DNA of 64,000 nt from Candidatus Sulfotelmatobacter sp. (GTDB lineage Bacteria > Vulcanimicrobiota > Vulcanimicrobiia > Vulcanimicrobiales > Vulcanimicrobiaceae). Where the stretch lies: contig DATJRY010000010.1 of assembly GCA_035504415.1 (NCBI GenBank), positions 186,001 to 250,000 of the forward strand, read 5' to 3'. The notes below the pieces were generated by a model, which did not search any database, was not told the origin of the DNA, and saw only the letters and a list, made by a program, of their open reading frames with translations. This document shows, in pieces, positions 1 through 64,000 of this stretch. Within the stretch, counting starts at the first letter, position 1, and every line of letters begins with the position of its first letter. The position numbers and the translations under genes are program-made.

Positions 1-225
1 CAGCAAGATGACCAGCATCACCACCAGGAACGAGAGATCGAGTCCTCCCATCGGCGGGATGACGCGGCGTACCGGCGTGATCACGGGTTCGACCAGCATC
101 GCGAGGTAGTCGCTCCAGCGGCCGCGCAGGCTCGGCACCCACGAGAGCAGCGCGTACACGAACAGCACGAGCAAGTAGAGCTTGAAGAGGACGTCGAGGA
201 CCGACCACAGCTGACAAGTGAGCAC
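1..225 (-). CDS. YggT family membrane protein (C-terminus outside window)
   Basis: Reading the minus strand from a GTG at 225 gives 75 codons of a YggT-like protein that runs off the left edge. It has a hydrophobic helix at residues 10-27 (LFKLYLLVLFVYALLSW), then the family signature of a helix end followed by a loop with EPVITPVRRVIPP and a second helix starting with LDLSFLVVM. YggT proteins are small inner-membrane proteins with two such repeats, often near division or cell-envelope genes. The gene starts 5 bases after the stop of the M23 peptidase, so it is probably the third gene of a DUF4446-M23-yggT operon. The GTG start is a guess; no strong ribosome site decides it. Confidence 0.75.
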   Translation of the reverse strand, partial: MLTCQLWSVLDVLFKLYLLVLFVYALLSWVPSLRGRWSDYLAMLVEPVITPVRRVIPPMGGLDLSFLVVMLVILL

Positions 226-230
226 GTTGC

Positions 231-1181
231 TTATACGCCCGACCCGTCGGGAAGTGTCGCCAGGACGTGCGGCGGGACGCCGTTGAGGAACGGTGCCGGG
301 TCGATCGCATGTCCCTCGTACATCACCTGATAGTGCAGGTGCGGCCCGGTCGACTCGCCGGTCGAGCCGGTGTACGCGATCGGCGCGCCCTTGGTGATGT
401 GCTCGCCGACGGTGACGATCGTGCGCGAGAGGTGGCCGTACCAGGTCTGGTAGCCGTTGCCGTGGTCGATCGCGACCTTGATCCCGAAGCCGCCGTCCCA
501 GCCGGCCGTGACGACCGTTCCGGCCGCGGCCGCTCGCACCATCGTCCCGTAATCGACCGCCAGGTCGACGCCTTGGTGGTACTCGGGCCACGGCGTGCTG
601 CGCCAGCCGAAGCCGCTCGCGATCCGCGCGCCCTGAACCGGCATGAGCGAGGGAATCGAAGCGATCATGCGGTCGCGGGCCAGCGAGGCCAGCCGGCGCA
701 CGTTGAGCACGCGCAGCGCCAGCGCTTGCAGCGCCCGCGCGTCGCGCTGCGTCGCCGCGCTCTGCGAGGCCAGCTGGCGCAGCCGCGACTGCACGCTGGC
801 GAGGTTCGCACCCGCGCCCGGGCGCGCCGGGGCCATCGCGTGCGGTTTGCGCGCGCTCGGGCCGACGCCCATCAGCCGCTTGATCTCGGCGTTCTCGTGC
901 TGCACCGTGCGCAGCTGCGTCGCCAGCGCGTCGGCCTGCTTGTCGAGATTCTGCAGCTGCGCTTGCTGCGCGGTGGTGACGCCCTGCAGCGTGCGCACGT
1001 CGACCTCGGCGACGTGCAGCTCGTAGGTGTGCACGCCGATCGCACCCAGCACGACCGCGATCAGCGCCGCCGCCGCCAGCGCAAGGTGGCGGCGCGTGAA
1101 AGCCAGCCGATAGACGGAGTAGCCCGTCGGCGGGATGATCTTGATCAGGAAGGTCGACTTGGTCGACTTGGTCTGGTTCAC
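231..1181 (-). CDS. M23 family metallopeptidase, membrane-anchored cell-wall hydrolase
   Basis: 316 residues. A single membrane helix at about 31-50 is followed by a long Ala/Gln/Arg-rich coiled coil (55-180) and a C-terminal LytM/M23 domain (about 185-300). The zinc site is complete: H202 and D206 in HQGVD, and H281/H283 in GPHLHY, plus H250 in WYGHLS. Such proteins cut peptidoglycan cross-links in the periplasm or act as activators of division amidases when anchored and coiled-coil-bearing. The GTG start overlaps the TGA of the DUF4446 gene (GTGA), indicating translational coupling. The exact peptide-bond specificity cannot be read from sequence. Confidence 0.9.
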   Translation of the reverse strand: MNQTKSTKSTFLIKIIPPTGYSVYRLAFTRRHLALAAAALIAVVLGAIGVHTYELHVAEVDVRTLQGVTTAQQAQLQNLDKQADALATQLRTVQHENAEIKRLMGVGPSARKPHAMAPARPGAGANLASVQSRLRQLASQSAATQRDARALQALALRVLNVRRLASLARDRMIASIPSLMPVQGARIASGFGWRSTPWPEYHQGVDLAVDYGTMVRAAAAGTVVTAGWDGGFGIKVAIDHGNGYQTWYGHLSRTIVTVGEHITKGAPIAYTGSTGESTGPHLHYQVMYEGHAIDPAPFLNGVPPHVLATLPDGSGV

Positions 1182-1669
1182 GTCGCGGCAGTCCGAGCTT
1201 TGGCGATTGCGGCCAGCTCTTCTTCTGAAGGGTCTTGGGCCGGCTTGAACGCCGTCACCGCCTTGCCGTAGGTGCGCGTCTCCTCGCGCGACCAGATGCT
1301 GCTGAGCACCACCCCGTCGCCGTCTCGGTTGAGCAGAGCGAGCGCGTACGAGAGGTCGCTCCCGACGTCGCTGAAGGCGTTGTAGCGCACGAAGCCGACC
1401 CGCGGGACCTCGCTGCGCGCGATCCGCTCGAGCGCGTCGATCCTCGCCAGCTCGGCGGCCCGAGCAGCCGTCTGTGCAGCCGCCTCACGCTCCAGCGCGG
1501 TAAGGCGGTCGGTTGCGCGGCTGGCGCCACCGCCGAGCATAGCGTCGTGCGTGTCGAGTGTGGCCGTGAGGCGGCGCAAGCGCGGTCCGAGGACGAGCAG
1601 ATGATATCCGCCCGTCACGAGGAGCGCGCTGCCCAAACCCACGAGCAGGGCCGTGATGAGTTGCTGCAT
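1178..1669 (-). CDS. DUF4446 family protein
   Basis: 163 residues if translated from the ATG at 1669; a longer reading frame to 1714 would run into the SRP RNA and is unlikely. An N-terminal membrane helix (about 4-24) is followed by a coiled-coil stretch and the DUF4446 core, recognisable by RVGFVRYNAF, DVGSDLSYALALL and GDGVVLSSIWSRE, ending in a Glu-rich tail (DPSEEELAAI). The biochemical role of this family is unknown; it is often found near chromosome-partition or envelope genes in Firmicutes. Here it is translationally coupled to the downstream M23 peptidase, which suggests an envelope role. Confidence 0.8.
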   Translation of the reverse strand: MQQLITALLVGLGSALLVTGGYHLLVLGPRLRRLTATLDTHDAMLGGGASRATDRLTALEREAAAQTAARAAELARIDALERIARSEVPRVGFVRYNAFSDVGSDLSYALALLNRDGDGVVLSSIWSREETRTYGKAVTAFKPAQDPSEEELAAIAKARTAAT

Positions 1670-1691
1670 CGCAAAGAAAAAACCAGGACGA

Positions 1692-1788
1692 GGGCCAGGT
1701 GGCTCGCGGCACACGGGAAGGTCCGCTTACCGTTGCTCCCTTCCGGGCCTGGCGGGGTTCACGGGTTGCCGTTGCGCGAGGCCCAACC
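1692..1788 (-). ncRNA. ffs: Signal recognition particle RNA (small bacterial type, 4.5S-like)
   Basis: The minus strand reads GCCAGGCCCGGAAGGGAGCA around 1734-1753, which is the conserved domain IV apical part of bacterial SRP RNA that binds Ffh. The flanks pair to a long hairpin: CCTCGCGCAACGG near 1770-1782 can pair with the CCGTGTGCCGCGAG segment near 1702-1715. The ends are approximate because the terminal stem is imperfect. It lies 23 bases upstream of the DUF4446 gene on the same strand, so both may come from one transcript. No Alu domain is present, as expected for the small type. Confidence 0.88.
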
Positions 1789-1900
1789 CTCGTCGAGGCT
1801 CCGCTCATCATACCGATTGACGCCGGGTTCGGGAACCCCTTCGATCGCAGCCCCTCCGCTGCACGCCTCGTGCAGCCGCGGGGGGAGCGGCCAACCTCCG

Positions 1901-1917
1901 GGTATACCGACCGTACG
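1901..1917 (+). promoter_or_regulatory. Possible -10 box giving a near-leaderless start for the diguanylate cyclase
   Basis: TATACC at 1903-1908 lies 8 bases before the GTG start at 1917. If it is a -10 element the transcript would begin at or within a few bases of the start codon, and no Shine-Dalgarno-like sequence lies at a normal distance. This is inference from spacing only. Confidence 0.3.
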
Positions 1918-3074
1918 TGCCGCTCCTACCGAGCTCCGCCGCGTTCTTCTTGGGCTTCTTCGTCGCCATCGGCGCGTTCAATGCCCTCCTCTACCTGGTC
2001 GCACGTGATGCGCCGTTCGGCTGGTATGCGGCTGCGATGTTCGCGCTGGTCGGCGTCACCTCGGTCGCGGCCGGCGCCAACTTCCCCGCGCCCGAGCTGG
2101 TCTCGGCGACCTCGCTCTCGCTCTACTGGCTGACGCTGACGGGCTTCTGCCGTGCGTTCCTGGGCGTGCGGCGAACCATGCGCGGCTTCGACGTGCTGAC
2201 CGTGCCGGTGCTCTTGGCCGCCGGGGCCGCGCCGTTCGTCGCCGCCGGCGCGCCGCCGCACGGTCTGCGCGACGCGTTCGGCGACGTCGCGCAAGCGGCC
2301 CTGATCGTGTTGCTGGTCGCGCGCGGCATCTCGGCGCGCGCCGAAGGCTTTCGACCGGCGCGCTTCTATTTGCTCGCCTTCGCCTTTCTCGCCGTGGGCG
2401 TCGCGATCGACGACACCAACCATTGGGGCCCGCTGCTGCACGGGCTGGACTTGAGCGCCGCCTTCGACGGGGGCCTCGCCTTGCAGGCGCTGCTGTTCGC
2501 GCTCGCGTTGGCCGACCGCGGCCGCGCCGTCACCGCGCTGGTCGCGCTCGACGGCTTGACCGGCATCCCGAACCGCCGTTCGTTCGACTCCGTCTTGCGC
2601 GAGGCATGGGAACGCGCGCGGCGCGCGCACCTCCCGCTCGGCGTGCTGATGATCGACGTCGATCACTTCAAGCGCTACAACGACGGCTACGGTCACCAGG
2701 CCGGCGACGAGGTGCTGCGGCGCGTCGCGCGGGCGGTGCAAGACGCCGCGCTGCGGCCCGATGACGCGGCCGCGCGCTACGGCGGCGAAGAGTTCGCCGC
2801 GGTGCTCCCGTTGGCCGACCTCGAGTCGGCGCGCGCGATCGGGGAGCGCGTGCGGCACAACGTGCGTGCCCTGGCGATCCCGTATCCGGCGGTGGTGGCG
2901 GGGATCATCACCGTGAGCATCGGCGCGGCATCGGTCCGGCCGACCCGGGCGCTGACGCCCGAGCAGCTGCTGACCGCCGCCGACCGCGCGCTCTACCGCG
3001 CCAAGGAAGAGGGCCGCGACCGCGTCGTGGCCGGCGACGTCGGCGCCTCAACTCCCGATCCCGGACTCCGATAA
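1917..3074 (+). CDS. Membrane diguanylate cyclase (GGDEF domain)
   Basis: 385 residues from a GTG start. The N-terminal half (about 5-200) is a series of six or more hydrophobic helices resembling 7TM-type sensor modules. The C-terminal GGDEF domain (about 210-370) has LDGLTGIPNRRSF, VDHFKRYND and an intact active loop RYGGEEF near residues 286-292, so it should make cyclic di-GMP from two GTP. It may respond to a membrane or small-molecule signal that cannot be named. The next gene follows after 8 bases. No inhibitory RxxD site is obvious just before the GGEEF loop. Confidence 0.88.
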   Translation: MPLLPSSAAFFLGFFVAIGAFNALLYLVARDAPFGWYAAAMFALVGVTSVAAGANFPAPELVSATSLSLYWLTLTGFCRAFLGVRRTMRGFDVLTVPVLLAAGAAPFVAAGAPPHGLRDAFGDVAQAALIVLLVARGISARAEGFRPARFYLLAFAFLAVGVAIDDTNHWGPLLHGLDLSAAFDGGLALQALLFALALADRGRAVTALVALDGLTGIPNRRSFDSVLREAWERARRAHLPLGVLMIDVDHFKRYNDGYGHQAGDEVLRRVARAVQDAALRPDDAAARYGGEEFAAVLPLADLESARAIGERVRHNVRALAIPYPAVVAGIITVSIGAASVRPTRALTPEQLLTAADRALYRAKEEGRDRVVAGDVGASTPDPGLR

Positions 3075-3082
3075 CGAAGCCA

Positions 3083-3397
3083 ATGAGGGATCGCACGTTC
3101 GCCGACTTCATGGTCGGCGCACTCGCCTGCATCTCCGTGCTGGGCGTCTACGCCGTGCTCAAGGAGTCCGAACTCTACCGGGCCGAGCAGCGGCGCCGCG
3201 CCGCCCTGCGCTGGGAGCTGCCGCGCCCGCGCCGCCGCCGCCGCTCGCCCGAAGACGACTGCCGGCACTGCGCCGGCAGCGGGACCTGTACCGAGTGTGC
3301 TCCGGTCGCTTGCCGAGTCTGCTCGGGAACGGGACTGCAGCCGCGCGACGAGACGCTCTCGCGCCGGCTGACCTCGATCTGGGACGGCGCCGCCTAG
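3083..3397 (+). CDS. Small membrane-anchored protein with paired CxxC zinc-finger-like motifs
   Basis: 104 residues. One N-terminal membrane helix (about 10-27, VGALACISVLGVYAVL) is followed by an Arg-rich linker and a C-terminal cluster of cysteines spaced as CRHC-AGSG-TCTEC and CRVC-SGTG. CxxCxGxG repeats of this kind are typical of the DnaJ zinc domain, so a structural zinc site is likely. No J domain is present. It follows the diguanylate cyclase by 8 bases and is probably in the same operon. Function unknown. Confidence 0.65.
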   Translation: MRDRTFADFMVGALACISVLGVYAVLKESELYRAEQRRRAALRWELPRPRRRRRSPEDDCRHCAGSGTCTECAPVACRVCSGTGLQPRDETLSRRLTSIWDGAA

Positions 3398-3399
3398 CC

Positions 3400-3420
3400 G
3401 GCTTCGGCTCCGCCGAAGCC
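3400..3420 (+). terminator. Strong hairpin without a U tract after the zinc-finger gene
   Basis: GGCTTCGGC (3400-3408), a TCC loop and GCCGAAGCC (3412-3420) form a perfect 9-bp GC-rich stem 3 bases after the stop codon. No run of T follows, so it could be an intrinsic terminator of the hairpin-only kind or an mRNA 3' stabiliser. Confidence 0.45.
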
Positions 3421-3485
3421 GTGGCGGTCCTCGCTGCGCTGCGGTCCGCACGGGGCGTTATCGCCGGAGAGGCGAACTTCGTCTG

Positions 3486-4376
3486 GTGACCGTTACCTTT
3501 GCATCCGCGTCGCCGACCGTCGACGCGGTGATGCTCGAAGCGCGCGCGGCCGGCTTCACCAAACGCTCGATCAAGAACGAAGCCAAGCTGGCGGCGATCG
3601 ACCTGGCCATCCGCTGCATCGATCTGACCACCCTGGAAGGGCGCGACTCGCCCGGACGCGTGCGCTCGCTGTGCGCCAAGGCCGCGCTGCCGGCACCGGG
3701 CGCGCCACGCGTCGCCGCGGTCTGCGTCTACCCGAACCTGGTGGCCGTCGCGAAGGACGCGCTGCGCGGGACCGGCGTGCTGGTGGCCTCGGTCGCGACC
3801 GCGTTTCCCAGCGGCCTCTCCTCGCTCGACGTCAAGCTGCGCGACACCGAGGCGGCCCTCGCGTCCGGTGCCGACGAGATCGACATGGTGATCGATCGCG
3901 GCGCGTTCTTGGCCGGCGACGAGGCGCGCCTGGTCGAGGAAGTCGCCGCCGTCAAAGCGCTGTGCGGCGACGTGCACCTCAAGGTCATCCTCGAAACCGG
4001 CGAGCTGGGCTCGTACGACGCGATCCGGCGCGCCTCGGATCTCGCGCTCGACGCGGGCGCCGACGTCATCAAGACCTCGACCGGCAAGATCGGCACCTCG
4101 GCGACGCTGCCGACGGCGCTGGTGATGGCCGAGGCGTTGCGCGACTTCCACCGCCGTACCGGTCTGCGCCGTGGCTTGAAGGTCGCCGGCGGTGTGCGCA
4201 ACACCAAGACGGCCATCGCGTACCTCGTGCTCATCGACGAGACGCTGGGCGGCGCGTGGCTCTCGCCCGATCTGTTCCGCATCGGCGCGTCGGCGCTGCT
4301 CGACGACCTGCTGCTGCAGCGCGAGAAGCTCGCGACCGGACGCTACGGCTCGCTCGACTACGTCGCCAAAGACTGA
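3486..4376 (+). CDS. deoC: Deoxyribose-phosphate aldolase
   Basis: 296 residues. Cleaves 2-deoxyribose 5-phosphate to glyceraldehyde 3-phosphate and acetaldehyde through a Schiff base. The TIM-barrel signatures are present: DEIDMVID (D133 region), the Schiff-base lysine K196 in DVIKTSTGKI, and K232 in LKVAGGVRN. Start is a GTG with GGAGAGG at 3466-3472. The protein is longer than E. coli DeoC, with an N-terminal extension as in actinobacterial and animal enzymes. In actinobacteria deoC is followed by two ALDH genes whose counterparts here lie at 6714 and 32597, giving a route for the acetaldehyde. Confidence 0.93.
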   Translation: MTVTFASASPTVDAVMLEARAAGFTKRSIKNEAKLAAIDLAIRCIDLTTLEGRDSPGRVRSLCAKAALPAPGAPRVAAVCVYPNLVAVAKDALRGTGVLVASVATAFPSGLSSLDVKLRDTEAALASGADEIDMVIDRGAFLAGDEARLVEEVAAVKALCGDVHLKVILETGELGSYDAIRRASDLALDAGADVIKTSTGKIGTSATLPTALVMAEALRDFHRRTGLRRGLKVAGGVRNTKTAIAYLVLIDETLGGAWLSPDLFRIGASALLDDLLLQREKLATGRYGSLDYVAKD

Positions 4377-4379
4377 CCG

Positions 4380-4763
4380 CTAGCGCGCGTCGAACGTCAT
4401 CGAGATGCGCGTCCCGCCGTTCCGCTCGATGCGCACCTCGCGCGCGATCGCGCGCACGATCTGCAGCCCCAACCCGCGATCGGGATGCCGCGCGCGCTCG
4501 GTGAACACGCCGCGGTCGCGCACGTCGACCTGGAGCGTCGCTTCGTCCTCGGCCAGCGCGTGCAGCTCCACCGTTCCGGGTTCGCCGGGATAGGCGTGCT
4601 CGACCGAGTTCGCCAGCGCCTCGCCGACCGCGACCAGGATGTCCTCGCTGACGATCTGCTCGACCTCGAGCGCGCGCAGGAACGCCGCCAAGGCGCCGCG
4701 CAGCGGCCGCGGCGCCTGCACGGTGGCCGTGCACAGCACCCGCAGCTCCGAACCGCGCGTCAC
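4380..4763 (-). CDS. Anti-sigma-factor-type serine kinase (RsbW/HATPase_c family)
   Basis: 127 residues from a GTG at 4763. It has the GHKL ATPase boxes of the RsbW group: N box with GEALANSVEHAYPG (residues 47-60), DVRDRG (G1 box, about 80-84) and DRGLGLQIVRAI (G2 box, about 95-106). Such proteins bind a sigma factor or phosphorylate a STAS antagonist. The start overlaps the stop of the STAS gene (GTGA), so it is the last gene of spoIIE-STAS-kinase. The target sigma factor is not adjacent; the sigma gene at 49997 is a conceivable but untested partner. Confidence 0.85.
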   Translation of the reverse strand: MTRGSELRVLCTATVQAPRPLRGALAAFLRALEVEQIVSEDILVAVGEALANSVEHAYPGEPGTVELHALAEDEATLQVDVRDRGVFTERARHPDRGLGLQIVRAIAREVRIERNGGTRISMTFDAR

Positions 4764-5089
4764 GCCGGCCCTCCCGCCAAGAACGTCAGCGCGCGCCCGC
4801 GGTCGTCGAACACCGCGAACGCGTCGCCCAAGCCCGCGTATTGCAGCAGACGCCGGAATTGCGGGCTGCCGATCAGCAGTGCGATCTTGCGGCCGCGGGC
4901 TTCGGCCTCGTTGCGGAATCGCAGCAGCTGGCTGATGACCGTCGAGTCGGCGTAGGAGACCTCGCTCAGATCGATCAGCACGGGGCCGCCGCCCGCGTCG
5001 AGCTGGAGGGCGGCCTGCACCGCTTCGCGTTGCGCGATGTCGAGCTCGCCGGTCAATTTGAGCACGGTCAGCGACGATTGTGGGCTCAC
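4760..5089 (-). CDS. STAS-domain anti-sigma factor antagonist
   Basis: 109 residues from a GTG at 5089 that overlaps the stop of the SpoIIE phosphatase (GTGA). The fold signature is clear: LKLTGELDIA at 11-19, VLIDLSEVSYADSTVISQLL at 37-56 with the phospho-acceptor Ser/Thr at D48-S49-T50, then a C-terminal helix pair. In the unphosphorylated state such proteins bind the RsbW-type kinase and free the sigma factor. It sits between its likely phosphatase and its likely kinase in one overlapping operon. Confidence 0.88.
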   Translation of the reverse strand: MSPQSSLTVLKLTGELDIAQREAVQAALQLDAGGGPVLIDLSEVSYADSTVISQLLRFRNEAEARGRKIALLIGSPQFRRLLQYAGLGDAFAVFDDRGRALTFLAGGPA

Positions 5090-6645
5090 GACGCGATCCT
5101 CCGCGGCTCGGAAACGCCCGGCGGCCGGCGCCGCCGGACCCGGTCGTACAGCGAGACGATGGTGCCGCCGATCGACGCCGAGCCGCCGCGCGTGCCCTCG
5201 GCGACGATGCGCGACGCATCCCGGTCGCCGGTGCGCATGTCGCCGGGCGCGGCGAAGCTGACCGTCAGGATCGCCACGTCGTCGCCGACCGCGCGGCCGT
5301 CGAAGATGCGCGCGTGGATCGCCGCCGCGACGTGCTCCACCGGGTCGCCGCCGCAGACGCTGGCGACGGCCTCGAGCAGCCGCTGCTCGCCCTCGAACAC
5401 GTCGCGCGAATGCTCGACGGCGCCGTCGGTGTAGAGCACCAGCATCGCGCCGGGCAGCGTCTGGACGCTGTGACTGCGATAGACCGCGGAGTCCATTACC
5501 GCCAGCGGCAGGCCGCCGAACTCGAGCAGCCGCGGCGCGCGACCCGGCTCGACGAGCACCGGCGGCGGATGACCGGCGGTCGCGTAGGTGAAGACGTAGT
5601 TCTGCGAGTCGGCGTAGCCGCACACGGCGGTCACCATGCGCGAACGGTCGCGCATCAGCTCGGCGTTGACGCGCGACAACAGGCTGGCCGGATCGGCGTC
5701 GAGCACGGCGGCCTGCACCAACGCTTGACGCGTCCGGTTCATCGCGACGGCCGCCTCGAGCCCGTGGCCGGCGACGTCGCCGATGACGAACATGACCCGG
5801 CCGCGGGAGAGCTCGACGCCGTCGTACCAGTCGCCGCCCACCTTGGCTTCCTCGCTGGCGGGCACGTAGGTCGCGCTGAAGCTGACCGAGGCCGTCGTCG
5901 GCAGCGGCCGCTGCAAGAACGCGTCCTGCAGCGTCTCGGCGACCCGCCGTTCCGTCTCGTAGGCGACACGCAGCTCGCCGGCCAGCCGCTCTTCGGCCTC
6001 CAGGCGCTGGACGGTGCGCGTCTGCACGATCCCGAAACCGAGCGCGGCCAGCGAGACCGCGACGACCGCGACCAGCACCAGCAGGTTGATGCGATCGATC
6101 GCTGCGCGGGTCGAGGCGTCTTGCAGCGCTTGCCGGGCCGCGATCATCGTATCGACCCGGTCGGCGTCGAGCCGGAAACGGTCGATCAGCGCCTTGCCGT
6201 GCAGTTGGATCACGTCGCCGTCGCGCGCGTTGCGCAGCAAGGGCTCCGCCACCAGACGCTGCCACCGCTGGTTCGTCGCGCGCATGTCGGCGATCGCCGT
6301 GCGATCGTCGAGCTGCAGCGCAGCCGCGTCGCGCTCGACCGCCGCCATGCTGCCCGCGAAGTCGTCGCGGCCGTGCTGATACGGCGCGAGAAAGAGGCGA
6401 TTGCCGGTCGCCGCGTAGCCGCGAACCCCGGTCTCTTCGTCGAGCTGCGCGTTGAGCACCGAGCCCAGGTCGAGTTGGGCCTGATGCACGCGCAGCTCCG
6501 CGCCGAAGCCCCGGTCGACCAGCTGCCGCACGAGGGCGCCCCCGCCGATCAAGATCGGGACGACGACAATGAGCAGCAGCGCCGTTACCGCAAGCGGGCG
6601 TGCCGACGTGCGCGACATCTCGTAGCGCGACATTCCGACGCGCAT
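5086..6645 (-). CDS. CHASE3-SpoIIE family serine phosphatase
   Basis: 519 residues from ATG 6645, the first of three clustered ATGs; GGAGGGAG lies 18 bases upstream. Domain order is membrane helix (about 16-35), CHASE3-like sensor with the [10 protein letters not shown] and [12 protein letters not shown] segments (about 45-175), second helix (about 185-205), linker coiled coil, then a PP2C/SpoIIE domain with [32 protein letters not shown] and DDVAILTV holding the metal-binding aspartates. It should dephosphorylate the downstream STAS protein in response to a periplasmic or membrane signal. CHASE3 with SpoIIE is a known bacterial arrangement. Confidence 0.9.
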
Positions 6646-6713
6646 TTGCGCCGGCCGGGTCGACTCCCTCCGCGCGCGGGGTCGCTGCGCTCGGCGGCGA
6701 ACTCCTACGCGAC

Positions 6714-8147
6714 ATGGCCCTCGCCTACGCTCCTTCGCCCGAAACCGCACCGGTCCGTCTCCGGGAGCGCTACGACCACTTCATCGGCGGGCGCTGGGTG
6801 CGCTCGTCGGACGAGGAGACCTTCGCGACGGTCAACCCGGCGACCGAGGCGGAGCTGGCCCGCGTGGCCGTCGGCACCGCCGCCGACGTCGACCGCGCCG
6901 TCGCCGCCGCGCGCGAAGCGTTCGAGCGCTACTGGCGGCCGATGCGTCCCGCCGACCGGGCCAAATACGCCTATCGCATCGCTCGGGCACTGACCGAGCG
7001 CTCGCGCGAACTGGCGGTGCTCGAGTCGATGGACGGCGGCAAGCCGATCAAGGAGTCGCGCGACTTCGACCTGCCGCAGGCCGCGGCGCACTTCTTCTAC
7101 TACGCGGGCTGGGCCGACAAGCTGCGCTATGCGATCCCCGGCGTCCCCGATCCGGCGCCGCTGGGGGTCGTGGGCGCGATCGTTCCCTGGAACTTCCCGC
7201 TGCTCATGGCCGCCTGGAAGATCGCCCCGGCGATCGCGACCGGCAACACGATCGTCCTCAAGCCGGCCGAGACGACGCCGCTGACCGCGCTCGTGCTGGC
7301 CGAGATCTGCGAGGAGGCCGACCTGCCCCCCGGCGTGGTCAACGTCGTCACCGGAGACGGCCGGACCGGGGCGGCGCTGGTCGCTCACCCCGGGGTCGCC
7401 AAGGTCGCCTTCACCGGCTCGACCGAGGTCGGCAAGATCATCCAGCGCACGCTGGCCGGGAGCGGCAAGAAGCTGACCCTCGAGCTGGGCGGCAAGGCCG
7501 CCAACATCGTGTTCGCCGACGCTCCGCTGGACCAAGCCGTCGAAGGGATCGTCAACGGCATCTACTTCAACCAGGGCCACGTCTGTTGTGCGGGCTCGCG
7601 CCTGCTGGTGCAAGAGTCGATCCACGACACGATCGTCGAACGCCTGACCGATCGCATCGAAACGCTGCGACTGGGCGACCCGCTCGACAAGAACACCGAC
7701 ATCGGCGCCATCAATTCCGCCGCGCAGCACGCGAAGATCCGCGAGCTGGTGCAGAGCGGGATCGACGAGGGCGCAACGCTCGTGCAGCAGAGCTGCGCGC
7801 TGCCCGACCGCGGCTGGTTCCACCGCGCCGCGTTCTTCACCGGCGTCACGCAAGCGCACCGCATCGCGCGCGAGGAGATCTTCGGACCCGTCCTCTCGAT
7901 CATGACCTTCCGCACCGCCGACGAAGCGATCGAGAAGGCCAACAACACGCCCTACGGGCTCTCGGCCGGGGTGTGGACCGACAAGGGCGCCAAATCGATG
8001 TACGTCGCGCAGCGTTTGCACGCCGGCGTCGTCTGGTGCTCGACCTTCAACCAATTCGATCCCAGCTCGCCGTTCGGCGGCTATCGCGAGTCCGGCTTCG
8101 GCCGCGAAGGCGGCATCGAGGGACTGCGACCGTACCTCACGGCGTGA
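6714..8147 (+). CDS. Aldehyde dehydrogenase, NAD(P)-dependent
   Basis: 477 residues from ATG 6714; the frame is open upstream but overlaps the divergent SpoIIE gene. Full ALDH fold with [12 protein letters not shown] (N160), KPAETTPL (K183), FTGSTEVG (233-240), general base E257 in LELGGKAAN, catalytic C291 in GHVCCAGSR, and EEIFGPVLS. The N-terminus (ALAYAPSPE) resembles the ALDH paired with deoC in actinobacteria, so acetaldehyde from deoxyribose breakdown is a likely substrate. The next gene starts inside its stop codon (GTGA). Confidence 0.92.
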
Positions 8148-11026
8148 GCACGGCGGCCGTGGACGGGTGGGCTTGGCTGGCCGACGCCTGGTACGACGCG
8201 CTCTTCGCCGTCGACGCGCAGTATCGCGTCGTCGCGATGAGCACGCCGGCCGCCGCGCTGTTCGGCCTCGCACGCGACGCCGCGGTCGGGCGGCTGCTGC
8301 GCGAGCTCTCGCCGCGCGCCGCCGACCTGATCGACCCGCTGATGGCGCGCGCCTTGACCGACGGCCGCGCCTCCGGCACCGGGCTCGAACCGTTCGCCCC
8401 CGGCGAAGCGTACACGATCGTCGCGATTCGCACCCCCGACGGCAGCGCCGTCGGCGTGACGGTGCACCGCGCCGCCGACGCGACCTGGCCCACCGACGAC
8501 GGCTTCGTGCGCGCCGAGCTCGACCTCGCCTACGCGCAGCTGCGCGCCTACACCGACAACGGGTCGCTGGCGTTCGTGCGCTGGGACGCGCAGCTGCGCA
8601 TCGTCGAGTGGTCGGAGCGCGCGACCCAGCTGTTCGGTTGGCGCTTCGAGGACGTCTTCGGCAAGACGTACGCCGAGCTGGGCCTGGTCCTCGACGAGGA
8701 TCGGGCGCAGGTCGAAGGCGCCGCTCGCGCCCTGCTCGACGGCACCTCCAACGTCTCGGAGAACCGCAACCGCACCCGCGACGGCCGCATCATCGACTGC
8801 CGCTGGTTCAACTCGGCGATCCGCCGTCACGACGGCTACCACATCGTCTCGCTGGTCGAGGACGTCAGCGACGTGCTGCGGGCGCGCGCCGCGGCGCAGG
8901 AGAGCGAAGAGCGCTTTCGCTCGCTGTTCGACTGGAGCCCCGATCCGATGTTCGCGCTCACGCGCGAGGGGATCATCACCCGCGCCAACGGCGCGGCGGC
9001 GCGCAACCACGGCTACGACGAAGCGCAGCTGCTGGGGCGGCCGATCGTCGACCTGATCGCCCCCGGCGACGAGCGTGACGCGAGCGAAGTGCTGCGCCGG
9101 GCCGCCGACGGGCGCGCGGCCAGCGTCGAGCTGCTGGCCCGCGGGGCGCGCGGCACGACCTATCCGATCCTGGCCACGATGGTGCCGATCGTGCTGCGCG
9201 GGCAGATCGCCGGCGTCCACCTGGTCGCGCGCGACCTGACCGCGATCCGGCGCGCCGAGCGCGCCGTCGCGACCCACACGGCGCGCCTGCGCGAGCTGTA
9301 CGTCGTCGCCGCCGCCGCGAACGCGACCGCCGAGAACCAGATTGCGGCGACCATCGAAGCCGGTTGCCGGCTGCTGAACCTGACCTGCGGCGCGCTCTAC
9401 GACGCCGAAGCGGACCGCTGCGTGGCCACCGTCGGCACGCCGATCTCGACCGCGTTCTGCCGGTTGGCGCTGGCGACCGACGGCGCGCTGGCGATCGAGG
9501 ACCTGCGCGAGCTGCCCAAGCTCGACGAAGAGTGCGCGATGCCCGGTTCCTACATCGGCACGACGATCGAAGTCGGCGGTGCGCCGTACGGCTCGCTGTG
9601 CTTCGTCGCCCCCGAGCCGCGCGCCGAGCCGTTCACCGAGAGCGACCGCGACCTGGTCCAGCTGATGGGCGCGCTGGTCGCCTCGGCGATCGAGCGCAGT
9701 CGCGCGCGGGCGCGCCTCAAGCATCTGGCCTACAACGATCCGCTGACCGCGCTGCCCAACCGCGCGTGGTTCACCGAGCGGCTGCGCGACGAGCTGGAGC
9801 TGGCGCGCGTCGACGGCGCGCGGGTCGCGGTCATGTTCCTCGACCTCGACCGGTTCAAGGACATCAACGACACGCTCGGCCACGCGCTCGGCGACCGGCT
9901 CTTGCGCCAGATCGGCGACCGTCTCACGACCGTCGTGGGGGGCGAAGGACTGGTCGCGCGGATGGGCGGCGACGAGTTCATCGTGCTGGTCGCGCACGAC
10001 CCGACGACGGCGCGGCTGGACCGACTCGCGCAGCGCATCGTCTCCGCCATCGACCAAGTGATCTTGCTCGACGGGTACGAGCAATACGTCACGACGTCGA
10101 TCGGGATCGCGGTCTTCCCGACCGACGGCGACGACGCCGACACGCTCATCAAGCACGCCGACGTCGCGATGTATCGCGCCAAAGAACGCGGCCGCAACAC
10201 GCACCAGTTCTTCACGCCGGCGCTGGGCGCGGGCTTGCGCACCCGCATCTCGCAGGAGAAATCGCTGCGCCGCGCGCTCGAGCGCGAAGAGTTCGTCATC
10301 CACTATCAGCCGCAGATCGATCTGTCCAGCGGCGAGATCGTCTCGGTCGAGGCGCTGGTGCGCTGGCAGCACCCCGAGCTGGGCTTGGTGATGCCCAACG
10401 ACTTCATCCCCAGTGCCGAGATGAGCGGCCTGATCGTGCGGCTCGGCGACTGGGTGCTGGAGACGGCCTGCCGCGACGTCCGCGAATGGGAGACGGTCTC
10501 GCCGGAGCTGCGGCTGGCCGTCAACCTGTCGGGGCGGCAGTTCCACCAAGGCGCGCTGGCGGCGAAGATCGGCGAGGTGCTCGCGCGGACCGGTCTGCGC
10601 GCCGACCGGCTGGAGGTCGAGATCACCGAGTCGGTCGCGATGAGCGACGCCGCGCTGTCGGTCCAGATCCTCGAAGAGCTCGGCCGGACCGGCGTGCGCG
10701 TCGCCGTCGACGACTTCGGCACGGGCTATTCCTCGCTGGGGTATCTGCGCCGCTTCCCGCTCGACTCGCTCAAGATCGACCAATCGTTCGTGCGCGACGT
10801 GATGACGGAGCCCGACGACGCGACCATCGTGCGTACGGTGATCGCGATGGCCCATAGCCTCGGGCTCGAGGTCTGCGCCGAAGGGGTGGAGACCGAGGAC
10901 CAGCTGGCCTTCCTGCGCCGCGAGCGCTGCGACCGGGTTCAGGGCTTCGCGATCGCGCGGCCGATGCACGCCGGGGCGATGACCCTGTTCCTGGCCGCCC
11001 GCGGGATTCGGCGCGCAGTCGGGTAA
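8144..11026 (+). CDS. PAS-PAS-PAS-GAF-GGDEF-EAL cyclic di-GMP enzyme
   Basis: 960 residues from a GTG overlapping the ALDH stop. Three PAS-like segments (about 10-110, 135-250, 262-385, the third with [16 protein letters not shown]), a GAF-like segment (about 395-515), a GGDEF domain (about 525-690) with [22 protein letters not shown] and an intact MGGDEF near 606-611, and an EAL domain (about 705-955) with [27 protein letters not shown] and AEGVET. Both catalytic halves keep their key residues, so it could make or break cyclic di-GMP depending on signals. No membrane helix is seen, so it senses cytoplasmic cues. Confidence 0.93.
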
Positions 11027-11035
11027 GCTCTGGCC

Positions 11036-12307
11036 GTGGACACGCTCGCGCCCCCTCTGATCGATCGGGAGGCCATGGCGTCCCGCTATCGCGCGAACCG
11101 CCGGCGCACCGCCGGTCTGTTCGCGACGATCGCTCCCGACGCATACACCGACGCCCCGATTCCGTTACGCCACCCGTTCGTCTTCTACGACGGACACCTG
11201 CCCGCGTTCGCGTACATCACGCTGGTGCGCGACGCGCTGCACCGCCCCTCGCTCGACGCCGCGCTCGAGACGCTCTTCAACCGCGGCATCGACCCGCGCG
11301 ACGCGGCGCTCGCGGCGCAACACAAGCGGGCCGTCTGGCCGGAGCGCGCGGCGGTCGAAGCGTTCGGCGCGGCCTGCGACGCGGCCGTGCTCGACGCCTA
11401 CGCGCACGCGACGCTCGAAGACGACGACAATCCGAACCTGGTCCGCGGGCAAGCGGCGTTCAACATCCTCGAGCACGAGGAGATGCACCACGAGACGCTG
11501 ACGTACATCATTCACCGCCTGGAGCGCGCGAAGCAGCGCGGACCGCGCACCGCGCATCGCGACGTCGCGCCGCCGCGCCGCGACCCGATCGCGATTCCGG
11601 CCGGACGCGCAACCCTGGGCGCACGCCGCGACGTGCTGCCGTTCGGCTGGGACAACGAGTTCGAGGAGACCGTCGTCGACGTCGCCGCGTTCGGTATCGA
11701 CCCCTACGACGTCACCAACGGCGACTATCTGGCCTTCGTCGACGCCGGCGGACCGGTACCCCCGAACTGGTTCCGGCGCGATGGCGCCTGGTGGCTGCGC
11801 GCGGTCTTCGACGACCTGCCGCTGCCGGCGTCGTGGCCGGTCTACTGTACGCAGGAGCAGGCCGACGCCTTCGCTCGCTGGAGCGGCGCCCGGCTCATGA
11901 CCGAACCCGAATACCATCGCGCCGCGTACGGCACGCCCGCGGGCGCCGAGCGGCCGCAGCCGTGGGGCGACGCGGAGCCCGACCCGGCCCGGCACGGGAA
12001 CTTCGGCTGGCGCCGGTTCGACCCCGAGCCCGTCGGGAGCTCGCCGGGGGGCGCCAGCGCCTGGGGCGTCGAGGACCTGGTCGGCAACGGCTGGGAGTGG
12101 ACGTCGACCCCGTTCGGCCCGCTACCCGGCTTCGCGCCGATGGCCTCCTACCCGCCCTACTCGACGGACTTCTTCGACGGCGCCCACCTGGTGATGAAGG
12201 GCGCCGCGCCGGTCACGGCCGCGACCCTGGTCCGCCGCTCGTTCCGGAACTGGTTCTACCGGGACTATCAGTTCATGTACGCGACGTTTCGGCGGGCGTA
12301 TGGGTAA
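11036..12307 (+). CDS. EgtB-like nonheme iron oxygenase (DinB + formylglycine-generating-enzyme fold)
   Basis: 423 residues from a GTG 9 bases after the previous stop. The N-terminal DinB-like four-helix part carries YDGHLPAF (about 45-55) and EHEEMHHET (about 148-156), which supply the three-histidine iron site; the C-terminal half (about 190-420) is an FGE-sulfatase fold ending in NGWEWTSTPF and RRSFRNWFYRD. EgtB joins hercynine to a thiol with oxygen in ergothioneine synthesis; related proteins make ovothiol or selenoneine. No egtD-like methyltransferase or egtC is adjacent, so the precise product is uncertain. Confidence 0.8.
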   Translation: MDTLAPPLIDREAMASRYRANRRRTAGLFATIAPDAYTDAPIPLRHPFVFYDGHLPAFAYITLVRDALHRPSLDAALETLFNRGIDPRDAALAAQHKRAVWPERAAVEAFGAACDAAVLDAYAHATLEDDDNPNLVRGQAAFNILEHEEMHHETLTYIIHRLERAKQRGPRTAHRDVAPPRRDPIAIPAGRATLGARRDVLPFGWDNEFEETVVDVAAFGIDPYDVTNGDYLAFVDAGGPVPPNWFRRDGAWWLRAVFDDLPLPASWPVYCTQEQADAFARWSGARLMTEPEYHRAAYGTPAGAERPQPWGDAEPDPARHGNFGWRRFDPEPVGSSPGGASAWGVEDLVGNGWEWTSTPFGPLPGFAPMASYPPYSTDFFDGAHLVMKGAAPVTAATLVRRSFRNWFYRDYQFMYATFRRAYG

Positions 12308-12377
12308 GGACGGAGAAACGGACGCTCGCTCGGTCTCCGAGGAACCTGCCCGATCGGGGGGCCTCCTCGCCTCGCTC

Positions 12378-12407
12378 TTGCCCTGGTATACCAGCTTCGA
12401 GTAGACT
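12378..12407 (+). promoter_or_regulatory. Putative promoter of the oxalate/formate antiporter
   Basis: TTGCCC (12378-12383) and TAGACT (12402-12407) are spaced by 18 bases and fit a weak sigma-70 promoter upstream of the antiporter. The palindrome at 12383-12394 lies in the spacer, a placement typical for a repressor that blocks RNA polymerase. Confidence 0.45.
12383..12394. promoter_or_regulatory. Palindromic operator-like site CTGGTATACCAG
   Basis: A perfect 12-bp palindrome. Its half TGGTATAC is the same as the half-site of the 17-bp palindrome upstream of the gntR-family gene at 19753-19769. FadR-type GntR repressors bind such short palindromes with a central TATA/GTATAC core. I infer that the GntR protein encoded at 19045-19728 controls the antiporter through this site. 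Confidence 0.6.
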
Positions 12408-12466
12408 TTTGTCCAAGTGTAAGAAAGTTGCTGCAGCGCGCAGTTACCGCGACGGAGGAAAACGCT

Positions 12467-13762
12467 TTGACTGACTCCTCACCCTTGCGCAACCGATGGC
12501 TCCAGCTCGCGTTGGCCGTCCTCGCGATGATCTGCATCGCCAACCTTCAGTACGGTTGGACCTTGTTCGTCAAACCGCTGACCGATGCGACCCAGAACGG
12601 CGGCCACCATTGGACGAAGGCCGCGGTCCAGTCCGCCTTCACGCTGTTCGTCCTGTTCGAGACCTGGATCGTGCCGTTCAACGGCTGGTTCGCCGACCGT
12701 TTCGGCCCCAAGCCGATGGTCGCGCTCGCCGGCATCCTGGTCGCCGCCGGGTGGATCGTCAACGCGCACGCCGGCAGCATCGGCGGGCTGCTGACCGGTG
12801 AGGCGCTCAGCGGCATCGGCGCCGGTCTGGTCTACGGCACGATGGTCGGGGTCGCGGTGAAGTGGTTCCCCGACAAGCGCGGCCTCGCGGTCGGCCTGAC
12901 GGCGGCCGGCTTCGGCGCCGGCGCCGCGCTGACGGTCATTCCGATCGCCCACATGATCCACGACAAGACGGCCGGCTACCAGGCCGCCTTCCAAACCTTC
13001 GGCATCGCCCAGGGCGTGGTCGTCCTGATCATCGCCGCGTTCTTGGCCTTCCCGCGCCAAGAAGAGATCGTCGCGGTGACGCCGGTCAACGGCGGCGCGC
13101 TCGCGCGGCAACGCAAGAACAGCTACACGCCGCTGCAGATGCTCTCCAGCCCCTCGTTCTACTTGCTCTACATCATGATGACGATGATCGCGACGGGCCT
13201 CTTGTTCGTCACCGCGCAGGTCGCGCCGATGGCGGGCGACTACGGCGTCGCGGCGATCCTGCCGCTGGCACTCGTCATCGACAACCTCACCAACGGCGGC
13301 AGCCGCATCTTGTTCGGCTGGATATCCGACCGCATCGGGCGTGAAGCGACGATGGCGATCGCGTTCACGTGCGAGGCTCTTGGGTTGCTGGGCCTGATCT
13401 TCGCGGCGCACAACCCGGCGCTGTTCATCATCTGCGCCGCCGCGACGTTCCTCGCGTCGGGTGAGATCTACAGCCTGTTCCCCGCCAGCTGCACCGACCT
13501 GTTCGGCACGAAGTACGCGACCACGAACTCGGGGCTGCTCTACACCGCGAAGGGAACGGCGTCGTTCGTCGTTCCGATCGCGAGCCTGATCTACGCCTCG
13601 ACCGGTTCGTGGTCGGCGATCCTGGGCGTGCTGGTCGCGTTCAACATCATCGTCGCCGCGCTCGCCTTGGGCGTCCTCAAGCCGATGCGCGAACGCGCGG
13701 TGGCGTCCGAAGCGTCTCCCTCGCCCGTGCTCGGTGCGGCCGGCGCAGCTCCTGCTCGCTAG
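12467..13762 (+). CDS. oxlT: MFS oxalate/formate antiporter (OxlT-like)
   Basis: 431 residues from a TTG start at 12467, chosen because GGAGGAA (12454-12460) lies 6-8 bases before it; an earlier TTG in frame at 12428 has no ribosome site. Twelve hydrophobic segments of the major facilitator fold. Two positive residues that matter in Oxalobacter OxlT for carboxylate binding appear to be kept: R280 in NGGSRILFGW and K362 in YTAKG. Likely imports oxalate and exports formate, which with cytoplasmic oxalyl-CoA decarboxylation would consume a proton and build a proton gradient. The convergent operon ahead encodes the matching enzymes. Confidence 0.85.
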   Translation: MTDSSPLRNRWLQLALAVLAMICIANLQYGWTLFVKPLTDATQNGGHHWTKAAVQSAFTLFVLFETWIVPFNGWFADRFGPKPMVALAGILVAAGWIVNAHAGSIGGLLTGEALSGIGAGLVYGTMVGVAVKWFPDKRGLAVGLTAAGFGAGAALTVIPIAHMIHDKTAGYQAAFQTFGIAQGVVVLIIAAFLAFPRQEEIVAVTPVNGGALARQRKNSYTPLQMLSSPSFYLLYIMMTMIATGLLFVTAQVAPMAGDYGVAAILPLALVIDNLTNGGSRILFGWISDRIGREATMAIAFTCEALGLLGLIFAAHNPALFIICAAATFLASGEIYSLFPASCTDLFGTKYATTNSGLLYTAKGTASFVVPIASLIYASTGSWSAILGVLVAFNIIVAALALGVLKPMRERAVASEASPSPVLGAAGAAPAR

Positions 13763-13784
13763 CGCTCGGACCGACCCGAACAAA

Positions 13785-13821
13785 GAACGCCCCCGGCTCC
13801 GGCCGGGGGCGTTCTTCGTTT
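13785..13821. terminator. Bidirectional intrinsic terminator
   Basis: GAACGCCCCCGGC (13785-13797), a TCCG loop and GCCGGGGGCGTTC (13802-13814) make a perfect 13-bp stem. TTCGTTT follows on the plus strand and TTTGTTC follows on the minus strand. It separates the antiporter from the convergent acyl-CoA synthetase gene and can stop both transcripts. Confidence 0.88.
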
Positions 13822-13840
13822 CGGCTCCGTGCGAGCGCGA

Positions 13841-15988
13841 CTACAAGAGTCCCGCGCCGCGGGCCCACTTGTACTTGGCGCCCAGCGCCAGGACCGGCGT
13901 CTCGCAGTTGTACGGATACGCCGGGATGCCGTGGTCGAACAGGTACTCCGAGGCTTCCTCGACCTCGACGTCGCCGGCCAGCGAAGCGACGACGGGCTTG
14001 TTGATGCCCTTGGCCCGCAGCTCCTCGACGACCTCGGTGATGACCTTCGCGAACACCATCGGCGGCGTCACGATCGTGTGCCAGTAGCCCAGGATGAGGG
14101 CGTGAATGCGGTCGTCCTCGAGGCCGAGGCGGACCGTGTTCTGATACGTCTTCGGCGGTTCGCCCCCGGTGATGTCGACCGGATTGCCCGACGCGCCGAA
14201 CGGCGGGATGAACTTCTTGAACGCCTCGTCGAGGTCGTCCGGGAACTTCATCAGGGAGAGGCCGGCGTCGACGCACGAGTCGGAGAGCAGCACGCCCGAA
14301 CCGCCGGCGCCGGTGATGATCACGACGTTCTCGCCCTTGGGCGTCGGCAGGATCGGCACCGCGCGCGCGAACGCCAGCATCTCGTTGAGGCCGCGGGCGC
14401 GGATGACGCCGCTCTGGCGCAGCACGTCGTCGTAGACCTTGTCGTTGCCGGCCAGCGCGCCGGTGTGCGAGCTGGCCGCGCGCGCGCCGAGCGAGGTGCG
14501 GCCGGCCTTGAGGACGATGACCGGCTTCTTCTTCGAGACGCGCTTGGCGACGTCGGCGAAGGAGCGGCCGTCCTTGAGGTCTTCCATGTGCATCGCGATC
14601 GCCTGGGTCGCGTCGTCCTGCTCGAAGAACGTCAGCAGGTCGTCTTCGTCGATGTCGGACTTGTTGCCCAAGCCGACGATGGCCGAGACACCCATCTTCG
14701 CCGAGCGGCTGAAGCCGACGATCGCCATGCCGACGCCCCCGCTCTGCGAGGAGAGCGCGACGTGGCCCTTGACGTCGTACGCGGTGCAGAAGGTCGCGCA
14801 CAGGTTCTTGGGCGTGTAGTAGAAGCCGTAGATGTTGGGGCCCATCAAGCGCACGTTGTACTTGCGCCCGATGGCCTGGATCTCGAGCTGACCTTCGACG
14901 TTGCCGGTCTCGGCGAAACCCGAGGGAATCAGCACCGCGCCGGGGATCTTCTTCTCGCCGACTTCGGTCAGCGCGGCGGCGACGAACTGCGCCGGGATCG
15001 CGAAGATCGCGACGTCGACCTCGCCCGGGATGTCCTTGACGGACTTGTACGCCTTGAGGCCGAGGATCTCGTCGGCTTTGGGGTTGATCGGATAGATCTT
15101 GCCCTGATAGCCCCCGTTGATGAGGTTCTTCATCACCGAGTTGCCGATCTTGCCGTCTTCCCCCGACGCGCCGATCACCGCGACCGCGTCCGGCCGCATG
15201 ATGCGGTTCATCGCGGTGACGATCTCGTCTTGGCTGGGCCGATAGCGGGGCGGTGCCGGGTTGAAGTCGACCAGGATGCGCACGTCGACCGCGGTCGCGC
15301 CCTTGGCCGTCGCGAAGACCGGGTTGAGGTCGACCTCGCTGATCTCGGGGAAGTCGGTGACGAGCTGTGAGACGCTTTCGATGATGTTCGCCAGCGTCTC
15401 GCGGTCGACGGGCTCGGAGCCGCGCACGCCGGTCAGCATCTGCGCCGCTTGGATGCCGTCGAGCATCGAGAGCGCGTCCTCCCGGGTGGCCGGCGCGAGC
15501 CGGAAGGTGACGTCCTTGAGGACCTCGACCAGCACGCCGCCCAGCCCGAAGGCGACCAGCTTACCGAAGCTGGGATCGGTGACGGCGCCGACGATCACTT
15601 CTTGCGCGCCGGTCGGCAGCATCTGCTGCACCTGCACGCCGGTGATCGTCGCGTCGGCCTTGTACTTCTTGGCGTTGGCGACGATCGTCTCGTAGCCGGC
15701 GCGCGCGGCCGCCGCGTCGGCGACGCCGACCAGCACGCCGCCCGCCTCGGTCTTGTGCAGGATGTCGGGCGAGACGATCTTCAGGACGACCGGAAAGCCG
15801 AGCTTCTCGGCCAGCTTCGCGGCCTCGTCGGGCGAGGTCGCGAGCCCTTCCTGCGGGACGGGGATGCCGTACGCGTCGGCGACGGTCTTCGCTTCGGGGG
15901 CCGAGAGCGCATCGCGCTTCTCGGCTTTGACGCGATCGAGAACAGCGCGAACCGCAGCTTGGTCGCGCGAGGTGCGCTCGAGCAGCAT
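13841..15988 (-). CDS. NDP-forming acyl-CoA synthetase (fused beta-alpha)
   Basis: 715 residues from ATG 15988, with AGGAGG about 10 bases upstream. N-terminal ATP-grasp part (about 25-240; GFPVVLKIVSPDILHKT), then a CoA-binding Rossmann part (about 265-360; VAVIGASGEDGKIGN), then the succinyl-CoA-ligase-like part with the phosphohistidine motif ASSHTGALAG. Order beta-alpha in one chain, as in fused acetate-CoA ligases (ADP-forming). These enzymes interconvert acyl-CoA + ADP + Pi with acid + CoA + ATP. As the last gene of gntR-oxc-frc-acs it may recover ATP from formyl-CoA or prime the cycle by activating oxalate or formate. Substrate is inference. Confidence 0.85.
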   Translation of the reverse strand: MLLERTSRDQAAVRAVLDRVKAEKRDALSAPEAKTVADAYGIPVPQEGLATSPDEAAKLAEKLGFPVVLKIVSPDILHKTEAGGVLVGVADAAAARAGYETIVANAKKYKADATITGVQVQQMLPTGAQEVIVGAVTDPSFGKLVAFGLGGVLVEVLKDVTFRLAPATREDALSMLDGIQAAQMLTGVRGSEPVDRETLANIIESVSQLVTDFPEISEVDLNPVFATAKGATAVDVRILVDFNPAPPRYRPSQDEIVTAMNRIMRPDAVAVIGASGEDGKIGNSVMKNLINGGYQGKIYPINPKADEILGLKAYKSVKDIPGEVDVAIFAIPAQFVAAALTEVGEKKIPGAVLIPSGFAETGNVEGQLEIQAIGRKYNVRLMGPNIYGFYYTPKNLCATFCTAYDVKGHVALSSQSGGVGMAIVGFSRSAKMGVSAIVGLGNKSDIDEDDLLTFFEQDDATQAIAMHMEDLKDGRSFADVAKRVSKKKPVIVLKAGRTSLGARAASSHTGALAGNDKVYDDVLRQSGVIRARGLNEMLAFARAVPILPTPKGENVVIITGAGGSGVLLSDSCVDAGLSLMKFPDDLDEAFKKFIPPFGASGNPVDITGGEPPKTYQNTVRLGLEDDRIHALILGYWHTIVTPPMVFAKVITEVVEELRAKGINKPVVASLAGDVEVEEASEYLFDHGIPAYPYNCETPVLALGAKYKWARGAGLL

Positions 15989-16002
15989 GGTAAGGGTGCC
16001 TC

Positions 16003-17265
16003 CTACAGGACGCCGGCGGCTTGGAGTTCCTGGACGCCGTTGCCGGTCCAGCCGATTTCTTTGAGGATCTGTTCGTTGTGCTCGCCGAGCAGTGGTGAAC
16101 GCTTCACCTCGACCGGAGTGTCCGACAGGTTGAGCGGACAGCCGACGGTGACGTACGTCCCGCGTTCGGGGTGCTCGACCTCGGCGATCATGCCGCGCGC
16201 GCGCAGCGATTCGTCTTCGATGAGGTCTTTGGTGCTCAAGATCGGTCCGCACGGGACGTCGATCGAGTTGAGCTGATCCAGCACTTCGTGCTTGGTGAGC
16301 GTTTGCGTCCACTGCTCGATCACGCCGAACACCTCGTCGAGGTGCTTGAGGCGTGCTTCGGGCGTGGCGTACTCCGGGTGTTCGACCAACTCGTCGCGGC
16401 CGATGAGCTTGGCCAGCGGCGCCCACACCGGCGGCTGGATGATCACGTAGACGTAGTCGTTGGGGCCGCCCGGCTTGCAGCGCAGCGCCGCGCCCGGTTG
16501 TCCGCCGCCCGACGCGTTCCCCGAACGCGGGACGAAGTCGCCGAACTCTTTGTTCGGGTACTCGTTGAGCGGCCCGTGCGCCAAACGCTGCTGATCGCGT
16601 ATCTTGACGCGGACCAGATTGAGCACGGCGTCCTGCATCGCGACGCTGACGCGCTGGCCGCGACCGCTGTGCGTGCGCTGGAAGAGTGCGGCCAGGATCG
16701 CGGCGACCATGTGGATGCCGCTCCCCGAGTCGCCGATCTGCGCGCCGGTCGAGGTCGGTGGGCCGTCCTCCCAGCCGGTCGTGCTCATCGAGCCGCCCAT
16801 CGCCTGCGCGACGGTCTCGTACGCCTTGAAGTCCTCGAACTTGCCGGGACCGAAGCCTTTGATCGAGGCGTAGATCATCCGCGGATTGAGCTCGCGGATC
16901 TTCTCCCAGGGAAAGCCCTGCCGGTCGAGCACGCCCGGGCCGAAGTTCTCGACCAGGACGTCGCAGTGCTCGATCAGCTTGGTGAAGATCGCCTTGCCGT
17001 CGGGCGTCTTGGTGTTCAGGGTGATGCTCCGCTTGTTGCCGTTGAGCATCGTGAAGTACAGGCTGTCGACGTTCGGCACGTCGCGCAGCTGGCCGCGGGT
17101 GATGTCGCCGCGGCCCGGCAGCTCGACCTTGATGACGTCGGCGCCGAGCCAGGCGAGGATCTGCGTGCACGACGGCCCGGCCTGGACGTGGGTCATGTCC
17201 AGGACCTTGATGCCGTCGAGCGCCTTGCGCGGGGACGCGCCGTTGGGGGAACCGTTGGTCGCCAT
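16003..17265 (-). CDS. frc: Formyl-CoA:oxalate CoA-transferase
   Basis: 420 residues, the normal size for this class III CoA-transferase (CaiB/BaiF family). It has Q28 in [10 protein letters not shown], the catalytic aspartate D179 in [10 protein letters not shown], and the mobile glycine loop [10 protein letters not shown] that shields the active site in Oxalobacter Frc; the C-terminal SPLLGEH is also family-typical. It moves CoA from formyl-CoA to oxalate, giving oxalyl-CoA for the decarboxylase encoded just upstream (10-base gap). The acyl-CoA synthetase follows after 14 bases. Other transferases of the family cannot be fully excluded, but the loop and context are strongly in favour. Confidence 0.9.
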
Positions 17266-17275
17266 GGTGCGCGGC

Positions 17276-19012
17276 CTACTTGTACATCGTCTGGTTCATC
17301 GTCCCCGGCGCGAACTCGTTGGGGTCGATCCAAACGTTGATCAGCGCCACCTTGCGCGTCGAGTTGACCGCTTCACGCGCGCGCTGCAGCGCCGGACCGA
17401 TCTCCTTGGGATCGCGTACCGCCTCACCGTAGCCGCCGAACATCTGCGCGAACTTCTCGAAGTCGACGTCGCCCAGGTAGTTGCCGACGTCGCCCTTCTC
17501 CTTGCCGTACTTCATGATCTGTCCGGCGCGGATCTGGTTCATGAACGAGTTGTTGCCGATGATGCCGATGAACGGCAGATCGAAGCGGTTGGCGGTCTGG
17601 ATGTCCCAGCCGGTCATCCCGAAGGTGCCGTCGCCGAACAGGCAGACCACTTCGCGCTCCGGCTCGGCGAACTTCGAGGCCATCGCGAACGAGACGCCCA
17701 CGCCGAGCGTGCCGAGCGGACCGGGGTCCATCCACAAGCCCTCGCCCTTGGGCTGCACGATCCCGCCGGCGCAGGTGACCACGTCGCCGCCGTCGCCGAT
17801 GAAACGCGTGTTCTCGGTCAGGAACTCGTTGATCTCGTAGCCGAGCCGCAGCGGGTGGATGGGCGTCGCGTCGTTGGTGATCTTCGGCAGCCGCTCGTCG
17901 CTGAGCTTCTTCTCCTCGGCGCGCAGCTCGTCGATCCAGGCCTGGCGCCCCTTCGCGCTCTCCTTGAGGTTCGACGGCGCGGCTTGCAGCACGGCGCCCA
18001 AGATGGCGCCGACGTCGCCGACCAGCCCCAGCGAGATGTCGCGGTTCTTGCCGACGGTCTGATAGCCCATGTCGATCTGCACGACGGTCGGCGCCTTGAG
18101 GCGCTTGCCGTAGCTCATGCGGAAATCGAACGGCGTGCCGACGATGACGATGACGTCGGCCTTGCCGAACGCGTAGCCGCGCGTGAGCTGGAAGCCGTGC
18201 GGGTCGCCGGGCACGAAGGTGCCGCGGCCGGCGCCGTTCATGAAGGCCGGAATGTTGTAGGTGCGGGCCAGGGCGCGCGCTTGTTCGCCGGCGCGGCAGG
18301 TCCAGGTCTGCTGCCCGAACAGGATCGCCGGGCGCTGCGCCTTGGCCAGGATGTCGGCCAGCTTCTGCACGTCGGCGGGATCGCCGATCGACTTGGTCGA
18401 GGCGCGATAGTGGCCGGGCTGCGGGATCACCGCGTTCTTGAGCGGGACGTGCCCGTCGAGGATGTCGCGGCCGATCTCCAGATACGCGGGACCGAACGAG
18501 CCGTTGTGCGCCTCGCGGAATGCCATCGAGCACATGTCGGCGACGCGCTCCGTCGTCACGACGCTCGAGGCGAACTTGGTGATCGGCTTCATGATCTCGA
18601 CGTGCGGCAGATCCTGCAGCGAGCCCATGTTCTTCTGATTGAGCGCACCCTGACCGCCGATCAGCAGGAACGGGCTCTCGGCACGGAAGGCGTTGGCGAC
18701 ACCGGTCACCGCGTTGGTCGTGCCGGGGCCGGCGGTGACGACCGCGCAGCCGGGCTTGCCGCTGACGCGCGCGTAGCCGTCGGCCGCGTGCGCGGCCACC
18801 TGCTCGTGGCGCACGTCGATGATCTTGATGCCTTCCGACTCGCAGCCGTCGTAGATGTCGATGATGTGGCCGCCGCACAGCGAGAAGATGACGTCGATAC
18901 CTTCGTTCTTCAGCGCTTTGGCGACCAAATGGCCGCCGGAAATCGTCGCATCGGCAGGTCGCTCGGCGTCGAGTTTGGGCAACTCACCGGCGATTGGTAG
19001 GGTCTGGGCCAT
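17276..19012 (-). CDS. oxc: Oxalyl-CoA decarboxylase-like thiamine diphosphate enzyme
   Basis: 578 residues from ATG 19012, with GGAGAG 5 bases upstream; the longer open frame to 20146 crosses gntR and is not real. Standard three-domain ThDP fold: catalytic glutamate E70 in [16 protein letters not shown], and the cofactor motif starting GDGTFGMTG and ending GNNS about 27 residues on. It should turn oxalyl-CoA into formyl-CoA and CO2, since frc follows directly. The segment after GNNS ([13 protein letters not shown]) does not match the IYRGDG segment of Oxalobacter Oxc, so a 2-hydroxyacyl-CoA lyase or another ThDP lyase remains possible. Confidence 0.72.
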
Positions 19013-19044
19013 TCCGGCTCTCCGTCTCGAAGGGGAAAGGGTGA

Positions 19045-19728
19045 TCAGAGGTCGTTGTCGTTCGCGTCGACGTGTGCGGCCAGCGCCAGGGCGTGGTCGC
19101 GAACGAGCTGCTCCGCCAGCTCCGCATCGCGGCGCTCGAGCGCCTCGATGATGTGCATGTGGTCGACGATCGAGCGCTCGAAGCGCTTGTTCTCGCCGAT
19201 GGTCCGATGCCGGATCGAACGGACGTGGACGAAGATTCCCTCCGCCGTCTTCTCCAGCGGGTCGCAGCCCGCGAGCTCGATGATCCGCGCGTGGAAGGTG
19301 AGGTTGGCCTCGGAGTACTCGTCGAGCTGCGCGGCGAGGCGCTCGCCGTCGAAGGTCGCGAAGATCGTGCGCAGCGAGCGAATCGCGTCGTCGGTCGCGC
19401 GTTGTGCGACCAGGCGAGCGGCCATGCTCTCGAGCGCGGCCCAGACGAGGATGATCTCGACCAGCTCCGCTTTGCTCTTGCGAACGATGTAGTACCCGCG
19501 CCGAGGGACGCTGCGGACCAAGCCCTCGTGCTCCAGCCGCCCGAGCGCTTCGCGCACGGGGGTCCGGCTCACGCCGAGGCGCGCCGCGAGCTGTCGCTCG
19601 TCCAAGCGCAGGTCCGCCTCGTCGATCTCGTAGAGGTTGGCGCTGGTGATGGCATCGTGAATCGCCTCGTAGACGCGGTCGGCGACGCTGATCTCCGATC
19701 CAAGCGCTCCCAAACCCAACATGGCCAT
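19045..19728 (-). CDS. GntR/FadR-family transcriptional regulator of the oxalate operon
   Basis: 227 residues from ATG 19728, chosen because AGGAGGG lies about 12 bases upstream and the 17-bp operator palindrome lies just beyond it; a longer frame to 19836 would run through the operator. Winged helix (about 15-80; DERQLAARLGVSRTPVREAL) followed by an FCD ligand domain (about 90-215) with the His/Asp metal-site residues in NLTFHARI and DHMHIIEAL. First gene of gntR-oxc-frc-acs, so it is likely autoregulated. The inducer is probably an oxalate-related acid or CoA ester, but this is inference. Confidence 0.88.
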   Translation of the reverse strand: MAMLGLGALGSEISVADRVYEAIHDAITSANLYEIDEADLRLDERQLAARLGVSRTPVREALGRLEHEGLVRSVPRRGYYIVRKSKAELVEIILVWAALESMAARLVAQRATDDAIRSLRTIFATFDGERLAAQLDEYSEANLTFHARIIELAGCDPLEKTAEGIFVHVRSIRHRTIGENKRFERSIVDHMHIIEALERRDAELAEQLVRDHALALAAHVDANDNDL

Positions 19729-19752
19729 CGCGGCCGTCGAGCCCTCCTTCTG

Positions 19753-19769
19753 TGGTATACGGTATACCA
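19753..19769. promoter_or_regulatory. 17-bp perfect palindrome, likely GntR operator
   Basis: TGGTATAC-G-GTATACCA, two 8-base arms around one base, sits directly upstream of the ribosome site of gntR and between gntR and the divergent PrpF-like gene. The arm recurs as a compact palindrome before the antiporter at 12383-12394. Confidence 0.7.
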
Positions 19770-19794
19770 GGTGACGCCAGCCCTTCAGAGACGT

Positions 19795-19809
19795 GAGGAA
19801 ACTTTCCTC
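19795..19809. promoter_or_regulatory. Second palindrome in the gntR/prpF-like intergenic region
   Basis: GAGGAAA-C-TTTCCTC is a perfect 7-1-7 palindrome. Its centre is 41 bases (about four helical turns) from the centre of the GTATAC palindrome. A one-base loop cannot form a hairpin, so a protein-binding site is the more likely reading. Which regulator binds is unknown. Confidence 0.4.
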
Positions 19810-19907
19810 CCTTTTCGTTTCCCTTACGATTCTCACCCGGCCATCGCTTGCCTGACCTGCTCGGGCCGCAGGACGGAGCGCGCGCGGCGCGCGAAGCGCG
19901 AGCAGCG

Positions 19908-21071
19908 ATGAGCCTGCGAAGCGTTCGTGCGACGTTCATGCGCGGCGGGACCAGCAAGGCGCTCGTGTTCCGCGCCGCCGATCTGCCGGCGGACCGCGGC
20001 GCATGGGACGCGATCTTCCTGGCGGCGATGGGGTCGCCCGATCCCAACGGACGACAGCTCGACGGAATGGGCGGCGGCCTCTCGTCGCTCTCGAAAGTCT
20101 GCGTCGTCGGGCCGCCGAGCCGCGCGGACGCGGACGTCGACTTCACCTTCGCGCAAATCGCGATCGATGCGGCGTCGGTGGACTATGCGGGAACGTGCGG
20201 CAACATGTCCTCGGCGATCGGTCCGTTCGCGATCGACGAAGGGCTCGTACCGCTGCCGCCCGGCGACGAGGCGACGGTACGCGTGCACAACACCAACACC
20301 GGCAGAGTGTTCGTGGCGCGCTTCCCACTCGAAGACGGGCGCAGCGCGGTCGACGGCACGTTGGCGCTCGACGGCGTCGCCGGCACGGCGGCGCCGATCC
20401 GCCTCGACTTCCTCGATCCGGCCGGCGCGAAGACCGGTGCGCTGCTGCCGAGCGGCCACGCGACCGACGTCCTCGACGTTCCCGGCGTCGGCGCCGTGCG
20501 CGCGACCCTGATCGACGCCGGCAATCCGTTCGTCCACGTCGCCGCCGCCGACGTCGGCGCGCGCGGCGAGGAGTTGCCGGCTGAGCTGGAGCGCGACGCC
20601 GCCTTGCTGGCCCGACTCGAAGCGATCCGCCGCAGCGCCGCGGTCGCGATGGGACTCGCTCCCGACCACGCCGCAGCGGCACGGATCGTCAGCATCCCGA
20701 AGATCGCGATGCTGTCGGCGCCGCGCGCGACGCGCCTGCTCGACGGACGCACGCTCCGTGCCGACGACGCCGACGTCGTCGCGCGCACGATCTCGGTCGG
20801 GCAACCCCACCGCGCGATCCCGCTGACGGGCGCGCTGTGCTTGGCGGTCGCCGCGCGGGTGCCGGGCAGCATCGCGCACGCCTTGGCGCGCGCCACCGCG
20901 CCGGACGCGCCGCTGCGCATCGCGCACCCGTCGGGCACCATCATCGTCGCCGCCGACGTGCGCGCCGAGGCCGGCGCGCTGCGGGTGCCCTCGGCGACGG
21001 TCTACCGCACCGCACGCCGCTTGTTCGCCGGCGAGGTCTACTATCGGGCTGCGGTGCCCGCGCTGGTCTAG
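19908..21071 (+). CDS. PrpF-family isomerase/tautomerase
   Basis: 387 residues from ATG 19908. Family signatures of the DAP-epimerase fold are FMRGGTSKALVF (about 10-21), LDGMGGGLSSLSKVC and the active-site GTCGNMSSAIGPFAI. Known members isomerise methylaconitate (PrpF) or oxalomesaconate (GalD). It is divergent from the gntR-oxc-frc-acs operon and shares the intergenic operators, so it may be part of the same response, perhaps handling an unsaturated di- or tricarboxylate. Its TAG stop lies within the CTAG that also ends the convergent gene. Confidence 0.82.
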   Translation: MSLRSVRATFMRGGTSKALVFRAADLPADRGAWDAIFLAAMGSPDPNGRQLDGMGGGLSSLSKVCVVGPPSRADADVDFTFAQIAIDAASVDYAGTCGNMSSAIGPFAIDEGLVPLPPGDEATVRVHNTNTGRVFVARFPLEDGRSAVDGTLALDGVAGTAAPIRLDFLDPAGAKTGALLPSGHATDVLDVPGVGAVRATLIDAGNPFVHVAAADVGARGEELPAELERDAALLARLEAIRRSAAVAMGLAPDHAAAARIVSIPKIAMLSAPRATRLLDGRTLRADDADVVARTISVGQPHRAIPLTGALCLAVAARVPGSIAHALARATAPDAPLRIAHPSGTIIVAADVRAEAGALRVPSATVYRTARRLFAGEVYYRAAVPALV

Positions 21072-21664
21072 TTCGACGCCGGCCGCGCCGTCGGCGCCGG
21101 CGCGGGGACGCCGGCGCGGGCGATGTCGATCAAATTCGCGGCGGTCGGTGCGAGCACGCTGGGAGACCGCCGCGGCCGGAACGGGCCGAATTCTTCGACG
21201 ATCGGAACGATCGCGTTCTCGCCGTTCGCCGCCGGCGCGTTGCGATAGGCTTCGTTGAAAGACACTTGCGGATCGGCCAGCAGCGGCTGGAGAATCGCGA
21301 TCGCGTTGCGGCGCGAGGCAATCGCCGCCTCGCCGGTTTCGCGCTCGGCGGCCAGCAGCTCGGCGGCGCCGGCCATCAGAAAGTAGCGGTTGAGCCGTGT
21401 CTGCTCGACCGCGCCGGCCGCCGCGCAATCCAGGAAGGCTCGCGTCGCCGCGTGCGCCTCGGCGGCGCTCGCCGCTCCCTGGCGCGCCGCGAACCGATCG
21501 GCGTCCTGGCGCGCTTGGTCGCACGTCTGATCGATGTTCTGGCGATAGTTGAGCGCGAACGGGGTCAGCGCGTCGGCCAGACTCGCGCGCGCCGGGATGC
21601 CCGTCGCGCCCAGCGCGAGCGCGGCACAGCACGAGGCGACGATCGACCGTCCGAACGTGACCAA
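21068..21664 (-). CDS. Secreted hypothetical protein
   Basis: 198 residues from a TTG start that sits 3 bases after the phosphofructokinase stop, with AGGAGG overlapping that stop. An N-terminal signal peptide (hydrophobic 8-24, likely cut after ARA near residue 27) is followed by an Ala/Arg-rich helical domain with two cysteines (CDQARQDAD and FLDCAAAG) that might pair. The last 40 residues are Pro-rich. No family recognised. It is likely translated from the icd-pfp transcript. Confidence 0.65.
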   Translation of the reverse strand: MVTFGRSIVASCCAALALGATGIPARASLADALTPFALNYRQNIDQTCDQARQDADRFAARQGAASAAEAHAATRAFLDCAAAGAVEQTRLNRYFLMAGAAELLAAERETGEAAIASRRNAIAILQPLLADPQVSFNEAYRNAPAANGENAIVPIVEEFGPFRPRRSPSVLAPTAANLIDIARAGVPAPAPTARPASN

Positions 21665-21667
21665 CTC

Positions 21668-22915
21668 CTACCTCCTCAGGACGCGTCCGAAGCGCTCGGC
21701 GAACGTTTCGGCGCTCATCGCCGTACGCGCCGCCAGCCGTGAGAGCCGCGGCTCTTGCAGATCTTCCGGTTCCAGGCGGATCATGTACGAGCGCGCGACC
21801 TCGAACGACTCGGTCGTGACGTCGACCAGCCGCACGCGGATGCGGCCGGTCTGCGGGTCGAGCATCTCGTCGAGCGTGACCGGGACGATGCGGCCGCCGG
21901 CAAGCGCGATCAGCGCGCCGCTGCCGCCGTTCATCAGATAGCGCACCGCGCCGTAACCGAGCGTGCGCGTATATTCCGCATCGAACGGGATCGGCTTTGC
22001 GCTGCGCAGCTCGTAGCCGATGTCCTTGGGCACCACGGTCGTGTCCAGCCCCAGCTCGCGCAGGCGCGCGCGGGTCGCGTCGCGCAGCACCGCGCCGAGC
22101 GGGACGTCCGCCAGGCGCACGTGCCCGTACGCGTCGCGCGACACGCTCGAGACGGCCGCCAGCTCTTCGGGCGCGATCCGCTCGGCCAAGCCTTCGGCGA
22201 TGACGGCCACGCCGTGATCGGCGCCGATGGCCAGCCGTTTGACGATCGAGCCGACGATCGTGTCGACGACGTCGTCGAGCGGGATCGGCCCGGCGCCGAA
22301 CTCTTCGGGGATGACGGCGAGCGTCGCGCCGGCGGCCTTGCAGATCCCCAGCGCCAGCGCGCCGGACTTGCGCCCCATGGTGACGGCGAGATACCAGCGC
22401 TGCGCCGTGCGCGCGTCCTCCATCAGGTTCTCGACGATCGCCGAGCCGACGGCGCGCGCGGTTTCGAACCCGAACGTCGGCGCGTTGTCGGGCAAGGGCA
22501 GGTCGTTGTCGATCGTCTTCGGGACCGTCGCGACGCCGATCCGCCCACGCGTCTCGGCGGCGATGCGGGTGGCGCCGTACGTCGTGTCGTCGCCGCCGAT
22601 CGTGATCAGGTAGCGCACGCCGAGCACGTCGAGCGAGTGGATGCAGCGCTTGAGCGACTCGGGGTCGGCGGCGGGATTGGTGCGCGAGGTGCGCAGATAC
22701 GAGCCGCCGGTGAAGTGGAGCCGGGAGACCGTGTCGATCTCCAGCTCCTTCACGTGGGTGGTGTCGCCGGCGACGAGATGACGGTAGCCTTCGTAGATGC
22801 CGATGACGCGCAGCCCGTGGTTGCGCGCCTCGATCGTCGCCGAGGCGATGACGCCGTTGATCCCCGGGGCGGGTCCGCCGCCCACGAGGATCCCGAGCGT
22901 CTCTTCCGCGTTCAT
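21668..22915 (-). CDS. Pyrophosphate-type 6-phosphofructokinase
   Basis: 415 residues from ATG 22915, 11 bases after the icd stop. PFK-A fold with VGGGPAPGIN (11-20), GGDDTTYGA (107-115) and PKTIDNDL (132-139). An aspartate at the second D of GGDD in place of the glycine of ATP enzymes, together with lysine in PKTIDND, is the accepted mark of pyrophosphate-dependent enzymes, which run reversibly between fructose 6-phosphate and fructose 1,6-bisphosphate. Donor choice is predicted, not shown. A soluble pyrophosphatase is encoded 3 kb away. Confidence 0.85.
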   Translation of the reverse strand: MNAEETLGILVGGGPAPGINGVIASATIEARNHGLRVIGIYEGYRHLVAGDTTHVKELEIDTVSRLHFTGGSYLRTSRTNPAADPESLKRCIHSLDVLGVRYLITIGGDDTTYGATRIAAETRGRIGVATVPKTIDNDLPLPDNAPTFGFETARAVGSAIVENLMEDARTAQRWYLAVTMGRKSGALALGICKAAGATLAVIPEEFGAGPIPLDDVVDTIVGSIVKRLAIGADHGVAVIAEGLAERIAPEELAAVSSVSRDAYGHVRLADVPLGAVLRDATRARLRELGLDTTVVPKDIGYELRSAKPIPFDAEYTRTLGYGAVRYLMNGGSGALIALAGGRIVPVTLDEMLDPQTGRIRVRLVDVTTESFEVARSYMIRLEPEDLQEPRLSRLAARTAMSAETFAERFGRVLRR

Positions 22916-22926
22916 CGCACCGCTGA

Positions 22927-24171
22927 TCACACGGCCGCGGGCGTGCTCGCGGTCGAGGCGTCCATGCGCGCGCGCAGCTCGGTGTCGAGCGCGTCGAGGA
23001 ACTGGGTGGTCGTCAGCCAGGGCTGGTCGGGCCCGATCAGCAGCGCGAGGTCCTTGGTCATCTTGCCGGCCTCGACCGTGTGGATGCACACCTTCTCCAG
23101 CGTCTCGGCGAAACGCACCACCTCGGGCGTCTGGTCGACCTTGCCGCGGTGCGCGAGCCCGCGCGTCCAAGCGAAGATCGAGGCGATCGGGTTGGTCGAG
23201 GTCTCGCGGCCCTTCTGGTGCTCGCGATAGTGACGCGTGACGGTGCCGTGGGCGGCCTCGGCTTCGACCGTCTTGCCGTCCGGCGAGGTCAGCACCGACG
23301 TCATCAGTCCGAGCGACCCGAAGCCCTGCGCGACGATGTCCGACTGCACGTCGCCGTCGTAGTTCTTGCAGGCCCACACGAACGCGCCGTTCCACTTGAG
23401 CGCGGCCGCGACCATGTCGTCGATCAGGCGGTGCTCGTAGGTCAAGCCGCGCTTGTCGAACTCGGCCTTGAACTCTTCGTCGAAGACCTGCTGGAAGATG
23501 TCCTTGAAGCGCCCGTCATAGGCCTTGAGGATCGTGTTCTTGGTCGAGAGATAGACCGGCCAGTTGCGCAGCAGGCCATAGTTGAGGCTGGCGCGCGCGA
23601 AGCCGCGGATCGACTCGTCGACGTTGTACATCGTGAGCGCGACGCCGCCGCCCTTGAACTGGAAGACCTCGCGCTCGATCGGCGCCGAGCCGTCGGCGGG
23701 CGTGAAGGTCACCGTCAGCTTGCCGGCGCCGGGCACCACGAAATCGGTCGCGCGGTACTGATCGCCGAAGGCGTGGCGGCCGATGACGATCGGCTGCGTC
23801 CAGCCGGGCACCAGGCGCGGCACGTTGCGGCAGATGATCGGCTCGCGAAAGACCGTGCCGTCCAGCTCGTTGCGAATCGTGCCGTTGGGCGACTTCCACA
23901 TCTGCTTGAGGTGGAATTCCTCGACCCGCGCCTCGTCGGGGGTGATCGTCGCGCACTTGACGCCGACGCCGTACTGCTTGATCGCGCGCGCCGCGTCCAG
24001 GGTCACCTGGTCGTTGGTGGCGTCGCGGTGCTCGATCCCCAAATCGTAGTACTTGAGGTCGACGTTCAAGTACGGCAGGATCAGCTTCTCTTTGATGAAG
24101 GCCCAGATGATGCGGGTCATCTCGTCGCCGTCGAGCTCGACGACGGGGTTCTTGACGGTGATCTTCTCCAC
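22927..24171 (-). CDS. icd: Isocitrate dehydrogenase (NADP+), homodimeric type
   Basis: 414 residues from a GTG start. Sequence follows the short eukaryote-like IDH type: [14 protein letters not shown] (10-23), KCATITPDE, the substrate-site [15 protein letters not shown] (113-127), [10 protein letters not shown] and [16 protein letters not shown] near 330-350. It oxidises isocitrate to 2-oxoglutarate and CO2, feeding the TCA cycle. The 2-oxoglutarate:ferredoxin oxidoreductase genes at the right end of the window could use the product. It leads a three-gene operon with phosphofructokinase and a secreted protein. Confidence 0.93.
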
Positions 24172-24215
24172 GAGGGCCGGGGATTCGGAGCCTGGCTCCG
24201 GCGAACCCGCTGGGG

Positions 24216-25061
24216 ATGCGCGTCGTCAGCTTGCTCCCCAGCGCGACGGAAATTCTTTTCGGGATCGGGGCCGGCGAGCTGGTCGTCGGCGTCACGCACG
24301 AGTGCGACTTCCCCGAACCGGCCCGCGCCCTGCCGGCGCTGACGTCGTCGCTGCTGCCGCAGGACCTCGACGCGGCGGGGATCGACCGTCACGTGCGGGC
24401 CAAGGTCCACGCCGGCTCGTCGCTCTACGGCCTCGACGACGCGCGCTTGGCAGCGCTGGAGCCCGACCTGATCGTGACCCAGGAGCTGTGTGCGGTCTGC
24501 GCGGTCTCCTACGAGATCGTCGACCGCGCGGCCAAACGACTGCGCGGCGACCCGCGCGTGGTCTCGCTCGAGCCCTCGTCGCTCGAGGACGTGTTCGCGA
24601 CCATCGCGTTTCTCGGCGAGCTGACCGATCGCCGAGACGCCGCGGCCGCGCTGCTCGCGCAGCTGCGCGCGCGGGTCGACGCGTTGCGCGCACGGGTCGC
24701 CGGCCGCCGCCGCCCGCGCACCCTGGTGCTCGAGTGGACGGACCCGCCGATGAGCGGCGGGCACTGGACGCCGGGTCTGGTCGAGCTGGCCGGCGGCGAA
24801 CCGATCCTGGCCGATCCCGGCGCGAACAGCCGCGTCCTGAGCTGGGACGCCATCGCGGCGGCGCAGCCCGAGGTCACGATCGTCGCGCCCTGCGGCTTCG
24901 ACCTGCCGCGCACGGAAGCGGCGCTGGCGGCGATCCCGCCCGGCGAGCGCGCGACGCTCGGCGCGAACGTGCACACCATCGACGGCAACGCGTTCGTCAA
25001 CCGTCCCGGTCCGCGGCTGGTCGACACCGCCGAGCTCTTCGCCGACGCGATCGCGAAGTGA
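24216..25061 (+). CDS. Cobalamin-binding periplasmic-binding-like protein without signal peptide
   Basis: 281 residues. BtuF/FhuD-type class III binding fold: [13 protein letters not shown] at 2-14, [10 protein letters not shown] (23-32), [15 protein letters not shown] near 85-100, and [16 protein letters not shown] near 205-220. The short form beginning directly with MRVVSLLPS, without an export signal, is common and usually annotated as cobalamin-binding protein; its role may be cytosolic. Cobalamin lower-ligand genes lie 4 kb downstream. Divergent from icd. Confidence 0.8.
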
Positions 25062-25588
25062 CAGGGAGTCCGAGACGCGTGCTTCAGCTTGCAAGTGGCG
25101 TAGCAGGGGTAGCGCTAACTGTAAATTGCGCGACGGTTCATGAACCAACTACCAGACTGGGCTCCCATCCGCCGCTCGTGGAATCACGCTCTGTTCGGCA
25201 TGGTATTGCGTGCCTGATCGACGGTCGGCAATATGGCCCGATAAGCTACAAAATAGGTGACGCGGGGCGTCCTGGTGTTCCGCGCCTCACTGCGTCAGAT
25301 CTCGCGATGATCAATAGTATCCGGCACTATGTCCATTCGCCAACGCTACGATTTGTGGTCATTGGGAAGTCGGTAAGCCAGCTGATCGTTTTCAATGCGC
25401 GGCTCGGACCGTGCACAGGGATTATTCCTGGCTATCAGGTTCTGAACGACCCCGGCTGTAACGCCGTATGGGCGCCGACTGCGGGAACGGGAGCCGGCCC
25501 GGGATGCTGGAACCCCCCGCGACCTTGGATTCAGAATGACCGTGGAATGGGCAGCCCCAGTCGCTGGGCCACCGGAAAACCCTATTAG
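25058..25588 (+). CDS. Putative exported protein of atypical composition
   Basis: 176 residues from the GTG overlapping the previous stop (GTGA), or 169 from the GTG at 25079, where a signal-like stretch LASGVAGVALTVNC ends in a cysteine that could be lipidated. The body has scattered Cys, Gly and Pro and no family I recognise. Codon use is unlike the neighbours: base composition falls to about 55% GC from about 25085 to 25690, with many A- and T-ending codons. This suggests recent transfer. The coding call is moderate only. Confidence 0.45.
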   Translation: MTGSPRRVLQLASGVAGVALTVNCATVHEPTTRLGSHPPLVESRSVRHGIACLIDGRQYGPISYKIGDAGRPGVPRLTASDLAMINSIRHYVHSPTLRFVVIGKSVSQLIVFNARLGPCTGIIPGYQVLNDPGCNAVWAPTAGTGAGPGCWNPPRPWIQNDRGMGSPSRWATGKPY

Positions 25589-25713
25589 CGTACGTCGTTC
25601 TCGTCCGCTCCACAACGGGCGCTGCTCGCGTTTCTGCGCCATCTGAATCGGCGGCGCGTCTTCATCTGACCGTCGGTAACGTCACTACCGAGACCCGTCA
25701 CGCCAGCCCGTTC

Positions 25714-26253
25714 TCAGCTGCCGGCATCGAAACGCTGCGCGGCTTCGGTGATGATCCGGCGCGCGGCGGCGGCATCGTCCCAGCCCCCAACCGTCGTGTG
25801 CTTGCCTTCGAGCAGCTTGTAGGTCTCGAAGAAGTGCTGGATCTTGCGCAGCTGGTGCGGGAAGATCTGTGAGTAGTTGTGTACGTCGGCGTACTCGGGC
25901 TCGCCGACCGGAACGGCCAGCACCTTGTCGTCGGGCTTGCCGTCGTCGACCATCGCCAACAGGCCGATCGGGCGCGCCGCGACCAGGCAGCCGCTGAAGG
26001 TCGGCTCCGAGACCAGGATCAGCACGTCGAGCGGATCGCCGTCGAGCGCCAGCGTGCGCGGCGCGAAGCCGTAGTCGCCGGGATAGAAGATCGGCGAGTG
26101 CAGCGCGCGGTCGAGTCGGAAGATGTCGAGCTGCTTGTCGTACTCGTACTTGTTGCGCGCGCCGCTGGGAATCTCGACGATGACGTTGATCTCGTCGGGC
26201 GCCCGCTCGCCCAGCGGCAGCACCAAGCGATTTTGGCGGGTCTCGAGGCTCAC
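25714..26253 (-). CDS. ppa: Inorganic pyrophosphatase, family I
   Basis: 179 residues from GTG 26253, preceded by a GGGAGCGG ribosome site; the frame runs further upstream but family members start near here. Signatures: VEIPSGARNKYEYDK (27-41), YPGDYGFAPRTLALDGDPLDVLIL with the metal-binding DGDPLD, and DDKVLAVP. It hydrolyses pyrophosphate to phosphate, pulling biosynthetic reactions forward. If the PPi-type phosphofructokinase uses pyrophosphate, the two would compete for it. Confidence 0.93.
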   Translation of the reverse strand: MSLETRQNRLVLPLGERAPDEINVIVEIPSGARNKYEYDKQLDIFRLDRALHSPIFYPGDYGFAPRTLALDGDPLDVLILVSEPTFSGCLVAARPIGLLAMVDDGKPDDKVLAVPVGEPEYADVHNYSQIFPHQLRKIQHFFETYKLLEGKHTTVGGWDDAAAARRIITEAAQRFDAGS

Positions 26254-26335
26254 CCGCTCCCGCTTCCCCGCGGTCCAGGCGCGCGCCTCGCCGGCCCTGG
26301 GCGGGTGACGCCGCACGCGGCGGGAACGAACGCGG

Positions 26336-28078
26336 GTGCGCCTTTCCGCGACCCTCCCCTCGATCGCCTATCGTCAGGCCGCGCGCGGATACGAGCTCCG
26401 CGTCGGACCGCTGCGGATCCCGCAGAGCACGTATCTGCTCGTCGCGGCACTGCTGGTCGGGCTGGGGGGCGGTGAGGGCGCCGTCCTCTTCCGCGCCTTG
26501 ATCGCGCTCGAGACCAACGCCGCGGGCCAGCTCACGCAGTTCCTCGCCCACGGGTTGGGCCGCTGGGCGCTGGTCGTCACGCTCGCCGTCGGCGGTGCGG
26601 CCGCCGCCTGGGTGGCGGCGCGCTTCGCGCCCGAGGCGCGCGGGCACGGCGTCCCCGAAGTGATGGCCGCGGTCGCGCTGCGCGGCGGCATCATCCGCCC
26701 GCGCATCATCCTCATCAAGGCGCTGTGCTCGGCGACGACGATCGGTTTCGGCGGCGCGGCCGGCCGCGAGGGTCCGATCGTGCAGATCGGCAGCACGATC
26801 GGTTCCGTCCTCGGGCAGTGGGTGCGCGCGCCCGCGCCGGTCGTGCGCACGCTGGTCGCGTGCGGCGCGGCCGCCGGCATCTCGGCGACGTTCAACGCGC
26901 CGATCGGCGGCGTCTTCTTCGCCAGCGAAGTGATCTTGGGCGAGTTCGCACCGCGCTCGTTCGCCGTCGTCGTCGTCGCCAGCGTCGTCGCGGCCGTCGT
27001 CGGACGGGCGCAGCTCGGCGATCGCCCCTCGTTCGACGCGGCCGGCTTCGCGCTCGTCTCGCCGCGCGAGCTGTGGCTCTACGCGCTGCTCGGCGTGCTG
27101 TGCGCGGTCTGGGCCGCGCTGTTCGTGCGCGGGCTGTACGCCTGCGAAGACTTCGCCGACCGCATCCACGCGCCCGCCGCGCTCAAGGGTGCGTGCGGCT
27201 TCGCGCTGGTCGGGCTGCTCGGCGTCGCCGTGCCGCAGATCCTCGGCGTCGGCTACGAGGCGATGCAGCACGTCCTGGACGGCCACGTCGGCTTGGGGCG
27301 CGCGTTCGCGCTCGCGCTCGCCAAGCCGATCGCCACCTCGCTCACGCTCGCGGCGGGCGGCAGCGGCGGCGTCTTCGCGCCCTCGCTGTTCACCGGGGCA
27401 ATGTTGGGCGACGCGTTCGGCCGCATCGTGCACACCGTGTTCCCGGCCTGGACCGCCTCGCCGGCCGCCTACGGTTTGGTCGCCATGGCCGCGCTGTTCG
27501 CCGCGGCGGCCGAGGCGCCGATCACCGCCATCACCATCGTCTTCGAGATGTCGTACGACTACACGATCATCTTGCCGCTGATGATCGCGACCGTGATCGC
27601 GACGATCCTGGGCCGCCGGCTGCTCGGCGCGACCGTCTACGAGATGAAGCTGCTGCGGCGCGGCATCGATTGGCAACGCGTGCGCCGGCCGCGCGCGCTC
27701 GCGCACGTGCGCGCCGGCAGCATCGCGAACAGCGACGGCGCGGTCGCCGCGCCGGACGAAACGCTCGCCGCGCTGCTGGCACGCATGCCGCCCGGGATCG
27801 GAGCGGCCGTCGTCGTCGAGGACGGCCGGCTGTTGGGGGTGCTCGACGCGCGCACGCTGGCCGAAGCGGCCGCGCGCGACCCGAACCGCCACGTCACCTC
27901 GCTCTTGCCCGCGCCGAGCGTCTCGATCGGCGACGACGAACCGCTCGAACGCGCCGCCGATCTGCTGGTCGATCCGGCGATCCCGCTGGTGCCGGTGCTG
28001 GGCGCCGACGGTACGTTCGCCGGCGTCATCAGCCGCGCCGACGTGCTCGCCGCATACCGGAGCGCGGCCGCGACCTGA
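26336..28078 (+). CDS. CLC-type chloride channel/antiporter with CBS domains
   Basis: 580 residues from GTG. About ten or more hydrophobic helices over 30-440 with the CLC anion-path motifs GREGP (144-148, gating glutamate E145), FNAPIGGVFF (186-195), and GGSGGVFAPSLF (341-352). The glutamate at E198 in SEVI sits near the internal proton glutamate of antiporters, so exchange of chloride for protons is possible. Two CBS motifs follow (about 465-575), likely binding nucleotides for regulation. The selectivity-filter serine region GSGIP is replaced by GHGVPEV (103-109). Confidence 0.9.
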   Translation: MRLSATLPSIAYRQAARGYELRVGPLRIPQSTYLLVAALLVGLGGGEGAVLFRALIALETNAAGQLTQFLAHGLGRWALVVTLAVGGAAAAWVAARFAPEARGHGVPEVMAAVALRGGIIRPRIILIKALCSATTIGFGGAAGREGPIVQIGSTIGSVLGQWVRAPAPVVRTLVACGAAAGISATFNAPIGGVFFASEVILGEFAPRSFAVVVVASVVAAVVGRAQLGDRPSFDAAGFALVSPRELWLYALLGVLCAVWAALFVRGLYACEDFADRIHAPAALKGACGFALVGLLGVAVPQILGVGYEAMQHVLDGHVGLGRAFALALAKPIATSLTLAAGGSGGVFAPSLFTGAMLGDAFGRIVHTVFPAWTASPAAYGLVAMAALFAAAAEAPITAITIVFEMSYDYTIILPLMIATVIATILGRRLLGATVYEMKLLRRGIDWQRVRRPRALAHVRAGSIANSDGAVAAPDETLAALLARMPPGIGAAVVVEDGRLLGVLDARTLAEAAARDPNRHVTSLLPAPSVSIGDDEPLERAADLLVDPAIPLVPVLGADGTFAGVISRADVLAAYRSAAAT

Positions 28079-28087
28079 GCGCCGCGC

Positions 28088-28444
28088 TCAGCCCCGCGGC
28101 TTGCGCTGATGCAGCCAAACCTGATTTCCGTCGGGGTCGCGCACCATCGAAATCCAGCAGGCCGGCAACTCGTGCGGGTCGGTGATCTCGACGCCGCGCT
28201 CGGCCAAGCGCCCGTGCGCCGCCGCGATGTCGTCCACCTCGAGCGCGAGCGCGTTGCCGGTGCCCGGCGTGCCGACTTGTTCGAAGGTGCCGATCCCGAA
28301 CGTCTGGCCGTCGACGTCGAACTCCGTCCAGAAGCTCGACGCGACGTCGGTCGGGGCGATGCCGATCTGATCGCGGTAGAACGCGACCGAACGGTCCATG
28401 TCGGTGACGGGATACATGATGAACGCCAAGCCGGTGACGGCCAC
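28088..28444 (-). CDS. VOC-superfamily (glyoxalase-like) protein
   Basis: 118 residues from a GTG with AGGAG at a good distance. Glyoxalase/bleomycin-resistance fold: MYPVTDMDRSVAFYRDQIG (10-28), ALEVDDIAAAHGRLAERGVE, and the end MVRDPDGNQVWLHQ, with candidate metal ligands including E72 and H114. Function may be lyase, isomerase or dioxygenase; no substrate can be named. It is convergent with the CLC gene with only 9 bases between. Confidence 0.8.
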   Translation of the reverse strand: MAVTGLAFIMYPVTDMDRSVAFYRDQIGIAPTDVASSFWTEFDVDGQTFGIGTFEQVGTPGTGNALALEVDDIAAAHGRLAERGVEITDPHELPACWISMVRDPDGNQVWLHQRKPRG

Positions 28445-28481
28445 GGGAAGCTCCTCTCGGAATGCGGTGCGACGGTGGAGG

Positions 28482-29198
28482 TTAGACGGCGAACGCGACG
28501 AGCCCGGCTACTTCGGCGACGACGATGCTGAACCCGTACGCATCGCCGGTCAATCCGCCGCCCAGCTGCCGGCGCGCGAAGAGCCCGGCCAGCACCGCGA
28601 ACGCGAGCGCCGCCGGAACGATGATCGCGCCGCGCACGCCCATCGCCGCCCCCACGCACAGAACGAAGACCAGTCCGATGGTCAGGCCGATGATCGACGG
28701 CCGCCCGCGCAGCGCGGGCGCGGGCTCGCCGGCCCGGCCGTAGGGCACGAACCGCGCCAGCGAGATCGCGCCCAGTCGCGCGCTGGCGCCGGCGCAGGCC
28801 AGCGCGAGCGCGAGCCGGGCCGGCGCGATGCAGCTCACCGCCGCGATCCAGAACGCGGCCGCGATCGCGCCGCCGGCCAGCGCGTAGGTGCCGTGCCGCG
28901 GGTCGCGCAGGATCTCCAGGCGTCGCGCCGCCGGAACGCTGGCGAAGAACGCGTCGCATCCGTCGAGGAATCCGTCGACGTGCAGCGCGCCGGTCAGCAG
29001 GATCGGCAGCGCGAACGCGACGGCCAGGGCGAGCGCCGGCGGCGCGACGCGCGCCACCCCGTACGCGGCACCGCCCGCGACCGCGCCGACGACCGCCCCG
29101 ACGAGCGGCAACCACACCAGGGCGCGCGCGTCGGGGGCGTCGACGTCGCCGACCGGGACGATGGTGAAGTACCCGAACGCGTCGCGCAGCCCGTTCAC
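28482..29198 (-). CDS. cobS: Adenosylcobinamide-GDP ribazoletransferase (cobalamin synthase)
   Basis: 238 residues, mostly hydrophobic with about six helices. The family signatures TGALHVDGFLDGCDAFF (68-84) and GGLTGDAYGF near the C-terminus are intact and hold the metal-binding acidic residues. It joins adenosylcobinamide-GDP with alpha-ribazole (or its phosphate) in the membrane, the last step of vitamin B12 assembly. GTG start overlapping the cobT stop (GTGA). Last gene of cobC-cobT-cobS. Confidence 0.93.
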   Translation of the reverse strand: MNGLRDAFGYFTIVPVGDVDAPDARALVWLPLVGAVVGAVAGGAAYGVARVAPPALALAVAFALPILLTGALHVDGFLDGCDAFFASVPAARRLEILRDPRHGTYALAGGAIAAAFWIAAVSCIAPARLALALACAGASARLGAISLARFVPYGRAGEPAPALRGRPSIIGLTIGLVFVLCVGAAMGVRGAIIVPAALAFAVLAGLFARRQLGGGLTGDAYGFSIVVAEVAGLVAFAV

Positions 29199-30259
29199 GC
29201 CTCGGATTCTTTTTCGGCCACGCCGGCCTCGGCGAACGTCTTCATCTCGCGCACCATCCGTGCCGCCGCTTCGACCAGCGGGAGGGCCAGCGCGGCGCCG
29301 CTGCCTTCGCCCAGGCGCAGGCGCAGATCGAGCAGCGGCTCCAACCGCAGCGCCGCCAGCGCGATCGCGTGGCCGGGTTCCTGCGAGCGGTGCGCGGCGA
29401 TGCAGTACGCGAGCGCGTTGGGCGCGATGCGCTGCGCGAGCAGCGCGGCCGCCGACACGATGAAACCGTCCAGCACGACCGGGATGCGCGCGCGTGCCGC
29501 GCTCAAGATCACGCCCGCCAGTCCGACGATCTCGAAGCCGCCCAGCTCGGCCGCGATCGAGACGACGTCGGTCGTGTCGACGCGCGCCAGCGCGCGCTCG
29601 ACGACGGCGCGCTTGACGGCCAAGCGCGCGTCGTCGATGCCGGTGCCGCGCCCGACGACCTGCGCGACCGGCGCACCGGTGCAGGCGGCGACGATGGCGG
29701 CCGCCGCGGTCGTGTTGGCGATCCCCATCTCGCCCAGCGCGAGCACGTCGAACGCCGCGCGCTCCCGCAGCGCGGCGAAGGCCGCGGCGCCCGCGTCGAG
29801 CACGCGCGCGACGGCGTCGTAGCCGATCGCCGGCTCGTGGGCGAGGTTGGCGGTTCCCGGACCGCAGCGCACCTCGATCAAGCGCGGGTGTGCCGCGAAC
29901 GGCGTGCGCACCCCGAAGTCGGCGACGTAGACCTCGGCGCGCACCGCGCGCGCGAACGCGTTGATCGCGGCGATCTCGGCCAGGAAGCCGCCGACCATCT
30001 GCGGCGTGACCTCGGGCGGATACGCGCTCACGCCCTCGATCGCGACGCCGTGATCACCGGCTCCGACCAGCACCGCGCGGCGCTCGAACGCGTGCGGCGG
30101 CGGGACCGCGCCCGCGATCGCGCACAGCTGCACGCCGAGCTCCTCGATCTCGCCCAAGCTGCCCAGCGGTTTGGTCAGGTTGTCGATCCGCTCGCGCGCC
30201 GCCGCCGCGAGCGCCGGATCGGGGGCGGCGATCGCCCCGCGCCACGCTTGCAGCGTCAC
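29195..30259 (-). CDS. cobT: Nicotinate-nucleotide-dimethylbenzimidazole phosphoribosyltransferase
   Basis: 354 residues from GTG 30259, which overlaps the cobC stop. Signatures: LTKPLGSLGEIEELG (28-42), GDHGVAIEGVSAYP, EMGIANTTAAAA and the catalytic glutamate region LRLGEGSGAALAL near the C-terminus. It makes alpha-ribazole phosphate from nicotinate mononucleotide and a lower-ligand base. With cobC and cobS this completes lower-ligand activation; corrin-ring genes are not in the window, so the operon could serve salvage. Confidence 0.94.
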   Translation of the reverse strand: MTLQAWRGAIAAPDPALAAAARERIDNLTKPLGSLGEIEELGVQLCAIAGAVPPPHAFERRAVLVGAGDHGVAIEGVSAYPPEVTPQMVGGFLAEIAAINAFARAVRAEVYVADFGVRTPFAAHPRLIEVRCGPGTANLAHEPAIGYDAVARVLDAGAAAFAALRERAAFDVLALGEMGIANTTAAAAIVAACTGAPVAQVVGRGTGIDDARLAVKRAVVERALARVDTTDVVSIAAELGGFEIVGLAGVILSAARARIPVVLDGFIVSAAALLAQRIAPNALAYCIAAHRSQEPGHAIALAALRLEPLLDLRLRLGEGSGAALALPLVEAAARMVREMKTFAEAGVAEKESEA

Positions 30260-30858
30260 GGCGCCACCGCCGTCTCGTTGAGCGCGCCCAGCGACCACCG
30301 TTCGCCGTCGTAGTCGAAGCGGGTCAGCGAGGCGGGCGCGAAGCGCACCTGCAACGCGAGGCTCCGTGCTTCGCCGAGCAGCACGCGCAAGAGCGCGTGC
30401 AACGGCCCCGCGTGCGTCGCGACCAGCGCGGTGCCGACCGGCGAGAGCGCGCCCTGCACGACGGCGACGGCGCCGGCGACGCGCTCGCAGAGCTGCTCGA
30501 ACGACTCGCCGCCGCGCGCGGCGTAGGTGCGCGGGGTGACCTCGTCCATCGCCAGCTCCGGGTTGGCGGCGACGATCTGGTCCCACGTCAGCCCTTCCCA
30601 CCGGCCGAAGCGCATCTCGCGCCACGCCGCGTCGAGGCGCAGTGGGACGTCACGATCGCCCAGCACGATGCGCGCCGTCTCGACGGCGCGGCTCAGGTCG
30701 CTCGAGACGGCCAGGTCGATCGGCTCGTCGCGCAGCGACACGGCGAGGCCGTGCGCTTGCGCACGGCCCACCTCGTCGAGCGGGATGTCGCTATGGCCCT
30801 GGAATCGCCGCTCGGCGTTCCAGGCCGTCTGTCCGTGGCGGACGCAGATCAGGCGCAC
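30256..30858 (-). CDS. cobC: Alpha-ribazole phosphatase-type histidine phosphatase
   Basis: 200 residues. The phosphatase signature CVRHGQTAWN with catalytic H8 opens the protein, followed by RFQGHSDIPLDEVG, the SDLSRAVETA segment, the acid/base region WREMRFGRWEGLTWD, and a second His in ATHAGPLHALL. Position directly before cobT and cobS supports dephosphorylation of alpha-ribazole phosphate. Start is GTG, 6 bases after the stop of the ferritin-like gene upstream, so read-through from it is likely. Confidence 0.85.
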   Translation of the reverse strand: MRLICVRHGQTAWNAERRFQGHSDIPLDEVGRAQAHGLAVSLRDEPIDLAVSSDLSRAVETARIVLGDRDVPLRLDAAWREMRFGRWEGLTWDQIVAANPELAMDEVTPRTYAARGGESFEQLCERVAGAVAVVQGALSPVGTALVATHAGPLHALLRVLLGEARSLALQVRFAPASLTRFDYDGERWSLGALNETAVAP

Positions 30859-30864
30859 ACGGGA

Positions 30865-31443
30865 CTAGTCCCGGGGCAGCATCGGCCTTCCTTCGTGCGC
30901 GACCAGCAGGTCGTGCATGTCGTTGGCGTGATCTTCCTCCTGCGCCAGAATCCCCTCGAGCATGACCCGCGTGGTCGGGTCCTTCTCGCCGAAGAACCGG
31001 ATCAGGTCGCGGTAGTGTTCGACCGCGATCCGCTCCGCGACCAGGTTCTCCTTGAGCATCGCGACCAGGTCGAGGTCGCTCGCGCCGTACTCGGTGGCCG
31101 AGCGCATCGCCAGCCCGTCGGGATCGAGGTTCGGCGTCCCGCCGAGCTGATTGATGCGCTCAGCGATGAGGTGCATGTGCCGGCGCTCGTCGTTGGCGTG
31201 CTCTTCGAACTCGTCTTTGGGTCCGTCGCTCGCGATGCCGGTCGCGGCGATATAGTGCATCGTGTAGCGCAGGACGCAGACGATCTCGGTCGCGAGCGCA
31301 CCCTGCAGCAGCCCGATCGCCTGTTTGGGATCGAGCTCGTAGTTGTCCGTGATCGCGCCCTTCTCGAGTTCCTTGCGAGCGCGTTCACGCAACTCTTTGA
31401 TGTCGGTCAAAAAAGGTTGACCGTTCGTCGTCTTTGTGGCCAC
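30865..31443 (-). CDS. Ferritin-like (bacterioferritin/Dps-related) protein
   Basis: 192 residues. Four-helix ferritin-like fold with paired acidic/His motifs: ALATEIVCVLRY (48-59), EEHANDERRHMHLIAERI (78-95), ENLVAERIAVEHYRDLIRFF and AQEEDHANDMHDLL (164-177), forming a di-iron or metal centre. Likely oxidises and stores iron or protects from peroxide. GTG start; TATCCT lies 7 bases upstream on the minus strand with no clear ribosome site, so a leaderless transcript is possible. A linked role with the downstream cob genes is not obvious. Confidence 0.82.
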   Translation of the reverse strand: MATKTTNGQPFLTDIKELRERARKELEKGAITDNYELDPKQAIGLLQGALATEIVCVLRYTMHYIAATGIASDGPKDEFEEHANDERRHMHLIAERINQLGGTPNLDPDGLAMRSATEYGASDLDLVAMLKENLVAERIAVEHYRDLIRFFGEKDPTTRVMLEGILAQEEDHANDMHDLLVAHEGRPMLPRD

Positions 31444-31473
31444 GGGGCAAGGATACCCGATTTACCACCGGCC

Positions 31474-32283
31474 TCAAGCAAGCAAGGCGGCCGAGCAGTG
31501 GTGTCCCGCGTGAACGCCGGTCGGGTTCGGCACCAAGATGTGCCCGTGATCGACCCCGTCGCGCAGCGCGCCGTAGGTACACACCTTGCCGCCGGTGGTG
31601 CCATGGCGCCAGACCCACGCAGCAAGGTAAGCGCAGAACACCCCGTCGATCCGATCGTCCCAGCTCTTGTACCGTTCGCGCTGCGGCTCGTCCGCGAGCA
31701 ACGCGTCGTCGAGCACGAGCGGCGGATCTGCGCTCGCCAGGGTCGCGAGGTGACGGCGATACCGTCCCCACTCCGCGAGCACCGACGGCCACGGCCGGTT
31801 CTTCTTCTTGTACTTGATCGTCGTGCAGAGGCCGAACAGCCGGATCATCGCCGGATGCGGATAGACCTCGAACGCCACCGCACGCCGGTCGAACGGCTCG
31901 ACGTCGCGCGTGTGGACGACGCCGTCGCGCGCCAGCTCCGCGAGCAGCCGGTGCGCACGGCCGGGCCCGGCGAAGCGCCGCAAGTTCGCCGGGTGCGCGC
32001 CCGCCTGGTGACGGTGAAAGTCGCGGCCGAGGTCCCGCTCGCACGCACGGCTGCCCTCGCGGTTACGCACGATGGTCGGCATGTCGATCGCGATCGCGCC
32101 GGCGCGCCCGGCCAGCAGGCCGACGATCCACGCGCCGATCGCCGCGTTGTCCCAGCGCTCGACCCGCGCCTCGATCAGCCTACCGTTGCCGTCCAGGGCA
32201 GCCAGGCCGGAGCCGTTGCGCTCGGACCAGGCCAGATCGAGCCCCAGGAAGCGGACCGCTTGCTCGTTCGGAACGTTCGGCAT
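31474..32283 (-). CDS. DUF429 family protein
   Basis: 269 residues from ATG 32283, with GGAG about 12 bases upstream; the open frame extends further but crosses the divergent gene. DUF429 signatures: FLGLDLAWSERNGSGLAAL (12-30), AIAIDMPT near 63-70, EVYPHPAMIRLFGL, and the C-terminal SWDDRIDGVFCAYLAAW. The family resembles RNase H-like folds with conserved acidic residues, but no activity is established. Shares a 42-base divergent promoter region with the small Cys-rich gene at 32326. Confidence 0.8.
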   Translation of the reverse strand: MPNVPNEQAVRFLGLDLAWSERNGSGLAALDGNGRLIEARVERWDNAAIGAWIVGLLAGRAGAIAIDMPTIVRNREGSRACERDLGRDFHRHQAGAHPANLRRFAGPGRAHRLLAELARDGVVHTRDVEPFDRRAVAFEVYPHPAMIRLFGLCTTIKYKKKNRPWPSVLAEWGRYRRHLATLASADPPLVLDDALLADEPQRERYKSWDDRIDGVFCAYLAAWVWRHGTTGGKVCTYGALRDGVDHGHILVPNPTGVHAGHHCSAALLA

Positions 32284-32325
32284 ATGATGGGTGCTCCGCG
32301 GAACTACCAGAGGGGATGACGTCCA

Positions 32326-32559
32326 GTGGGTTACGACGACCACTCCTTCAAGTTCTTGGCGTCGGTCTTGGGCAAACCGGCCCGGACCTTCTCCTACACG
32401 CACCGCAATCGGCCGACCGTCGACGAGCATCGCTGGACGTGCGGCTGCGCCGCCCGCGAAGAGGAAGGGCGCTGCGGCCTGAGCGCGTGCGACACGCACC
32501 GCGGACTCAATCGCCGGCGCGACCCGTGGTCCGCCGAGCGCGCCGACCGGCTCGCATAG
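32326..32559 (+). CDS. Small Cys-rich hypothetical protein
   Basis: 77 residues from GTG, with AGGGG about 12 bases upstream. Four cysteines in TCGCAAREEEGRCGLSAC form a compact cluster that could hold a zinc or an iron-sulfur cluster. The rest is strongly charged and probably basic. No family recognised. It is divergent from the DUF429 gene and followed 37 bases later by the ALDH-like gene. Confidence 0.55.
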   Translation: MGYDDHSFKFLASVLGKPARTFSYTHRNRPTVDEHRWTCGCAAREEEGRCGLSACDTHRGLNRRRDPWSAERADRLA

Positions 32560-32596
32560 GCAGGCCGCGCACGCGCCGGCCGGAAGTCCATCGCCG

Positions 32597-33463
32597 ATGG
32601 ACGACCACGACGGGCGCGTTGCGATCCGCAAGATGTACAAGCTCTACGTGAACGGGGCGTTCGCGCGGAGCGAGTCCGGTCGCAGCGACGCCGTCGACGG
32701 CGAGAACGTCGCGCACGCTTCGCGCAAGGACGTGCGCGACGCCGTCGTCGCCGCGCGCGCGGGGACCGCGGCGTGGGGCGCGCAGTCGCCCGCGCTGCGC
32801 GGTCTGGTCCTCTACCGGCTCGCCGAGATGATGGAAGCGCGTGGCGCCGAGCTGGCGGCGCAGCTGGTGCGCGGCGGGACGGTCGACCCGGACGGCGCCG
32901 CGGCGGAGGTCGCCGCCGCGATCGACCGCACCGTCTGGTACGCCGGCTGGTGCGACAAGTACGTCGCCCTCGCGTCGACCCGCAATCCGGTCGCGGGCCC
33001 GCACTTCAACTTCTCGACCACCGAGCCGACCGGCGTCGTCGCCGTGATCGCGCCCGACGAGCCGGCCCTGCTGGGACTGGTCACCGCGGTGGTTCCGGCG
33101 CTGGTCAGCGGCAACGCGGTCGTCGCCGTCGCCAGCGCGCGCGATCCGCGCACCGCGATCGTCTTCGCCGAGTGCCTGGCCACCAGCGATCTGCCCGCCG
33201 GCGCCTGCAACGTGCTCACCGGACTGGCGGCGGAGCTGGGCCCCGTCCTCGCCGGCCACATGGACGTCAACGCGCTGTTGGCCTTCGGCCTGAGCGAGGA
33301 GGCCGCCAACACGCTCGGCGTGCTGGGCGCCGAGAACGTCAAGCGCACCCGCTTCGAACCCACGCCCGAGCGCGCGCGCTGGTTCAGCGCCGACTACGAC
33401 GACCTGCAGCGCGTCCTCGTCCACACCGAGGTCAAGACGATCTGGCATCCGGCGCGCATCTGA
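32597..33463 (+). CDS. Truncated ALDH-like protein lacking the catalytic domain
   Basis: 288 residues, or 276 from the ATG at 33 kb-side position 32633. It opens with YKLYVNGAFARSESGR, has the ALDH N-terminal part (VVAARAGTAAW, EPTGVVAVIAPDE, VVPALVSGNAVV), but lacks the ELGG base region and the catalytic cysteine and ends in ETKTIWHP-like sequence (VKTIWHPARI). Actinobacteria have the same short form directly after deoC and a full ALDH. It is therefore probably an evolved non-catalytic partner rather than a fresh truncation. Here it sits about 25 kb from its usual partners. Confidence 0.8.
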   Translation: MDDHDGRVAIRKMYKLYVNGAFARSESGRSDAVDGENVAHASRKDVRDAVVAARAGTAAWGAQSPALRGLVLYRLAEMMEARGAELAAQLVRGGTVDPDGAAAEVAAAIDRTVWYAGWCDKYVALASTRNPVAGPHFNFSTTEPTGVVAVIAPDEPALLGLVTAVVPALVSGNAVVAVASARDPRTAIVFAECLATSDLPAGACNVLTGLAAELGPVLAGHMDVNALLAFGLSEEAANTLGVLGAENVKRTRFEPTPERARWFSADYDDLQRVLVHTEVKTIWHPARI

Positions 33464-33466
33464 CCC

Positions 33467-33961
33467 TCAGTCGCTCGATTCTGGCAGCAGTGCGCTTTCT
33501 CGACCCAGCGTAGTCGGCGCTGCCCGGATCGCGATCCGCCGAACCATCGGGATCACAACCGCGCTGAACGCGCGGCGGTGGTGCACCCACCGGCCGGGAT
33601 ACGAGACGGTGACGCGTTGGCCGTGCCAGCCGGCCGCATCGACGGCGCGCGCGACGTTCGCGTCGATCGACCGCAACAGCGTCACGATCGCCTGCGGGCG
33701 CAGCTGCTCGATCGTGCGCGCAAGCGCGCCCTCACCGGCGCGGTGCGCCCGCCGCCGTTCCGCCGCAGTCAGCCGGTCGACCGGCTCGGCGCACAGGTCG
33801 ACGAGGTAGCACCCGAGCTCGCGAAAGGCGGCCAGGAACTCGCCGGCGGCGAGCGCGGGCGCAGCGAGGACGAACGTCTCGCGGATCGCCCGGTACAGCC
33901 CCGAGTCGGCCTGATAGAAGAATCGGCCCGACGCCGGCGGCGACTCGCCCACGAAGAGCAT
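33467..33961 (-). CDS. Hypothetical protein with a GESPP motif
   Basis: 164 residues from ATG 33961, but the start is uncertain because no ribosome site precedes it and the frame continues into the tRNA. Begins with a beta-strand and MLFVGESPPASGRFFYQ, later ELGCYLVDLCAEPVD and QAIVTLLRSI, then PGRWVHHRRAF. The pattern is loosely like a uracil-DNA-glycosylase fold (motif near the start and an H/N-containing end), but this is weak. It lies 41 bases downstream of tRNA-Ser on the same strand. Confidence 0.55.
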   Translation of the reverse strand: MLFVGESPPASGRFFYQADSGLYRAIRETFVLAAPALAAGEFLAAFRELGCYLVDLCAEPVDRLTAAERRRAHRAGEGALARTIEQLRPQAIVTLLRSIDANVARAVDAAGWHGQRVTVSYPGRWVHHRRAFSAVVIPMVRRIAIRAAPTTLGRESALLPESSD

Positions 33962-34001
33962 GCGCACGCGCTCGGGACGGTAGCGCTCGCGCAAGAGCTC
34001 C

Positions 34002-34089
34002 TGGCGGAGAGGGGGAGATTCGAACTCCCGATACCTTGCGGTATGCTCGCTTTCCAAGCGAGTGCATTCGACCACTCTGCCACCTCTCC
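34002..34089 (-). tRNA. tRNA-Ser (anticodon GGA)
   Basis: 88 bases with encoded CCA. The acceptor stem pairs GGAGAGG (34083-34089) with CCTCTCC (34006-34012). The anticodon loop reads CTTGGAAAG with anticodon GGA, and the long variable arm (CATACCGCAAGGTATC) is typical of class II serine tRNA. The T arm contains GTTCGAATC. It decodes UCC/UCU. Confidence 0.97.
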
Positions 34090-34222
34090 GCGGCCGACGC
34101 CCGCACTTCACGGCCGGGGGCCCCGATGCCTATGAGAGCCGGATGAAGGACCGGTAAGGTTTTGCGTCGCGGCGCGGCGTGGCGGCGCCGTTCGTGCGGC
34201 GCGCAGCGTTTCTCGAACAGCC

Positions 34223-35638
34223 ATGATCTCCAAGGTCCTCGGGGCGGCGGCTACGCTCTCCGTCTTCTTCTCGTTGTTCTCGCTCGCGCCGGCCGCCGCG
34301 CAGAGCGCGACCGGCGCGGCGCCGGTCCTGGTGGTCGGCGGAACGCCGGCCGGCGTCGCCGCAGCCGTCGCCGCGGCACGCCACGGCGCCGACGTCGCGC
34401 TCGTCGCGGCGCGGCCCGAGCTGGGCGGCGTCCTGACCGACGCGATGATGGACCAGTGGGATCTCAACGTCGCCCCCGCCGGCGAGGGGGTCGTGCAAGG
34501 CGGCCTCTTCGACGAGATCCACGCGGCGCTGGGCGATGCGTTCTCGCCGCAGCAGGCGGCGGACGCGTTCGCATCGCTGGTCGCCGGCGAGCCGCGCATC
34601 CATCTGATCCGCGATGCCCGCGTGATCGCGGTGAGCGCGCAGCCGACGCCGGCCGGCCGCCGTGTCTCGGCCGTCACCTTCCGCCGGCCCGACGGCTCGA
34701 CGTTCACCCTCGACGCCACGACCGTCGTCGACGCGACCGACGACGGCGACGTCGCGGCGCTGGCCGGCGCGCGCTTCGACCTCGGCCGTCAGGACACCGG
34801 GATCGACGAGCGCATGCAGGCCGTCACCTTGATGTTCACCCTGCGCGGCGTCGACTGGGCGCAGGTCGTCGACGGCTACGACGTCGCGCGCGACGGCGCC
34901 GGCGGCGCGGTGGAGCGGCGCGCCTGGGGCTACGCCGCGCTGCTGGCGCGCTACGTGCCGCGTTCGCCGGAGGTCGTCGTCCGCGACCTCAACCTGGGCC
35001 ACGAGAGCGACGGCGAAGTCACCGTCAACGCGATCGACGTGCTGGGCGTCGACGCGCTCTCCGACGCCGACCTGGCGCGGGCGCGCGCGCTGAGCGAGCG
35101 CGAGGCACCGCGTCTGATCGCGTGGCTGCGCACGCGCATCCCGGGTTTCGCCGACGCGCAGCTCGGCCGCTTCGCGGACGCGCTCTACGTGCGCGAGACG
35201 CGGCACTTCGCTGGCGTCGAGCGGCTGACGGCCGACGACGTGTGGGGCGGCACGATCCCCACCGACACGATCGGCCTCTCGTCGTATCCGCTCGACCTGC
35301 ACCCGGTCGACGCGCGCGACAAGCTGGCGTACGCACCCGAGCGCCACGTCTACGGCATCCCGTTCGGCACCCTGGTCCCGCGCGATCTCGCCAACGTGCT
35401 GCTGGCCTCGCCCGCCATCAGCGCGACCCACATCGCCGCCGGCAGCGCGCGCGTCATCCCGACCACGATCGAGGAAGGCGAAGCGGCCGGCGACGCCGCC
35501 GCGCTCGCGCTGCGCGAGCACCTCGCCTTCGCGGCGATGGCGCGCGACGCGGGCGACGTCGCGGCGCTGCGCGACATGCTGCGCCGCGGCGGGACGATCC
35601 TGAGCTACCGCGGCAGCAGCGGCGCGACGCGCGAGTAA
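34223..35638 (+). CDS. Exported FAD-dependent oxidoreductase
   Basis: 471 residues. Signal peptide (about 1-27, ending APAAAQS), then an FAD-binding Rossmann motif PVLVVGGTPAGVAAAVAAARHGADVALV (GxxxxG variant at about 38-43), LGGVLTDAMMD, and VVDATDDGDVAALAGARFD; the C-terminal part has GIPFGTLVPRDLANVLLASPAISATHIA, as in the FAD_oxidored group. Substrate unknown. Its last 34 bases overlap the end of the convergent P1 peptidase gene. Confidence 0.82.
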   Translation: MISKVLGAAATLSVFFSLFSLAPAAAQSATGAAPVLVVGGTPAGVAAAVAAARHGADVALVAARPELGGVLTDAMMDQWDLNVAPAGEGVVQGGLFDEIHAALGDAFSPQQAADAFASLVAGEPRIHLIRDARVIAVSAQPTPAGRRVSAVTFRRPDGSTFTLDATTVVDATDDGDVAALAGARFDLGRQDTGIDERMQAVTLMFTLRGVDWAQVVDGYDVARDGAGGAVERRAWGYAALLARYVPRSPEVVVRDLNLGHESDGEVTVNAIDVLGVDALSDADLARARALSEREAPRLIAWLRTRIPGFADAQLGRFADALYVRETRHFAGVERLTADDVWGGTIPTDTIGLSSYPLDLHPVDARDKLAYAPERHVYGIPFGTLVPRDLANVLLASPAISATHIAAGSARVIPTTIEEGEAAGDAAALALREHLAFAAMARDAGDVAALRDMLRRGGTILSYRGSSGATRE

Positions 35639-36741
35639 GGCAGGTTGTAGTAGGTCACGCCGCCGCGGCCGGTCACGGTGTGCGCGCTGAACAGCGCGTC
35701 GTCGATCGCCTCCTCCGTCGCGTCGGCGGTGGCGGCGAACAGCGCGTCGACCTGATCCTCGTCGGTGACGAGCGCCGGCCCGACGATGCCGCCGGCGCGC
35801 GGGTAGCGGTGGGTGGTCGAGAACGCGAAGAACAGATCGCCGCTCGACACGTGCGAGGTCGCGCCGGTGCGTCCCAGGCCCAGCGCGACCCGCTTGGCCA
35901 GATCGATCAAGCGCAGGTGATCGAGTGGCGCGTCGGTCGCAACCACGGCGATGATGCTGCCGTCGGCCGCGCGCCCGTGGGTGGGGACGTAGCCGGCGCG
36001 CCGTGGATAGACCGGCAACAAGTCGTGCGCGAAGACGCGTCCGATCGGCACGCCGCCGATCTGCAGCTCGGTGCGCGAGCCGGTGTTGGCGTTGACGAGC
36101 ACGCCGACCGTATAGCCGCCCAGATCCTTGGGCAGGACGCGCGACGCCGACCCGATCCCGGCCGCGAAGCCGAAGGCGCGCATGCCGGTTCCGGCGCCCA
36201 CGTTGCCGCGCGGAAAGTCGCCGCCGCTCGCGCCGTCGAGCATCGCGACGACGTCCTCGGCGTGGACGTGACGGCCGCCGATGTCGTTGATCCCCTGATC
36301 GTCGCACTCGGCGACGACCGGGAGCGGCACGTCGTCGCGGATCCCGATGTCGGGATGGTGCGCGATCAGCCACGACACGACGCCGTCGTCGGCACGGCCC
36401 ACGTCGAGCGTGTCGGTCAAGACGATCGGTACCTCGAGGAAGCCGGACTGGTTGACCCAATGCGAGCCGCTCATCTCGCCGTTGCCGTTGAGCGTCCACT
36501 GCGCGGCCGCGACGCGATCGTTCCAGATGTCCGCGTCGGGGATGATCCCGGTCGCGCCGGTGCGCACGTCGCTGCCCTCGACCTTGGTCACCTCGCCGAC
36601 GCGCACGCCCGGGACGTCGGTGATCCCGTCGAGCGGGCCGGCCGCCAGCGTGCCGACGTGCCACGGACTGCGCGCTTGCGCGACCGAAGCGGCCCCCAAC
36701 GCGGCCAGCAGGGCGATCAGAGCGGAGACGCGGCGCGGCAT
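35605..36741 (-). CDS. P1 family peptidase (DmpA/BapA-type, exported)
   Basis: 378 residues. Signal peptide (about 1-23, ending AQA). DmpA-family fold: ITDVPGVRVGEVT, GGRHVHAEDVVAML, GAGTGMRAFGFAAG, then the self-cleavage site G261-S262 in ADGSIIAVVATDAPL, where the new N-terminal serine is the nucleophile. These enzymes are N-terminal nucleophile aminopeptidases acting on D-, beta- or L-amino acid amides; the exact substrate is unknown. The export signal places it in the periplasm. Confidence 0.88.
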   Translation of the reverse strand: MPRRVSALIALLAALGAASVAQARSPWHVGTLAAGPLDGITDVPGVRVGEVTKVEGSDVRTGATGIIPDADIWNDRVAAAQWTLNGNGEMSGSHWVNQSGFLEVPIVLTDTLDVGRADDGVVSWLIAHHPDIGIRDDVPLPVVAECDDQGINDIGGRHVHAEDVVAMLDGASGGDFPRGNVGAGTGMRAFGFAAGIGSASRVLPKDLGGYTVGVLVNANTGSRTELQIGGVPIGRVFAHDLLPVYPRRAGYVPTHGRAADGSIIAVVATDAPLDHLRLIDLAKRVALGLGRTGATSHVSSGDLFFAFSTTHRYPRAGGIVGPALVTDEDQVDALFAATADATEEAIDDALFSAHTVTGRGGVTYYNLPYSRVAPLLPR

Positions 36742-36755
36742 CTCGCCACGTTGGC

Positions 36756-37415
36756 TCAGGGCAGGACGCGAACCTGGTCGCTCTCGATCGCCGCCAACAC
36801 GCGCGTGCGATGCTCGCGCGCCAGCACCGTCTCCGACGTTTGGCTGCGCACGGTCAACACGTACCAGCGTTCGCCGTCGCGGACGGTCGAGCTCTCGTAC
36901 GCGTAGCCGAGAACCGGCAGCTTCTGTCCGCGCCGATACGTCACGCGTCCCGCCACCGCCAACTGCTCGGCGATGCGCTGCTGCTTGTCCCCGCTCAGCA
37001 ACAGGTCACGTTGTTCGTCGGTGAGCGCTTTGCCGGGAGCGATTCCGGCCTCGTCGAGCGCGAGCCGCATCAGGAAGTCCCAATCGGCGTCGGCGATCGA
37101 GGTCGTGCGCAAGCCGTGGCGGTACCGCGTGCCGCCGGCCGAGACGACCGGCGAGCTCCAGCGCGGGTAGGCTTCGAGGTGGACCTGTCGTCCGTCGAGC
37201 ACGGCGACCAGCGAGAGCGGTTTCTTGCCGTCGGTCGCCAGCGGCTCGCGGGTCAACAGACGCAGGCCGCCTCCGCTCACGTCCAAGCCGTAAGCGGGGT
37301 GGGCGGTCTGGCCGTCCAGACTGTACGTTGCCGGAAACGTCCGTTGCCGCCGCACATAGACGCGGCGGTTCGGCGCGCTCCGGGCCGAGGAGGCGCGCGG
37401 TGGGGTCGAGCCCAT
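36756..37415 (-). CDS. PilZ-domain protein (cyclic di-GMP effector)
   Basis: 219 residues from ATG 37415, 10 bases after the aldehyde ferredoxin oxidoreductase stop. N-terminal PilZ part has the RxxxR ligand motif (R18/R22 in RRVYVRRQR) and DVSGGG at 45-50, which together bind cyclic di-GMP. The C-terminal 100 residues are a separate Arg/Leu-rich domain I do not recognise. Being last after a tungstoenzyme operon is surprising and may be coincidental read-through. Possible links to the pilus motors at 46-50 kb are inference. Confidence 0.7.
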   Translation of the reverse strand: MGSTPPRASSARSAPNRRVYVRRQRTFPATYSLDGQTAHPAYGLDVSGGGLRLLTREPLATDGKKPLSLVAVLDGRQVHLEAYPRWSSPVVSAGGTRYRHGLRTTSIADADWDFLMRLALDEAGIAPGKALTDEQRDLLLSGDKQQRIAEQLAVAGRVTYRRGQKLPVLGYAYESSTVRDGERWYVLTVRSQTSETVLAREHRTRVLAAIESDQVRVLP

Positions 37416-37425
37416 ACCTGTTCGC

Positions 37426-39216
37426 TTAGGCGACCGGGGCGGCGGTCCCCGCTGCGGCCCGCAGGCGCTCGTAGGCGTCCTGCATTCGGGCCAGGCGCTC
37501 GGGCTCGAGGCGGCGCCCGGCCAGCGGCCCATCGGCGATCGGCTCGGTCAGCAGCCGTTCCGGCAGCCGGTCGTCGTCCGGGGTCCATCCCAGCCGGGCG
37601 TTGATCGCGCGCTTGCGCTCCCAGGTCCGCTGCGCGGCCGCCCGCAGCGCGGCACCGTCGAGCGGCAGGCCGGCGACGGCGCTCCACAGGGCCGCCGCCT
37701 CGGCCTCGAAATCGACGAAGCAGTCACGCACGAACTTGCACAGCACCAGGCTGTCCCAGGCCACCGCGCGGTCCTCGGCGGCGATCGCGTCGGCGGCACG
37801 AGCCTGCGGGTCGGGATCGGTCGACGGGTCGCGCAGGTCGCGGTCGTAGGTGGCCGAGCGGTTGTGGCACGCGCCGCGGGTGCAGGTCGCCAGGCCCAGC
37901 GCGTAGGTCGGCAGCGCGCGCGGCTCGTAGCCGGGCAGCTCGAGTCCCTTGGCGTGCATGGCGAAGGCCGCGGCGTCGCCGCCGATCGCCGCGGCCGCCG
38001 CGCGCACACCGCGCGCGAGCAGGTCGCCCACCCCGCGCCGCTGCGCGATCGCGTCGATCGCCGGCAGCAAGACCGCGCCGTTGCCGAACGCGAGCGCGGG
38101 ACCGAAGGCGTCGCGCGGCAGCAACCCGTGCTCGGCGCACTCCATCGCGAACGCGATCGCCGATCCGGTCGAGATCGTGTCCAGCCCGAGCTCGTCGCAG
38201 CGGCCGATCGCGTCGAGCACCGCGTCGAGATCGTCGACGCCGCAGTTCGGCCCGAAGGCCCAGGTCGACTCGTACTCGCTGGCCGCCGCGCGCCGGCGGT
38301 CGCGATCCTTGCGCACGTAGAGGTGCTCGCACTGCACCGGACAGCCCGCGCAACCGGCGCGCAGCTCGACGTAGGTGTCGTGCGACTCGCGCGCACGCTC
38401 GGGCGTCACCGCGTCCGTGCCGGCGAACTGCGCCGCGGTGAAGTTGCGGGTCGGCAACTGCCCCATGCGCTGCAGCACGCGCATGTTCGCCCCGGTGCCC
38501 AGGATGCGGTACTTGGCCGTCTTCGGCCCCAGCGCGCGTTCGCGCAGCGTCGCGGCGAGCGACGCGGTCGCGGCAGCGTCGGCGACCCCGACCTCGCCGC
38601 GTCCGCGCAGTGCGACCGCCTTGAGGCGCTTGGCGCCGAACACCGCGCCGGTGCCGCCCCGCCCGGCTTGCCGGCCGTCGTTCTCGACCGAGGCGAACCG
38701 CACGCCGCGCTCGCCGGCGACGCCGATCGCGCAGACGCGCAACGAACGGTCGCCGTAGCGTTCGCGCAGCGCCTTGGTCGCCTCGCGCGCCGACAACCCG
38801 ACCAGCGGCTGCGCGTCCTCGAACCGAATCGCCTCGCCGTCGACGACCAGCGTCGTCCAGGCGTCGGCGACGCCGGTGACGACGATCGCGGCCAAGCCGC
38901 AGCGCCGCAGCACGGCGGAGAAGTGACTCGACGAGAGCCCCTCGTTCAAGAGGCCGGTCAGGGGCGAGATCGCCGCCAGGGCGTGCTTGTTCGCGGCCGG
39001 CACCGGCGTCGACGCGAACGGACCGGCGGCGAACACGATCGGATTGTCGGGTCCGAGCGGGTCGATCGGACCGTGCACGCGCTGCTCGAGCAACAGCACC
39101 GCCAAACCGACGCCGCCCAGCGCGTCGGCGAAGACGGCGTCCGGCAGCGGCGTGCGCCGCGCGGTGCGCGCCGTCAAGTCGACTTCGAGCAGGTCGCGCG
39201 GTCCGGCGTACGCCAT
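37426..39216 (-). CDS. aor: Aldehyde ferredoxin oxidoreductase (tungstopterin enzyme)
   Basis: 596 residues from ATG 39216 (overlapping the moaD stop as TGATG). Three-domain AOR fold: N-terminal barrel with LGGVGLAVLLL and FAAGPFASTPVPAANKHA, pterin-binding NDGRQAGRGGTGAVFGAKRLKAV, the CAGCPVQCEH iron-sulfur motif near 288-297, and a late cysteine in LVLCKFVRDC completing the 4Fe-4S set. It oxidises aldehydes or related compounds to acids with ferredoxin as acceptor. The operon supplies its cofactor: moaD, moeA-PBP and moeA lie directly upstream. W versus Mo is not decidable from sequence. Confidence 0.9.
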   Translation of the reverse strand: MAYAGPRDLLEVDLTARTARRTPLPDAVFADALGGVGLAVLLLEQRVHGPIDPLGPDNPIVFAAGPFASTPVPAANKHALAAISPLTGLLNEGLSSSHFSAVLRRCGLAAIVVTGVADAWTTLVVDGEAIRFEDAQPLVGLSAREATKALRERYGDRSLRVCAIGVAGERGVRFASVENDGRQAGRGGTGAVFGAKRLKAVALRGRGEVGVADAAATASLAATLRERALGPKTAKYRILGTGANMRVLQRMGQLPTRNFTAAQFAGTDAVTPERARESHDTYVELRAGCAGCPVQCEHLYVRKDRDRRRAAASEYESTWAFGPNCGVDDLDAVLDAIGRCDELGLDTISTGSAIAFAMECAEHGLLPRDAFGPALAFGNGAVLLPAIDAIAQRRGVGDLLARGVRAAAAAIGGDAAAFAMHAKGLELPGYEPRALPTYALGLATCTRGACHNRSATYDRDLRDPSTDPDPQARAADAIAAEDRAVAWDSLVLCKFVRDCFVDFEAEAAALWSAVAGLPLDGAALRAAAQRTWERKRAINARLGWTPDDDRLPERLLTEPIADGPLAGRRLEPERLARMQDAYERLRAAAGTAAPVA

Positions 39217-39485
39217 CAGCCGCCGCTCGCCAAGAACAGCACGCACGGCCGGTCACCGGCATCGAACGTCTCGCCGGCGCGCGGCGCGCGCCGGCCGTCG
39301 AGCAGCAACAGGTTCGGCTCGACGAACGCGTCACGCGCGGGCGCGATGACGTCGGGAACGAGTGCCGGCACGGCCTCGGCGAGCGCGTGCACGAACTGCG
39401 GCAGCGCGACCGGCCCCTCCAACGCGAGCTCGACGTGCGCGACGCCGGCCAGCGAACGCGCCATCCCGAACAGCTCGACGGTCAC
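39216..39485 (-). CDS. moaD: Molybdopterin synthase small subunit (MoaD/ThiS fold)
   Basis: 89 residues from GTG 39485. Ubiquitin-like beta-grasp fold: VTVELFGMARSLAG at the start, PQFVHALAEAVPAL helix, LLLLDGRRAP, and the functional C-terminal GG (LFLASGG), which is thiocarboxylated to donate sulfur to molybdopterin. Both ends overlap its neighbours (moeA-PBP stop and aor start). No moaE or moeB is in the window, so these partners must be elsewhere. Such MoaD-like proteins next to aor are a recognised arrangement. Confidence 0.85.
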   Translation of the reverse strand: MTVELFGMARSLAGVAHVELALEGPVALPQFVHALAEAVPALVPDVIAPARDAFVEPNLLLLDGRRAPRAGETFDAGDRPCVLFLASGG

Positions 39486-41428
39486 GGTGCCACCGCCGCG
39501 GGCACGATCGTGCGCACGCTGCCGGCGTGCGTGCAGTCGTACCCGCCCAGCGCCTCGACGTCGGCGCGGAAGCGCGGGTCGCGCAAGACGGCGAGCAGCG
39601 TGCGAATGCGCGGGGCGTCGAGCGCGGCCGCCGGCAGGGCCAGCTCGTACGGTTCCCACGCGATCGAAACGAAGTCCAGGCCGAACGCGCGCGCCGCGGC
39701 GCGAATGGCCAGCCCCACGTCCGCGCTCTCGCTCGCGATCAGCTGCCCCACGGCCAGGTGCGAGAACTCGAGCCGCTCGTAGCCGTCGATCGCTGCCGGC
39801 GAGATCTCGTCGCGCGCCAGCAGCGCGTCGAGCAGAATGCGCGTCCCCGCGTCGGGCTGCCGGTTGACGTAGCGCGCCGCGCGCCGCGCGACGTCGCCGA
39901 GCGTCCGCAGGCCGAGCGGATTGCCGGGGGCGACGAGCAGTCCTTGTTCGCGCTCGGCCAGGCGGATCAGCGCGACCGGCTCGTGCGGTCCGTACCGGCG
40001 CACGGCCGCGTCGTTGTAGGTCCCGGTCGCCGGATCGAGCACGTGCGTCCCGGCCAGGTGCGCCGCGCGTTCGCGCAGCGCGACCAGCCCCGCGATGCTG
40101 CCGACGTGCGCCGAGACCAGCTCGATCTCGTGCTCCGCCAAGCGCCCCGCCAACAGGTCCAGCGCGACGTCATGGCTGCCCACCGCCAACAGCGTGCGTT
40201 CGATCGCGGCCAGCGGCCGCAATGCGCGCGCGGTCAGCCGCGTGCCGGCGCGCGCGCCCTCGCTGAAGCGCGGAATCGTCAGCAGCACGTTCGCGCGCGA
40301 GAGCGAGGTGATGACGCCCGCCCCGCGGCGCAGCGGCGTCGCCACCAGCCGGCCGTCGACGCGCGCGGCGACGGCGCGCACGTACTCGTCCTCGCCCAGC
40401 GGCGAGAACAGCTTGCGCGTCAGCTCGACCTCGAGCTCGCGCGGCTCGGCGGCGTCGCGCCGGCCCAGCCGCTCCAACAGCGGCCGCAAGAACAAGTCGG
40501 CGCAGATCGCGGCGCTGACCGGATAGCCGGGAATGCCGAGCAGCGGGACGCGCGACTCGCGCGCGACCGCCAGCACCAGCGGATGACCGGGCCGGATCGC
40601 GACGCCGTGCACGACCACCGGGCCGAAGGTCGCGAACGTGCGCGCGGTGTGATCGTCGCGTCCGGCCGAGGAGCCCGCGTTGACGACCACGACGTCGGCG
40701 GCGGCGATCGCGTCGCCGACGGCGTCGGCCAGCGCCTGCGCGTCGTCGCGCACGCGCCGGCGCAGCACGACCTCGCCGCCGTGGGTGCCGACGATCGCGT
40801 CGAGCAGCACCGCGTTCGAGTCGAGGATGTCGCCCGGGCGCGGCGCGCGCGTCGTCACGTCGACCAGCTCGTCGCCGGTGGTCAGGATCGCGACCCGCGG
40901 GCGCCGCACGACGGTGACGGCGGCGACGCCGGCCGCCGCGCACGCCGCCAGGTCGGCCGCGCCGAGCCGCCGGAACGCCGGCGCGACGACCTCGCTGGCG
41001 ACGACGTCCTCGCCGATCGCGCGCACGTGCTCGAACGGCGCGACCGCGGCGCGAATCGCGATCCGTTCTTCGCCGCGCGGCTCGAGCTGCTCGACCGGGA
41101 TGACCGCGTCGAAGCCCGCCGGCAACGGATCGCCGGTATCGACGACGATCGCCTGCGCACCGAGCACCAGCTCCAACGGCGCGGTCGCGCGCGCGGCGGA
41201 CGTCTGCGCCGCGACGACCGCGACGCCGTCCATCGCGCACGCGTGATAGTGCGGCGACGACAGGCGCGCGATCACCGGGACGGCGGTCACGCGATCGAGC
41301 GCGGCGCCGAGCGGCAGCGTTTCGGTCGCCTCGTTGCGCACCCCGGCCGCCAGCAGCGCGTCGTCGAAGCGCGCGCGCGCCGTCTCGAGCGGCACGTCGT
41401 GCAGAAAGATCGTGCGTTGCGCGCTCAC
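39482..41428 (-). CDS. MoeA with C-terminal periplasmic-binding-like domain
   Basis: 648 residues from GTG 41428 overlapping the upstream moeA stop. Residues 1-425 are a MoeA fold (ACAMDGVAVVA, TGDPLPAGFDAVIP, ILTTGDELVD, NAGSSAGRDDHTA, GIPGYPVSAAICADLF), and 440-640 is a PBP-like domain (LLAVGSHDVALDLLA, GPHEPVALIRLAEREQGLLVAPGN, LEFSHLAVGQLIASESADVGLAIR). The fusion is known in organisms with tungsto- or molybdoenzymes; the second domain may bind the oxyanion or a cofactor precursor. It lies between moeA and moaD, next to aor. Confidence 0.88.
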   Translation of the reverse strand: MSAQRTIFLHDVPLETARARFDDALLAAGVRNEATETLPLGAALDRVTAVPVIARLSSPHYHACAMDGVAVVAAQTSAARATAPLELVLGAQAIVVDTGDPLPAGFDAVIPVEQLEPRGEERIAIRAAVAPFEHVRAIGEDVVASEVVAPAFRRLGAADLAACAAAGVAAVTVVRRPRVAILTTGDELVDVTTRAPRPGDILDSNAVLLDAIVGTHGGEVVLRRRVRDDAQALADAVGDAIAAADVVVVNAGSSAGRDDHTARTFATFGPVVVHGVAIRPGHPLVLAVARESRVPLLGIPGYPVSAAICADLFLRPLLERLGRRDAAEPRELEVELTRKLFSPLGEDEYVRAVAARVDGRLVATPLRRGAGVITSLSRANVLLTIPRFSEGARAGTRLTARALRPLAAIERTLLAVGSHDVALDLLAGRLAEHEIELVSAHVGSIAGLVALRERAAHLAGTHVLDPATGTYNDAAVRRYGPHEPVALIRLAEREQGLLVAPGNPLGLRTLGDVARRAARYVNRQPDAGTRILLDALLARDEISPAAIDGYERLEFSHLAVGQLIASESADVGLAIRAAARAFGLDFVSIAWEPYELALPAAALDAPRIRTLLAVLRDPRFRADVEALGGYDCTHAGSVRTIVPAAVAP

Positions 41429-42729
41429 GGGACGATCACCCGCACGCGCTCCCCGGCGCCCAAGCCGCTGCGGTCGAGCGGGACGGCGATCAACGCGTCG
41501 GCGCGCACGTGGGTGAAGATCAGGTTCGAGGCGCCGAACACCGGCGTCGCGTGCAGCGTGCCGTCGGCGTCACGCGCCAGCGTGCACGGCAGATAGTCCT
41601 CGCGTCCCGGCCGCGAGGGGACCGGCACGTCGAGCACCGCGGTGTGCTCCCGCTCGTCGCCCAGACCGTCGGCGGCGACGGGCTCGCCGCCCAGCACGCG
41701 CACCAGCGGGCGGACGATGCGCCATGCGACGACCAGCGCGCTGGCCGGATTTCCCGGCAGTCCGACGACCGGCTTGCCCGCGCAGCGGGCCAGCACCGTC
41801 GGCTTGCCGGGCTTGATCGCGATGCCGTGCGCCAGCACCCCCGGTTCACCGAGCCGGCCGACCACCTGCGCGGTCAGGTCGCGCGTCGACACCGACGAGC
41901 CCGCCGAGAGGACCAGCGCGTCGGCGTCGCGCAGCGCGGCGCGCGCCGCGCTCTCGATCGCGGCCGGCTCGTCGGGGGCGATCCCGGCCGGCAGCGGCAC
42001 GCCGCCGGCCTGACGGACCGTCGCGGCGATGGTCGACGCGTTGACGTCGCGCACCTGAGCCGGTCCCGGCGTCGCGCCGGCCGGCACGACCTCATCGCCG
42101 GTGGACAGGATCGCCACCCGCGGCCGCGGCCAGACCAGGACGTCGGCCGCGCCCAGCGCCGCCAGGCCGCCGACGTCGGCCGCGCGCAGCCGGCGCCCGG
42201 CGGGCAGCGCCAGCGTCCCGGCGCGCACGTCCTCGCCGATCGCCAACACGTCTTCGCCGACGGCGACGGCGGCCAGCACCTCGACCTGCGCGCCGTGCAG
42301 GTTCGTGTCCTCGACCATCACCACCGCGTCGGCGCCGGCCGGCATCATCGCGCCCGTGTGAACCCGGACCGCCTGGCGTGGCCCGACCGTGACCGCCGGG
42401 ACGATCCCGGTCGGCACGTCGCCCACCAGCTCGAGATAGGCCGGCGACTGCTCGGAGGCGCCGTGCGTATCGGCCGAGCGGACCGCGTAGCCGTCCATCG
42501 TCGAGCGGGCGAAGCCCGGCAGGGTCTCGGCCGCGACGACGTCGGCGGCCAGCACGCGGCCCAGCGCCTCGTCGAGGGCGACGCGTTCCGTGGGCGAGTT
42601 CGGGGAACAACCGCGCACAACCGCGGCGAACGCCTCGCCGGGGGACAACACGGTGAACAGCTCGTGCACCTCTCGGTCAGAACCGTTTCGGGTCCGAAGG
42701 GTGTCGAAGGACGAGGCGCCCCCTTTCAT
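41425..42729 (-). CDS. moeA: Molybdopterin molybdenumtransferase
   Basis: 434 residues from ATG 42729 (weak AAGGGA about 12 bases upstream). A later GTG at 42669 is another possible start, since the first 20 residues (SSFDTLRTRNGS) look non-coding. MoeA signatures: GFARSTMDGYAVRS, VRVHTGAMMPAGADAVVMVEDT, AILSTGDEVV, LSAGSSVSTRD and GLPGNPASALV. It inserts molybdate or tungstate into adenylated pterin in the cytoplasm. First gene of moeA-moeA/PBP-moaD-aor, divergent from pckA. The second MoeA-like gene follows directly, so one may be tungstate-specific. Confidence 0.9.
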   Translation of the reverse strand: MKGGASSFDTLRTRNGSDREVHELFTVLSPGEAFAAVVRGCSPNSPTERVALDEALGRVLAADVVAAETLPGFARSTMDGYAVRSADTHGASEQSPAYLELVGDVPTGIVPAVTVGPRQAVRVHTGAMMPAGADAVVMVEDTNLHGAQVEVLAAVAVGEDVLAIGEDVRAGTLALPAGRRLRAADVGGLAALGAADVLVWPRPRVAILSTGDEVVPAGATPGPAQVRDVNASTIAATVRQAGGVPLPAGIAPDEPAAIESAARAALRDADALVLSAGSSVSTRDLTAQVVGRLGEPGVLAHGIAIKPGKPTVLARCAGKPVVGLPGNPASALVVAWRIVRPLVRVLGGEPVAADGLGDEREHTAVLDVPVPSRPGREDYLPCTLARDADGTLHATPVFGASNLIFTHVRADALIAVPLDRSGLGAGERVRVIVP

Positions 42730-42737
42730 CCGAGCGA

Positions 42738-44381
42738 ATGTCCCTTCTTTCCCCGGCGCCCTACGCGAGGAGCACGCCCATTCTCACGCTACCGAATCCT
42801 TCGCAGACGTTCGAGACCCACCTGGCCTCGTTGGGGCTGGGCGGCGTCGGCACCGTCTACCGCAACCTGAGCGTCGCGGAGCTCTACGAGCACTCGCTGC
42901 GCCGCGGTGAGGCGCGACTCGGGGCGGACGGTCAGCTGGCCGTCGAGACCGGCAAGCACACGGGCCGCTCCCCGAAGGACAAGTTCTTCGTGCGCGAGCC
43001 GGGCAGCGAGACCCACATCGACTGGGACGCGAACCAAGCCGTCGACGCCGCGACCTTCGACGCGCTGCTCGGCCGGGTCGGCGAGTACTTCCGCGGCAAG
43101 GACGTCTATTCGCTCGACGCGCACGTCGGCGCCGACCCGCGCTACCGGCTGCCGGTGCGCATCATCACCGAGTACGCCTGGCAGAACCTGTTCGCGCGCG
43201 ACCTGTTCATCGACGACGCCGACGGCGAGGATGCGTTCGCGCCCGAGTTCACCGTCATCGACGCTTCGCTCTTCCAGGCCGATCCCAAACGCGACAACAC
43301 GCGCAGCGAGACGTTCATCCTGATCAATCTGGCCCGGCGCATCGTCCTGATCGGCGGAACGCGCTACGCGGGCGAGATCAAGAAGTCCGTCTTCACGATC
43401 ATGAACTACCTGATGCCGCTGCGCAACGTGCTCTCGATGCACTGCTCGGCGAACGTCGGCGAACACGGCGACTCGGCGATCTTCTTCGGCCTCTCGGGGA
43501 CCGGCAAGACGACGCTCTCGTCCGATCCCCATCGACCGCTGATCGGCGACGACGAGCACGGCTGGTCGAACGACGGCGTGTTCAACTTCGAAGGCGGCTG
43601 CTACGCGAAGATGATCAAGCTGCGCGAGGAACAGGAGCCCGAGATCTGGGCCGCCTCGCACCGCTTCGGCTGCGTGCTCGAGAACGTGGTGCTCGACCCC
43701 GACACGCGCGCGCTCGACGTCGATTCCGACAAGCTGACCGAGAACACGCGCTCCGCGTATCCGGTCGCGTTCCTGCCGAACTTCGTCAAGAGCGGGATGG
43801 CCGGCCATCCCAAGACGATCCTGATGCTGACGGCGGACGCGTTCGGCGTGCTGCCGCCGATCGCCAAGCTCAGCGGCGATCAGGCGATGTACCACTTCCT
43901 CTCGGGCTACACCGCGAAGGTCGCCGGCACGGAGAAAGGCGTCGAGGGCGTCGTCCCGACCTTCTCGACCTGCTTCGGTGCGCCGTTCATGGTCCATCAC
44001 CCGACCGTCTACGCGAAGCTGCTCGGCGAGCGGATCGCGCACCACGAGGTGACGTGCTGGCTGGTCAACACCGGCTGGACCGGCGGCCCCTACGGCACCG
44101 GCAACCGCATGAAGATCGCCTACACGCGCGCGATGGTCAACGCCGCGATCGAGGGCAAGCTCAACGGCGTCGCGTTCGAGACCGAGCCGTTCTTCGGGCT
44201 CGCGATCCCGACGAGCGTGCCCGGCGTGCCGTCCGAGGTGCTCAACCCGCGCGCGGCGTGGAGCGATCCGGCCGCGTACGACGCGCAAGCGAAGAAGCTG
44301 GCCGGCTTGTTCGCCGAGAACTTCAAGCGCTTCGAGGCGCACGCCGCGCCGAGCATTCTCGCGGTCGCGATCAAGCCCTAG
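42738..44381 (+). CDS. pckA: ATP-dependent phosphoenolpyruvate carboxykinase
   Basis: 547 residues from ATG 42738, 8 bases from the divergent moeA start. Key motifs: ETGKHTGRSPKDKFF (about 72-86), the P-loop GLSGTGKTTLSSDP near 251-264, GDDEHGWSNDGVFNFEGGCYAK, and the PEPCK signature LIGGTRYAGEIKKSVF. Converts oxaloacetate and ATP to phosphoenolpyruvate, CO2 and ADP; supports gluconeogenesis or, in reverse, carbon fixation. With the PPi-type phosphofructokinase, icd and the Kor enzyme the window holds several reversible central-carbon steps. Confidence 0.94.
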   Translation: MSLLSPAPYARSTPILTLPNPSQTFETHLASLGLGGVGTVYRNLSVAELYEHSLRRGEARLGADGQLAVETGKHTGRSPKDKFFVREPGSETHIDWDANQAVDAATFDALLGRVGEYFRGKDVYSLDAHVGADPRYRLPVRIITEYAWQNLFARDLFIDDADGEDAFAPEFTVIDASLFQADPKRDNTRSETFILINLARRIVLIGGTRYAGEIKKSVFTIMNYLMPLRNVLSMHCSANVGEHGDSAIFFGLSGTGKTTLSSDPHRPLIGDDEHGWSNDGVFNFEGGCYAKMIKLREEQEPEIWAASHRFGCVLENVVLDPDTRALDVDSDKLTENTRSAYPVAFLPNFVKSGMAGHPKTILMLTADAFGVLPPIAKLSGDQAMYHFLSGYTAKVAGTEKGVEGVVPTFSTCFGAPFMVHHPTVYAKLLGERIAHHEVTCWLVNTGWTGGPYGTGNRMKIAYTRAMVNAAIEGKLNGVAFETEPFFGLAIPTSVPGVPSEVLNPRAAWSDPAAYDAQAKKLAGLFAENFKRFEAHAAPSILAVAIKP

Positions 44382-44391
44382 CGACCACCGC

Positions 44392-45645
44392 TCACGGAGC
44401 GGGAGTCGGAAACGCGCACGGGTGGCGCGCCGGCGTCACGTGCGCCCACAGGTGGATGAGCCCGGTCCAGTGATTGGGGTCGTGCGCCGCCGGCGTCTTG
44501 CCGCGGATGTACTGCTCTTCGACGAAGACCAACACCGGACGCACGTCCTGATCGACGTCGACGCACGTTCCGGCCGGGATGACGCCGCGCACCTGTCCGA
44601 GCGTCCCGCGCATGAAGGTGCCGTCGGGGTTGACCATGACGACCGGCGGCGCGTCGTGCAGCAAGCGCGGCGCGAGCACCAGCAAGCTCGTCGGATGCGG
44701 CGCCGGCGAGACCCATGACGCCGGCCCGATCAGCGGCGGCACGGCGCCGGCCGGCGGCCGGGAGCAGGGCGGCAGCGAGCCGCTCGTCGGCGGGGCCGCG
44801 GCCGGCGTCGGCGTCGGCGCCGGCGCGTCGCGCGGCAGCGCGATGGCGAATTGCTCGCGCACGTCACAGGCGACGCGCAGATCGCCGCCCGCGACCGCGA
44901 CCATGTCCGCGACGAACGCGACCGCGGTCCGGCCGGCGGCCGCGCCCGGGGCGTGGGCCGCACCGGCCGGCGCGGGCGTCGGCGAAGGCCACTGGGTTAC
45001 CGCCGGCGCGACACCGTAGCGGTAGCGGGTCGAGAACGTCGCGAGGTGGATCCAGCCGGTGCGCAGCGGCGGCTGACCGCCGAGCTGATCGAGCAGCGTC
45101 ACCTCCGCGTCGCTGGTGACCGGAGAGTCGCCCAGCGCCGTCGCCATCAGCTGCGGATAGCGCGGATTGTCCTCGAAATACGACGTCGCGTAGCCGGAGG
45201 TCACCAGCGCGAAGAACGGCCGGCTGTCGATCGCGGCGGGCCGATTCCGCGCGTCGCGATCGTCGTTGAGCATCACCGCCAAGGTGCGCGCCGCCGCCGC
45301 GACGGCACTCGGATCGCTGCTCGCGTGCACCATGCGCGCGGCGATCAACAGCACCGTCTCCTTCTGCCGCTCCGTCTGCGCCAAATCTTGTAGGGCGAGC
45401 AGCGTCATCGCGCTGCGTTGCGGGTCGGCCGTGAACGACGCGCCGGCGACGGTCTCCTGGAGGAGCTTCTCGAAGCCCGAGTTGTACGTCTGCGCGTTTT
45501 GCAGCGCCGTCGCGTGCGCGCCGAGCAGGCCGGTGATTAGGCTGGCCAGCACGCCGAACAGTGCCGCGACCGCCGAGAGCGGCGCCCAGGTTTGGAGGAA
45601 CTGCACCCAACCCGGCGGCTTTGCGTCCGGCGACTCGACACCCAT
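44392..45645 (-). CDS. Membrane-anchored hypothetical protein
   Basis: 417 residues. One N-terminal helix (about 20-42, LSAVAALFGVLASLITGLL), then a helical region with QDLAQTERQKETVLLIAARMVHASS, a Pro/Ala linker (about 222-245 and 280-300) and a C-terminal beta-rich part with VVMVNPDGTFMRGTLGQV and a carboxyl Pro-rich tail. Cysteines are few and irregular. I recognise no family; an extracytoplasmic stress or envelope function is possible. Convergent with pckA. Confidence 0.6.
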   Translation of the reverse strand: MGVESPDAKPPGWVQFLQTWAPLSAVAALFGVLASLITGLLGAHATALQNAQTYNSGFEKLLQETVAGASFTADPQRSAMTLLALQDLAQTERQKETVLLIAARMVHASSDPSAVAAAARTLAVMLNDDRDARNRPAAIDSRPFFALVTSGYATSYFEDNPRYPQLMATALGDSPVTSDAEVTLLDQLGGQPPLRTGWIHLATFSTRYRYGVAPAVTQWPSPTPAPAGAAHAPGAAAGRTAVAFVADMVAVAGGDLRVACDVREQFAIALPRDAPAPTPTPAAAPPTSGSLPPCSRPPAGAVPPLIGPASWVSPAPHPTSLLVLAPRLLHDAPPVVMVNPDGTFMRGTLGQVRGVIPAGTCVDVDQDVRPVLVFVEEQYIRGKTPAAHDPNHWTGLIHLWAHVTPARHPCAFPTPAP

Positions 45646-45702
45646 CCCGCTAAGCCTACACGAGCGAGCCCCGACTTCCTTCGTGGCTTCCTTCGCGGCC
45701 GT

Positions 45703-46128
45703 CTATCGCGTCAGGCCGAACGCCTTGAGCAGCACCCGTTTGGGGCGGCGGCCGTCGAACTCGCCGTAGTGCACCCGCTCCCACGGCCCCACGTCGAGCC
45801 GACCGTCGGTTACGGGGACGAGCACCTGGTGGCCGAGCAGCATCCGCTTGAGGTGCGCGTCGCCGTTGTCCTCGCCGGTCTGGTGGTGTGCGTAGTCGAG
45901 GCCGGCCGGCGCCAACTTCTCGACCCATGCCAGGATGTCGCGCCAGAGCCCCGGTTCGTGGTCGTTGACGAACACGCTCGAGGTGATGTGCATGGTGCTC
46001 ACCAGCACGACGCCGTCCCACAGGTCCGCCGCCGTGCGGACGCGCTCGACCTCGTCGGTGATGTCGCGGATCTCGTAGCGCGACGGCGTGGTGATCGTCA
46101 GGTACTCGGTGTGCGTGGTCGTCGTCAT
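45703..46128 (-). CDS. YjbQ family protein (UPF0047)
   Basis: 141 residues, the usual size. Signatures are DITDEVERVRTAADLWDGVVLVSTMHITSSVFVNDHEPGL (broken in families as MHTTAxxxVNDNEPGL), the AHHQTGEDNGDAHLKRMLLG box and the C-terminal LDVGPWERVHYGEFDGRRPKRVLLK. The conserved His and Asp residues suggest a metal-dependent fold; E. coli YjbQ has weak thiamine-phosphate synthase activity, but the native role is unknown. Confidence 0.88.
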   Translation of the reverse strand: MTTTTHTEYLTITTPSRYEIRDITDEVERVRTAADLWDGVVLVSTMHITSSVFVNDHEPGLWRDILAWVEKLAPAGLDYAHHQTGEDNGDAHLKRMLLGHQVLVPVTDGRLDVGPWERVHYGEFDGRRPKRVLLKAFGLTR

Positions 46129-46237
46129 CGTCGTTCTCGCGGGCGAAGGGAGCTTAAGAAAGTTTAAGGCTCGGGCCGAAATGTTGCCTCCTTTTTTCGG
46201 TTCGCTCTCCGAATCGTGAGCTACCGGGTGTGACGAA

Positions 46238-46263
46238 ACCGCCGAGCGCTATGCTCGGACGGT
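46238..46263 (+). other. Long hairpin in the leader of the pilus-motor operon
   Basis: ACCG CCGAGC (46238-46247), loop GCTAT, GCTCGG (46253-46258), bulged A, CGGT (46260-46263): a 10-bp stem with one bulge. It lies about 40 bases before the ATG at 46301, and GGAGG (46273-46277) sits between. It could be a leader structure or a terminator remnant; no known riboswitch core fits. Confidence 0.35.
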
Positions 46264-46300
46264 CCGCTCGGCATCCCGCGACGGAGGTCGATGCGGCACG

Positions 46301-47707
46301 ATGGAAGCCATCTCTCACCCGGCGGCGCTGGCGCGAGTCCCGCGCGCGTTCGCCTACAAGCACGACGCGCTCGCACTCGAGCTGAGCGAAGGCATCCTCT
46401 GCGTCGGGTTGCCGGAACCGGAGGACGCGCCGCTGCTCGACGCGCTGCGCGCGACGACGCACCTGCCGATCCGCGCGGTGCGGATGCCGCGCGAGACGAT
46501 CCGCCATCGGCTCCGCCTCGCCTACGGCGAGCCGCCGCCGAGCGCGGAACCCGCCGGCGACGTCGCGCGCCTGGTCGATCGTCTCTTCGGCGGCGCCATC
46601 GCCGCGCACGCCAGCGACGTGCACCTCGAGCCGTCGCGCGACGGCGGCCGGGTACGGATCCGGGTCGACGGCGTACTGCGCGAGCTGGAGCGGATCGATG
46701 CCGCGCGCTTTCCCGCCGTCGTCGCGCGGGTCAAGGTGCTCGCTGCGCTCGACGTCACCGAACGGCGCCTGCCACAAGACGGCCGTTGGGCGATACCGTA
46801 CGAACGCCGCGAGATCGACGCGCGCGTCGCCTCGGTGCCGACGCTCGACGGCGAGCAGCTCGTCGTGCGTCTACTGGACCGCCACGCGTCACCGCCCGAT
46901 CTCGACGCGCTCGGGATGCCGCCGGCGCTGCTCGCCGGCTATCGCGCGGCCGTCGCCGCCCCGTGGGGCTTCATCGTTCTCGCCGGTCCGACCGGCAGCG
47001 GCAAGACGACGACCCTGTACGCCTCGCTAACGCGCCTGGACGCGCGAACGCGCGGCATCTGCAGCGTCGAGGATCCGGTCGAGATGCGGCTCGACGGCGT
47101 CGCGCAAGTCCAGGTCAACGCGCGCGCCGGGCTCGGCTTCTCGACCGTGCTGCGCGCCTTCTTGCGCCAAGATCCGGACGTCGTCGCCGTCGGCGAGATG
47201 CGCGACGCCGAGACCGCCGCCGTCGCCGTCTCGGCGGCGCTGGCCGGACAGACGCTCTTCACCACGCTGCACGCCAACGACGCGCCGCGCGCGATCGACC
47301 GGCTCGTCGAGCTGGGCGTCAACCGGCACGCGCTCGCGTCGGCGCTGACCGCGCTGGTCGGACAACGGCTGGTGCGCACGCTGTGCGAGCGCTGCCGCGT
47401 GCGCGCGCCGATTCCGGCCGCGCTGCGCGCGGCGCTCGCCGAACGTACGCATTGGTACGTCGCCGGCGGCTGCCCCGCGTGCGAGGGCACCGGCTACGGC
47501 GGCCGGACCGGCGTGTACGAGCTGCTGACGGTCGACGACGACCTGCGCGACGCGATCGCCGGCGGCGCGTCGACGACCGCGATCGCGCACCTGGCCGCAC
47601 GCGGCGCCTACCGTCCGCTGCGCGCCGACGCGCTGGCGAAGGTCCAGGCCGGGCTCACCTCGTTCGACGAGCTGACGCGCGTGGCGGGCTGGAGCGCGCC
47701 CGCGTGA
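46301..47707 (+). CDS. pilB: Type IV pilus/type II secretion extension ATPase (PilB/GspE)
   Basis: 468 residues. Short N-terminal N1-like part, then the GspE core: HASDVHLEPSRDG (about 105-117), Walker A GPTGSGKTTT (about 229-238), Asp box near SVEDPVEMRL, Walker B DPDVVAVGEMRD, His box TLHANDA, and the zinc-binding CERC...CPACEGTGYGGRTGVYE. It powers pilus or pseudopilus assembly at the inner face of the membrane. First gene of an overlapping set pilB-pilT-pilC-sigma; no pilin, PilQ or PilM gene is near. The GTGA junction with the next gene indicates coupling. Confidence 0.93.
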   Translation: MEAISHPAALARVPRAFAYKHDALALELSEGILCVGLPEPEDAPLLDALRATTHLPIRAVRMPRETIRHRLRLAYGEPPPSAEPAGDVARLVDRLFGGAIAAHASDVHLEPSRDGGRVRIRVDGVLRELERIDAARFPAVVARVKVLAALDVTERRLPQDGRWAIPYERREIDARVASVPTLDGEQLVVRLLDRHASPPDLDALGMPPALLAGYRAAVAAPWGFIVLAGPTGSGKTTTLYASLTRLDARTRGICSVEDPVEMRLDGVAQVQVNARAGLGFSTVLRAFLRQDPDVVAVGEMRDAETAAVAVSAALAGQTLFTTLHANDAPRAIDRLVELGVNRHALASALTALVGQRLVRTLCERCRVRAPIPAALRAALAERTHWYVAGGCPACEGTGYGGRTGVYELLTVDDDLRDAIAGGASTTAIAHLAARGAYRPLRADALAKVQAGLTSFDELTRVAGWSAPA

Positions 47708-48777
47708 GCCTGGCGAGCGTGCGCATCGCCGATCTCATCCGCCTGGCGCGAGGACGCGGCGCCAGCGACTTGCACCTGGGGACGGCGGAGCGTCCGGCGC
47801 TGCGCGTCGACGGGCGCCTGCTGCACCTCGAGGGGCCGCCCCTCGACGCCGACGGCATGGCGGAGTACCTGCACGCGCAGTTCTCCGCCGCGCAGTTGGC
47901 GCGTTTCGACGCGCACGGGAGTGCCGACGCCGCCGCGCTCGCGGACGCGGACGGCGCGCCGTTCCGCGTCCACGCCTTCCGCCACGCCGGCGGCACGCGC
48001 GTCGCGATTCGCCTGCTGGCGACGGCGGTGCCGGCGCTCGAGGAGCTCGGCCTGCCCGCCGTCGTCGGCACGCTCGCCGAGCGGCAGGTGGTCCTGGTCG
48101 TCTTCACCGGACCGACCGGCAGCGGCAAGACGACCGCGCTCGCGGCGCTGGTCGACCGCATCAACCGCGGCAGCGAACGCAACATCCTCACCGTCGAAGA
48201 CCCGGTCGAGTACGTCCACCGGCCGCTCCGTTCGCTGATCACGCACTGCGAGGTGGGACGCGACGTGTGCGGCTACGCCGACGCGCTGCGCGCGCTGCTG
48301 CGCGCCGACCCCGACGTCATCCTGGTGGGCGAGCTGCGCGACGCGCCGACGATGGAAGCGGCGCTGGCCGCCGCCGAGACCGGCCATCTGGTCCTCACCA
48401 CGCTGCACACCGCCGACGCCGCGCAGAGCGTCGAGCGAATCGCCGACGCCTTTCCCGCGGGCGCGCACGGTCAGGTGCGCGCGCAGCTCGCGAGCGTCGC
48501 GCTGGCCGTGGTCGCCCTGCGGCTGGTTCCGCGTCGCGCCGGCGGACGGATCGCCGTCGCCGAAGTGCTGATCGCGACCGATGCCGTCCGCGCGCTGATC
48601 CGCGAGGGGAAGACCCACCAGCTGCGCAACGCGATCGTCACCGGGCGGGCCGCCGGGATGCAGACGCTCGAAGCGCACCTGGCCGAACGGGTCGCGCGCG
48701 GCGAGATCGCGCCGGCCGACGCGCGCGCCGCCGCACTGCGGCCCGACGAGCTGCGCCTCGCGGAGCAGGTCTCGTGA
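47704..48777 (+). CDS. pilT: Type IV pilus retraction ATPase (PilT-like)
   Basis: 357 residues from GTG 47704 overlapping the pilB stop. GASDLHLGTAERPALRVDG (about 18-36), Walker A GPTGSGKTT (138-146), TVEDPVEYVHRPL, Walker B DPDVILVGELRD, TLHTADA and VLIATDAVRALIREGKTHQL near the end, as in PilT. No zinc CxxC pairs, which distinguishes it from PilB. It should depolymerise the pilus fibre, giving twitching or DNA uptake. It is unusual that pilT is directly co-translated with pilB and pilC. Confidence 0.92.
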   Translation: MSLASVRIADLIRLARGRGASDLHLGTAERPALRVDGRLLHLEGPPLDADGMAEYLHAQFSAAQLARFDAHGSADAAALADADGAPFRVHAFRHAGGTRVAIRLLATAVPALEELGLPAVVGTLAERQVVLVVFTGPTGSGKTTALAALVDRINRGSERNILTVEDPVEYVHRPLRSLITHCEVGRDVCGYADALRALLRADPDVILVGELRDAPTMEAALAAAETGHLVLTTLHTADAAQSVERIADAFPAGAHGQVRAQLASVALAVVALRLVPRRAGGRIAVAEVLIATDAVRALIREGKTHQLRNAIVTGRAAGMQTLEAHLAERVARGEIAPADARAAALRPDELRLAEQVS

Positions 48778-50000
48778 GCGTCTCCGTGTACCGCTACGCG
48801 GCCCGAACGGCGCGCGGCGAGCCCGTGCGCGGCGCGATGCAGGCCGCCGACCGTGACGCCGTGCTGGCGACGCTGCGTACCCGCGCGCTCTTCGTCACCG
48901 CGATCGAACGCGAGGGACCGGTCCGCGCACGGCTGGCGCGCTGGCTGGGCGTGCACCGGCCGGCGCGGAACGCACGGGTCGCGTTCTTCCGCGCCTTCGC
49001 CACCCTGATCCGCGCGGGCGTCCCGCTGCACCGCGCGCTCGGGGTGACGATCGAGCGAACCACCGATCGCGTGCTGCGCGAGGCGCTGCGCTCGGTCCGC
49101 GCCGACGTCGAGCAAGGTGCGCCGCTGAGCGCGGCGCTGCGGCGAGCGCCGGCCGCGTTTCCGCCGCTCGTCTGCGCGATGGTCGCCGCCGGCGAGGCCG
49201 GCGGGATCCTCGACGACGTCCTCGACCGGCTGGCCTCGTTCCTCGAACGCGACGCGGACGTGCGCAAGAAGCTGCGGGCGACCTTGGCCTATCCGGCCGT
49301 CGTCTCGTGCACGGCCACCGCGCTGATCGCGTTCCTGCTGGTCCGGATCGTGCCGATGTTCGCGCAGATGTTCACCGCGTTCCACGTCGATCTGCCGTTG
49401 CCGACGCGCGTGCTGCTGGGCACCGGCGCGCTGCTGCAGCGGCCGGCGGCGTGGCTGAGCGCGTGCGCCGCCGCCGCGCTGGCATCGGCGCTGCCGCTGG
49501 CCGCGCGGCGGTCGGCGGCGCTCGCCGGTGCGCTCGATCGCCTGCGGCTCGGGGTACCGGTGCTCGGGCCGCTGGTGCGCGCGGCGATCACCGCACGCGT
49601 CGCGCGCACGCTCGGCACGCTGCTGCGCGCCGGCGTCGAGCTGCTGGCGGCGATCGACGTGGTGCGGCCGGTGACCGGCAGCCGCCTCTACGGCGCCGCG
49701 CTGGAACGCGTCGCGCTGGCCGTGCGCGGCGGTGAGTCGCTCACGCCCGCCCTGGCGGCGTGCGGATTGTTCGACCCGCTCGTGCCCGCGCTCGTGCGCG
49801 CCGGCGAGGAGACGGGACGGGTCGACGAGATGCTGCTCGCCGCCGCGCGCGCCTTCGAGGCCGACGTCGACGCGGGCGTTACGACCCTGGGCGCCGTCGT
49901 CGAACCGGCGCTGATCGTCGTGCTCGGGGCCGTCGTCGGCTTCGTCGTGTTCTCCGTCTTCTTGCCACTCTATGCCTTGATCGGGAGCGTTTCGAGATGA
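48774..50000 (+). CDS. pilC: Type IV pilus inner-membrane platform protein (PilC/GspF)
   Basis: 408 residues from GTG 48774 overlapping the pilT stop. Two repeats of the GspF domain, each with FxRxxATLIRAGVPLxxAL-type sequence (first at about 65-90; second at about 270-295, RVARTLGTLLRAGVELLAA), and three membrane segments (about 172-195, 218-240, 375-400). It transmits motor rotation to the pilus base. The gene is followed by a sigma factor gene with ATGA overlap. Functional pilin partners must be elsewhere. Confidence 0.92.
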   Translation: MSVSVYRYAARTARGEPVRGAMQAADRDAVLATLRTRALFVTAIEREGPVRARLARWLGVHRPARNARVAFFRAFATLIRAGVPLHRALGVTIERTTDRVLREALRSVRADVEQGAPLSAALRRAPAAFPPLVCAMVAAGEAGGILDDVLDRLASFLERDADVRKKLRATLAYPAVVSCTATALIAFLLVRIVPMFAQMFTAFHVDLPLPTRVLLGTGALLQRPAAWLSACAAAALASALPLAARRSAALAGALDRLRLGVPVLGPLVRAAITARVARTLGTLLRAGVELLAAIDVVRPVTGSRLYGAALERVALAVRGGESLTPALAACGLFDPLVPALVRAGEETGRVDEMLLAAARAFEADVDAGVTTLGAVVEPALIVVLGAVVGFVVFSVFLPLYALIGSVSR

Positions 50001-50710
50001 TGCAGCGGGATGTGGTCCTCGCACGCTATTGCACCGAGCGGACCGTCGAGCGGCGCAACGCCGTCGTCGACGCGTACCGCCACTTATGCCGGCGCGGCGC
50101 GCGCAAGTTCAAACGCGCCGTCAACGACTGGGCCGACCTCGAACAGGTGGCCGCGATCGGTCTCATCAAGGCCGTCGATTACTACCGTGCCGAGCTGCGC
50201 ACGCCGTTCGAGGCCTACGCGTGGCTGCTGATCGTCGGCGAGCTCATGCACTACGTGCGCGATCACGAGCGGCTGGTGCGCGTACCGCGCGCGCTGCGCT
50301 CGCTCGAACGGCGCTCGGTCGCGGTGTGGGAGGCGTTCGTCGTCGATCATCAGCGCGAGCCGACGCGCCCGGAGCTGGCCGCGGCATTGGGCGTGCCGCT
50401 CGCGCTGCTCGGCGACGTGCAGGCCGTGCGCGGCATCGACCACGTCGCGCTGCCCGACCCCGGCCTCGCCGAGGACGCCGTGCGCGTCGACCTGCTCGCC
50501 GATCGCACCGACCCGCTCGGCTTCGAAGAGCGGGTCGCGCTGGCGCTGGCGCTCGACGAGCTGGGCGAGCGCGAACGCGCCGTCGTGCTGGGGACCTTCG
50601 GCGCCGGGCTGACCCAGAGCGAGATCGGCAGCCGGCTCGGCCTCTCGCAGAGCCACGTCTCGAAGTTACTTGCCCGCGCGCTCGGCCAGCTCGGCCCGCT
50701 CGTCGCGTGA
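49997..50710 (+). CDS. Sigma-70 family factor (SigB/F/FliA-like) in the pilus operon
   Basis: 237 residues from ATG 49997 overlapping the pilC stop (ATGA). Region 2 begins with VDAYRHLCRRGARKFK and NDWADLEQVAAIGLIKAVDYYR (about 23-65), with the core -10 contact FEAYAWLLIVGELMHYVRD; region 3 (about 105-150, EPTRPELAAALGV), and region 4 ends in LTQSEIGSRLGLSQSHVSKLLARAL, a clear helix-turn-helix. It is full-length and looks like an alternative factor of the group regulated by RsbW-type kinases. Translational coupling to pilB-pilT-pilC suggests it activates genes for pilus subunits or linked behaviour; the target is inference. Confidence 0.88.
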   Translation: MMQRDVVLARYCTERTVERRNAVVDAYRHLCRRGARKFKRAVNDWADLEQVAAIGLIKAVDYYRAELRTPFEAYAWLLIVGELMHYVRDHERLVRVPRALRSLERRSVAVWEAFVVDHQREPTRPELAAALGVPLALLGDVQAVRGIDHVALPDPGLAEDAVRVDLLADRTDPLGFEERVALALALDELGERERAVVLGTFGAGLTQSEIGSRLGLSQSHVSKLLARALGQLGPLVA

Positions 50711-50727
50711 GCTCGTGCGGACCGACC

Positions 50728-51906
50728 TTACGCCGTGCGACCTCCGCGCACGTCGAAGCGGGCGAGGTCGGTGCCGACGGTGATCGGGCCGTCGTAGCCG
50801 CCCAAGCGCGCGCTGCGATCCGCCAGCGCCTGCCACTGCGCGGTCGTCAGATAGCGCATGTCGCCGGGCGCGAGGTGCGAGAGGACGACGCTCTTGACCT
50901 GCGCGGCGCGCGCGATCCGGCCGATGTCGGCCACGTCGGTGTGCGAGGTGGCCAGGTGCGAGAGCATCGCCGGCGGCATGCCGCGCGTGTGATACGACTC
51001 GAGCGCGATCGCCTCGTGCACCAGCAGGTCGGCGCCGTACGCGAGCGCGATCAGGTTCGGCGTAGGCGTCGTGTCGCCCGAGAACACGATCGACCCGTGC
51101 GGCGTGTCGAAGCGGTAGGCGTAGGCCGGAAAGCAGGCACCGTGCGGCACCAGCAGCCCGGTCACCGTCACGTCGCCGAACTGCGCGATCGTCACCGGCG
51201 CCATCGGCGGCGCGGTCGGCCCGAGCGGGTGCGCGCCGACCGGCGGCAGCGCGATCTCGCGCACGTCCATCAGCCGGCTGATGTCCAACACGCCGGTGTC
51301 GCGCATGAACACGTTGATCGAGTACGCGTACGCCTGCGTGCAGTGCCGCATCAGATCGGTCAAGCCGGGGACCGGGTGATCCGGCTCGGCCGTGTCGACC
51401 GTGCGGCCCGGTGGAAACGCCGGCGGCAGCGGCAGTCCCGCCGAGCCGGGACCGTACACCGGCACCGGACGGCGCAAGCTCTTCTCCGCCGCCGGCCAGC
51501 CGGCGCCCAGCAAGAAGAAATTGTAGAGATCGCAGACGTGGTCGGCGTGCAGGTGGGTCACGAAGATCCCCGCGACGTCTTCGTACTCGAGGCCCGCGTT
51601 GACGAACTGGTTCACGCTCGCGCGGCCGCAGTCGATCACGTAGATCTTCCCGTCGATCACCAGCGCGCTTGCGATCCCGGCGCGGCCCGGTGCCGGCGGC
51701 GGCCCGGCCGAGGTTCCGAGCAGGATCAGCTCGGCGCCCGGCGTCACGCTCGCGGTCGTCGTGACCGCGGCGCGCGCCTCGCTTTCCGTCGCGAGCAGCG
51801 CCGCGCCGGCCAGCGCCGACGCGCCGAGCGACAAGAAGCCCTTGCGGCCCAGCAGCTCGTGCGAGCACCCGGTCCGGCAGGCCTCGTGCGGATGATCGGA
51901 ATCCAT
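50728..51906 (-). CDS. Exported MBL-fold metallohydrolase
   Basis: 392 residues. N-terminal signal-like stretch with GRKGFLSLGASALAGAALLA; only one Arg of a possible twin-arginine motif (RK), so export route is unsure. The beta-lactamase fold has HLHADHVCDLY (metal ligands), a later GDTTPTPN segment and VVLSHLAP near the end. Similar proteins include arylsulfatase-like and RNase Z-like hydrolases; the exact substrate is unknown. Convergent with the sigma factor gene. Confidence 0.82.
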   Translation of the reverse strand: MDSDHPHEACRTGCSHELLGRKGFLSLGASALAGAALLATESEARAAVTTTASVTPGAELILLGTSAGPPPAPGRAGIASALVIDGKIYVIDCGRASVNQFVNAGLEYEDVAGIFVTHLHADHVCDLYNFFLLGAGWPAAEKSLRRPVPVYGPGSAGLPLPPAFPPGRTVDTAEPDHPVPGLTDLMRHCTQAYAYSINVFMRDTGVLDISRLMDVREIALPPVGAHPLGPTAPPMAPVTIAQFGDVTVTGLLVPHGACFPAYAYRFDTPHGSIVFSGDTTPTPNLIALAYGADLLVHEAIALESYHTRGMPPAMLSHLATSHTDVADIGRIARAAQVKSVVLSHLAPGDMRYLTTAQWQALADRSARLGGYDGPITVGTDLARFDVRGGRTA

Positions 51907-52007
51907 CGCGCGCCCTTGGCACGGGCGCGGAAGCAGTCCTCTTCAACCAGCAGTCAGCCGGTCGGCATCCGCCTGTGGCCGCCCCGCGCGCCGGGTACAC
52001 TGGCGAC

Positions 52008-52439
52008 ATGCCGAAAAAAGGGCCGCACGGCGAGTACGCTCCACTGCCCTCGACGCTGGAACGCTCGCCGCAGAAGGCGCAAGACACCTACGAAGACACG
52101 CTCGAAGCCGCCGAGAAAGAGTACGACCACGACGAGGCGCGCGCGCACCGCGTCGCTTGGGCGTCGGTCAAGCACTCGTTCGAGAAAGTCGGCGATCACT
52201 GGGAGCCCAAGGACGAGCGCGGCCCATCGGACCCGCGCTCGGAGAGCGGCGGCCCCGATCCGAGCGGCGCGTCGTACGGCGGCGTCGACCTCGAGGGGCA
52301 CACCAAGGACGAGCTGCTCGCGATGGCGCGCGAACGAGGCGCGCACGTCACCACCCACATGACGAAAGCCGAGATCGCGAGCGCGCTGCAGCACGCCAAC
52401 GACCGCGAGACCGCGAGCGCGCGCACGCACTCGTCTTGA
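52008..52439 (+). CDS. ChaB-domain protein with Rho-N-like C-terminus
   Basis: 143 residues from ATG 52008. N-terminal ChaB part (about 11-60) with LPSTLERSPQKAQDTYEDTLEAA and HRVAWASVKHSFEK, then a charged linker, then a Rho N-terminal/SAP-like helix pair TKDELLAMARERGAHV and MTKAEIASALQHAN (about 98-135), usually nucleic-acid binding. ChaB relatives occur in many bacteria with no firm function. Independent of the neighbours. Confidence 0.8.
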   Translation: MPKKGPHGEYAPLPSTLERSPQKAQDTYEDTLEAAEKEYDHDEARAHRVAWASVKHSFEKVGDHWEPKDERGPSDPRSESGGPDPSGASYGGVDLEGHTKDELLAMARERGAHVTTHMTKAEIASALQHANDRETASARTHSS

Positions 52440-52474
52440 ACCAACCTTAAGCTGCGGGGGGTAGGGGCCTGTCG

Positions 52475-53839
52475 ATGGCTACGCAGGCACCTGCCCTCTT
52501 CGGATCGATCGACGACGCGCACGTCTCGCGCGCGCAGTGGATGATCGTCCTCGTCGCCGGGATGGGCTTCTTCACCGACGCCTACGACCTGTTCGTGATC
52601 GGCGTCGTGCTCAAGCTGCTCACCCCGGAGTGGCACATCCAGCCGCTCGAGCAGGCGGTGATCGGCGCGACCGCGCTCGTCTCGGCCGCGATCGGCTCGG
52701 CGATCTTCGGACGCGTCGCCGACGTCTTCGGGCGCAAGTACATCTACGGTTTCGAGGTGCTCGTGCTCGGCGCGGGCGCGATCGCGTCGGCGTTCTCGCC
52801 GAACATCTGGTGGCTGATCGGCTTCCGGTTCGTGTTGGGGCTCGGCATCGGCGGCGACTATCCGGTCAGCGCCACGATCGCCAGCGAGTTCGCCGGCTCG
52901 AAAGTGCGCGGACGACTGGTCTCGACGGTGTTCGCGATGCAGGGCATCGGACTGATCGTCGGACCGCTGCTGGCGATCGCGCTGATCGCCGCCGGCCTCT
53001 CGAACGACGTCGTGTGGCGCATCCTGCTCGCGGCCGGCGCGATTCCGCCGCTGGCCGTGTTCTGGGCGCGCCGGCACCTCAAGGAGACGCCGCGCTACGA
53101 GCAGCTGCTCGGGCGCGAGACTGCCGGCATCAAGCCGGTCGCGCGCGAGCACGAACTCTTCGGCGAGATCCGCGAGGCCTACGGCGACGGAAAGCTCCTC
53201 CGGTGGCTGGTCGGCACGTCGCTGGCGTGGTTCTTGCTCGACCTGGCGTACTACGGCAACACGATCTCGAACCAACAGTTCGTCACCGCCGTCGCGCCCC
53301 GCGCCGGCGAGACGCACACGCTCTTCATCTCGCTGCTCGTGTTCGCGTTCGCTGCCTTTCCCGGCTATTTGCTCTCCGTCTACGGGATGGATCGCTGGGG
53401 CCGCAAGACGATCCAGATCCTCGGCTTCGGGATGATGGCGATCAGCTTCGTCGGCATCGCGCTTATCGGCGACGCGAAGGCGATCCTGGTGCCGTTTGTC
53501 GCGCTCTACTGCCTGAACTACTTCTTCACCGAGTTCGGGCCCAACACGACGACCTTCGTGCTGCCGGCCGAGATCTTTCCGGTGCGCGTGCGCAGCACCA
53601 GCCACGGCATCTCCGCCACCGTCGGCAAGGTCGGCGCGGCCGTCGGCACGTTCTCGTTCCCGCTGCTGCAGGCGCAATACGGTCTGCCGGGCCCGATGTG
53701 GGTCGCCGGCGTCGCGTCGGTCGCGGGCCTGGCGATCACCTGGGCGCTGCTCCCCGAACCGAAGGGACTCGACCTCGAGGTCGCCTCGCGCGACACCGCG
53801 TTCGCCCCGGCTGCTCGACTGCAGCCGGCGGTCACGTAG
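52475..53839 (+). CDS. MFS permease, phosphate:H+ symporter (PHS) type
   Basis: 454 residues with 12 helices. The phosphate-permease signatures FFTDAYDLFVIGVVLK (32-47), GRKYIYGFEVLV and LGIGGDYPVSATIASEFA (127-144) are present, plus LDLAYYGNTISNQQF after the central loop, as in Pho84-like permeases. The aspartates in FFTDAYD and the GGDYP are part of substrate and proton handling in that family. Transport of phosphate is the best guess, but aromatic-acid or sugar substrates cannot be excluded. Confidence 0.82.
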   Translation: MATQAPALFGSIDDAHVSRAQWMIVLVAGMGFFTDAYDLFVIGVVLKLLTPEWHIQPLEQAVIGATALVSAAIGSAIFGRVADVFGRKYIYGFEVLVLGAGAIASAFSPNIWWLIGFRFVLGLGIGGDYPVSATIASEFAGSKVRGRLVSTVFAMQGIGLIVGPLLAIALIAAGLSNDVVWRILLAAGAIPPLAVFWARRHLKETPRYEQLLGRETAGIKPVAREHELFGEIREAYGDGKLLRWLVGTSLAWFLLDLAYYGNTISNQQFVTAVAPRAGETHTLFISLLVFAFAAFPGYLLSVYGMDRWGRKTIQILGFGMMAISFVGIALIGDAKAILVPFVALYCLNYFFTEFGPNTTTFVLPAEIFPVRVRSTSHGISATVGKVGAAVGTFSFPLLQAQYGLPGPMWVAGVASVAGLAITWALLPEPKGLDLEVASRDTAFAPAARLQPAVT

Positions 53840-53844
53840 CGCCG

Positions 53845-54609
53845 TCAGCGGTCCTGGACGGTCGGCCGGATCAGGACCTCGTTGATCGCGACGTGGCGCG
53901 GACGCGTCACCACGTAGACGATGGCGTCGGCGATGTCTTGGGCCTGCATGCCCAGGCCCGGTTCGACCAGGGTCTGGATCTGCGCTTGGATCTCGGGCCG
54001 GTTGTGGCTTTGCAGCTCGGTGGCGACGAAGCCGGGCTCGATCAGCGCGATGCGCACGAAACGCTTGGTGATCTCTTGGCGCAGCGACTCACTGAACGCG
54101 TTGACGGCCCATTTGCTGGCGTTGTAGCCGCCGCTGCCGGCGCGCGCGAGGCGCCCGGCGACCGAGCTGACGTTGACCAGATCGGCGACGCGGCGCGGAT
54201 CGCCCTCGGCGGCCTGCAACAGGTGCGGCAGCGCGGCGTTGGTCACGTGCATGAGGGCGCGCACGTTGAGGTCGAGCATCAGGTCCCACTCGTCGGGATC
54301 GGCGCCGACGATCGGGCCGAGCAGCATGACGCCCGCGTTGTTGACGAGGACGTCGAGCCGTCCCAGCGCGCTGACCGTGTCCTCCACGATGCCGCGCGCT
54401 TGTTCGGGGTCGGTGACGTCGGCCTCGAGCACCAGCGCCGCGCCGCCGTCGGCGGCGATGCGTCCGGCCAGCGCTTCGAGGCGGTCGCGGCGGCGCGCCG
54501 CGATGGCGACGTTGGCGCCGTGCGCCGCCAGCGCGGCGGCGGTCGCCTCGCCGATCCCGGAGCTGGCGCCGGTGACGAGCGCGACGGTTCCTTGCAACGA
54601 TGTCGGCAT
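53845..54609 (-). CDS. Short-chain dehydrogenase/reductase
   Basis: 254 residues from ATG 54609. Classical SDR: TGASSGIGEA (NAD(P) motif at 14-23), NNAG at 89-92, catalytic Ser in VNVSSVAG, and YNASK (Tyr/Lys). RR at 38-39 (ARRRDRLE) suggests NADP preference. Substrate unknown; resembles YdfG/serine-type dehydrogenases. Confidence 0.85.
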   Translation of the reverse strand: MPTSLQGTVALVTGASSGIGEATAAALAAHGANVAIAARRRDRLEALAGRIAADGGAALVLEADVTDPEQARGIVEDTVSALGRLDVLVNNAGVMLLGPIVGADPDEWDLMLDLNVRALMHVTNAALPHLLQAAEGDPRRVADLVNVSSVAGRLARAGSGGYNASKWAVNAFSESLRQEITKRFVRIALIEPGFVATELQSHNRPEIQAQIQTLVEPGLGMQAQDIADAIVYVVTRPRHVAINEVLIRPTVQDR

Positions 54610-54640
54610 AGCGTAGGGTCTCGACCCGACGCGGCCGCCG

Positions 54641-55384
54641 TCAGTTTCGGTGCGCGCGCACCCGCAGCCGGACGTAGTCGGCCGTCCAGCGGCCGCCCGC
54701 ATCGCAGAGCACCGGCCGCAACAGGGCGACCGTTTCCGCCAGCGCCTCCGCTCGGTCGGCCGGCGCCAGCGGCGCGAGGAACGGCTGCGCGAAGGTTTCC
54801 AACCAGTCCGCCATCTCGCCGGGCAGCGGCGTGAGGCGCGGCTGCAACACGATCCGCTCGACGACGAACCCGGCCGCTTCCAGCCGCGCGCGATACTCGT
54901 CGGGCGTGGGCAGATACCACGGCATCAGCGCGGCGGCGTCGACGCCGCGGCGCGCCAGCACGGCGTCCAACGCGATGCGCGGCGCGGCGACGTTGCCGTG
55001 GCCGCCGAACTCGGCCACGAAGCGGCCCCCCGGGCGCAGCGCGCGAGCGATGCCGGTCAGCACCGCATCGGGATCCTGCATCCAGTGCAGCGCCGCGTTC
55101 GAGAAGACGGCGCTGAACTCGCGCAAGAACGGCAGCGCGTGCGCGTCGCCTTCGCGCACGTCGAGCCCGCGTGCGCGCGCCGCCGCGAGCAGCTCGCTCG
55201 AGGCGTCGAAGCCGACCAGCTCCGCCCCGCTGCTCGCCAGGCGAGCCGTCAGCGCGCCGTCGCCGCAGCCGAGGTCGAGAATTCGCTCTCCCGGTTGCGG
55301 ATCGAGCCACGCCACCGCCTCGCCCGCCATATCGGCGACGAAGCGCGCGTTGCGCTCGTAGGACGCGGGATCCCAGCGCTGCAT
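54641..55384 (-). CDS. Class I SAM-dependent methyltransferase (trans-aconitate methyltransferase-like)
   Basis: 247 residues from ATG 55384. SAM motif I LDLGCGDGALTARLA (36-50), VGFDASSELLAAAR, post-motif ALHWMQDPDAVL and RALRPGGRFVAEFGG, as in Tam-type enzymes. The opening WDPASYERNARFVADM is also seen there. Could methylate a carboxylate or another small molecule. The start is divergent from the hydrolase gene. Confidence 0.82.
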   Translation of the reverse strand: MQRWDPASYERNARFVADMAGEAVAWLDPQPGERILDLGCGDGALTARLASSGAELVGFDASSELLAAARARGLDVREGDAHALPFLREFSAVFSNAALHWMQDPDAVLTGIARALRPGGRFVAEFGGHGNVAAPRIALDAVLARRGVDAAALMPWYLPTPDEYRARLEAAGFVVERIVLQPRLTPLPGEMADWLETFAQPFLAPLAPADRAEALAETVALLRPVLCDAGGRWTADYVRLRVRAHRN

Positions 55385-55461
55385 TCGGCCGCCAGGACTC
55401 GCCGCATGCCGCGCCCGGTTGCGCCGAGCGGAACGAACCGCCGGGCTGCGAAGCATCGCCC

Positions 55462-56301
55462 ATGCGACATCACCGCGTGGCCGGCGGCGGCGGAACACAG
55501 CTGCACGTCGTCGAGAGCGGCGATCCGGCCGGCCCGCCGATCCTCTTCCTGCACGGATGGTCGCAGGCGCACGCATCCTGGCAACGGCAGCTCAACGCCG
55601 CCGCCCTCCAGTCGTTTCGTCTGATCGCTTGCGATCTGCGCGGTCACGGTGACTCGGACAAGCCACTCGACGGGTACGGCGAGAGCGCGCTCTGGGCCGC
55701 GGACGTCGCGGCGATCCTGTCCGCGCTCGCGCTCGACCGCCCGGTCCTCGTCGGCTGGTCGTACGCGGGCTATGTCATCGCGGATTACGTGCGCGCGCAC
55801 GGTGACGGCGCGCTGCGCGGCATCGTCTTCGTCGGCGCCGCAACCGACACGGGCCGCACCAGCTACGCGCCGCCGGGCGACGGCTGGGCCGGCATCCTTC
55901 CCGACGGGACGGGCAACCCGAACATCTACAGCCCGGGCGCCGAAGAGGCGGCGCTCGCGATGCGGCAGTTCATGCGCGCGTGCTTCGCCGCGCCGGTCGA
56001 TCATCTGACCGAGCTCGAGCTGCTCGGCATCGCGCTCTCGACGCCGCCGCGCGTGCGCGAAGCGCTGTTCGCGCGCCGGCTGGCCAACGACGACGTGCTC
56101 CAAGCGATCCGCGTCCCCGTCTTGATCGCGCACGGCGAGCGCGACCGCATCGTCGACGTCGCGACCGCACGCCACATCGCCGCGCAGATCCCGCAGGCGA
56201 CGCTCTCGCTCTATCCGCAGGCCGGCCACGCGCCGTTCTGGGAAGCGCAGGAGCGCTTCAACGCCGAGTTGGCCGCCTTCGCCCAGCCGGCGCGCGCATA
56301 G
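55462..56301 (+). CDS. Alpha/beta hydrolase
   Basis: 279 residues from ATG 55462. Fold with the oxyanion HGWSQ (about 31-35), RGHGDSDKP, nucleophile Ser in GWSYAG (about 98-103), acid GERDRIVD and His in GHAPFWE near the end. Resembles haloperoxidase-type (non-heme) hydrolases. Next gene starts one base into its stop (TAGTG). Confidence 0.88.
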   Translation: MRHHRVAGGGGTQLHVVESGDPAGPPILFLHGWSQAHASWQRQLNAAALQSFRLIACDLRGHGDSDKPLDGYGESALWAADVAAILSALALDRPVLVGWSYAGYVIADYVRAHGDGALRGIVFVGAATDTGRTSYAPPGDGWAGILPDGTGNPNIYSPGAEEAALAMRQFMRACFAAPVDHLTELELLGIALSTPPRVREALFARRLANDDVLQAIRVPVLIAHGERDRIVDVATARHIAAQIPQATLSLYPQAGHAPFWEAQERFNAELAAFAQPARA

Positions 56302-57035
56302 TGGTCGCGTTCGTCAGCGGCGGGAGCCGCGGGATCGGCGCAGCGATCGTGCGCGCGCTCCGGCGAGCGGGCGCGCAGGTCTTCTTCACCTATCGCGAGC
56401 GCGGCGACGACGCCGCGGCGCTGTGCGCCGAGCTCGGCGACGACGTCGCCGCCTACCCGCTCGACGTCGCCGACGCCGACGCGATCCCGGCCGCGATCGA
56501 GGCTTGCGTCGCGCGCTTCGGCCGCCTCGACGTGCTGGTCAACAACGCCGGCATCTACGTCGAGAACGCGTTCGAAGGCGACGACTACGCCGCGTGGCGG
56601 GCGGGATGGCAACGGACCTTCGACGTCAACCTGTTCGGCGCCGCGAATCTGACCTGGTGCGCGCTGCGCGTGATGCGCGCGCAGGGCTCGGGGGCGATCG
56701 TCAACGTCGCCTCGCGCGCCGCGCATCGCGGCGAGCTGACCCATCCGAACTACGGCGCGTCGAAAGCCGCGCTGGTGAACCTGACCAAGTCGATCGCGCG
56801 CCGCTGCGCGGCGCAGGGGATCGTCGCCTTCGCGGTCGCGCCGGGCTTCGTCGAGACCGAGATGGCGGCCGACGACCTGGCCGTGAACGGCGCGGCGCTG
56901 GCCGCGGAGATCCCGCTCGGCCGGGTCGCGAGCGCCGACGAGGTCGCGCACGTCGTCGCCTTCGTCTGCACGCCGCTCGCGCGGCACCTCAACGGCGCGA
57001 CGCTCGACGTCAACGGCGGATCGTACGTGCGCTGA
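56301..57035 (+). CDS. Short-chain dehydrogenase/reductase (FabG-like)
   Basis: 244 residues from GTG 56301. VSGGSRGIG (NADPH loop), VNNAG, Ser in VNVASRAAH (weak; the catalytic serine is shifted), YGASK, and the end GATLDVNGGSYVR, typical of FabG-like reductases. The LNVASRAA region has Ser at SR; activity is therefore likely but its substrate is unknown. Overlap by one base with the hydrolase suggests a shared transcript. Confidence 0.85.
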   Translation: MVAFVSGGSRGIGAAIVRALRRAGAQVFFTYRERGDDAAALCAELGDDVAAYPLDVADADAIPAAIEACVARFGRLDVLVNNAGIYVENAFEGDDYAAWRAGWQRTFDVNLFGAANLTWCALRVMRAQGSGAIVNVASRAAHRGELTHPNYGASKAALVNLTKSIARRCAAQGIVAFAVAPGFVETEMAADDLAVNGAALAAEIPLGRVASADEVAHVVAFVCTPLARHLNGATLDVNGGSYVR

Positions 57036-57038
57036 GCG

Positions 57039-57815
57039 TCAGCCGAGCACGGCGGTCAGCATCGAGATCGAGCCGAGCTGCACGCCCGACACCGGGAAGC
57101 GGACGGCGTCGTCGATGCGGCGCGCGCCGAGCACGTAGAGCAGCGGCAGATAGTGCTCGGGGGTCGGGACGGCCAGCAGCGCGTCCCCTCCGTGACGGCC
57201 GTAGTCGACCAACGCCGCGTCGTCGCCGGTCTCGAGCGCGCCGCGCACGATCGTCTCGAAGCGGTCGGCCCAATCGTACGGGCGCGGCTCGTGTCGCCCC
57301 CACGCCAGCGCCTCGAGGTTGTGGACGACGTTGCCGCTGCCGATCAGCAACACGCCCTCGTCGCGCAGCGGCGCCAGCTTGCGTCCCAACTCGTAGTGGA
57401 ACGCGGGCGGCTGCGTCTCGTCGATGCTCAACTGCACCACCGGAACGTCGGCGGCGGGAAACGCGTGCACGAGCACCGACCAGGTGCCGTGATCGAGCCC
57501 CCAGCTCGTGTCGCGCGCGACCGGCGCGGGCGCCAGCAGCGCGGCCACCCGATCGGCCAGCCACGGCGCACCGGGCGCGCGATACGACATCTCGTAGAGC
57601 GCGCGCGGAAAGCCGCCGAAGTCGTGGATCGTGCGCGGCTGCTCGGCCGCGGTGACCTTCGTCCCGGGGATGAACCAGTGCGCCGAGACGGCCAGGATCG
57701 CCCGCGGTCGCGGCAGGCCCACGCCGAGCTTGGCCCACGCCTCGGTCGTCGGGTTCGTCTCGAGCGCGTTCATCGGGCTGCCGTGGCCGAAGAACACGAC
57801 CGGCATCGTCGGCAT
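57039..57815 (-). CDS. Class III extradiol ring-cleavage dioxygenase (DODA/YgiD-like)
   Basis: 258 residues from ATG 57815. LigB-fold motifs: FFGHGSPMNAL (8-18), VSAHWF (43-48) and LDHGTWSVL near 106-114, giving the metal-binding histidines; the C-terminal TPEHYLPLLYVLGA is typical. Similar enzymes open catechol rings such as DOPA. The true substrate is unknown. Confidence 0.88.
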   Translation of the reverse strand: MPTMPVVFFGHGSPMNALETNPTTEAWAKLGVGLPRPRAILAVSAHWFIPGTKVTAAEQPRTIHDFGGFPRALYEMSYRAPGAPWLADRVAALLAPAPVARDTSWGLDHGTWSVLVHAFPAADVPVVQLSIDETQPPAFHYELGRKLAPLRDEGVLLIGSGNVVHNLEALAWGRHEPRPYDWADRFETIVRGALETGDDAALVDYGRHGGDALLAVPTPEHYLPLLYVLGARRIDDAVRFPVSGVQLGSISMLTAVLG

Positions 57816-57850
57816 GCGTTGCGCTTCCGTGACCGTACGCGCCGCGCCTG

Positions 57851-59068
57851 TCAGGGACGGTCGGCGAGCACCAGCGACGCGTTCTGGCCGCCGAACCCGA
57901 AAGCGTTGACCTGCACCGTGCGCATCGCCAGCGCGCGCGGCGCGCCGGTGACCAGGTCGAAGCGCGCGGCGGGGTCGAGGTGGGTGGAACCGAGCGTCGG
58001 GACGAGCGTCGCTTCGGCCATTCCGCGCAACGCGACGATCACCGAGGTGACGCCGCTGGCCGCCATCGCGTGCCCGACGTGGCCCTTGAGCGAGGTCACC
58101 GGGATCGGCACTGCACGGCCGCCGGCGATCGCGTCGATGGCGGCGATCTCGACCGCGTCGCCGACCACCGTCGCCGTCCCGTGCGCGAAGATCGCGTCGA
58201 TCGCGTCCGCCTCGACCTGCGCGTCGCGCAACGCCAGCTCCATCGCGCGCGCTTCCCAACGGCCGCTGGGCTCGGGCGAGGTGGGATGGTAGCCGTCGGC
58301 GATCGAGCCGTAGCCGCGTACGTAACCGAGCACCGGAGCGCCGCGCGCGCGTGCGCGCTCGCCGGCTTCGAGCACGACGACGCCGCAGCCGTCGCCCATC
58401 ACGAAGCCGCTGCGCGCGACGTCGAACGGCAACGACGCGCGGGCAGCGTCGGGCGCGGACGAGAGCGCGCCGGCGTGTTGCAGGCTCCAGGCGACGACCG
58501 GCGTCAGCAGCGTCTCGGTGCCGCCGCACAGCGCCACGTCGGCGTCACCGCGCTCGATCAGCCGCGCGCCGTGACCGATGGCGTCGATCGAGCTGGCACA
58601 CGCGGCGGCGATGGTCAGCTGCGGGCCGTGCAGACCGTAGCGCAACGCGAGCGCCGCGGCAGCCATGTTCGGGATGACGTAGGCCATCAAGCGCGGCGGC
58701 ACGTGCGCGGAGCCCTGCGTATCGAGCTGCGCGCGCGCGTCGACCAGCGCCGGGACACCGCCCATCGACGTTCCCAACACGATCGCCGTGCGCTCGGCAT
58801 CGGGCTGCGCGATCCCGGCGGCACGCAGCGCTTCGTCGGCGCAGATCAGCGCGTAGCGGGCGAAACGGTCGGTGCGCTTGGCGGTCGTCGCGTCGAGCCG
58901 GCCGTCCAAGAATGCGTCGGGGACGCCGGCCCACCAGCCGTGCCAGCCCGTCGATGCGGGGGCGCGCACGATCCCCAGGCGGCCGCTGCGAAAGCCGTCC
59001 CAGTTGGTCGCGACGTCGTGCCCGATCGGCGTGAGCAGGCCCGCGCCGGTGACGGCGACGTCTCGCAT
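57851..59068 (-). CDS. Beta-ketoacyl-ACP synthase II-like enzyme
   Basis: 405 residues. Complete ketosynthase triad: C157 in IAAACASS, H296 in FAHGTAT, H333 in LKGHVGHAM. Also GTSMGGVP and GFGGQNASLV near the end. FabF-like, but it stands alone without acyl carrier protein or ketoreductase of a typical fab cluster; the SDR at 56301 is divergent. It may elongate fatty acids or serve a small secondary-metabolite pathway. Confidence 0.9.
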   Translation of the reverse strand: MRDVAVTGAGLLTPIGHDVATNWDGFRSGRLGIVRAPASTGWHGWWAGVPDAFLDGRLDATTAKRTDRFARYALICADEALRAAGIAQPDAERTAIVLGTSMGGVPALVDARAQLDTQGSAHVPPRLMAYVIPNMAAAALALRYGLHGPQLTIAAACASSIDAIGHGARLIERGDADVALCGGTETLLTPVVAWSLQHAGALSSAPDAARASLPFDVARSGFVMGDGCGVVVLEAGERARARGAPVLGYVRGYGSIADGYHPTSPEPSGRWEARAMELALRDAQVEADAIDAIFAHGTATVVGDAVEIAAIDAIAGGRAVPIPVTSLKGHVGHAMAASGVTSVIVALRGMAEATLVPTLGSTHLDPAARFDLVTGAPRALAMRTVQVNAFGFGGQNASLVLADRP

Positions 59069-59083
59069 GCGAACGCGCGCTCG

Positions 59084-59647
59084 TCAGGCGTGTGCGCGGC
59101 GACGGCGCGCTTTGTTGCGGTTGCCGCACGAGGCCATGCTGCACCACACGCCCGAGCGATTCTTCGAGTGATCGTAGAACGCCCACACGCAGGCCGGATC
59201 GCCGCAGGTCTTCATCCGCTGCCACGCGCCGGTGCGCATCGCGTCGTGAACGATGGCCAGTAACCGCGAGAGCGCGCCGTCGATCCCACGATCGGTCGGC
59301 GCGAGCCGCGTTTCACCGTCCGCGAAGTGCACGCACAACGGGGCGCGCGCCGCGGCGGCGTCGAGCAGCGCGGCCGCCGCGGCCGCCGCCGGCGGATCGC
59401 CCTGGCTGGCGATCAGCGCCCGCAACGCTTCGCGGACCTCGAGCGCGCGCCGCCAGCCGGCCTCGTCCACGGACGCGTCGGCGGCCAGCAGACCGCGCTG
59501 CGCCAACCACGTCCGCAGCTGTCCGGGCGTGCCGAGCTCTTCTTTGCCCGGCAGCGGCATGAGGTCGTAGGTGTTGATGAACGTCCGGACGAGCTCGAGG
59601 TCGCCGGGCGCCGATTCGTCGTGTACCGAGGGCACCAACCCCACCAT
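59084..59647 (-). CDS. CGNR zinc finger transcription regulator (ABATE family)
   Basis: 187 residues from ATG 59647. N-terminal ABATE-like part (about 18-120; LVRTFINTYDL, TPGQLRTWL) and a C-terminal CGNR zinc finger (about 145-187): MKTCGDPACVWAFYDHSKN and CSMASCGNRNKARRRR. Such proteins regulate nearby genes through their finger. The divergent region 59648-59723 holds its promoter and that of the small gene at 59724. Confidence 0.85.
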   Translation of the reverse strand: MVGLVPSVHDESAPGDLELVRTFINTYDLMPLPGKEELGTPGQLRTWLAQRGLLAADASVDEAGWRRALEVREALRALIASQGDPPAAAAAAALLDAAAARAPLCVHFADGETRLAPTDRGIDGALSRLLAIVHDAMRTGAWQRMKTCGDPACVWAFYDHSKNRSGVWCSMASCGNRNKARRRRAHA

Positions 59648-59664
59648 AACACCGGCAAAACGGA

Positions 59665-59694
59665 TTGACAAGTTACTAGTACCCGGCGTACCAT
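59665..59694 (+). promoter_or_regulatory. Consensus-like promoter in the divergent CGNR region
   Basis: TTGACA (59665-59670) and TACCAT (59689-59694) are separated by 18 bases on the plus strand. The same -35 overlaps TTGTCA on the minus strand. A palindrome TACTAGTA (59674-59681) is in the spacer and is a candidate operator. Confidence 0.5.
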
Positions 59695-59723
59695 GTTTGC
59701 AGGTTACCGACCCGTCTCCCGAG

Positions 59724-60008
59724 GTGTCCTCCGTGTCGATCCTCTCTCGCCCCCTTCCGACCCATGTGACCGGTACCGACCCCATCGCCGCCTCGCTGCG
59801 GCCGCTGCTGAACGGCTCGCTGGTGGCGCAGGCCCTCGACCGCCAAGGCGAGGTGCGCCGCGCCGTCGCCGCGTGCCGTCCGGCCGCGCTCGCGACCCGT
59901 CCGGCGCCGGCGAGGGCGCGCCGCCGTTCGCGCGGACTGCGCCGCGCGCTGGCGCTGGCGCTGTTCGCGCTGGTGCGCCGCCTCGCGCCCGACGTCGTCC
60001 CCTGCTGA
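59724..60008 (+). CDS. Small basic hypothetical protein
   Basis: 94 residues from GTG 59724 (or GTG 59733). Arg- and Ala-rich (RARRRSRGLRRALALALFALVRRL), with a hydrophobic C-terminal stretch and a terminal Cys. No family recognised and no good ribosome site, but it follows the TTGACA/TACCAT promoter by 30 bases, and an alternative frame 59693-60052 is more arginine-repetitive and less plausible. Coding call is tentative. Confidence 0.35.
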   Translation: MSSVSILSRPLPTHVTGTDPIAASLRPLLNGSLVAQALDRQGEVRRAVAACRPAALATRPAPARARRRSRGLRRALALALFALVRRLAPDVVPC

Positions 60009-60021
60009 CGCGCACCCCCGA

Positions 60022-60615
60022 TCAGCGTGCGGGCCGGATCGTGAGGCCGTAGTGATACGCGAACGGGTGCGTCGCGAGCACCGCGAACCCGCTCGCGCGC
60101 AATCGATCCGTCGCTTCGCGCTCGCCGAAGACGTGATCGCGCGGCGGCCCGACCGGCCGTTCCACGTCGGCGTTCCAGTCGACGATCACCGCCCGTCCGG
60201 CCGGCGCCAGCAGCGCGCGCAGGTGCGCGAGCGCGTCGTCGCCCAGCTCGTGCAGCACGTTGAGCGCCAGTATCCGCTCGACGCCGCCGCGCAGCGCGGG
60301 CAGCGCGTCCGGGCCGATCGGCTCGACGTTCGGGAGCGGCGCCGCGGCGAGTTTTGCGCGCAGCTGGTCGAGCATCGCGTCCTGCTCGTCGAGGGCGAGG
60401 ACGCGCACGTCGGGGCGCGCGCGAGCGATCGCCAGCGCATACGTCCCGGTCCCGGTGCCGAAGTCGAGCAGCAGGCCGTCCGCCGGCAGCTCGAGCAGTG
60501 CCAGCAGCTCGTCGGGCGGGACGTGCGCGAAGCGCGCCTCGTCGTCGAGCAGGGCGCTGCGCCGCGGGTCGAAGCGATGCGGCTGGCGCGCACCGTGCCG
60601 TTCGTCCATCGTCAC
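60022..60615 (-). CDS. Class I SAM-dependent methyltransferase
   Basis: 197 residues from GTG 60615 overlapping the upstream stop (GTGA; an ATG lies 6 bases on). SAM motif I LDFGTGTGTYALAIA (50-64), LALDEQDAMLDQ, a LNVLHELGDDAL segment, then VIVDWN. Small UbiE/Methyltransf_11 type. Coupled downstream of the TauE/SafE permease gene. Substrate unknown. Confidence 0.82.
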   Translation of the reverse strand: MTMDERHGARQPHRFDPRRSALLDDEARFAHVPPDELLALLELPADGLLLDFGTGTGTYALAIARARPDVRVLALDEQDAMLDQLRAKLAAAPLPNVEPIGPDALPALRGGVERILALNVLHELGDDALAHLRALLAPAGRAVIVDWNADVERPVGPPRDHVFGEREATDRLRASGFAVLATHPFAYHYGLTIRPAR

Positions 60616-61454
60616 CGCGAGTGCGCGTCGCGCGCGCCGCGCCAGAGCAGCCGGAAGGCGATGAACGCCAGCATCGCCGCCAGGATGCGGATCAGCGTCC
60701 GCCCCGGCACGTAGCGCGAGACGCGCGCGCCCAACGGCGCGCCCAGCAGCGCGCCCAGTGCCGTCGCCAGCGTCAGGGTCAGGTCACCGTGGTAGTCGCC
60801 CTGCGCCGCGTGGATGATCGTCGCGACCAGCGAGGTCACCGCCAACACGGCGTGCGAGGTCGCGGTCGCGACGTGCTCGGGATAGTCGAGCACGGTGACC
60901 AGGAACGGTACCTGGATCGGGCCGCCGCCGATCCCGAACAACGCGGAGACGACGCCGACCACGACGCTTCCGAGCAGCCCCCAGCGCATGTCGAACGACC
61001 AGGCATAGCGGTTGCCGTGCGCGTCGGTCAGCGTGCGGTGCGTACCGCCGCGCGAGCCGCCCGGTGGGGTGCGCGGCTGGAACGCGAGCCAACCTGCCAT
61101 GATCAGCAGCAAGACGCCGAACAGCGGATCGAACCAGCCGCGCTCGAGGTTGTCGGCACCGGCGACGCCGGCGAACACGCCGGGGATCGCCGCCAGCGCG
61201 AACGGAATCGCGCTGCGCAGATCGACCCGCCGCTGACGCAGGTACGCGATCGTTCCGCTGCACGCGTTGGCGCACACGACCGCCAGCGAAAACGCCGTCA
61301 CGGTCCGCGTCTCCCAGCTCGGCTCGATCAACGCGACGACCGGCACGATCAGAAAGCCGCCGCCGACGCCGACCAGTGTCCCCAGCGCGCCGATCGCGAC
61401 GCCGAACAGGAGCGCCGCGAGATCGAGCAGCGAGAGGGCGTGAACGAAGCTCAC
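60612..61454 (-). CDS. TauE/SafE (TSUP) family permease
   Basis: 280 residues from GTG 61454 overlapping the kinase stop. About eight helices, with the twin family motif GTLVGVGGGFLIVPVV (24-39) and its repeat ALFGIGGGPIQVPFLV in the second half. Such permeases export sulfite, sulfoacetate or other anions. Substrate unknown. Middle gene of kinase-permease-methyltransferase. Confidence 0.9.
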   Translation of the reverse strand: MSFVHALSLLDLAALLFGVAIGALGTLVGVGGGFLIVPVVALIEPSWETRTVTAFSLAVVCANACSGTIAYLRQRRVDLRSAIPFALAAIPGVFAGVAGADNLERGWFDPLFGVLLLIMAGWLAFQPRTPPGGSRGGTHRTLTDAHGNRYAWSFDMRWGLLGSVVVGVVSALFGIGGGPIQVPFLVTVLDYPEHVATATSHAVLAVTSLVATIIHAAQGDYHGDLTLTLATALGALLGAPLGARVSRYVPGRTLIRILAAMLAFIAFRLLWRGARDAHSR

Positions 61455-62254
61455 ACCTCTGCCAGGACCGCGCGCCGCGCGGCCGCGGCGATGCGGCGCA
61501 GTACGACCAGCTCGGTCAGCGCGAAGACGTGCGAGAGCGCCTGGTCGGGGCCGTAGCGGCCCAGCTCGGCGAGGTTCGGCAGATCGAGCTTGCCTTCGAT
61601 CATGCGCACCAGCATGCGGCGCAGCTCCGCGGCCGCCTCGGTGTTCGGATCCGCGTCGAGAGCGATGCCGTCGGGCAGCTCGCGGTCGTCGACGAACTCG
61701 ACGCCCGCATGCGTGTAGCGGACCCGCACGTACGCGAACGCCGACTGCGGCTTCACGTAGAGCCGGTAATCGGCGCGGCGCTGCTCGCGCGCGTCGCGGA
61801 CGCGGCCGTCGTCGTCATCGGGCGACAGGTCGCGGTGCACGGTCCAGGGCAGGCGCAGGTCGTCTTCGCGTTCGAGCCAGACGGTGACGTCGAACAGCGA
61901 GCGCAGCACGTGCGTGTAGAGCGGGAAGCGGCCTTGCACGATGACGATCGGGCGGGACTCGACGATCTCGGTGCCGGCGACCGTGCCCGCAAGATGGTCG
62001 TACGCCGGCTTGTTGATCGCGAAGCCGTTGGCCAGCTTCCACACGTCCTCGTCCATCGCGGCGAAGTCGTGCGTCTTCGGATTCATCGGCGTCAAGCCGA
62101 CGGCGTTGCGCTGCGCGCGGTCGAGCGCGAAGTACCCGTCGAGGCCGGCGACGGCGCATTGGCCCTCGCCCAGCACGCGGCAGAGTCCCGCCGCCAGCGA
62201 CGACTTGCCGGTACCCGAGTCTCCGGCGATGGCGACCATGATCGGACGGGCCAT
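61451..62254 (-). CDS. Phosphoribulokinase/uridine kinase family protein
   Basis: 267 residues. P-loop GDSGTGKSS at 11-19; then LDGYFALDRAQRNAVG and MNPKTHDF, NKPAYDHLAGT and TVHRDL, a pattern close to phosphoribulokinase. The position of the PRK VIEGLHP glutamate reads VIVQGRFP, so a residue known to matter for catalysis is Gln here. Could be a phosphoribulokinase of altered specificity or a kinase with another acceptor. No RuBisCO is in the window. Coupled to the downstream permease. Confidence 0.75.
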   Translation of the reverse strand: MARPIMVAIAGDSGTGKSSLAAGLCRVLGEGQCAVAGLDGYFALDRAQRNAVGLTPMNPKTHDFAAMDEDVWKLANGFAINKPAYDHLAGTVAGTEIVESRPIVIVQGRFPLYTHVLRSLFDVTVWLEREDDLRLPWTVHRDLSPDDDDGRVRDAREQRRADYRLYVKPQSAFAYVRVRYTHAGVEFVDDRELPDGIALDADPNTEAAAELRRMLVRMIEGKLDLPNLAELGRYGPDQALSHVFALTELVVLRRIAAAARRAVLAEV

Positions 62255-62274
62255 GGCCGCCCCTTCGCCGCGCG

Positions 62275-63144
62275 TCAGCGGAACGCTGCCTGCAAATCCT
62301 CCAGACGCGGGTCGTCGGCACGCAGCTCGAGATGCGCGATCGGCGTCCGCGCCAAGCGTACGCCCTCTTCGAGCGTCGGGCGGTCATCCTGGTAGATGAT
62401 GCCCAGCGGGATGTCGCCGTCGCGCGTCAGCGCCGCGAATGCGGCGCCGCGGTCGTTCGGCGCGTAGTCCGGCCGCTGCGCGACGTCCTCGGTGTGCTCT
62501 TTGAACCACGCGTAGGTGTTGATCTTGTTGTAGGTCACGCACGGCGAGGCGACCTCGACGATCGAAAACCCCTTGTGCTCGATGGCCGCTTTGATCAGCG
62601 CGACGAGCTGCTTGGGCTGCGCCGAGAAACCGCGCGCCAAGAACGACGCGCCGGCCGCCAGCGCGACGGCCAACCCGTTGATCGGCGCGTCGGGATTGCC
62701 GTTGGGGCTGACCGAGGCGACGTAGCCGGTCGCGCTCGTCGGCGAGGCCTGCCCTTTGGTGAGCCCGTAGGTCTGGTTGTCCATCACGATATAGGTCATG
62801 TCGGGATTGCGGCGCACGGCGTGAATGAAGTGGCCGGCGCCGATCGCGTAGCCGTCGCCGTCACCGCCGGCGGCGATGACGGTCAGGTCGCGATTGGCCA
62901 GCTTGACCGCGGTCGCGACCGGCAGCGCGCGCCCGTGCACGCCGTGGAACGCGTAGCTATGCAGGTAGCCCGAGATCTTCCCCGAGCAGCCGATGCCCGA
63001 GATGAACGCGACGTCCTTGGGCTGTCGGCCCAGCTCCGCCAGTGCCTGTTTGAGGGCGGAGAGCACGCCGTAGTCGCCGCAGCCGGGACACCACCACGAC
63101 GGCGTCGCGGTGGCGAAATCCTTGGGCGTCAACGCGATCGCCAT
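62275..63144 (-). CDS. korB: 2-oxoacid:ferredoxin oxidoreductase beta subunit
   Basis: 289 residues. ThDP-binding KorB type: WWCPGCGDYGVLSALK, SGIGCSGKISGY, the GDGDGYAIG...NPDMTYIVMDNQTYGLTKGQ segment holding GDG and N, and NPNGNPDAP-like PNGNPDAPI. With KorA it converts 2-oxoglutarate (or another 2-oxoacid) and CoA to the acyl-CoA, CO2 and reduced ferredoxin. One base separates it from korA. The low-potential electrons could serve the AOR. Confidence 0.92.
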   Translation of the reverse strand: MAIALTPKDFATATPSWWCPGCGDYGVLSALKQALAELGRQPKDVAFISGIGCSGKISGYLHSYAFHGVHGRALPVATAVKLANRDLTVIAAGGDGDGYAIGAGHFIHAVRRNPDMTYIVMDNQTYGLTKGQASPTSATGYVASVSPNGNPDAPINGLAVALAAGASFLARGFSAQPKQLVALIKAAIEHKGFSIVEVASPCVTYNKINTYAWFKEHTEDVAQRPDYAPNDRGAAFAALTRDGDIPLGIIYQDDRPTLEEGVRLARTPIAHLELRADDPRLEDLQAAFR

Positions 63145-63145
63145 C

Positions 63146-64000
63146 TCAGCTCACCTCCGCGGCAACGTCCGCTTCGCTCAAGTTGCTGATCGGTTCGATG
63201 ATCTCGATCGGGCGGAACGGCCGGCCGTCGTACTTGCGCAAGCCGTGCAGCCCCTCGAGCGGGCCGACCACCGCGCGGATCAGCCGCTCGAGCTGTCCCG
63301 TGTAGTTGTTCTCCACCACGAACACGTGGGAGGCGCCGCGGAAGAACGCGCGGATCTCGTCCTCGGGGAACGGCCAGAGGGTGCGCAGCTGCAAGAAGCG
63401 GGTCGGAATGCGCATCGCCGCGAGCCGGTCGACGGCCTCCGCGATCGGGCTGCGGTTCGCGCCGTAGCCGATGATCCCCACGTCGGCGTCGGCGACGCCG
63501 TGCAGGATCGCACGCGGCAAGTCAGGCCGCATCGCCTCGAGCTTGCCCATGCGCTTGTCCATCATGCGCCGGCGGTTGCGCGCGTTCTCGGTGATGACGC
63601 CGCGCTCGTTGTGCTCGGAGCCCGCTTCGAGGTGCATCCCGCCTTCGACGCCGGGGATGACGCGCGGCGAGACGCCGCTCTCGGTGAACGCGTAGCGCTG
63701 GTACTCGCCGAAGGTGACCGCGCCGTCGGCGATCAGCTCGCCGCGGTCGATCCGCACGCCCGCGAGCTTGGGCGGCGGCAGCGTCATCTTGCTCTGGCAG
63801 AGCGCCTGTTCGGTCAACAGGAACACCGGCAGCTGGTACTGGTCGGCCAGGTTGAGCGCGAGCCCGGCGAACTCGAACGACTCCGAGACGGTGCCGGGCG
63901 CGATCACGACCCGCGGGATCTCACCGTGCCCGCCGTAGATCAGCGTGTTGAGGTTGCTCTGTTCGGTCTTGGTCGGCATCCCGGTCGAGGGACCGGCGCG
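63146..64000 (-). CDS. korA: 2-oxoacid:ferredoxin oxidoreductase alpha subunit (N-terminus outside window)
   Basis: The visible 284 residues begin in the middle of the gene: the window edge reads AGPSTGMPTKTEQSN, the conserved KorA motif, followed by HLEAGSEHNERG, VGIIGYGANRSPIAEAVDRL and VVENNYTGQLERL. Pairs with korB to form the heterodimer of the two-subunit type, with the gamma part likely fused at the N-terminus beyond the edge. 2-Oxoglutarate is the most common substrate for this form. Confidence 0.92.
   Translation of the reverse strand, partial: RAGPSTGMPTKTEQSNLNTLIYGGHGEIPRVVIAPGTVSESFEFAGLALNLADQYQLPVFLLTEQALCQSKMTLPPPKLAGVRIDRGELIADGAVTFGEYQRYAFTESGVSPRVIPGVEGGMHLEAGSEHNERGVITENARNRRRMMDKRMGKLEAMRPDLPRAILHGVADADVGIIGYGANRSPIAEAVDRLAAMRIPTRFLQLRTLWPFPEDEIRAFFRGASHVFVVENNYTGQLERLIRAVVGPLEGLHGLRKYDGRPFRPIEIIEPISNLSEADVAAEVS

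Follow-up and report, generated by a model that had tools for sequence, protein, structure and literature searches.

This locus raises the question of why the genes for a type IV pilus motor should share a transcription unit with a sigma factor, and what that sigma factor might transcribe. We analyzed a window of 64,000 nucleotides (C10:186001-250000) from a genome of the phylum Ca. Eremiobacterota (Vulcanimicrobiota), assembled as 4.17 Mb in 21 contigs. A preliminary description had placed pilB, pilT, pilC and a sigma gene in a single run of overlapping genes; coordinates and reading frames bear this out, with GTGA, GTGA and ATGA junctions and all four genes on the plus strand:

46301..47707, plus strand: pilB, extension ATPase (MshEN and T2SSE domains; Pfam/NCBIfam)
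47704..48777, plus strand: pilT, retraction ATPase (T2SSE), GTG start, GTGA overlap with pilB
48774..50000, plus strand: pilC, inner-membrane platform, two T2SSF domains, GTG start, GTGA overlap with pilT
49997..50710, plus strand: 237-aa sigma factor, SigB/SigF/SigG type, ATG start, ATGA overlap with pilC

Because the metallo-beta-lactamase-like gene downstream (50728-51906) and the UPF0047 gene upstream (45703-46128) both lie on the opposite strand, the transcription unit consists of pilB, pilT, pilC and the sigma gene. PilT scored above the TIGR01420 cut-off (368.8 versus 319.1 bits), and PilB and PilT are the only T2SSE-type ATPases of this kind encoded in the genome. The type IVa pilus set is complete, comprising PilB, PilT, PilC, an N_methyl pilin, prepilin peptidase, PilM and PilQ; the PilN and PilP-like proteins are without a Pfam match and were named from their position and their relatives. 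The N-terminal MshEN domain of PilB (window 46301-46550) scored 39.8 bits; this family is known for binding c-di-GMP, which the PilB motor may also sense through it. Nearby, a 417-aa open reading frame on the minus strand (window 44392-45645) has no Pfam match.

The sigma protein contains sigma-70 regions 2 and 4 (PF04542, PF04545), and the closest solved chains, 8x6g_H and 1l0o_C, are both sigma factors. Its best NCBIfam model was TIGR02980 (SigB/F/G) at 144.8 bits, below the cut-off of 234.35, followed by the cyanobacterial SigF model PRK07408 at 110.2 bits (cut-off 261), while the FliA_WhiG family reached 70.5 bits (cut-off 189.6). The protein is a divergent relative of the group 3 sigmas of SigB/F/G type, not a certified member of the family. 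Inspection of the gene lists at the locus found no RsbW/SpoIIAB-like anti-sigma factor among the genes neighboring the sigma gene.

To place the arrangement in a wider context, we surveyed 99 genomes of the family, 61 of which carry pilC. The sigma gene directly follows pilC in 52 of the 61, spread over 24 genera, on the same strand and with a gap of -6 to +54 bp (49 genomes from the main count, which covers the 24 genera, together with G032, G035 and G038). It precedes pilB in another six, five of them intact and one (G075) with the same order split across two contigs, and in the remaining three (G095, G097 and G004) the contig ends at the pil locus. The sigma gene is thus found inside the pil locus in 58/61 pilC-bearing genomes, none of the 61 has a complete pil locus without it, and the adjacency of pilC and sigma exceeds chance. 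Elsewhere in the phylum, order f2 and class f3 have the pair too, as do families f7, f9, f12 and f16, which represent further classes. Outside it, a Sericytochromatia contig (L098) reads pilB-pilT-pilC-sigma and an Obscuribacterales contig (L122) reads sigma-pilT, the two sigma proteins matching PRK07408 SigF best (203 and 197 bits, respectively, below the cut-off of 261). The four-gene order, proposed earlier as something to look for in related genomes, is hence conserved across the phylum and not unique to this genome. One contig labeled Rhodospirillales (L081; CAJCIN010000292, apparently the same as G063:C292) carries an Eremiobacterota-type sigma-pilB-pilT locus, and its bin label looks wrong.

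The usual gene order is ftsA-ftsZ-...-pilB-pilT-pilC-sigma-pilA-CcdA-(TPR)-pilD-pilM-pilN-...-pilQ-aroC-aroK, and comparison of loci indicates that ftsZ-pilB-T-C-sigma-pilA-...-pilM-N-pilQ-aroC is the ancestral layout. In the genome studied here, the structural operon (C10 35949-41947, encoding PilA, CcdA-like, TPR, PilD-like, PilM, PilN, PilO/P-like and PilQ proteins) lies ~190 kb from the motor-sigma operon, and the corresponding distance in G087, G088 and G096 is 207-250 kb. The structural genes of G092 are found ~5 kb downstream of the motor-sigma operon, and in G089 the sigma gene directly precedes pilA, with no motor genes found. The earlier remark that no pilin, secretin or PilM/N gene accompanies the motor genes therefore holds for this genome but not as a general trait: pilA directly follows the sigma gene elsewhere, and the absence reflects a derived split of the block in this genus. 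A second layout, arrangement B, consists of a sigma-pilB-pilT-pilC-pilA operon with response regulator and histidine kinase (RR-HK) genes divergent from sigma; homologues of the RR-HK genes also diverge from sigma in some pil-less loci (L078; the response regulator only in L076). Directly after pilA, at L040:12792-13442, lies a gene for a CcdA/DsbD-like membrane protein that is kept in most arrangement-A pil clusters.

The preliminary description had suggested searching for sigma-dependent promoters upstream of remote pilin genes, and a conserved element resembling such a promoter is present there. Within the genus, the DNA upstream of pilA is otherwise unalignable, with GCAT-N16-GGGCACC retained, reading GCATAG-N14-GGGCACC in several genomes. 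GGGCAC occurred 85-25 nt before the pilA FTL codon in 27 of 38 loci (mean 1.5 and maximum 6 in 500 rounds of dinucleotide shuffling), and the relaxed form [GT]GGCA[CT] in 32/38 (shuffle mean 3.8, maximum 10), corresponding to 18 of 24 genera; in the other six, not even the relaxed form was seen. The tetramer preceding the 16-nt spacer is retained while the letters of the spacer vary, and whereas it reads GCAT in the genus, it is mostly GTCC, GTCA or GTCG beyond it. GGGCAC was absent before pilB (0/32), before pilA inside the sigma-headed operon of arrangement B (0/4), and before control genes (0/9 ftsZ, 0/13 aroC, 0/43 pilM, 0/38 pilQ, 0/33 pilT and 0/34 pilC); it preceded ccdA in 2/38 and a response regulator in 3/7, and GGGCACT or GGGTACT stands before several response regulator genes of arrangement B. 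A different candidate upstream of pilA, GTTT...GGGGTGC, had the look of a textbook SigB/F promoter and was dropped, as it is not conserved and is farther from pilA than the conserved element. The -10 boxes of SigB/F-type promoters are GGGTAT-like, and by inference it is the product of the sigma gene that recognizes GGGCAC.

GCAT-N16-GGGCAC was defined at pilA and then tested at the minor-pilin operon as a held-out locus. In this genome, the minor-pilin operon (C6:43557) carries GCATAGCGCCGTCCGGACGCGGGCACT just before its start, and in 8/10 genomes of the genus the element precedes the operon, its spacer differing from genome to genome. Orthologues in G091, G096, G093, G088, G095, G087 and G094 have GCAT-N16-GGGCACC, and those in G089 and G090 keep GGGCACC with the tetramers CGAT and AACT, respectively. 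The variant GACT-N16-GGGCACC is found before a third pilin-like gene (C14:4002, minus strand) and before the RR-HK pair adjoining pilQ. The former is a lone gene (L042:2716-4002) with an rpoC-like gene a few kb away, and a pilin-like gene of G094 (L260) likewise bears the GGGCAC element; the latter (L040:5285-7184, equivalent to C10:33284-35183) encodes a histidine kinase and a response regulator of the OmpR type (PF00072 and PF00486). G094 has the element at all three pilin loci, although no motor-sigma operon was detected in its draft assembly.

Genome-wide, the exact pattern G[CA][AC]T-N16-GGGCAC[CT] gave 22 sites compared to 12 for a reversed control, a weakly raised count; these sites were already known when the -35 was widened to GMMT, and the GCAT version constitutes the independent test. 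Only 4 of the 22 are in a clear promoter position, intergenic and immediately ahead of a start, namely those before pilA, the minor pilins, the pilin-like gene and the RR-HK pair; one more is located at the end of an open reading frame, 10 nt ahead of another, and the rest fall within open reading frames. Allowing one mismatch in GCAT-N16-GGGCACC, the genome showed no overall enrichment (76 versus 76), and the element is therefore informative only with exact spacing and position.

The motor-sigma operon is preceded by signals of another kind:

46154..46168, plus strand: TTAAG-N5-TTAAG direct repeat (period 10 bp) ahead of pilB, a candidate box for a response regulator
46184..46189, plus strand: TTGCCT, sigma70-like -35 of the motor-sigma operon, conserved in the genus; the -10 is weak here

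The arrangement TTAAG-N5-TTAA[GT]-N15-AATnTTGCCT precedes pilB at fixed spacing in all eight genomes of the genus examined, and the TTAAG repeat occurs once in the 64-kb window. In other genera, pilB is preceded by a ACATTAAGG box and then TTGNCA-N17-GATAAA. This region reads as a housekeeping promoter combined with a candidate site for an OmpR-type regulator, and a response regulator would be expected to bind at the TTAAG repeats.

Together, these data point to a two-step type IV pilus program, which we consider probable, with the motor-sigma operon expressed early and the pilins late. In the first step, pilB, pilT, pilC and the sigma gene would be transcribed together from the sigma70-type (housekeeping) promoter, probably aided by a response regulator at the TTAAG repeats. 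The SigB/F-type sigma would then direct RNA polymerase to G[CA][AC]T-N16-GGGCAC[CT] promoters of the late genes, that is, the pilA...pilQ operon, the minor-pilin operon, the third pilin-like gene and the RR-HK pair beside pilQ, such that pilins would be transcribed only after the motor proteins and their sigma had been made. Sigma-driven expression of the OmpR-type RR-HK pair would close a plausible positive loop, running from the response regulator to motor and sigma and back to RR-HK. The order in time is what these promoter assignments predict. In arrangement B, pilA is part of the sigma-headed operon, and the second step would therefore be needless for pilA. This weighs against the program, as do the six genera without the relaxed element, the -35 that differs between genera and the weakly raised genome-wide count. 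The idea that a co-translated sigma links the motor proteins to remote targets, perhaps the pilins, gains support from the conserved arrangement and from the element before the pilins.

Whether the sigma serves the pilus alone is a separate matter, on which the solo copies bear. At least 14 of the 18 genomes of genus g5, which lack pilC, retain a sigma gene behind a promoter and leader like those of pilB, and no N_methyl pilin was detected in the seven g5 genomes tested; G076 likewise kept the sigma without pilins or pilC. These solo genes sit between ftsZ and aroC (g5 loci L080, L082, L088, L091, L093, L102, L147 and L160; G076 locus L150). In a tree built without photosynthetic cyanobacterial sequences, a single clade with 100/100 support unites the sigmas of the family with those of its sister family (order f2), and the solo sigmas of g5 and G076 nest inside the pil-linked ones. 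We had taken the g5 copy for a paralogue, a reading dropped because the ftsZ-sigma-aroC synteny and the tree place it in the pil-linked clade. Tree and synteny indicate that pili were lost while the sigma was kept at least twice; the sigma is therefore not always pilus-only, and it presumably has other targets in g5 and G076. For pilins as sigma targets, the earlier suggestion is thus favored by the element before the remote pilins, but a role restricted to the pilus is not general, given a genus in which the sigma outlives the pili.

The same persistence, the main evidence for a role that can reach beyond pili, also speaks for regarding the sigma as a broader envelope or stress regulator housed in the pil locus, with pilins among its targets and the operon link setting only its level. 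Passages of a Synechocystis study in which SigF was also needed for survival of salt and high light (PMC2758279) agree with such a role. In this genome, however, the clear promoter-positioned matches are confined to pilus genes and the adjoining two-component system, and the nesting of solo sigmas within pil-linked ones allows for later re-use; we hold this reading to be possible, though we would not expect it to prove correct. It is unlikely that the sigma is a mere positional passenger of a conserved ftsZ-pil-aro block and that another sigma reads the GGGCAC promoters. The block is indeed syntenic over many genera, and other SigF-type paralogues in the genome (e.g., C13:44463, ~35% identical) could read the element, but the sigma gene occupies two distinct pil-linked positions, after pilC or before pilB with divergent RR-HK genes, and in the genus studied here, where the locus is divided, it has stayed with the motor genes. 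Moreover, the element avoids pilB and disappears before pilA in arrangement B.

Slightly less probable still is that GGGCAC represents the -24 box of a sigma54 promoter or a regulator site instead of a SigB/F-type promoter. GGGCAC does resemble the TGGCAC -24 box, and relaxed TGGCAC forms occur, but the TTGCA -12 partner is absent at the needed spacing, the element ends ~10-13 nt before the start codon in three loci, too close for a -24 box, and the upstream tetramer is kept at its 16-nt distance across a variable spacer. The sigma54 reading was rejected on account of the missing partner and the proximity to the start codons.

Accepting the two-step program, we tentatively propose, at somewhat less than even confidence, that a flagellum-like hierarchy with the sigma in the motor operon is ancestral to the phylum and early-branching Cyanobacteriota, with the SigF-pilA link as its relic and the sigma re-used after pilus loss. 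This would suggest an evolutionary origin for the cyanobacterial SigF-pilin link, and the survival of the sigma after pilus loss would offer a clean case for the re-use of a dedicated regulator. A little-studied phylum also gains a testable rule for pilus timing, with a predicted promoter and a target list, and the model can be tested in Vulcanimicrobium alpinus, a cultured, piliated and phototactic relative (PMC9758169).

Elements of this program have counterparts in known systems. With FliA (sigma28), early machine genes supply the sigma that switches on late filament genes; here the sigma belongs to a different group, the machine is a pilus instead of a flagellum, and no FlgM-like checkpoint was found. 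In Pseudomonas and Myxococcus, pilA is likewise the meeting point of two-component control, by PilSR, and an alternative sigma, sigma54. In contrast to the PilSR system (PMC6058289), the regulator here is OmpR-type and not NtrC-type, and there is no sigma54 promoter. For Rubrobacter, the passages on WhiG-RsiG describe an alternative sigma that is predicted to transcribe the pil units, for which start sites were mapped; it is of the flagellar type, uses TAAA/GCCGATAA promoters and is paired with an anti-sigma bound to c-di-GMP (PMC8325347), whereas the present one is of the SigB/F type, its predicted promoters carry GGGCAC, and no anti-sigma gene was noticed next to its own.

The proposed program also resembles cyanobacterial SigF-pilA control, with which it has in common a SigB/F-type sigma and, by prediction, control of the major pilin and a narrow regulon. 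According to the passages on Synechocystis, SigF directly transcribes pilA1 from a TAGGC...GGTAA core promoter, is required for pili and autoregulates (PMC2758279). Those on Nostoc punctiforme report that only pilA, among characterized genes, is strictly sigF-dependent, that SigJ drives pilB-C and pilM-Q via a J-box with a conserved trio of Gs, and that sigF is perhaps co-transcribed with hypothetical genes, its presence in a pil operon not being reported (PMC6495340). These passages on cyanobacteria and Rubrobacter (PMC2758279, PMC6495340, PMC8325347) do not mention a motor operon that encodes a sigma, and our literature search found no report of one for Eremiobacterota. Alternative-sigma control of pilins is already known, and the encoding of the sigma within the motor operon appears to be the new part: unlike in the cyanobacterial SigF systems, the sigma gene here ends the pilBTC operon, the operon itself is without the GGGCAC element, and the pilins would follow as a second step.
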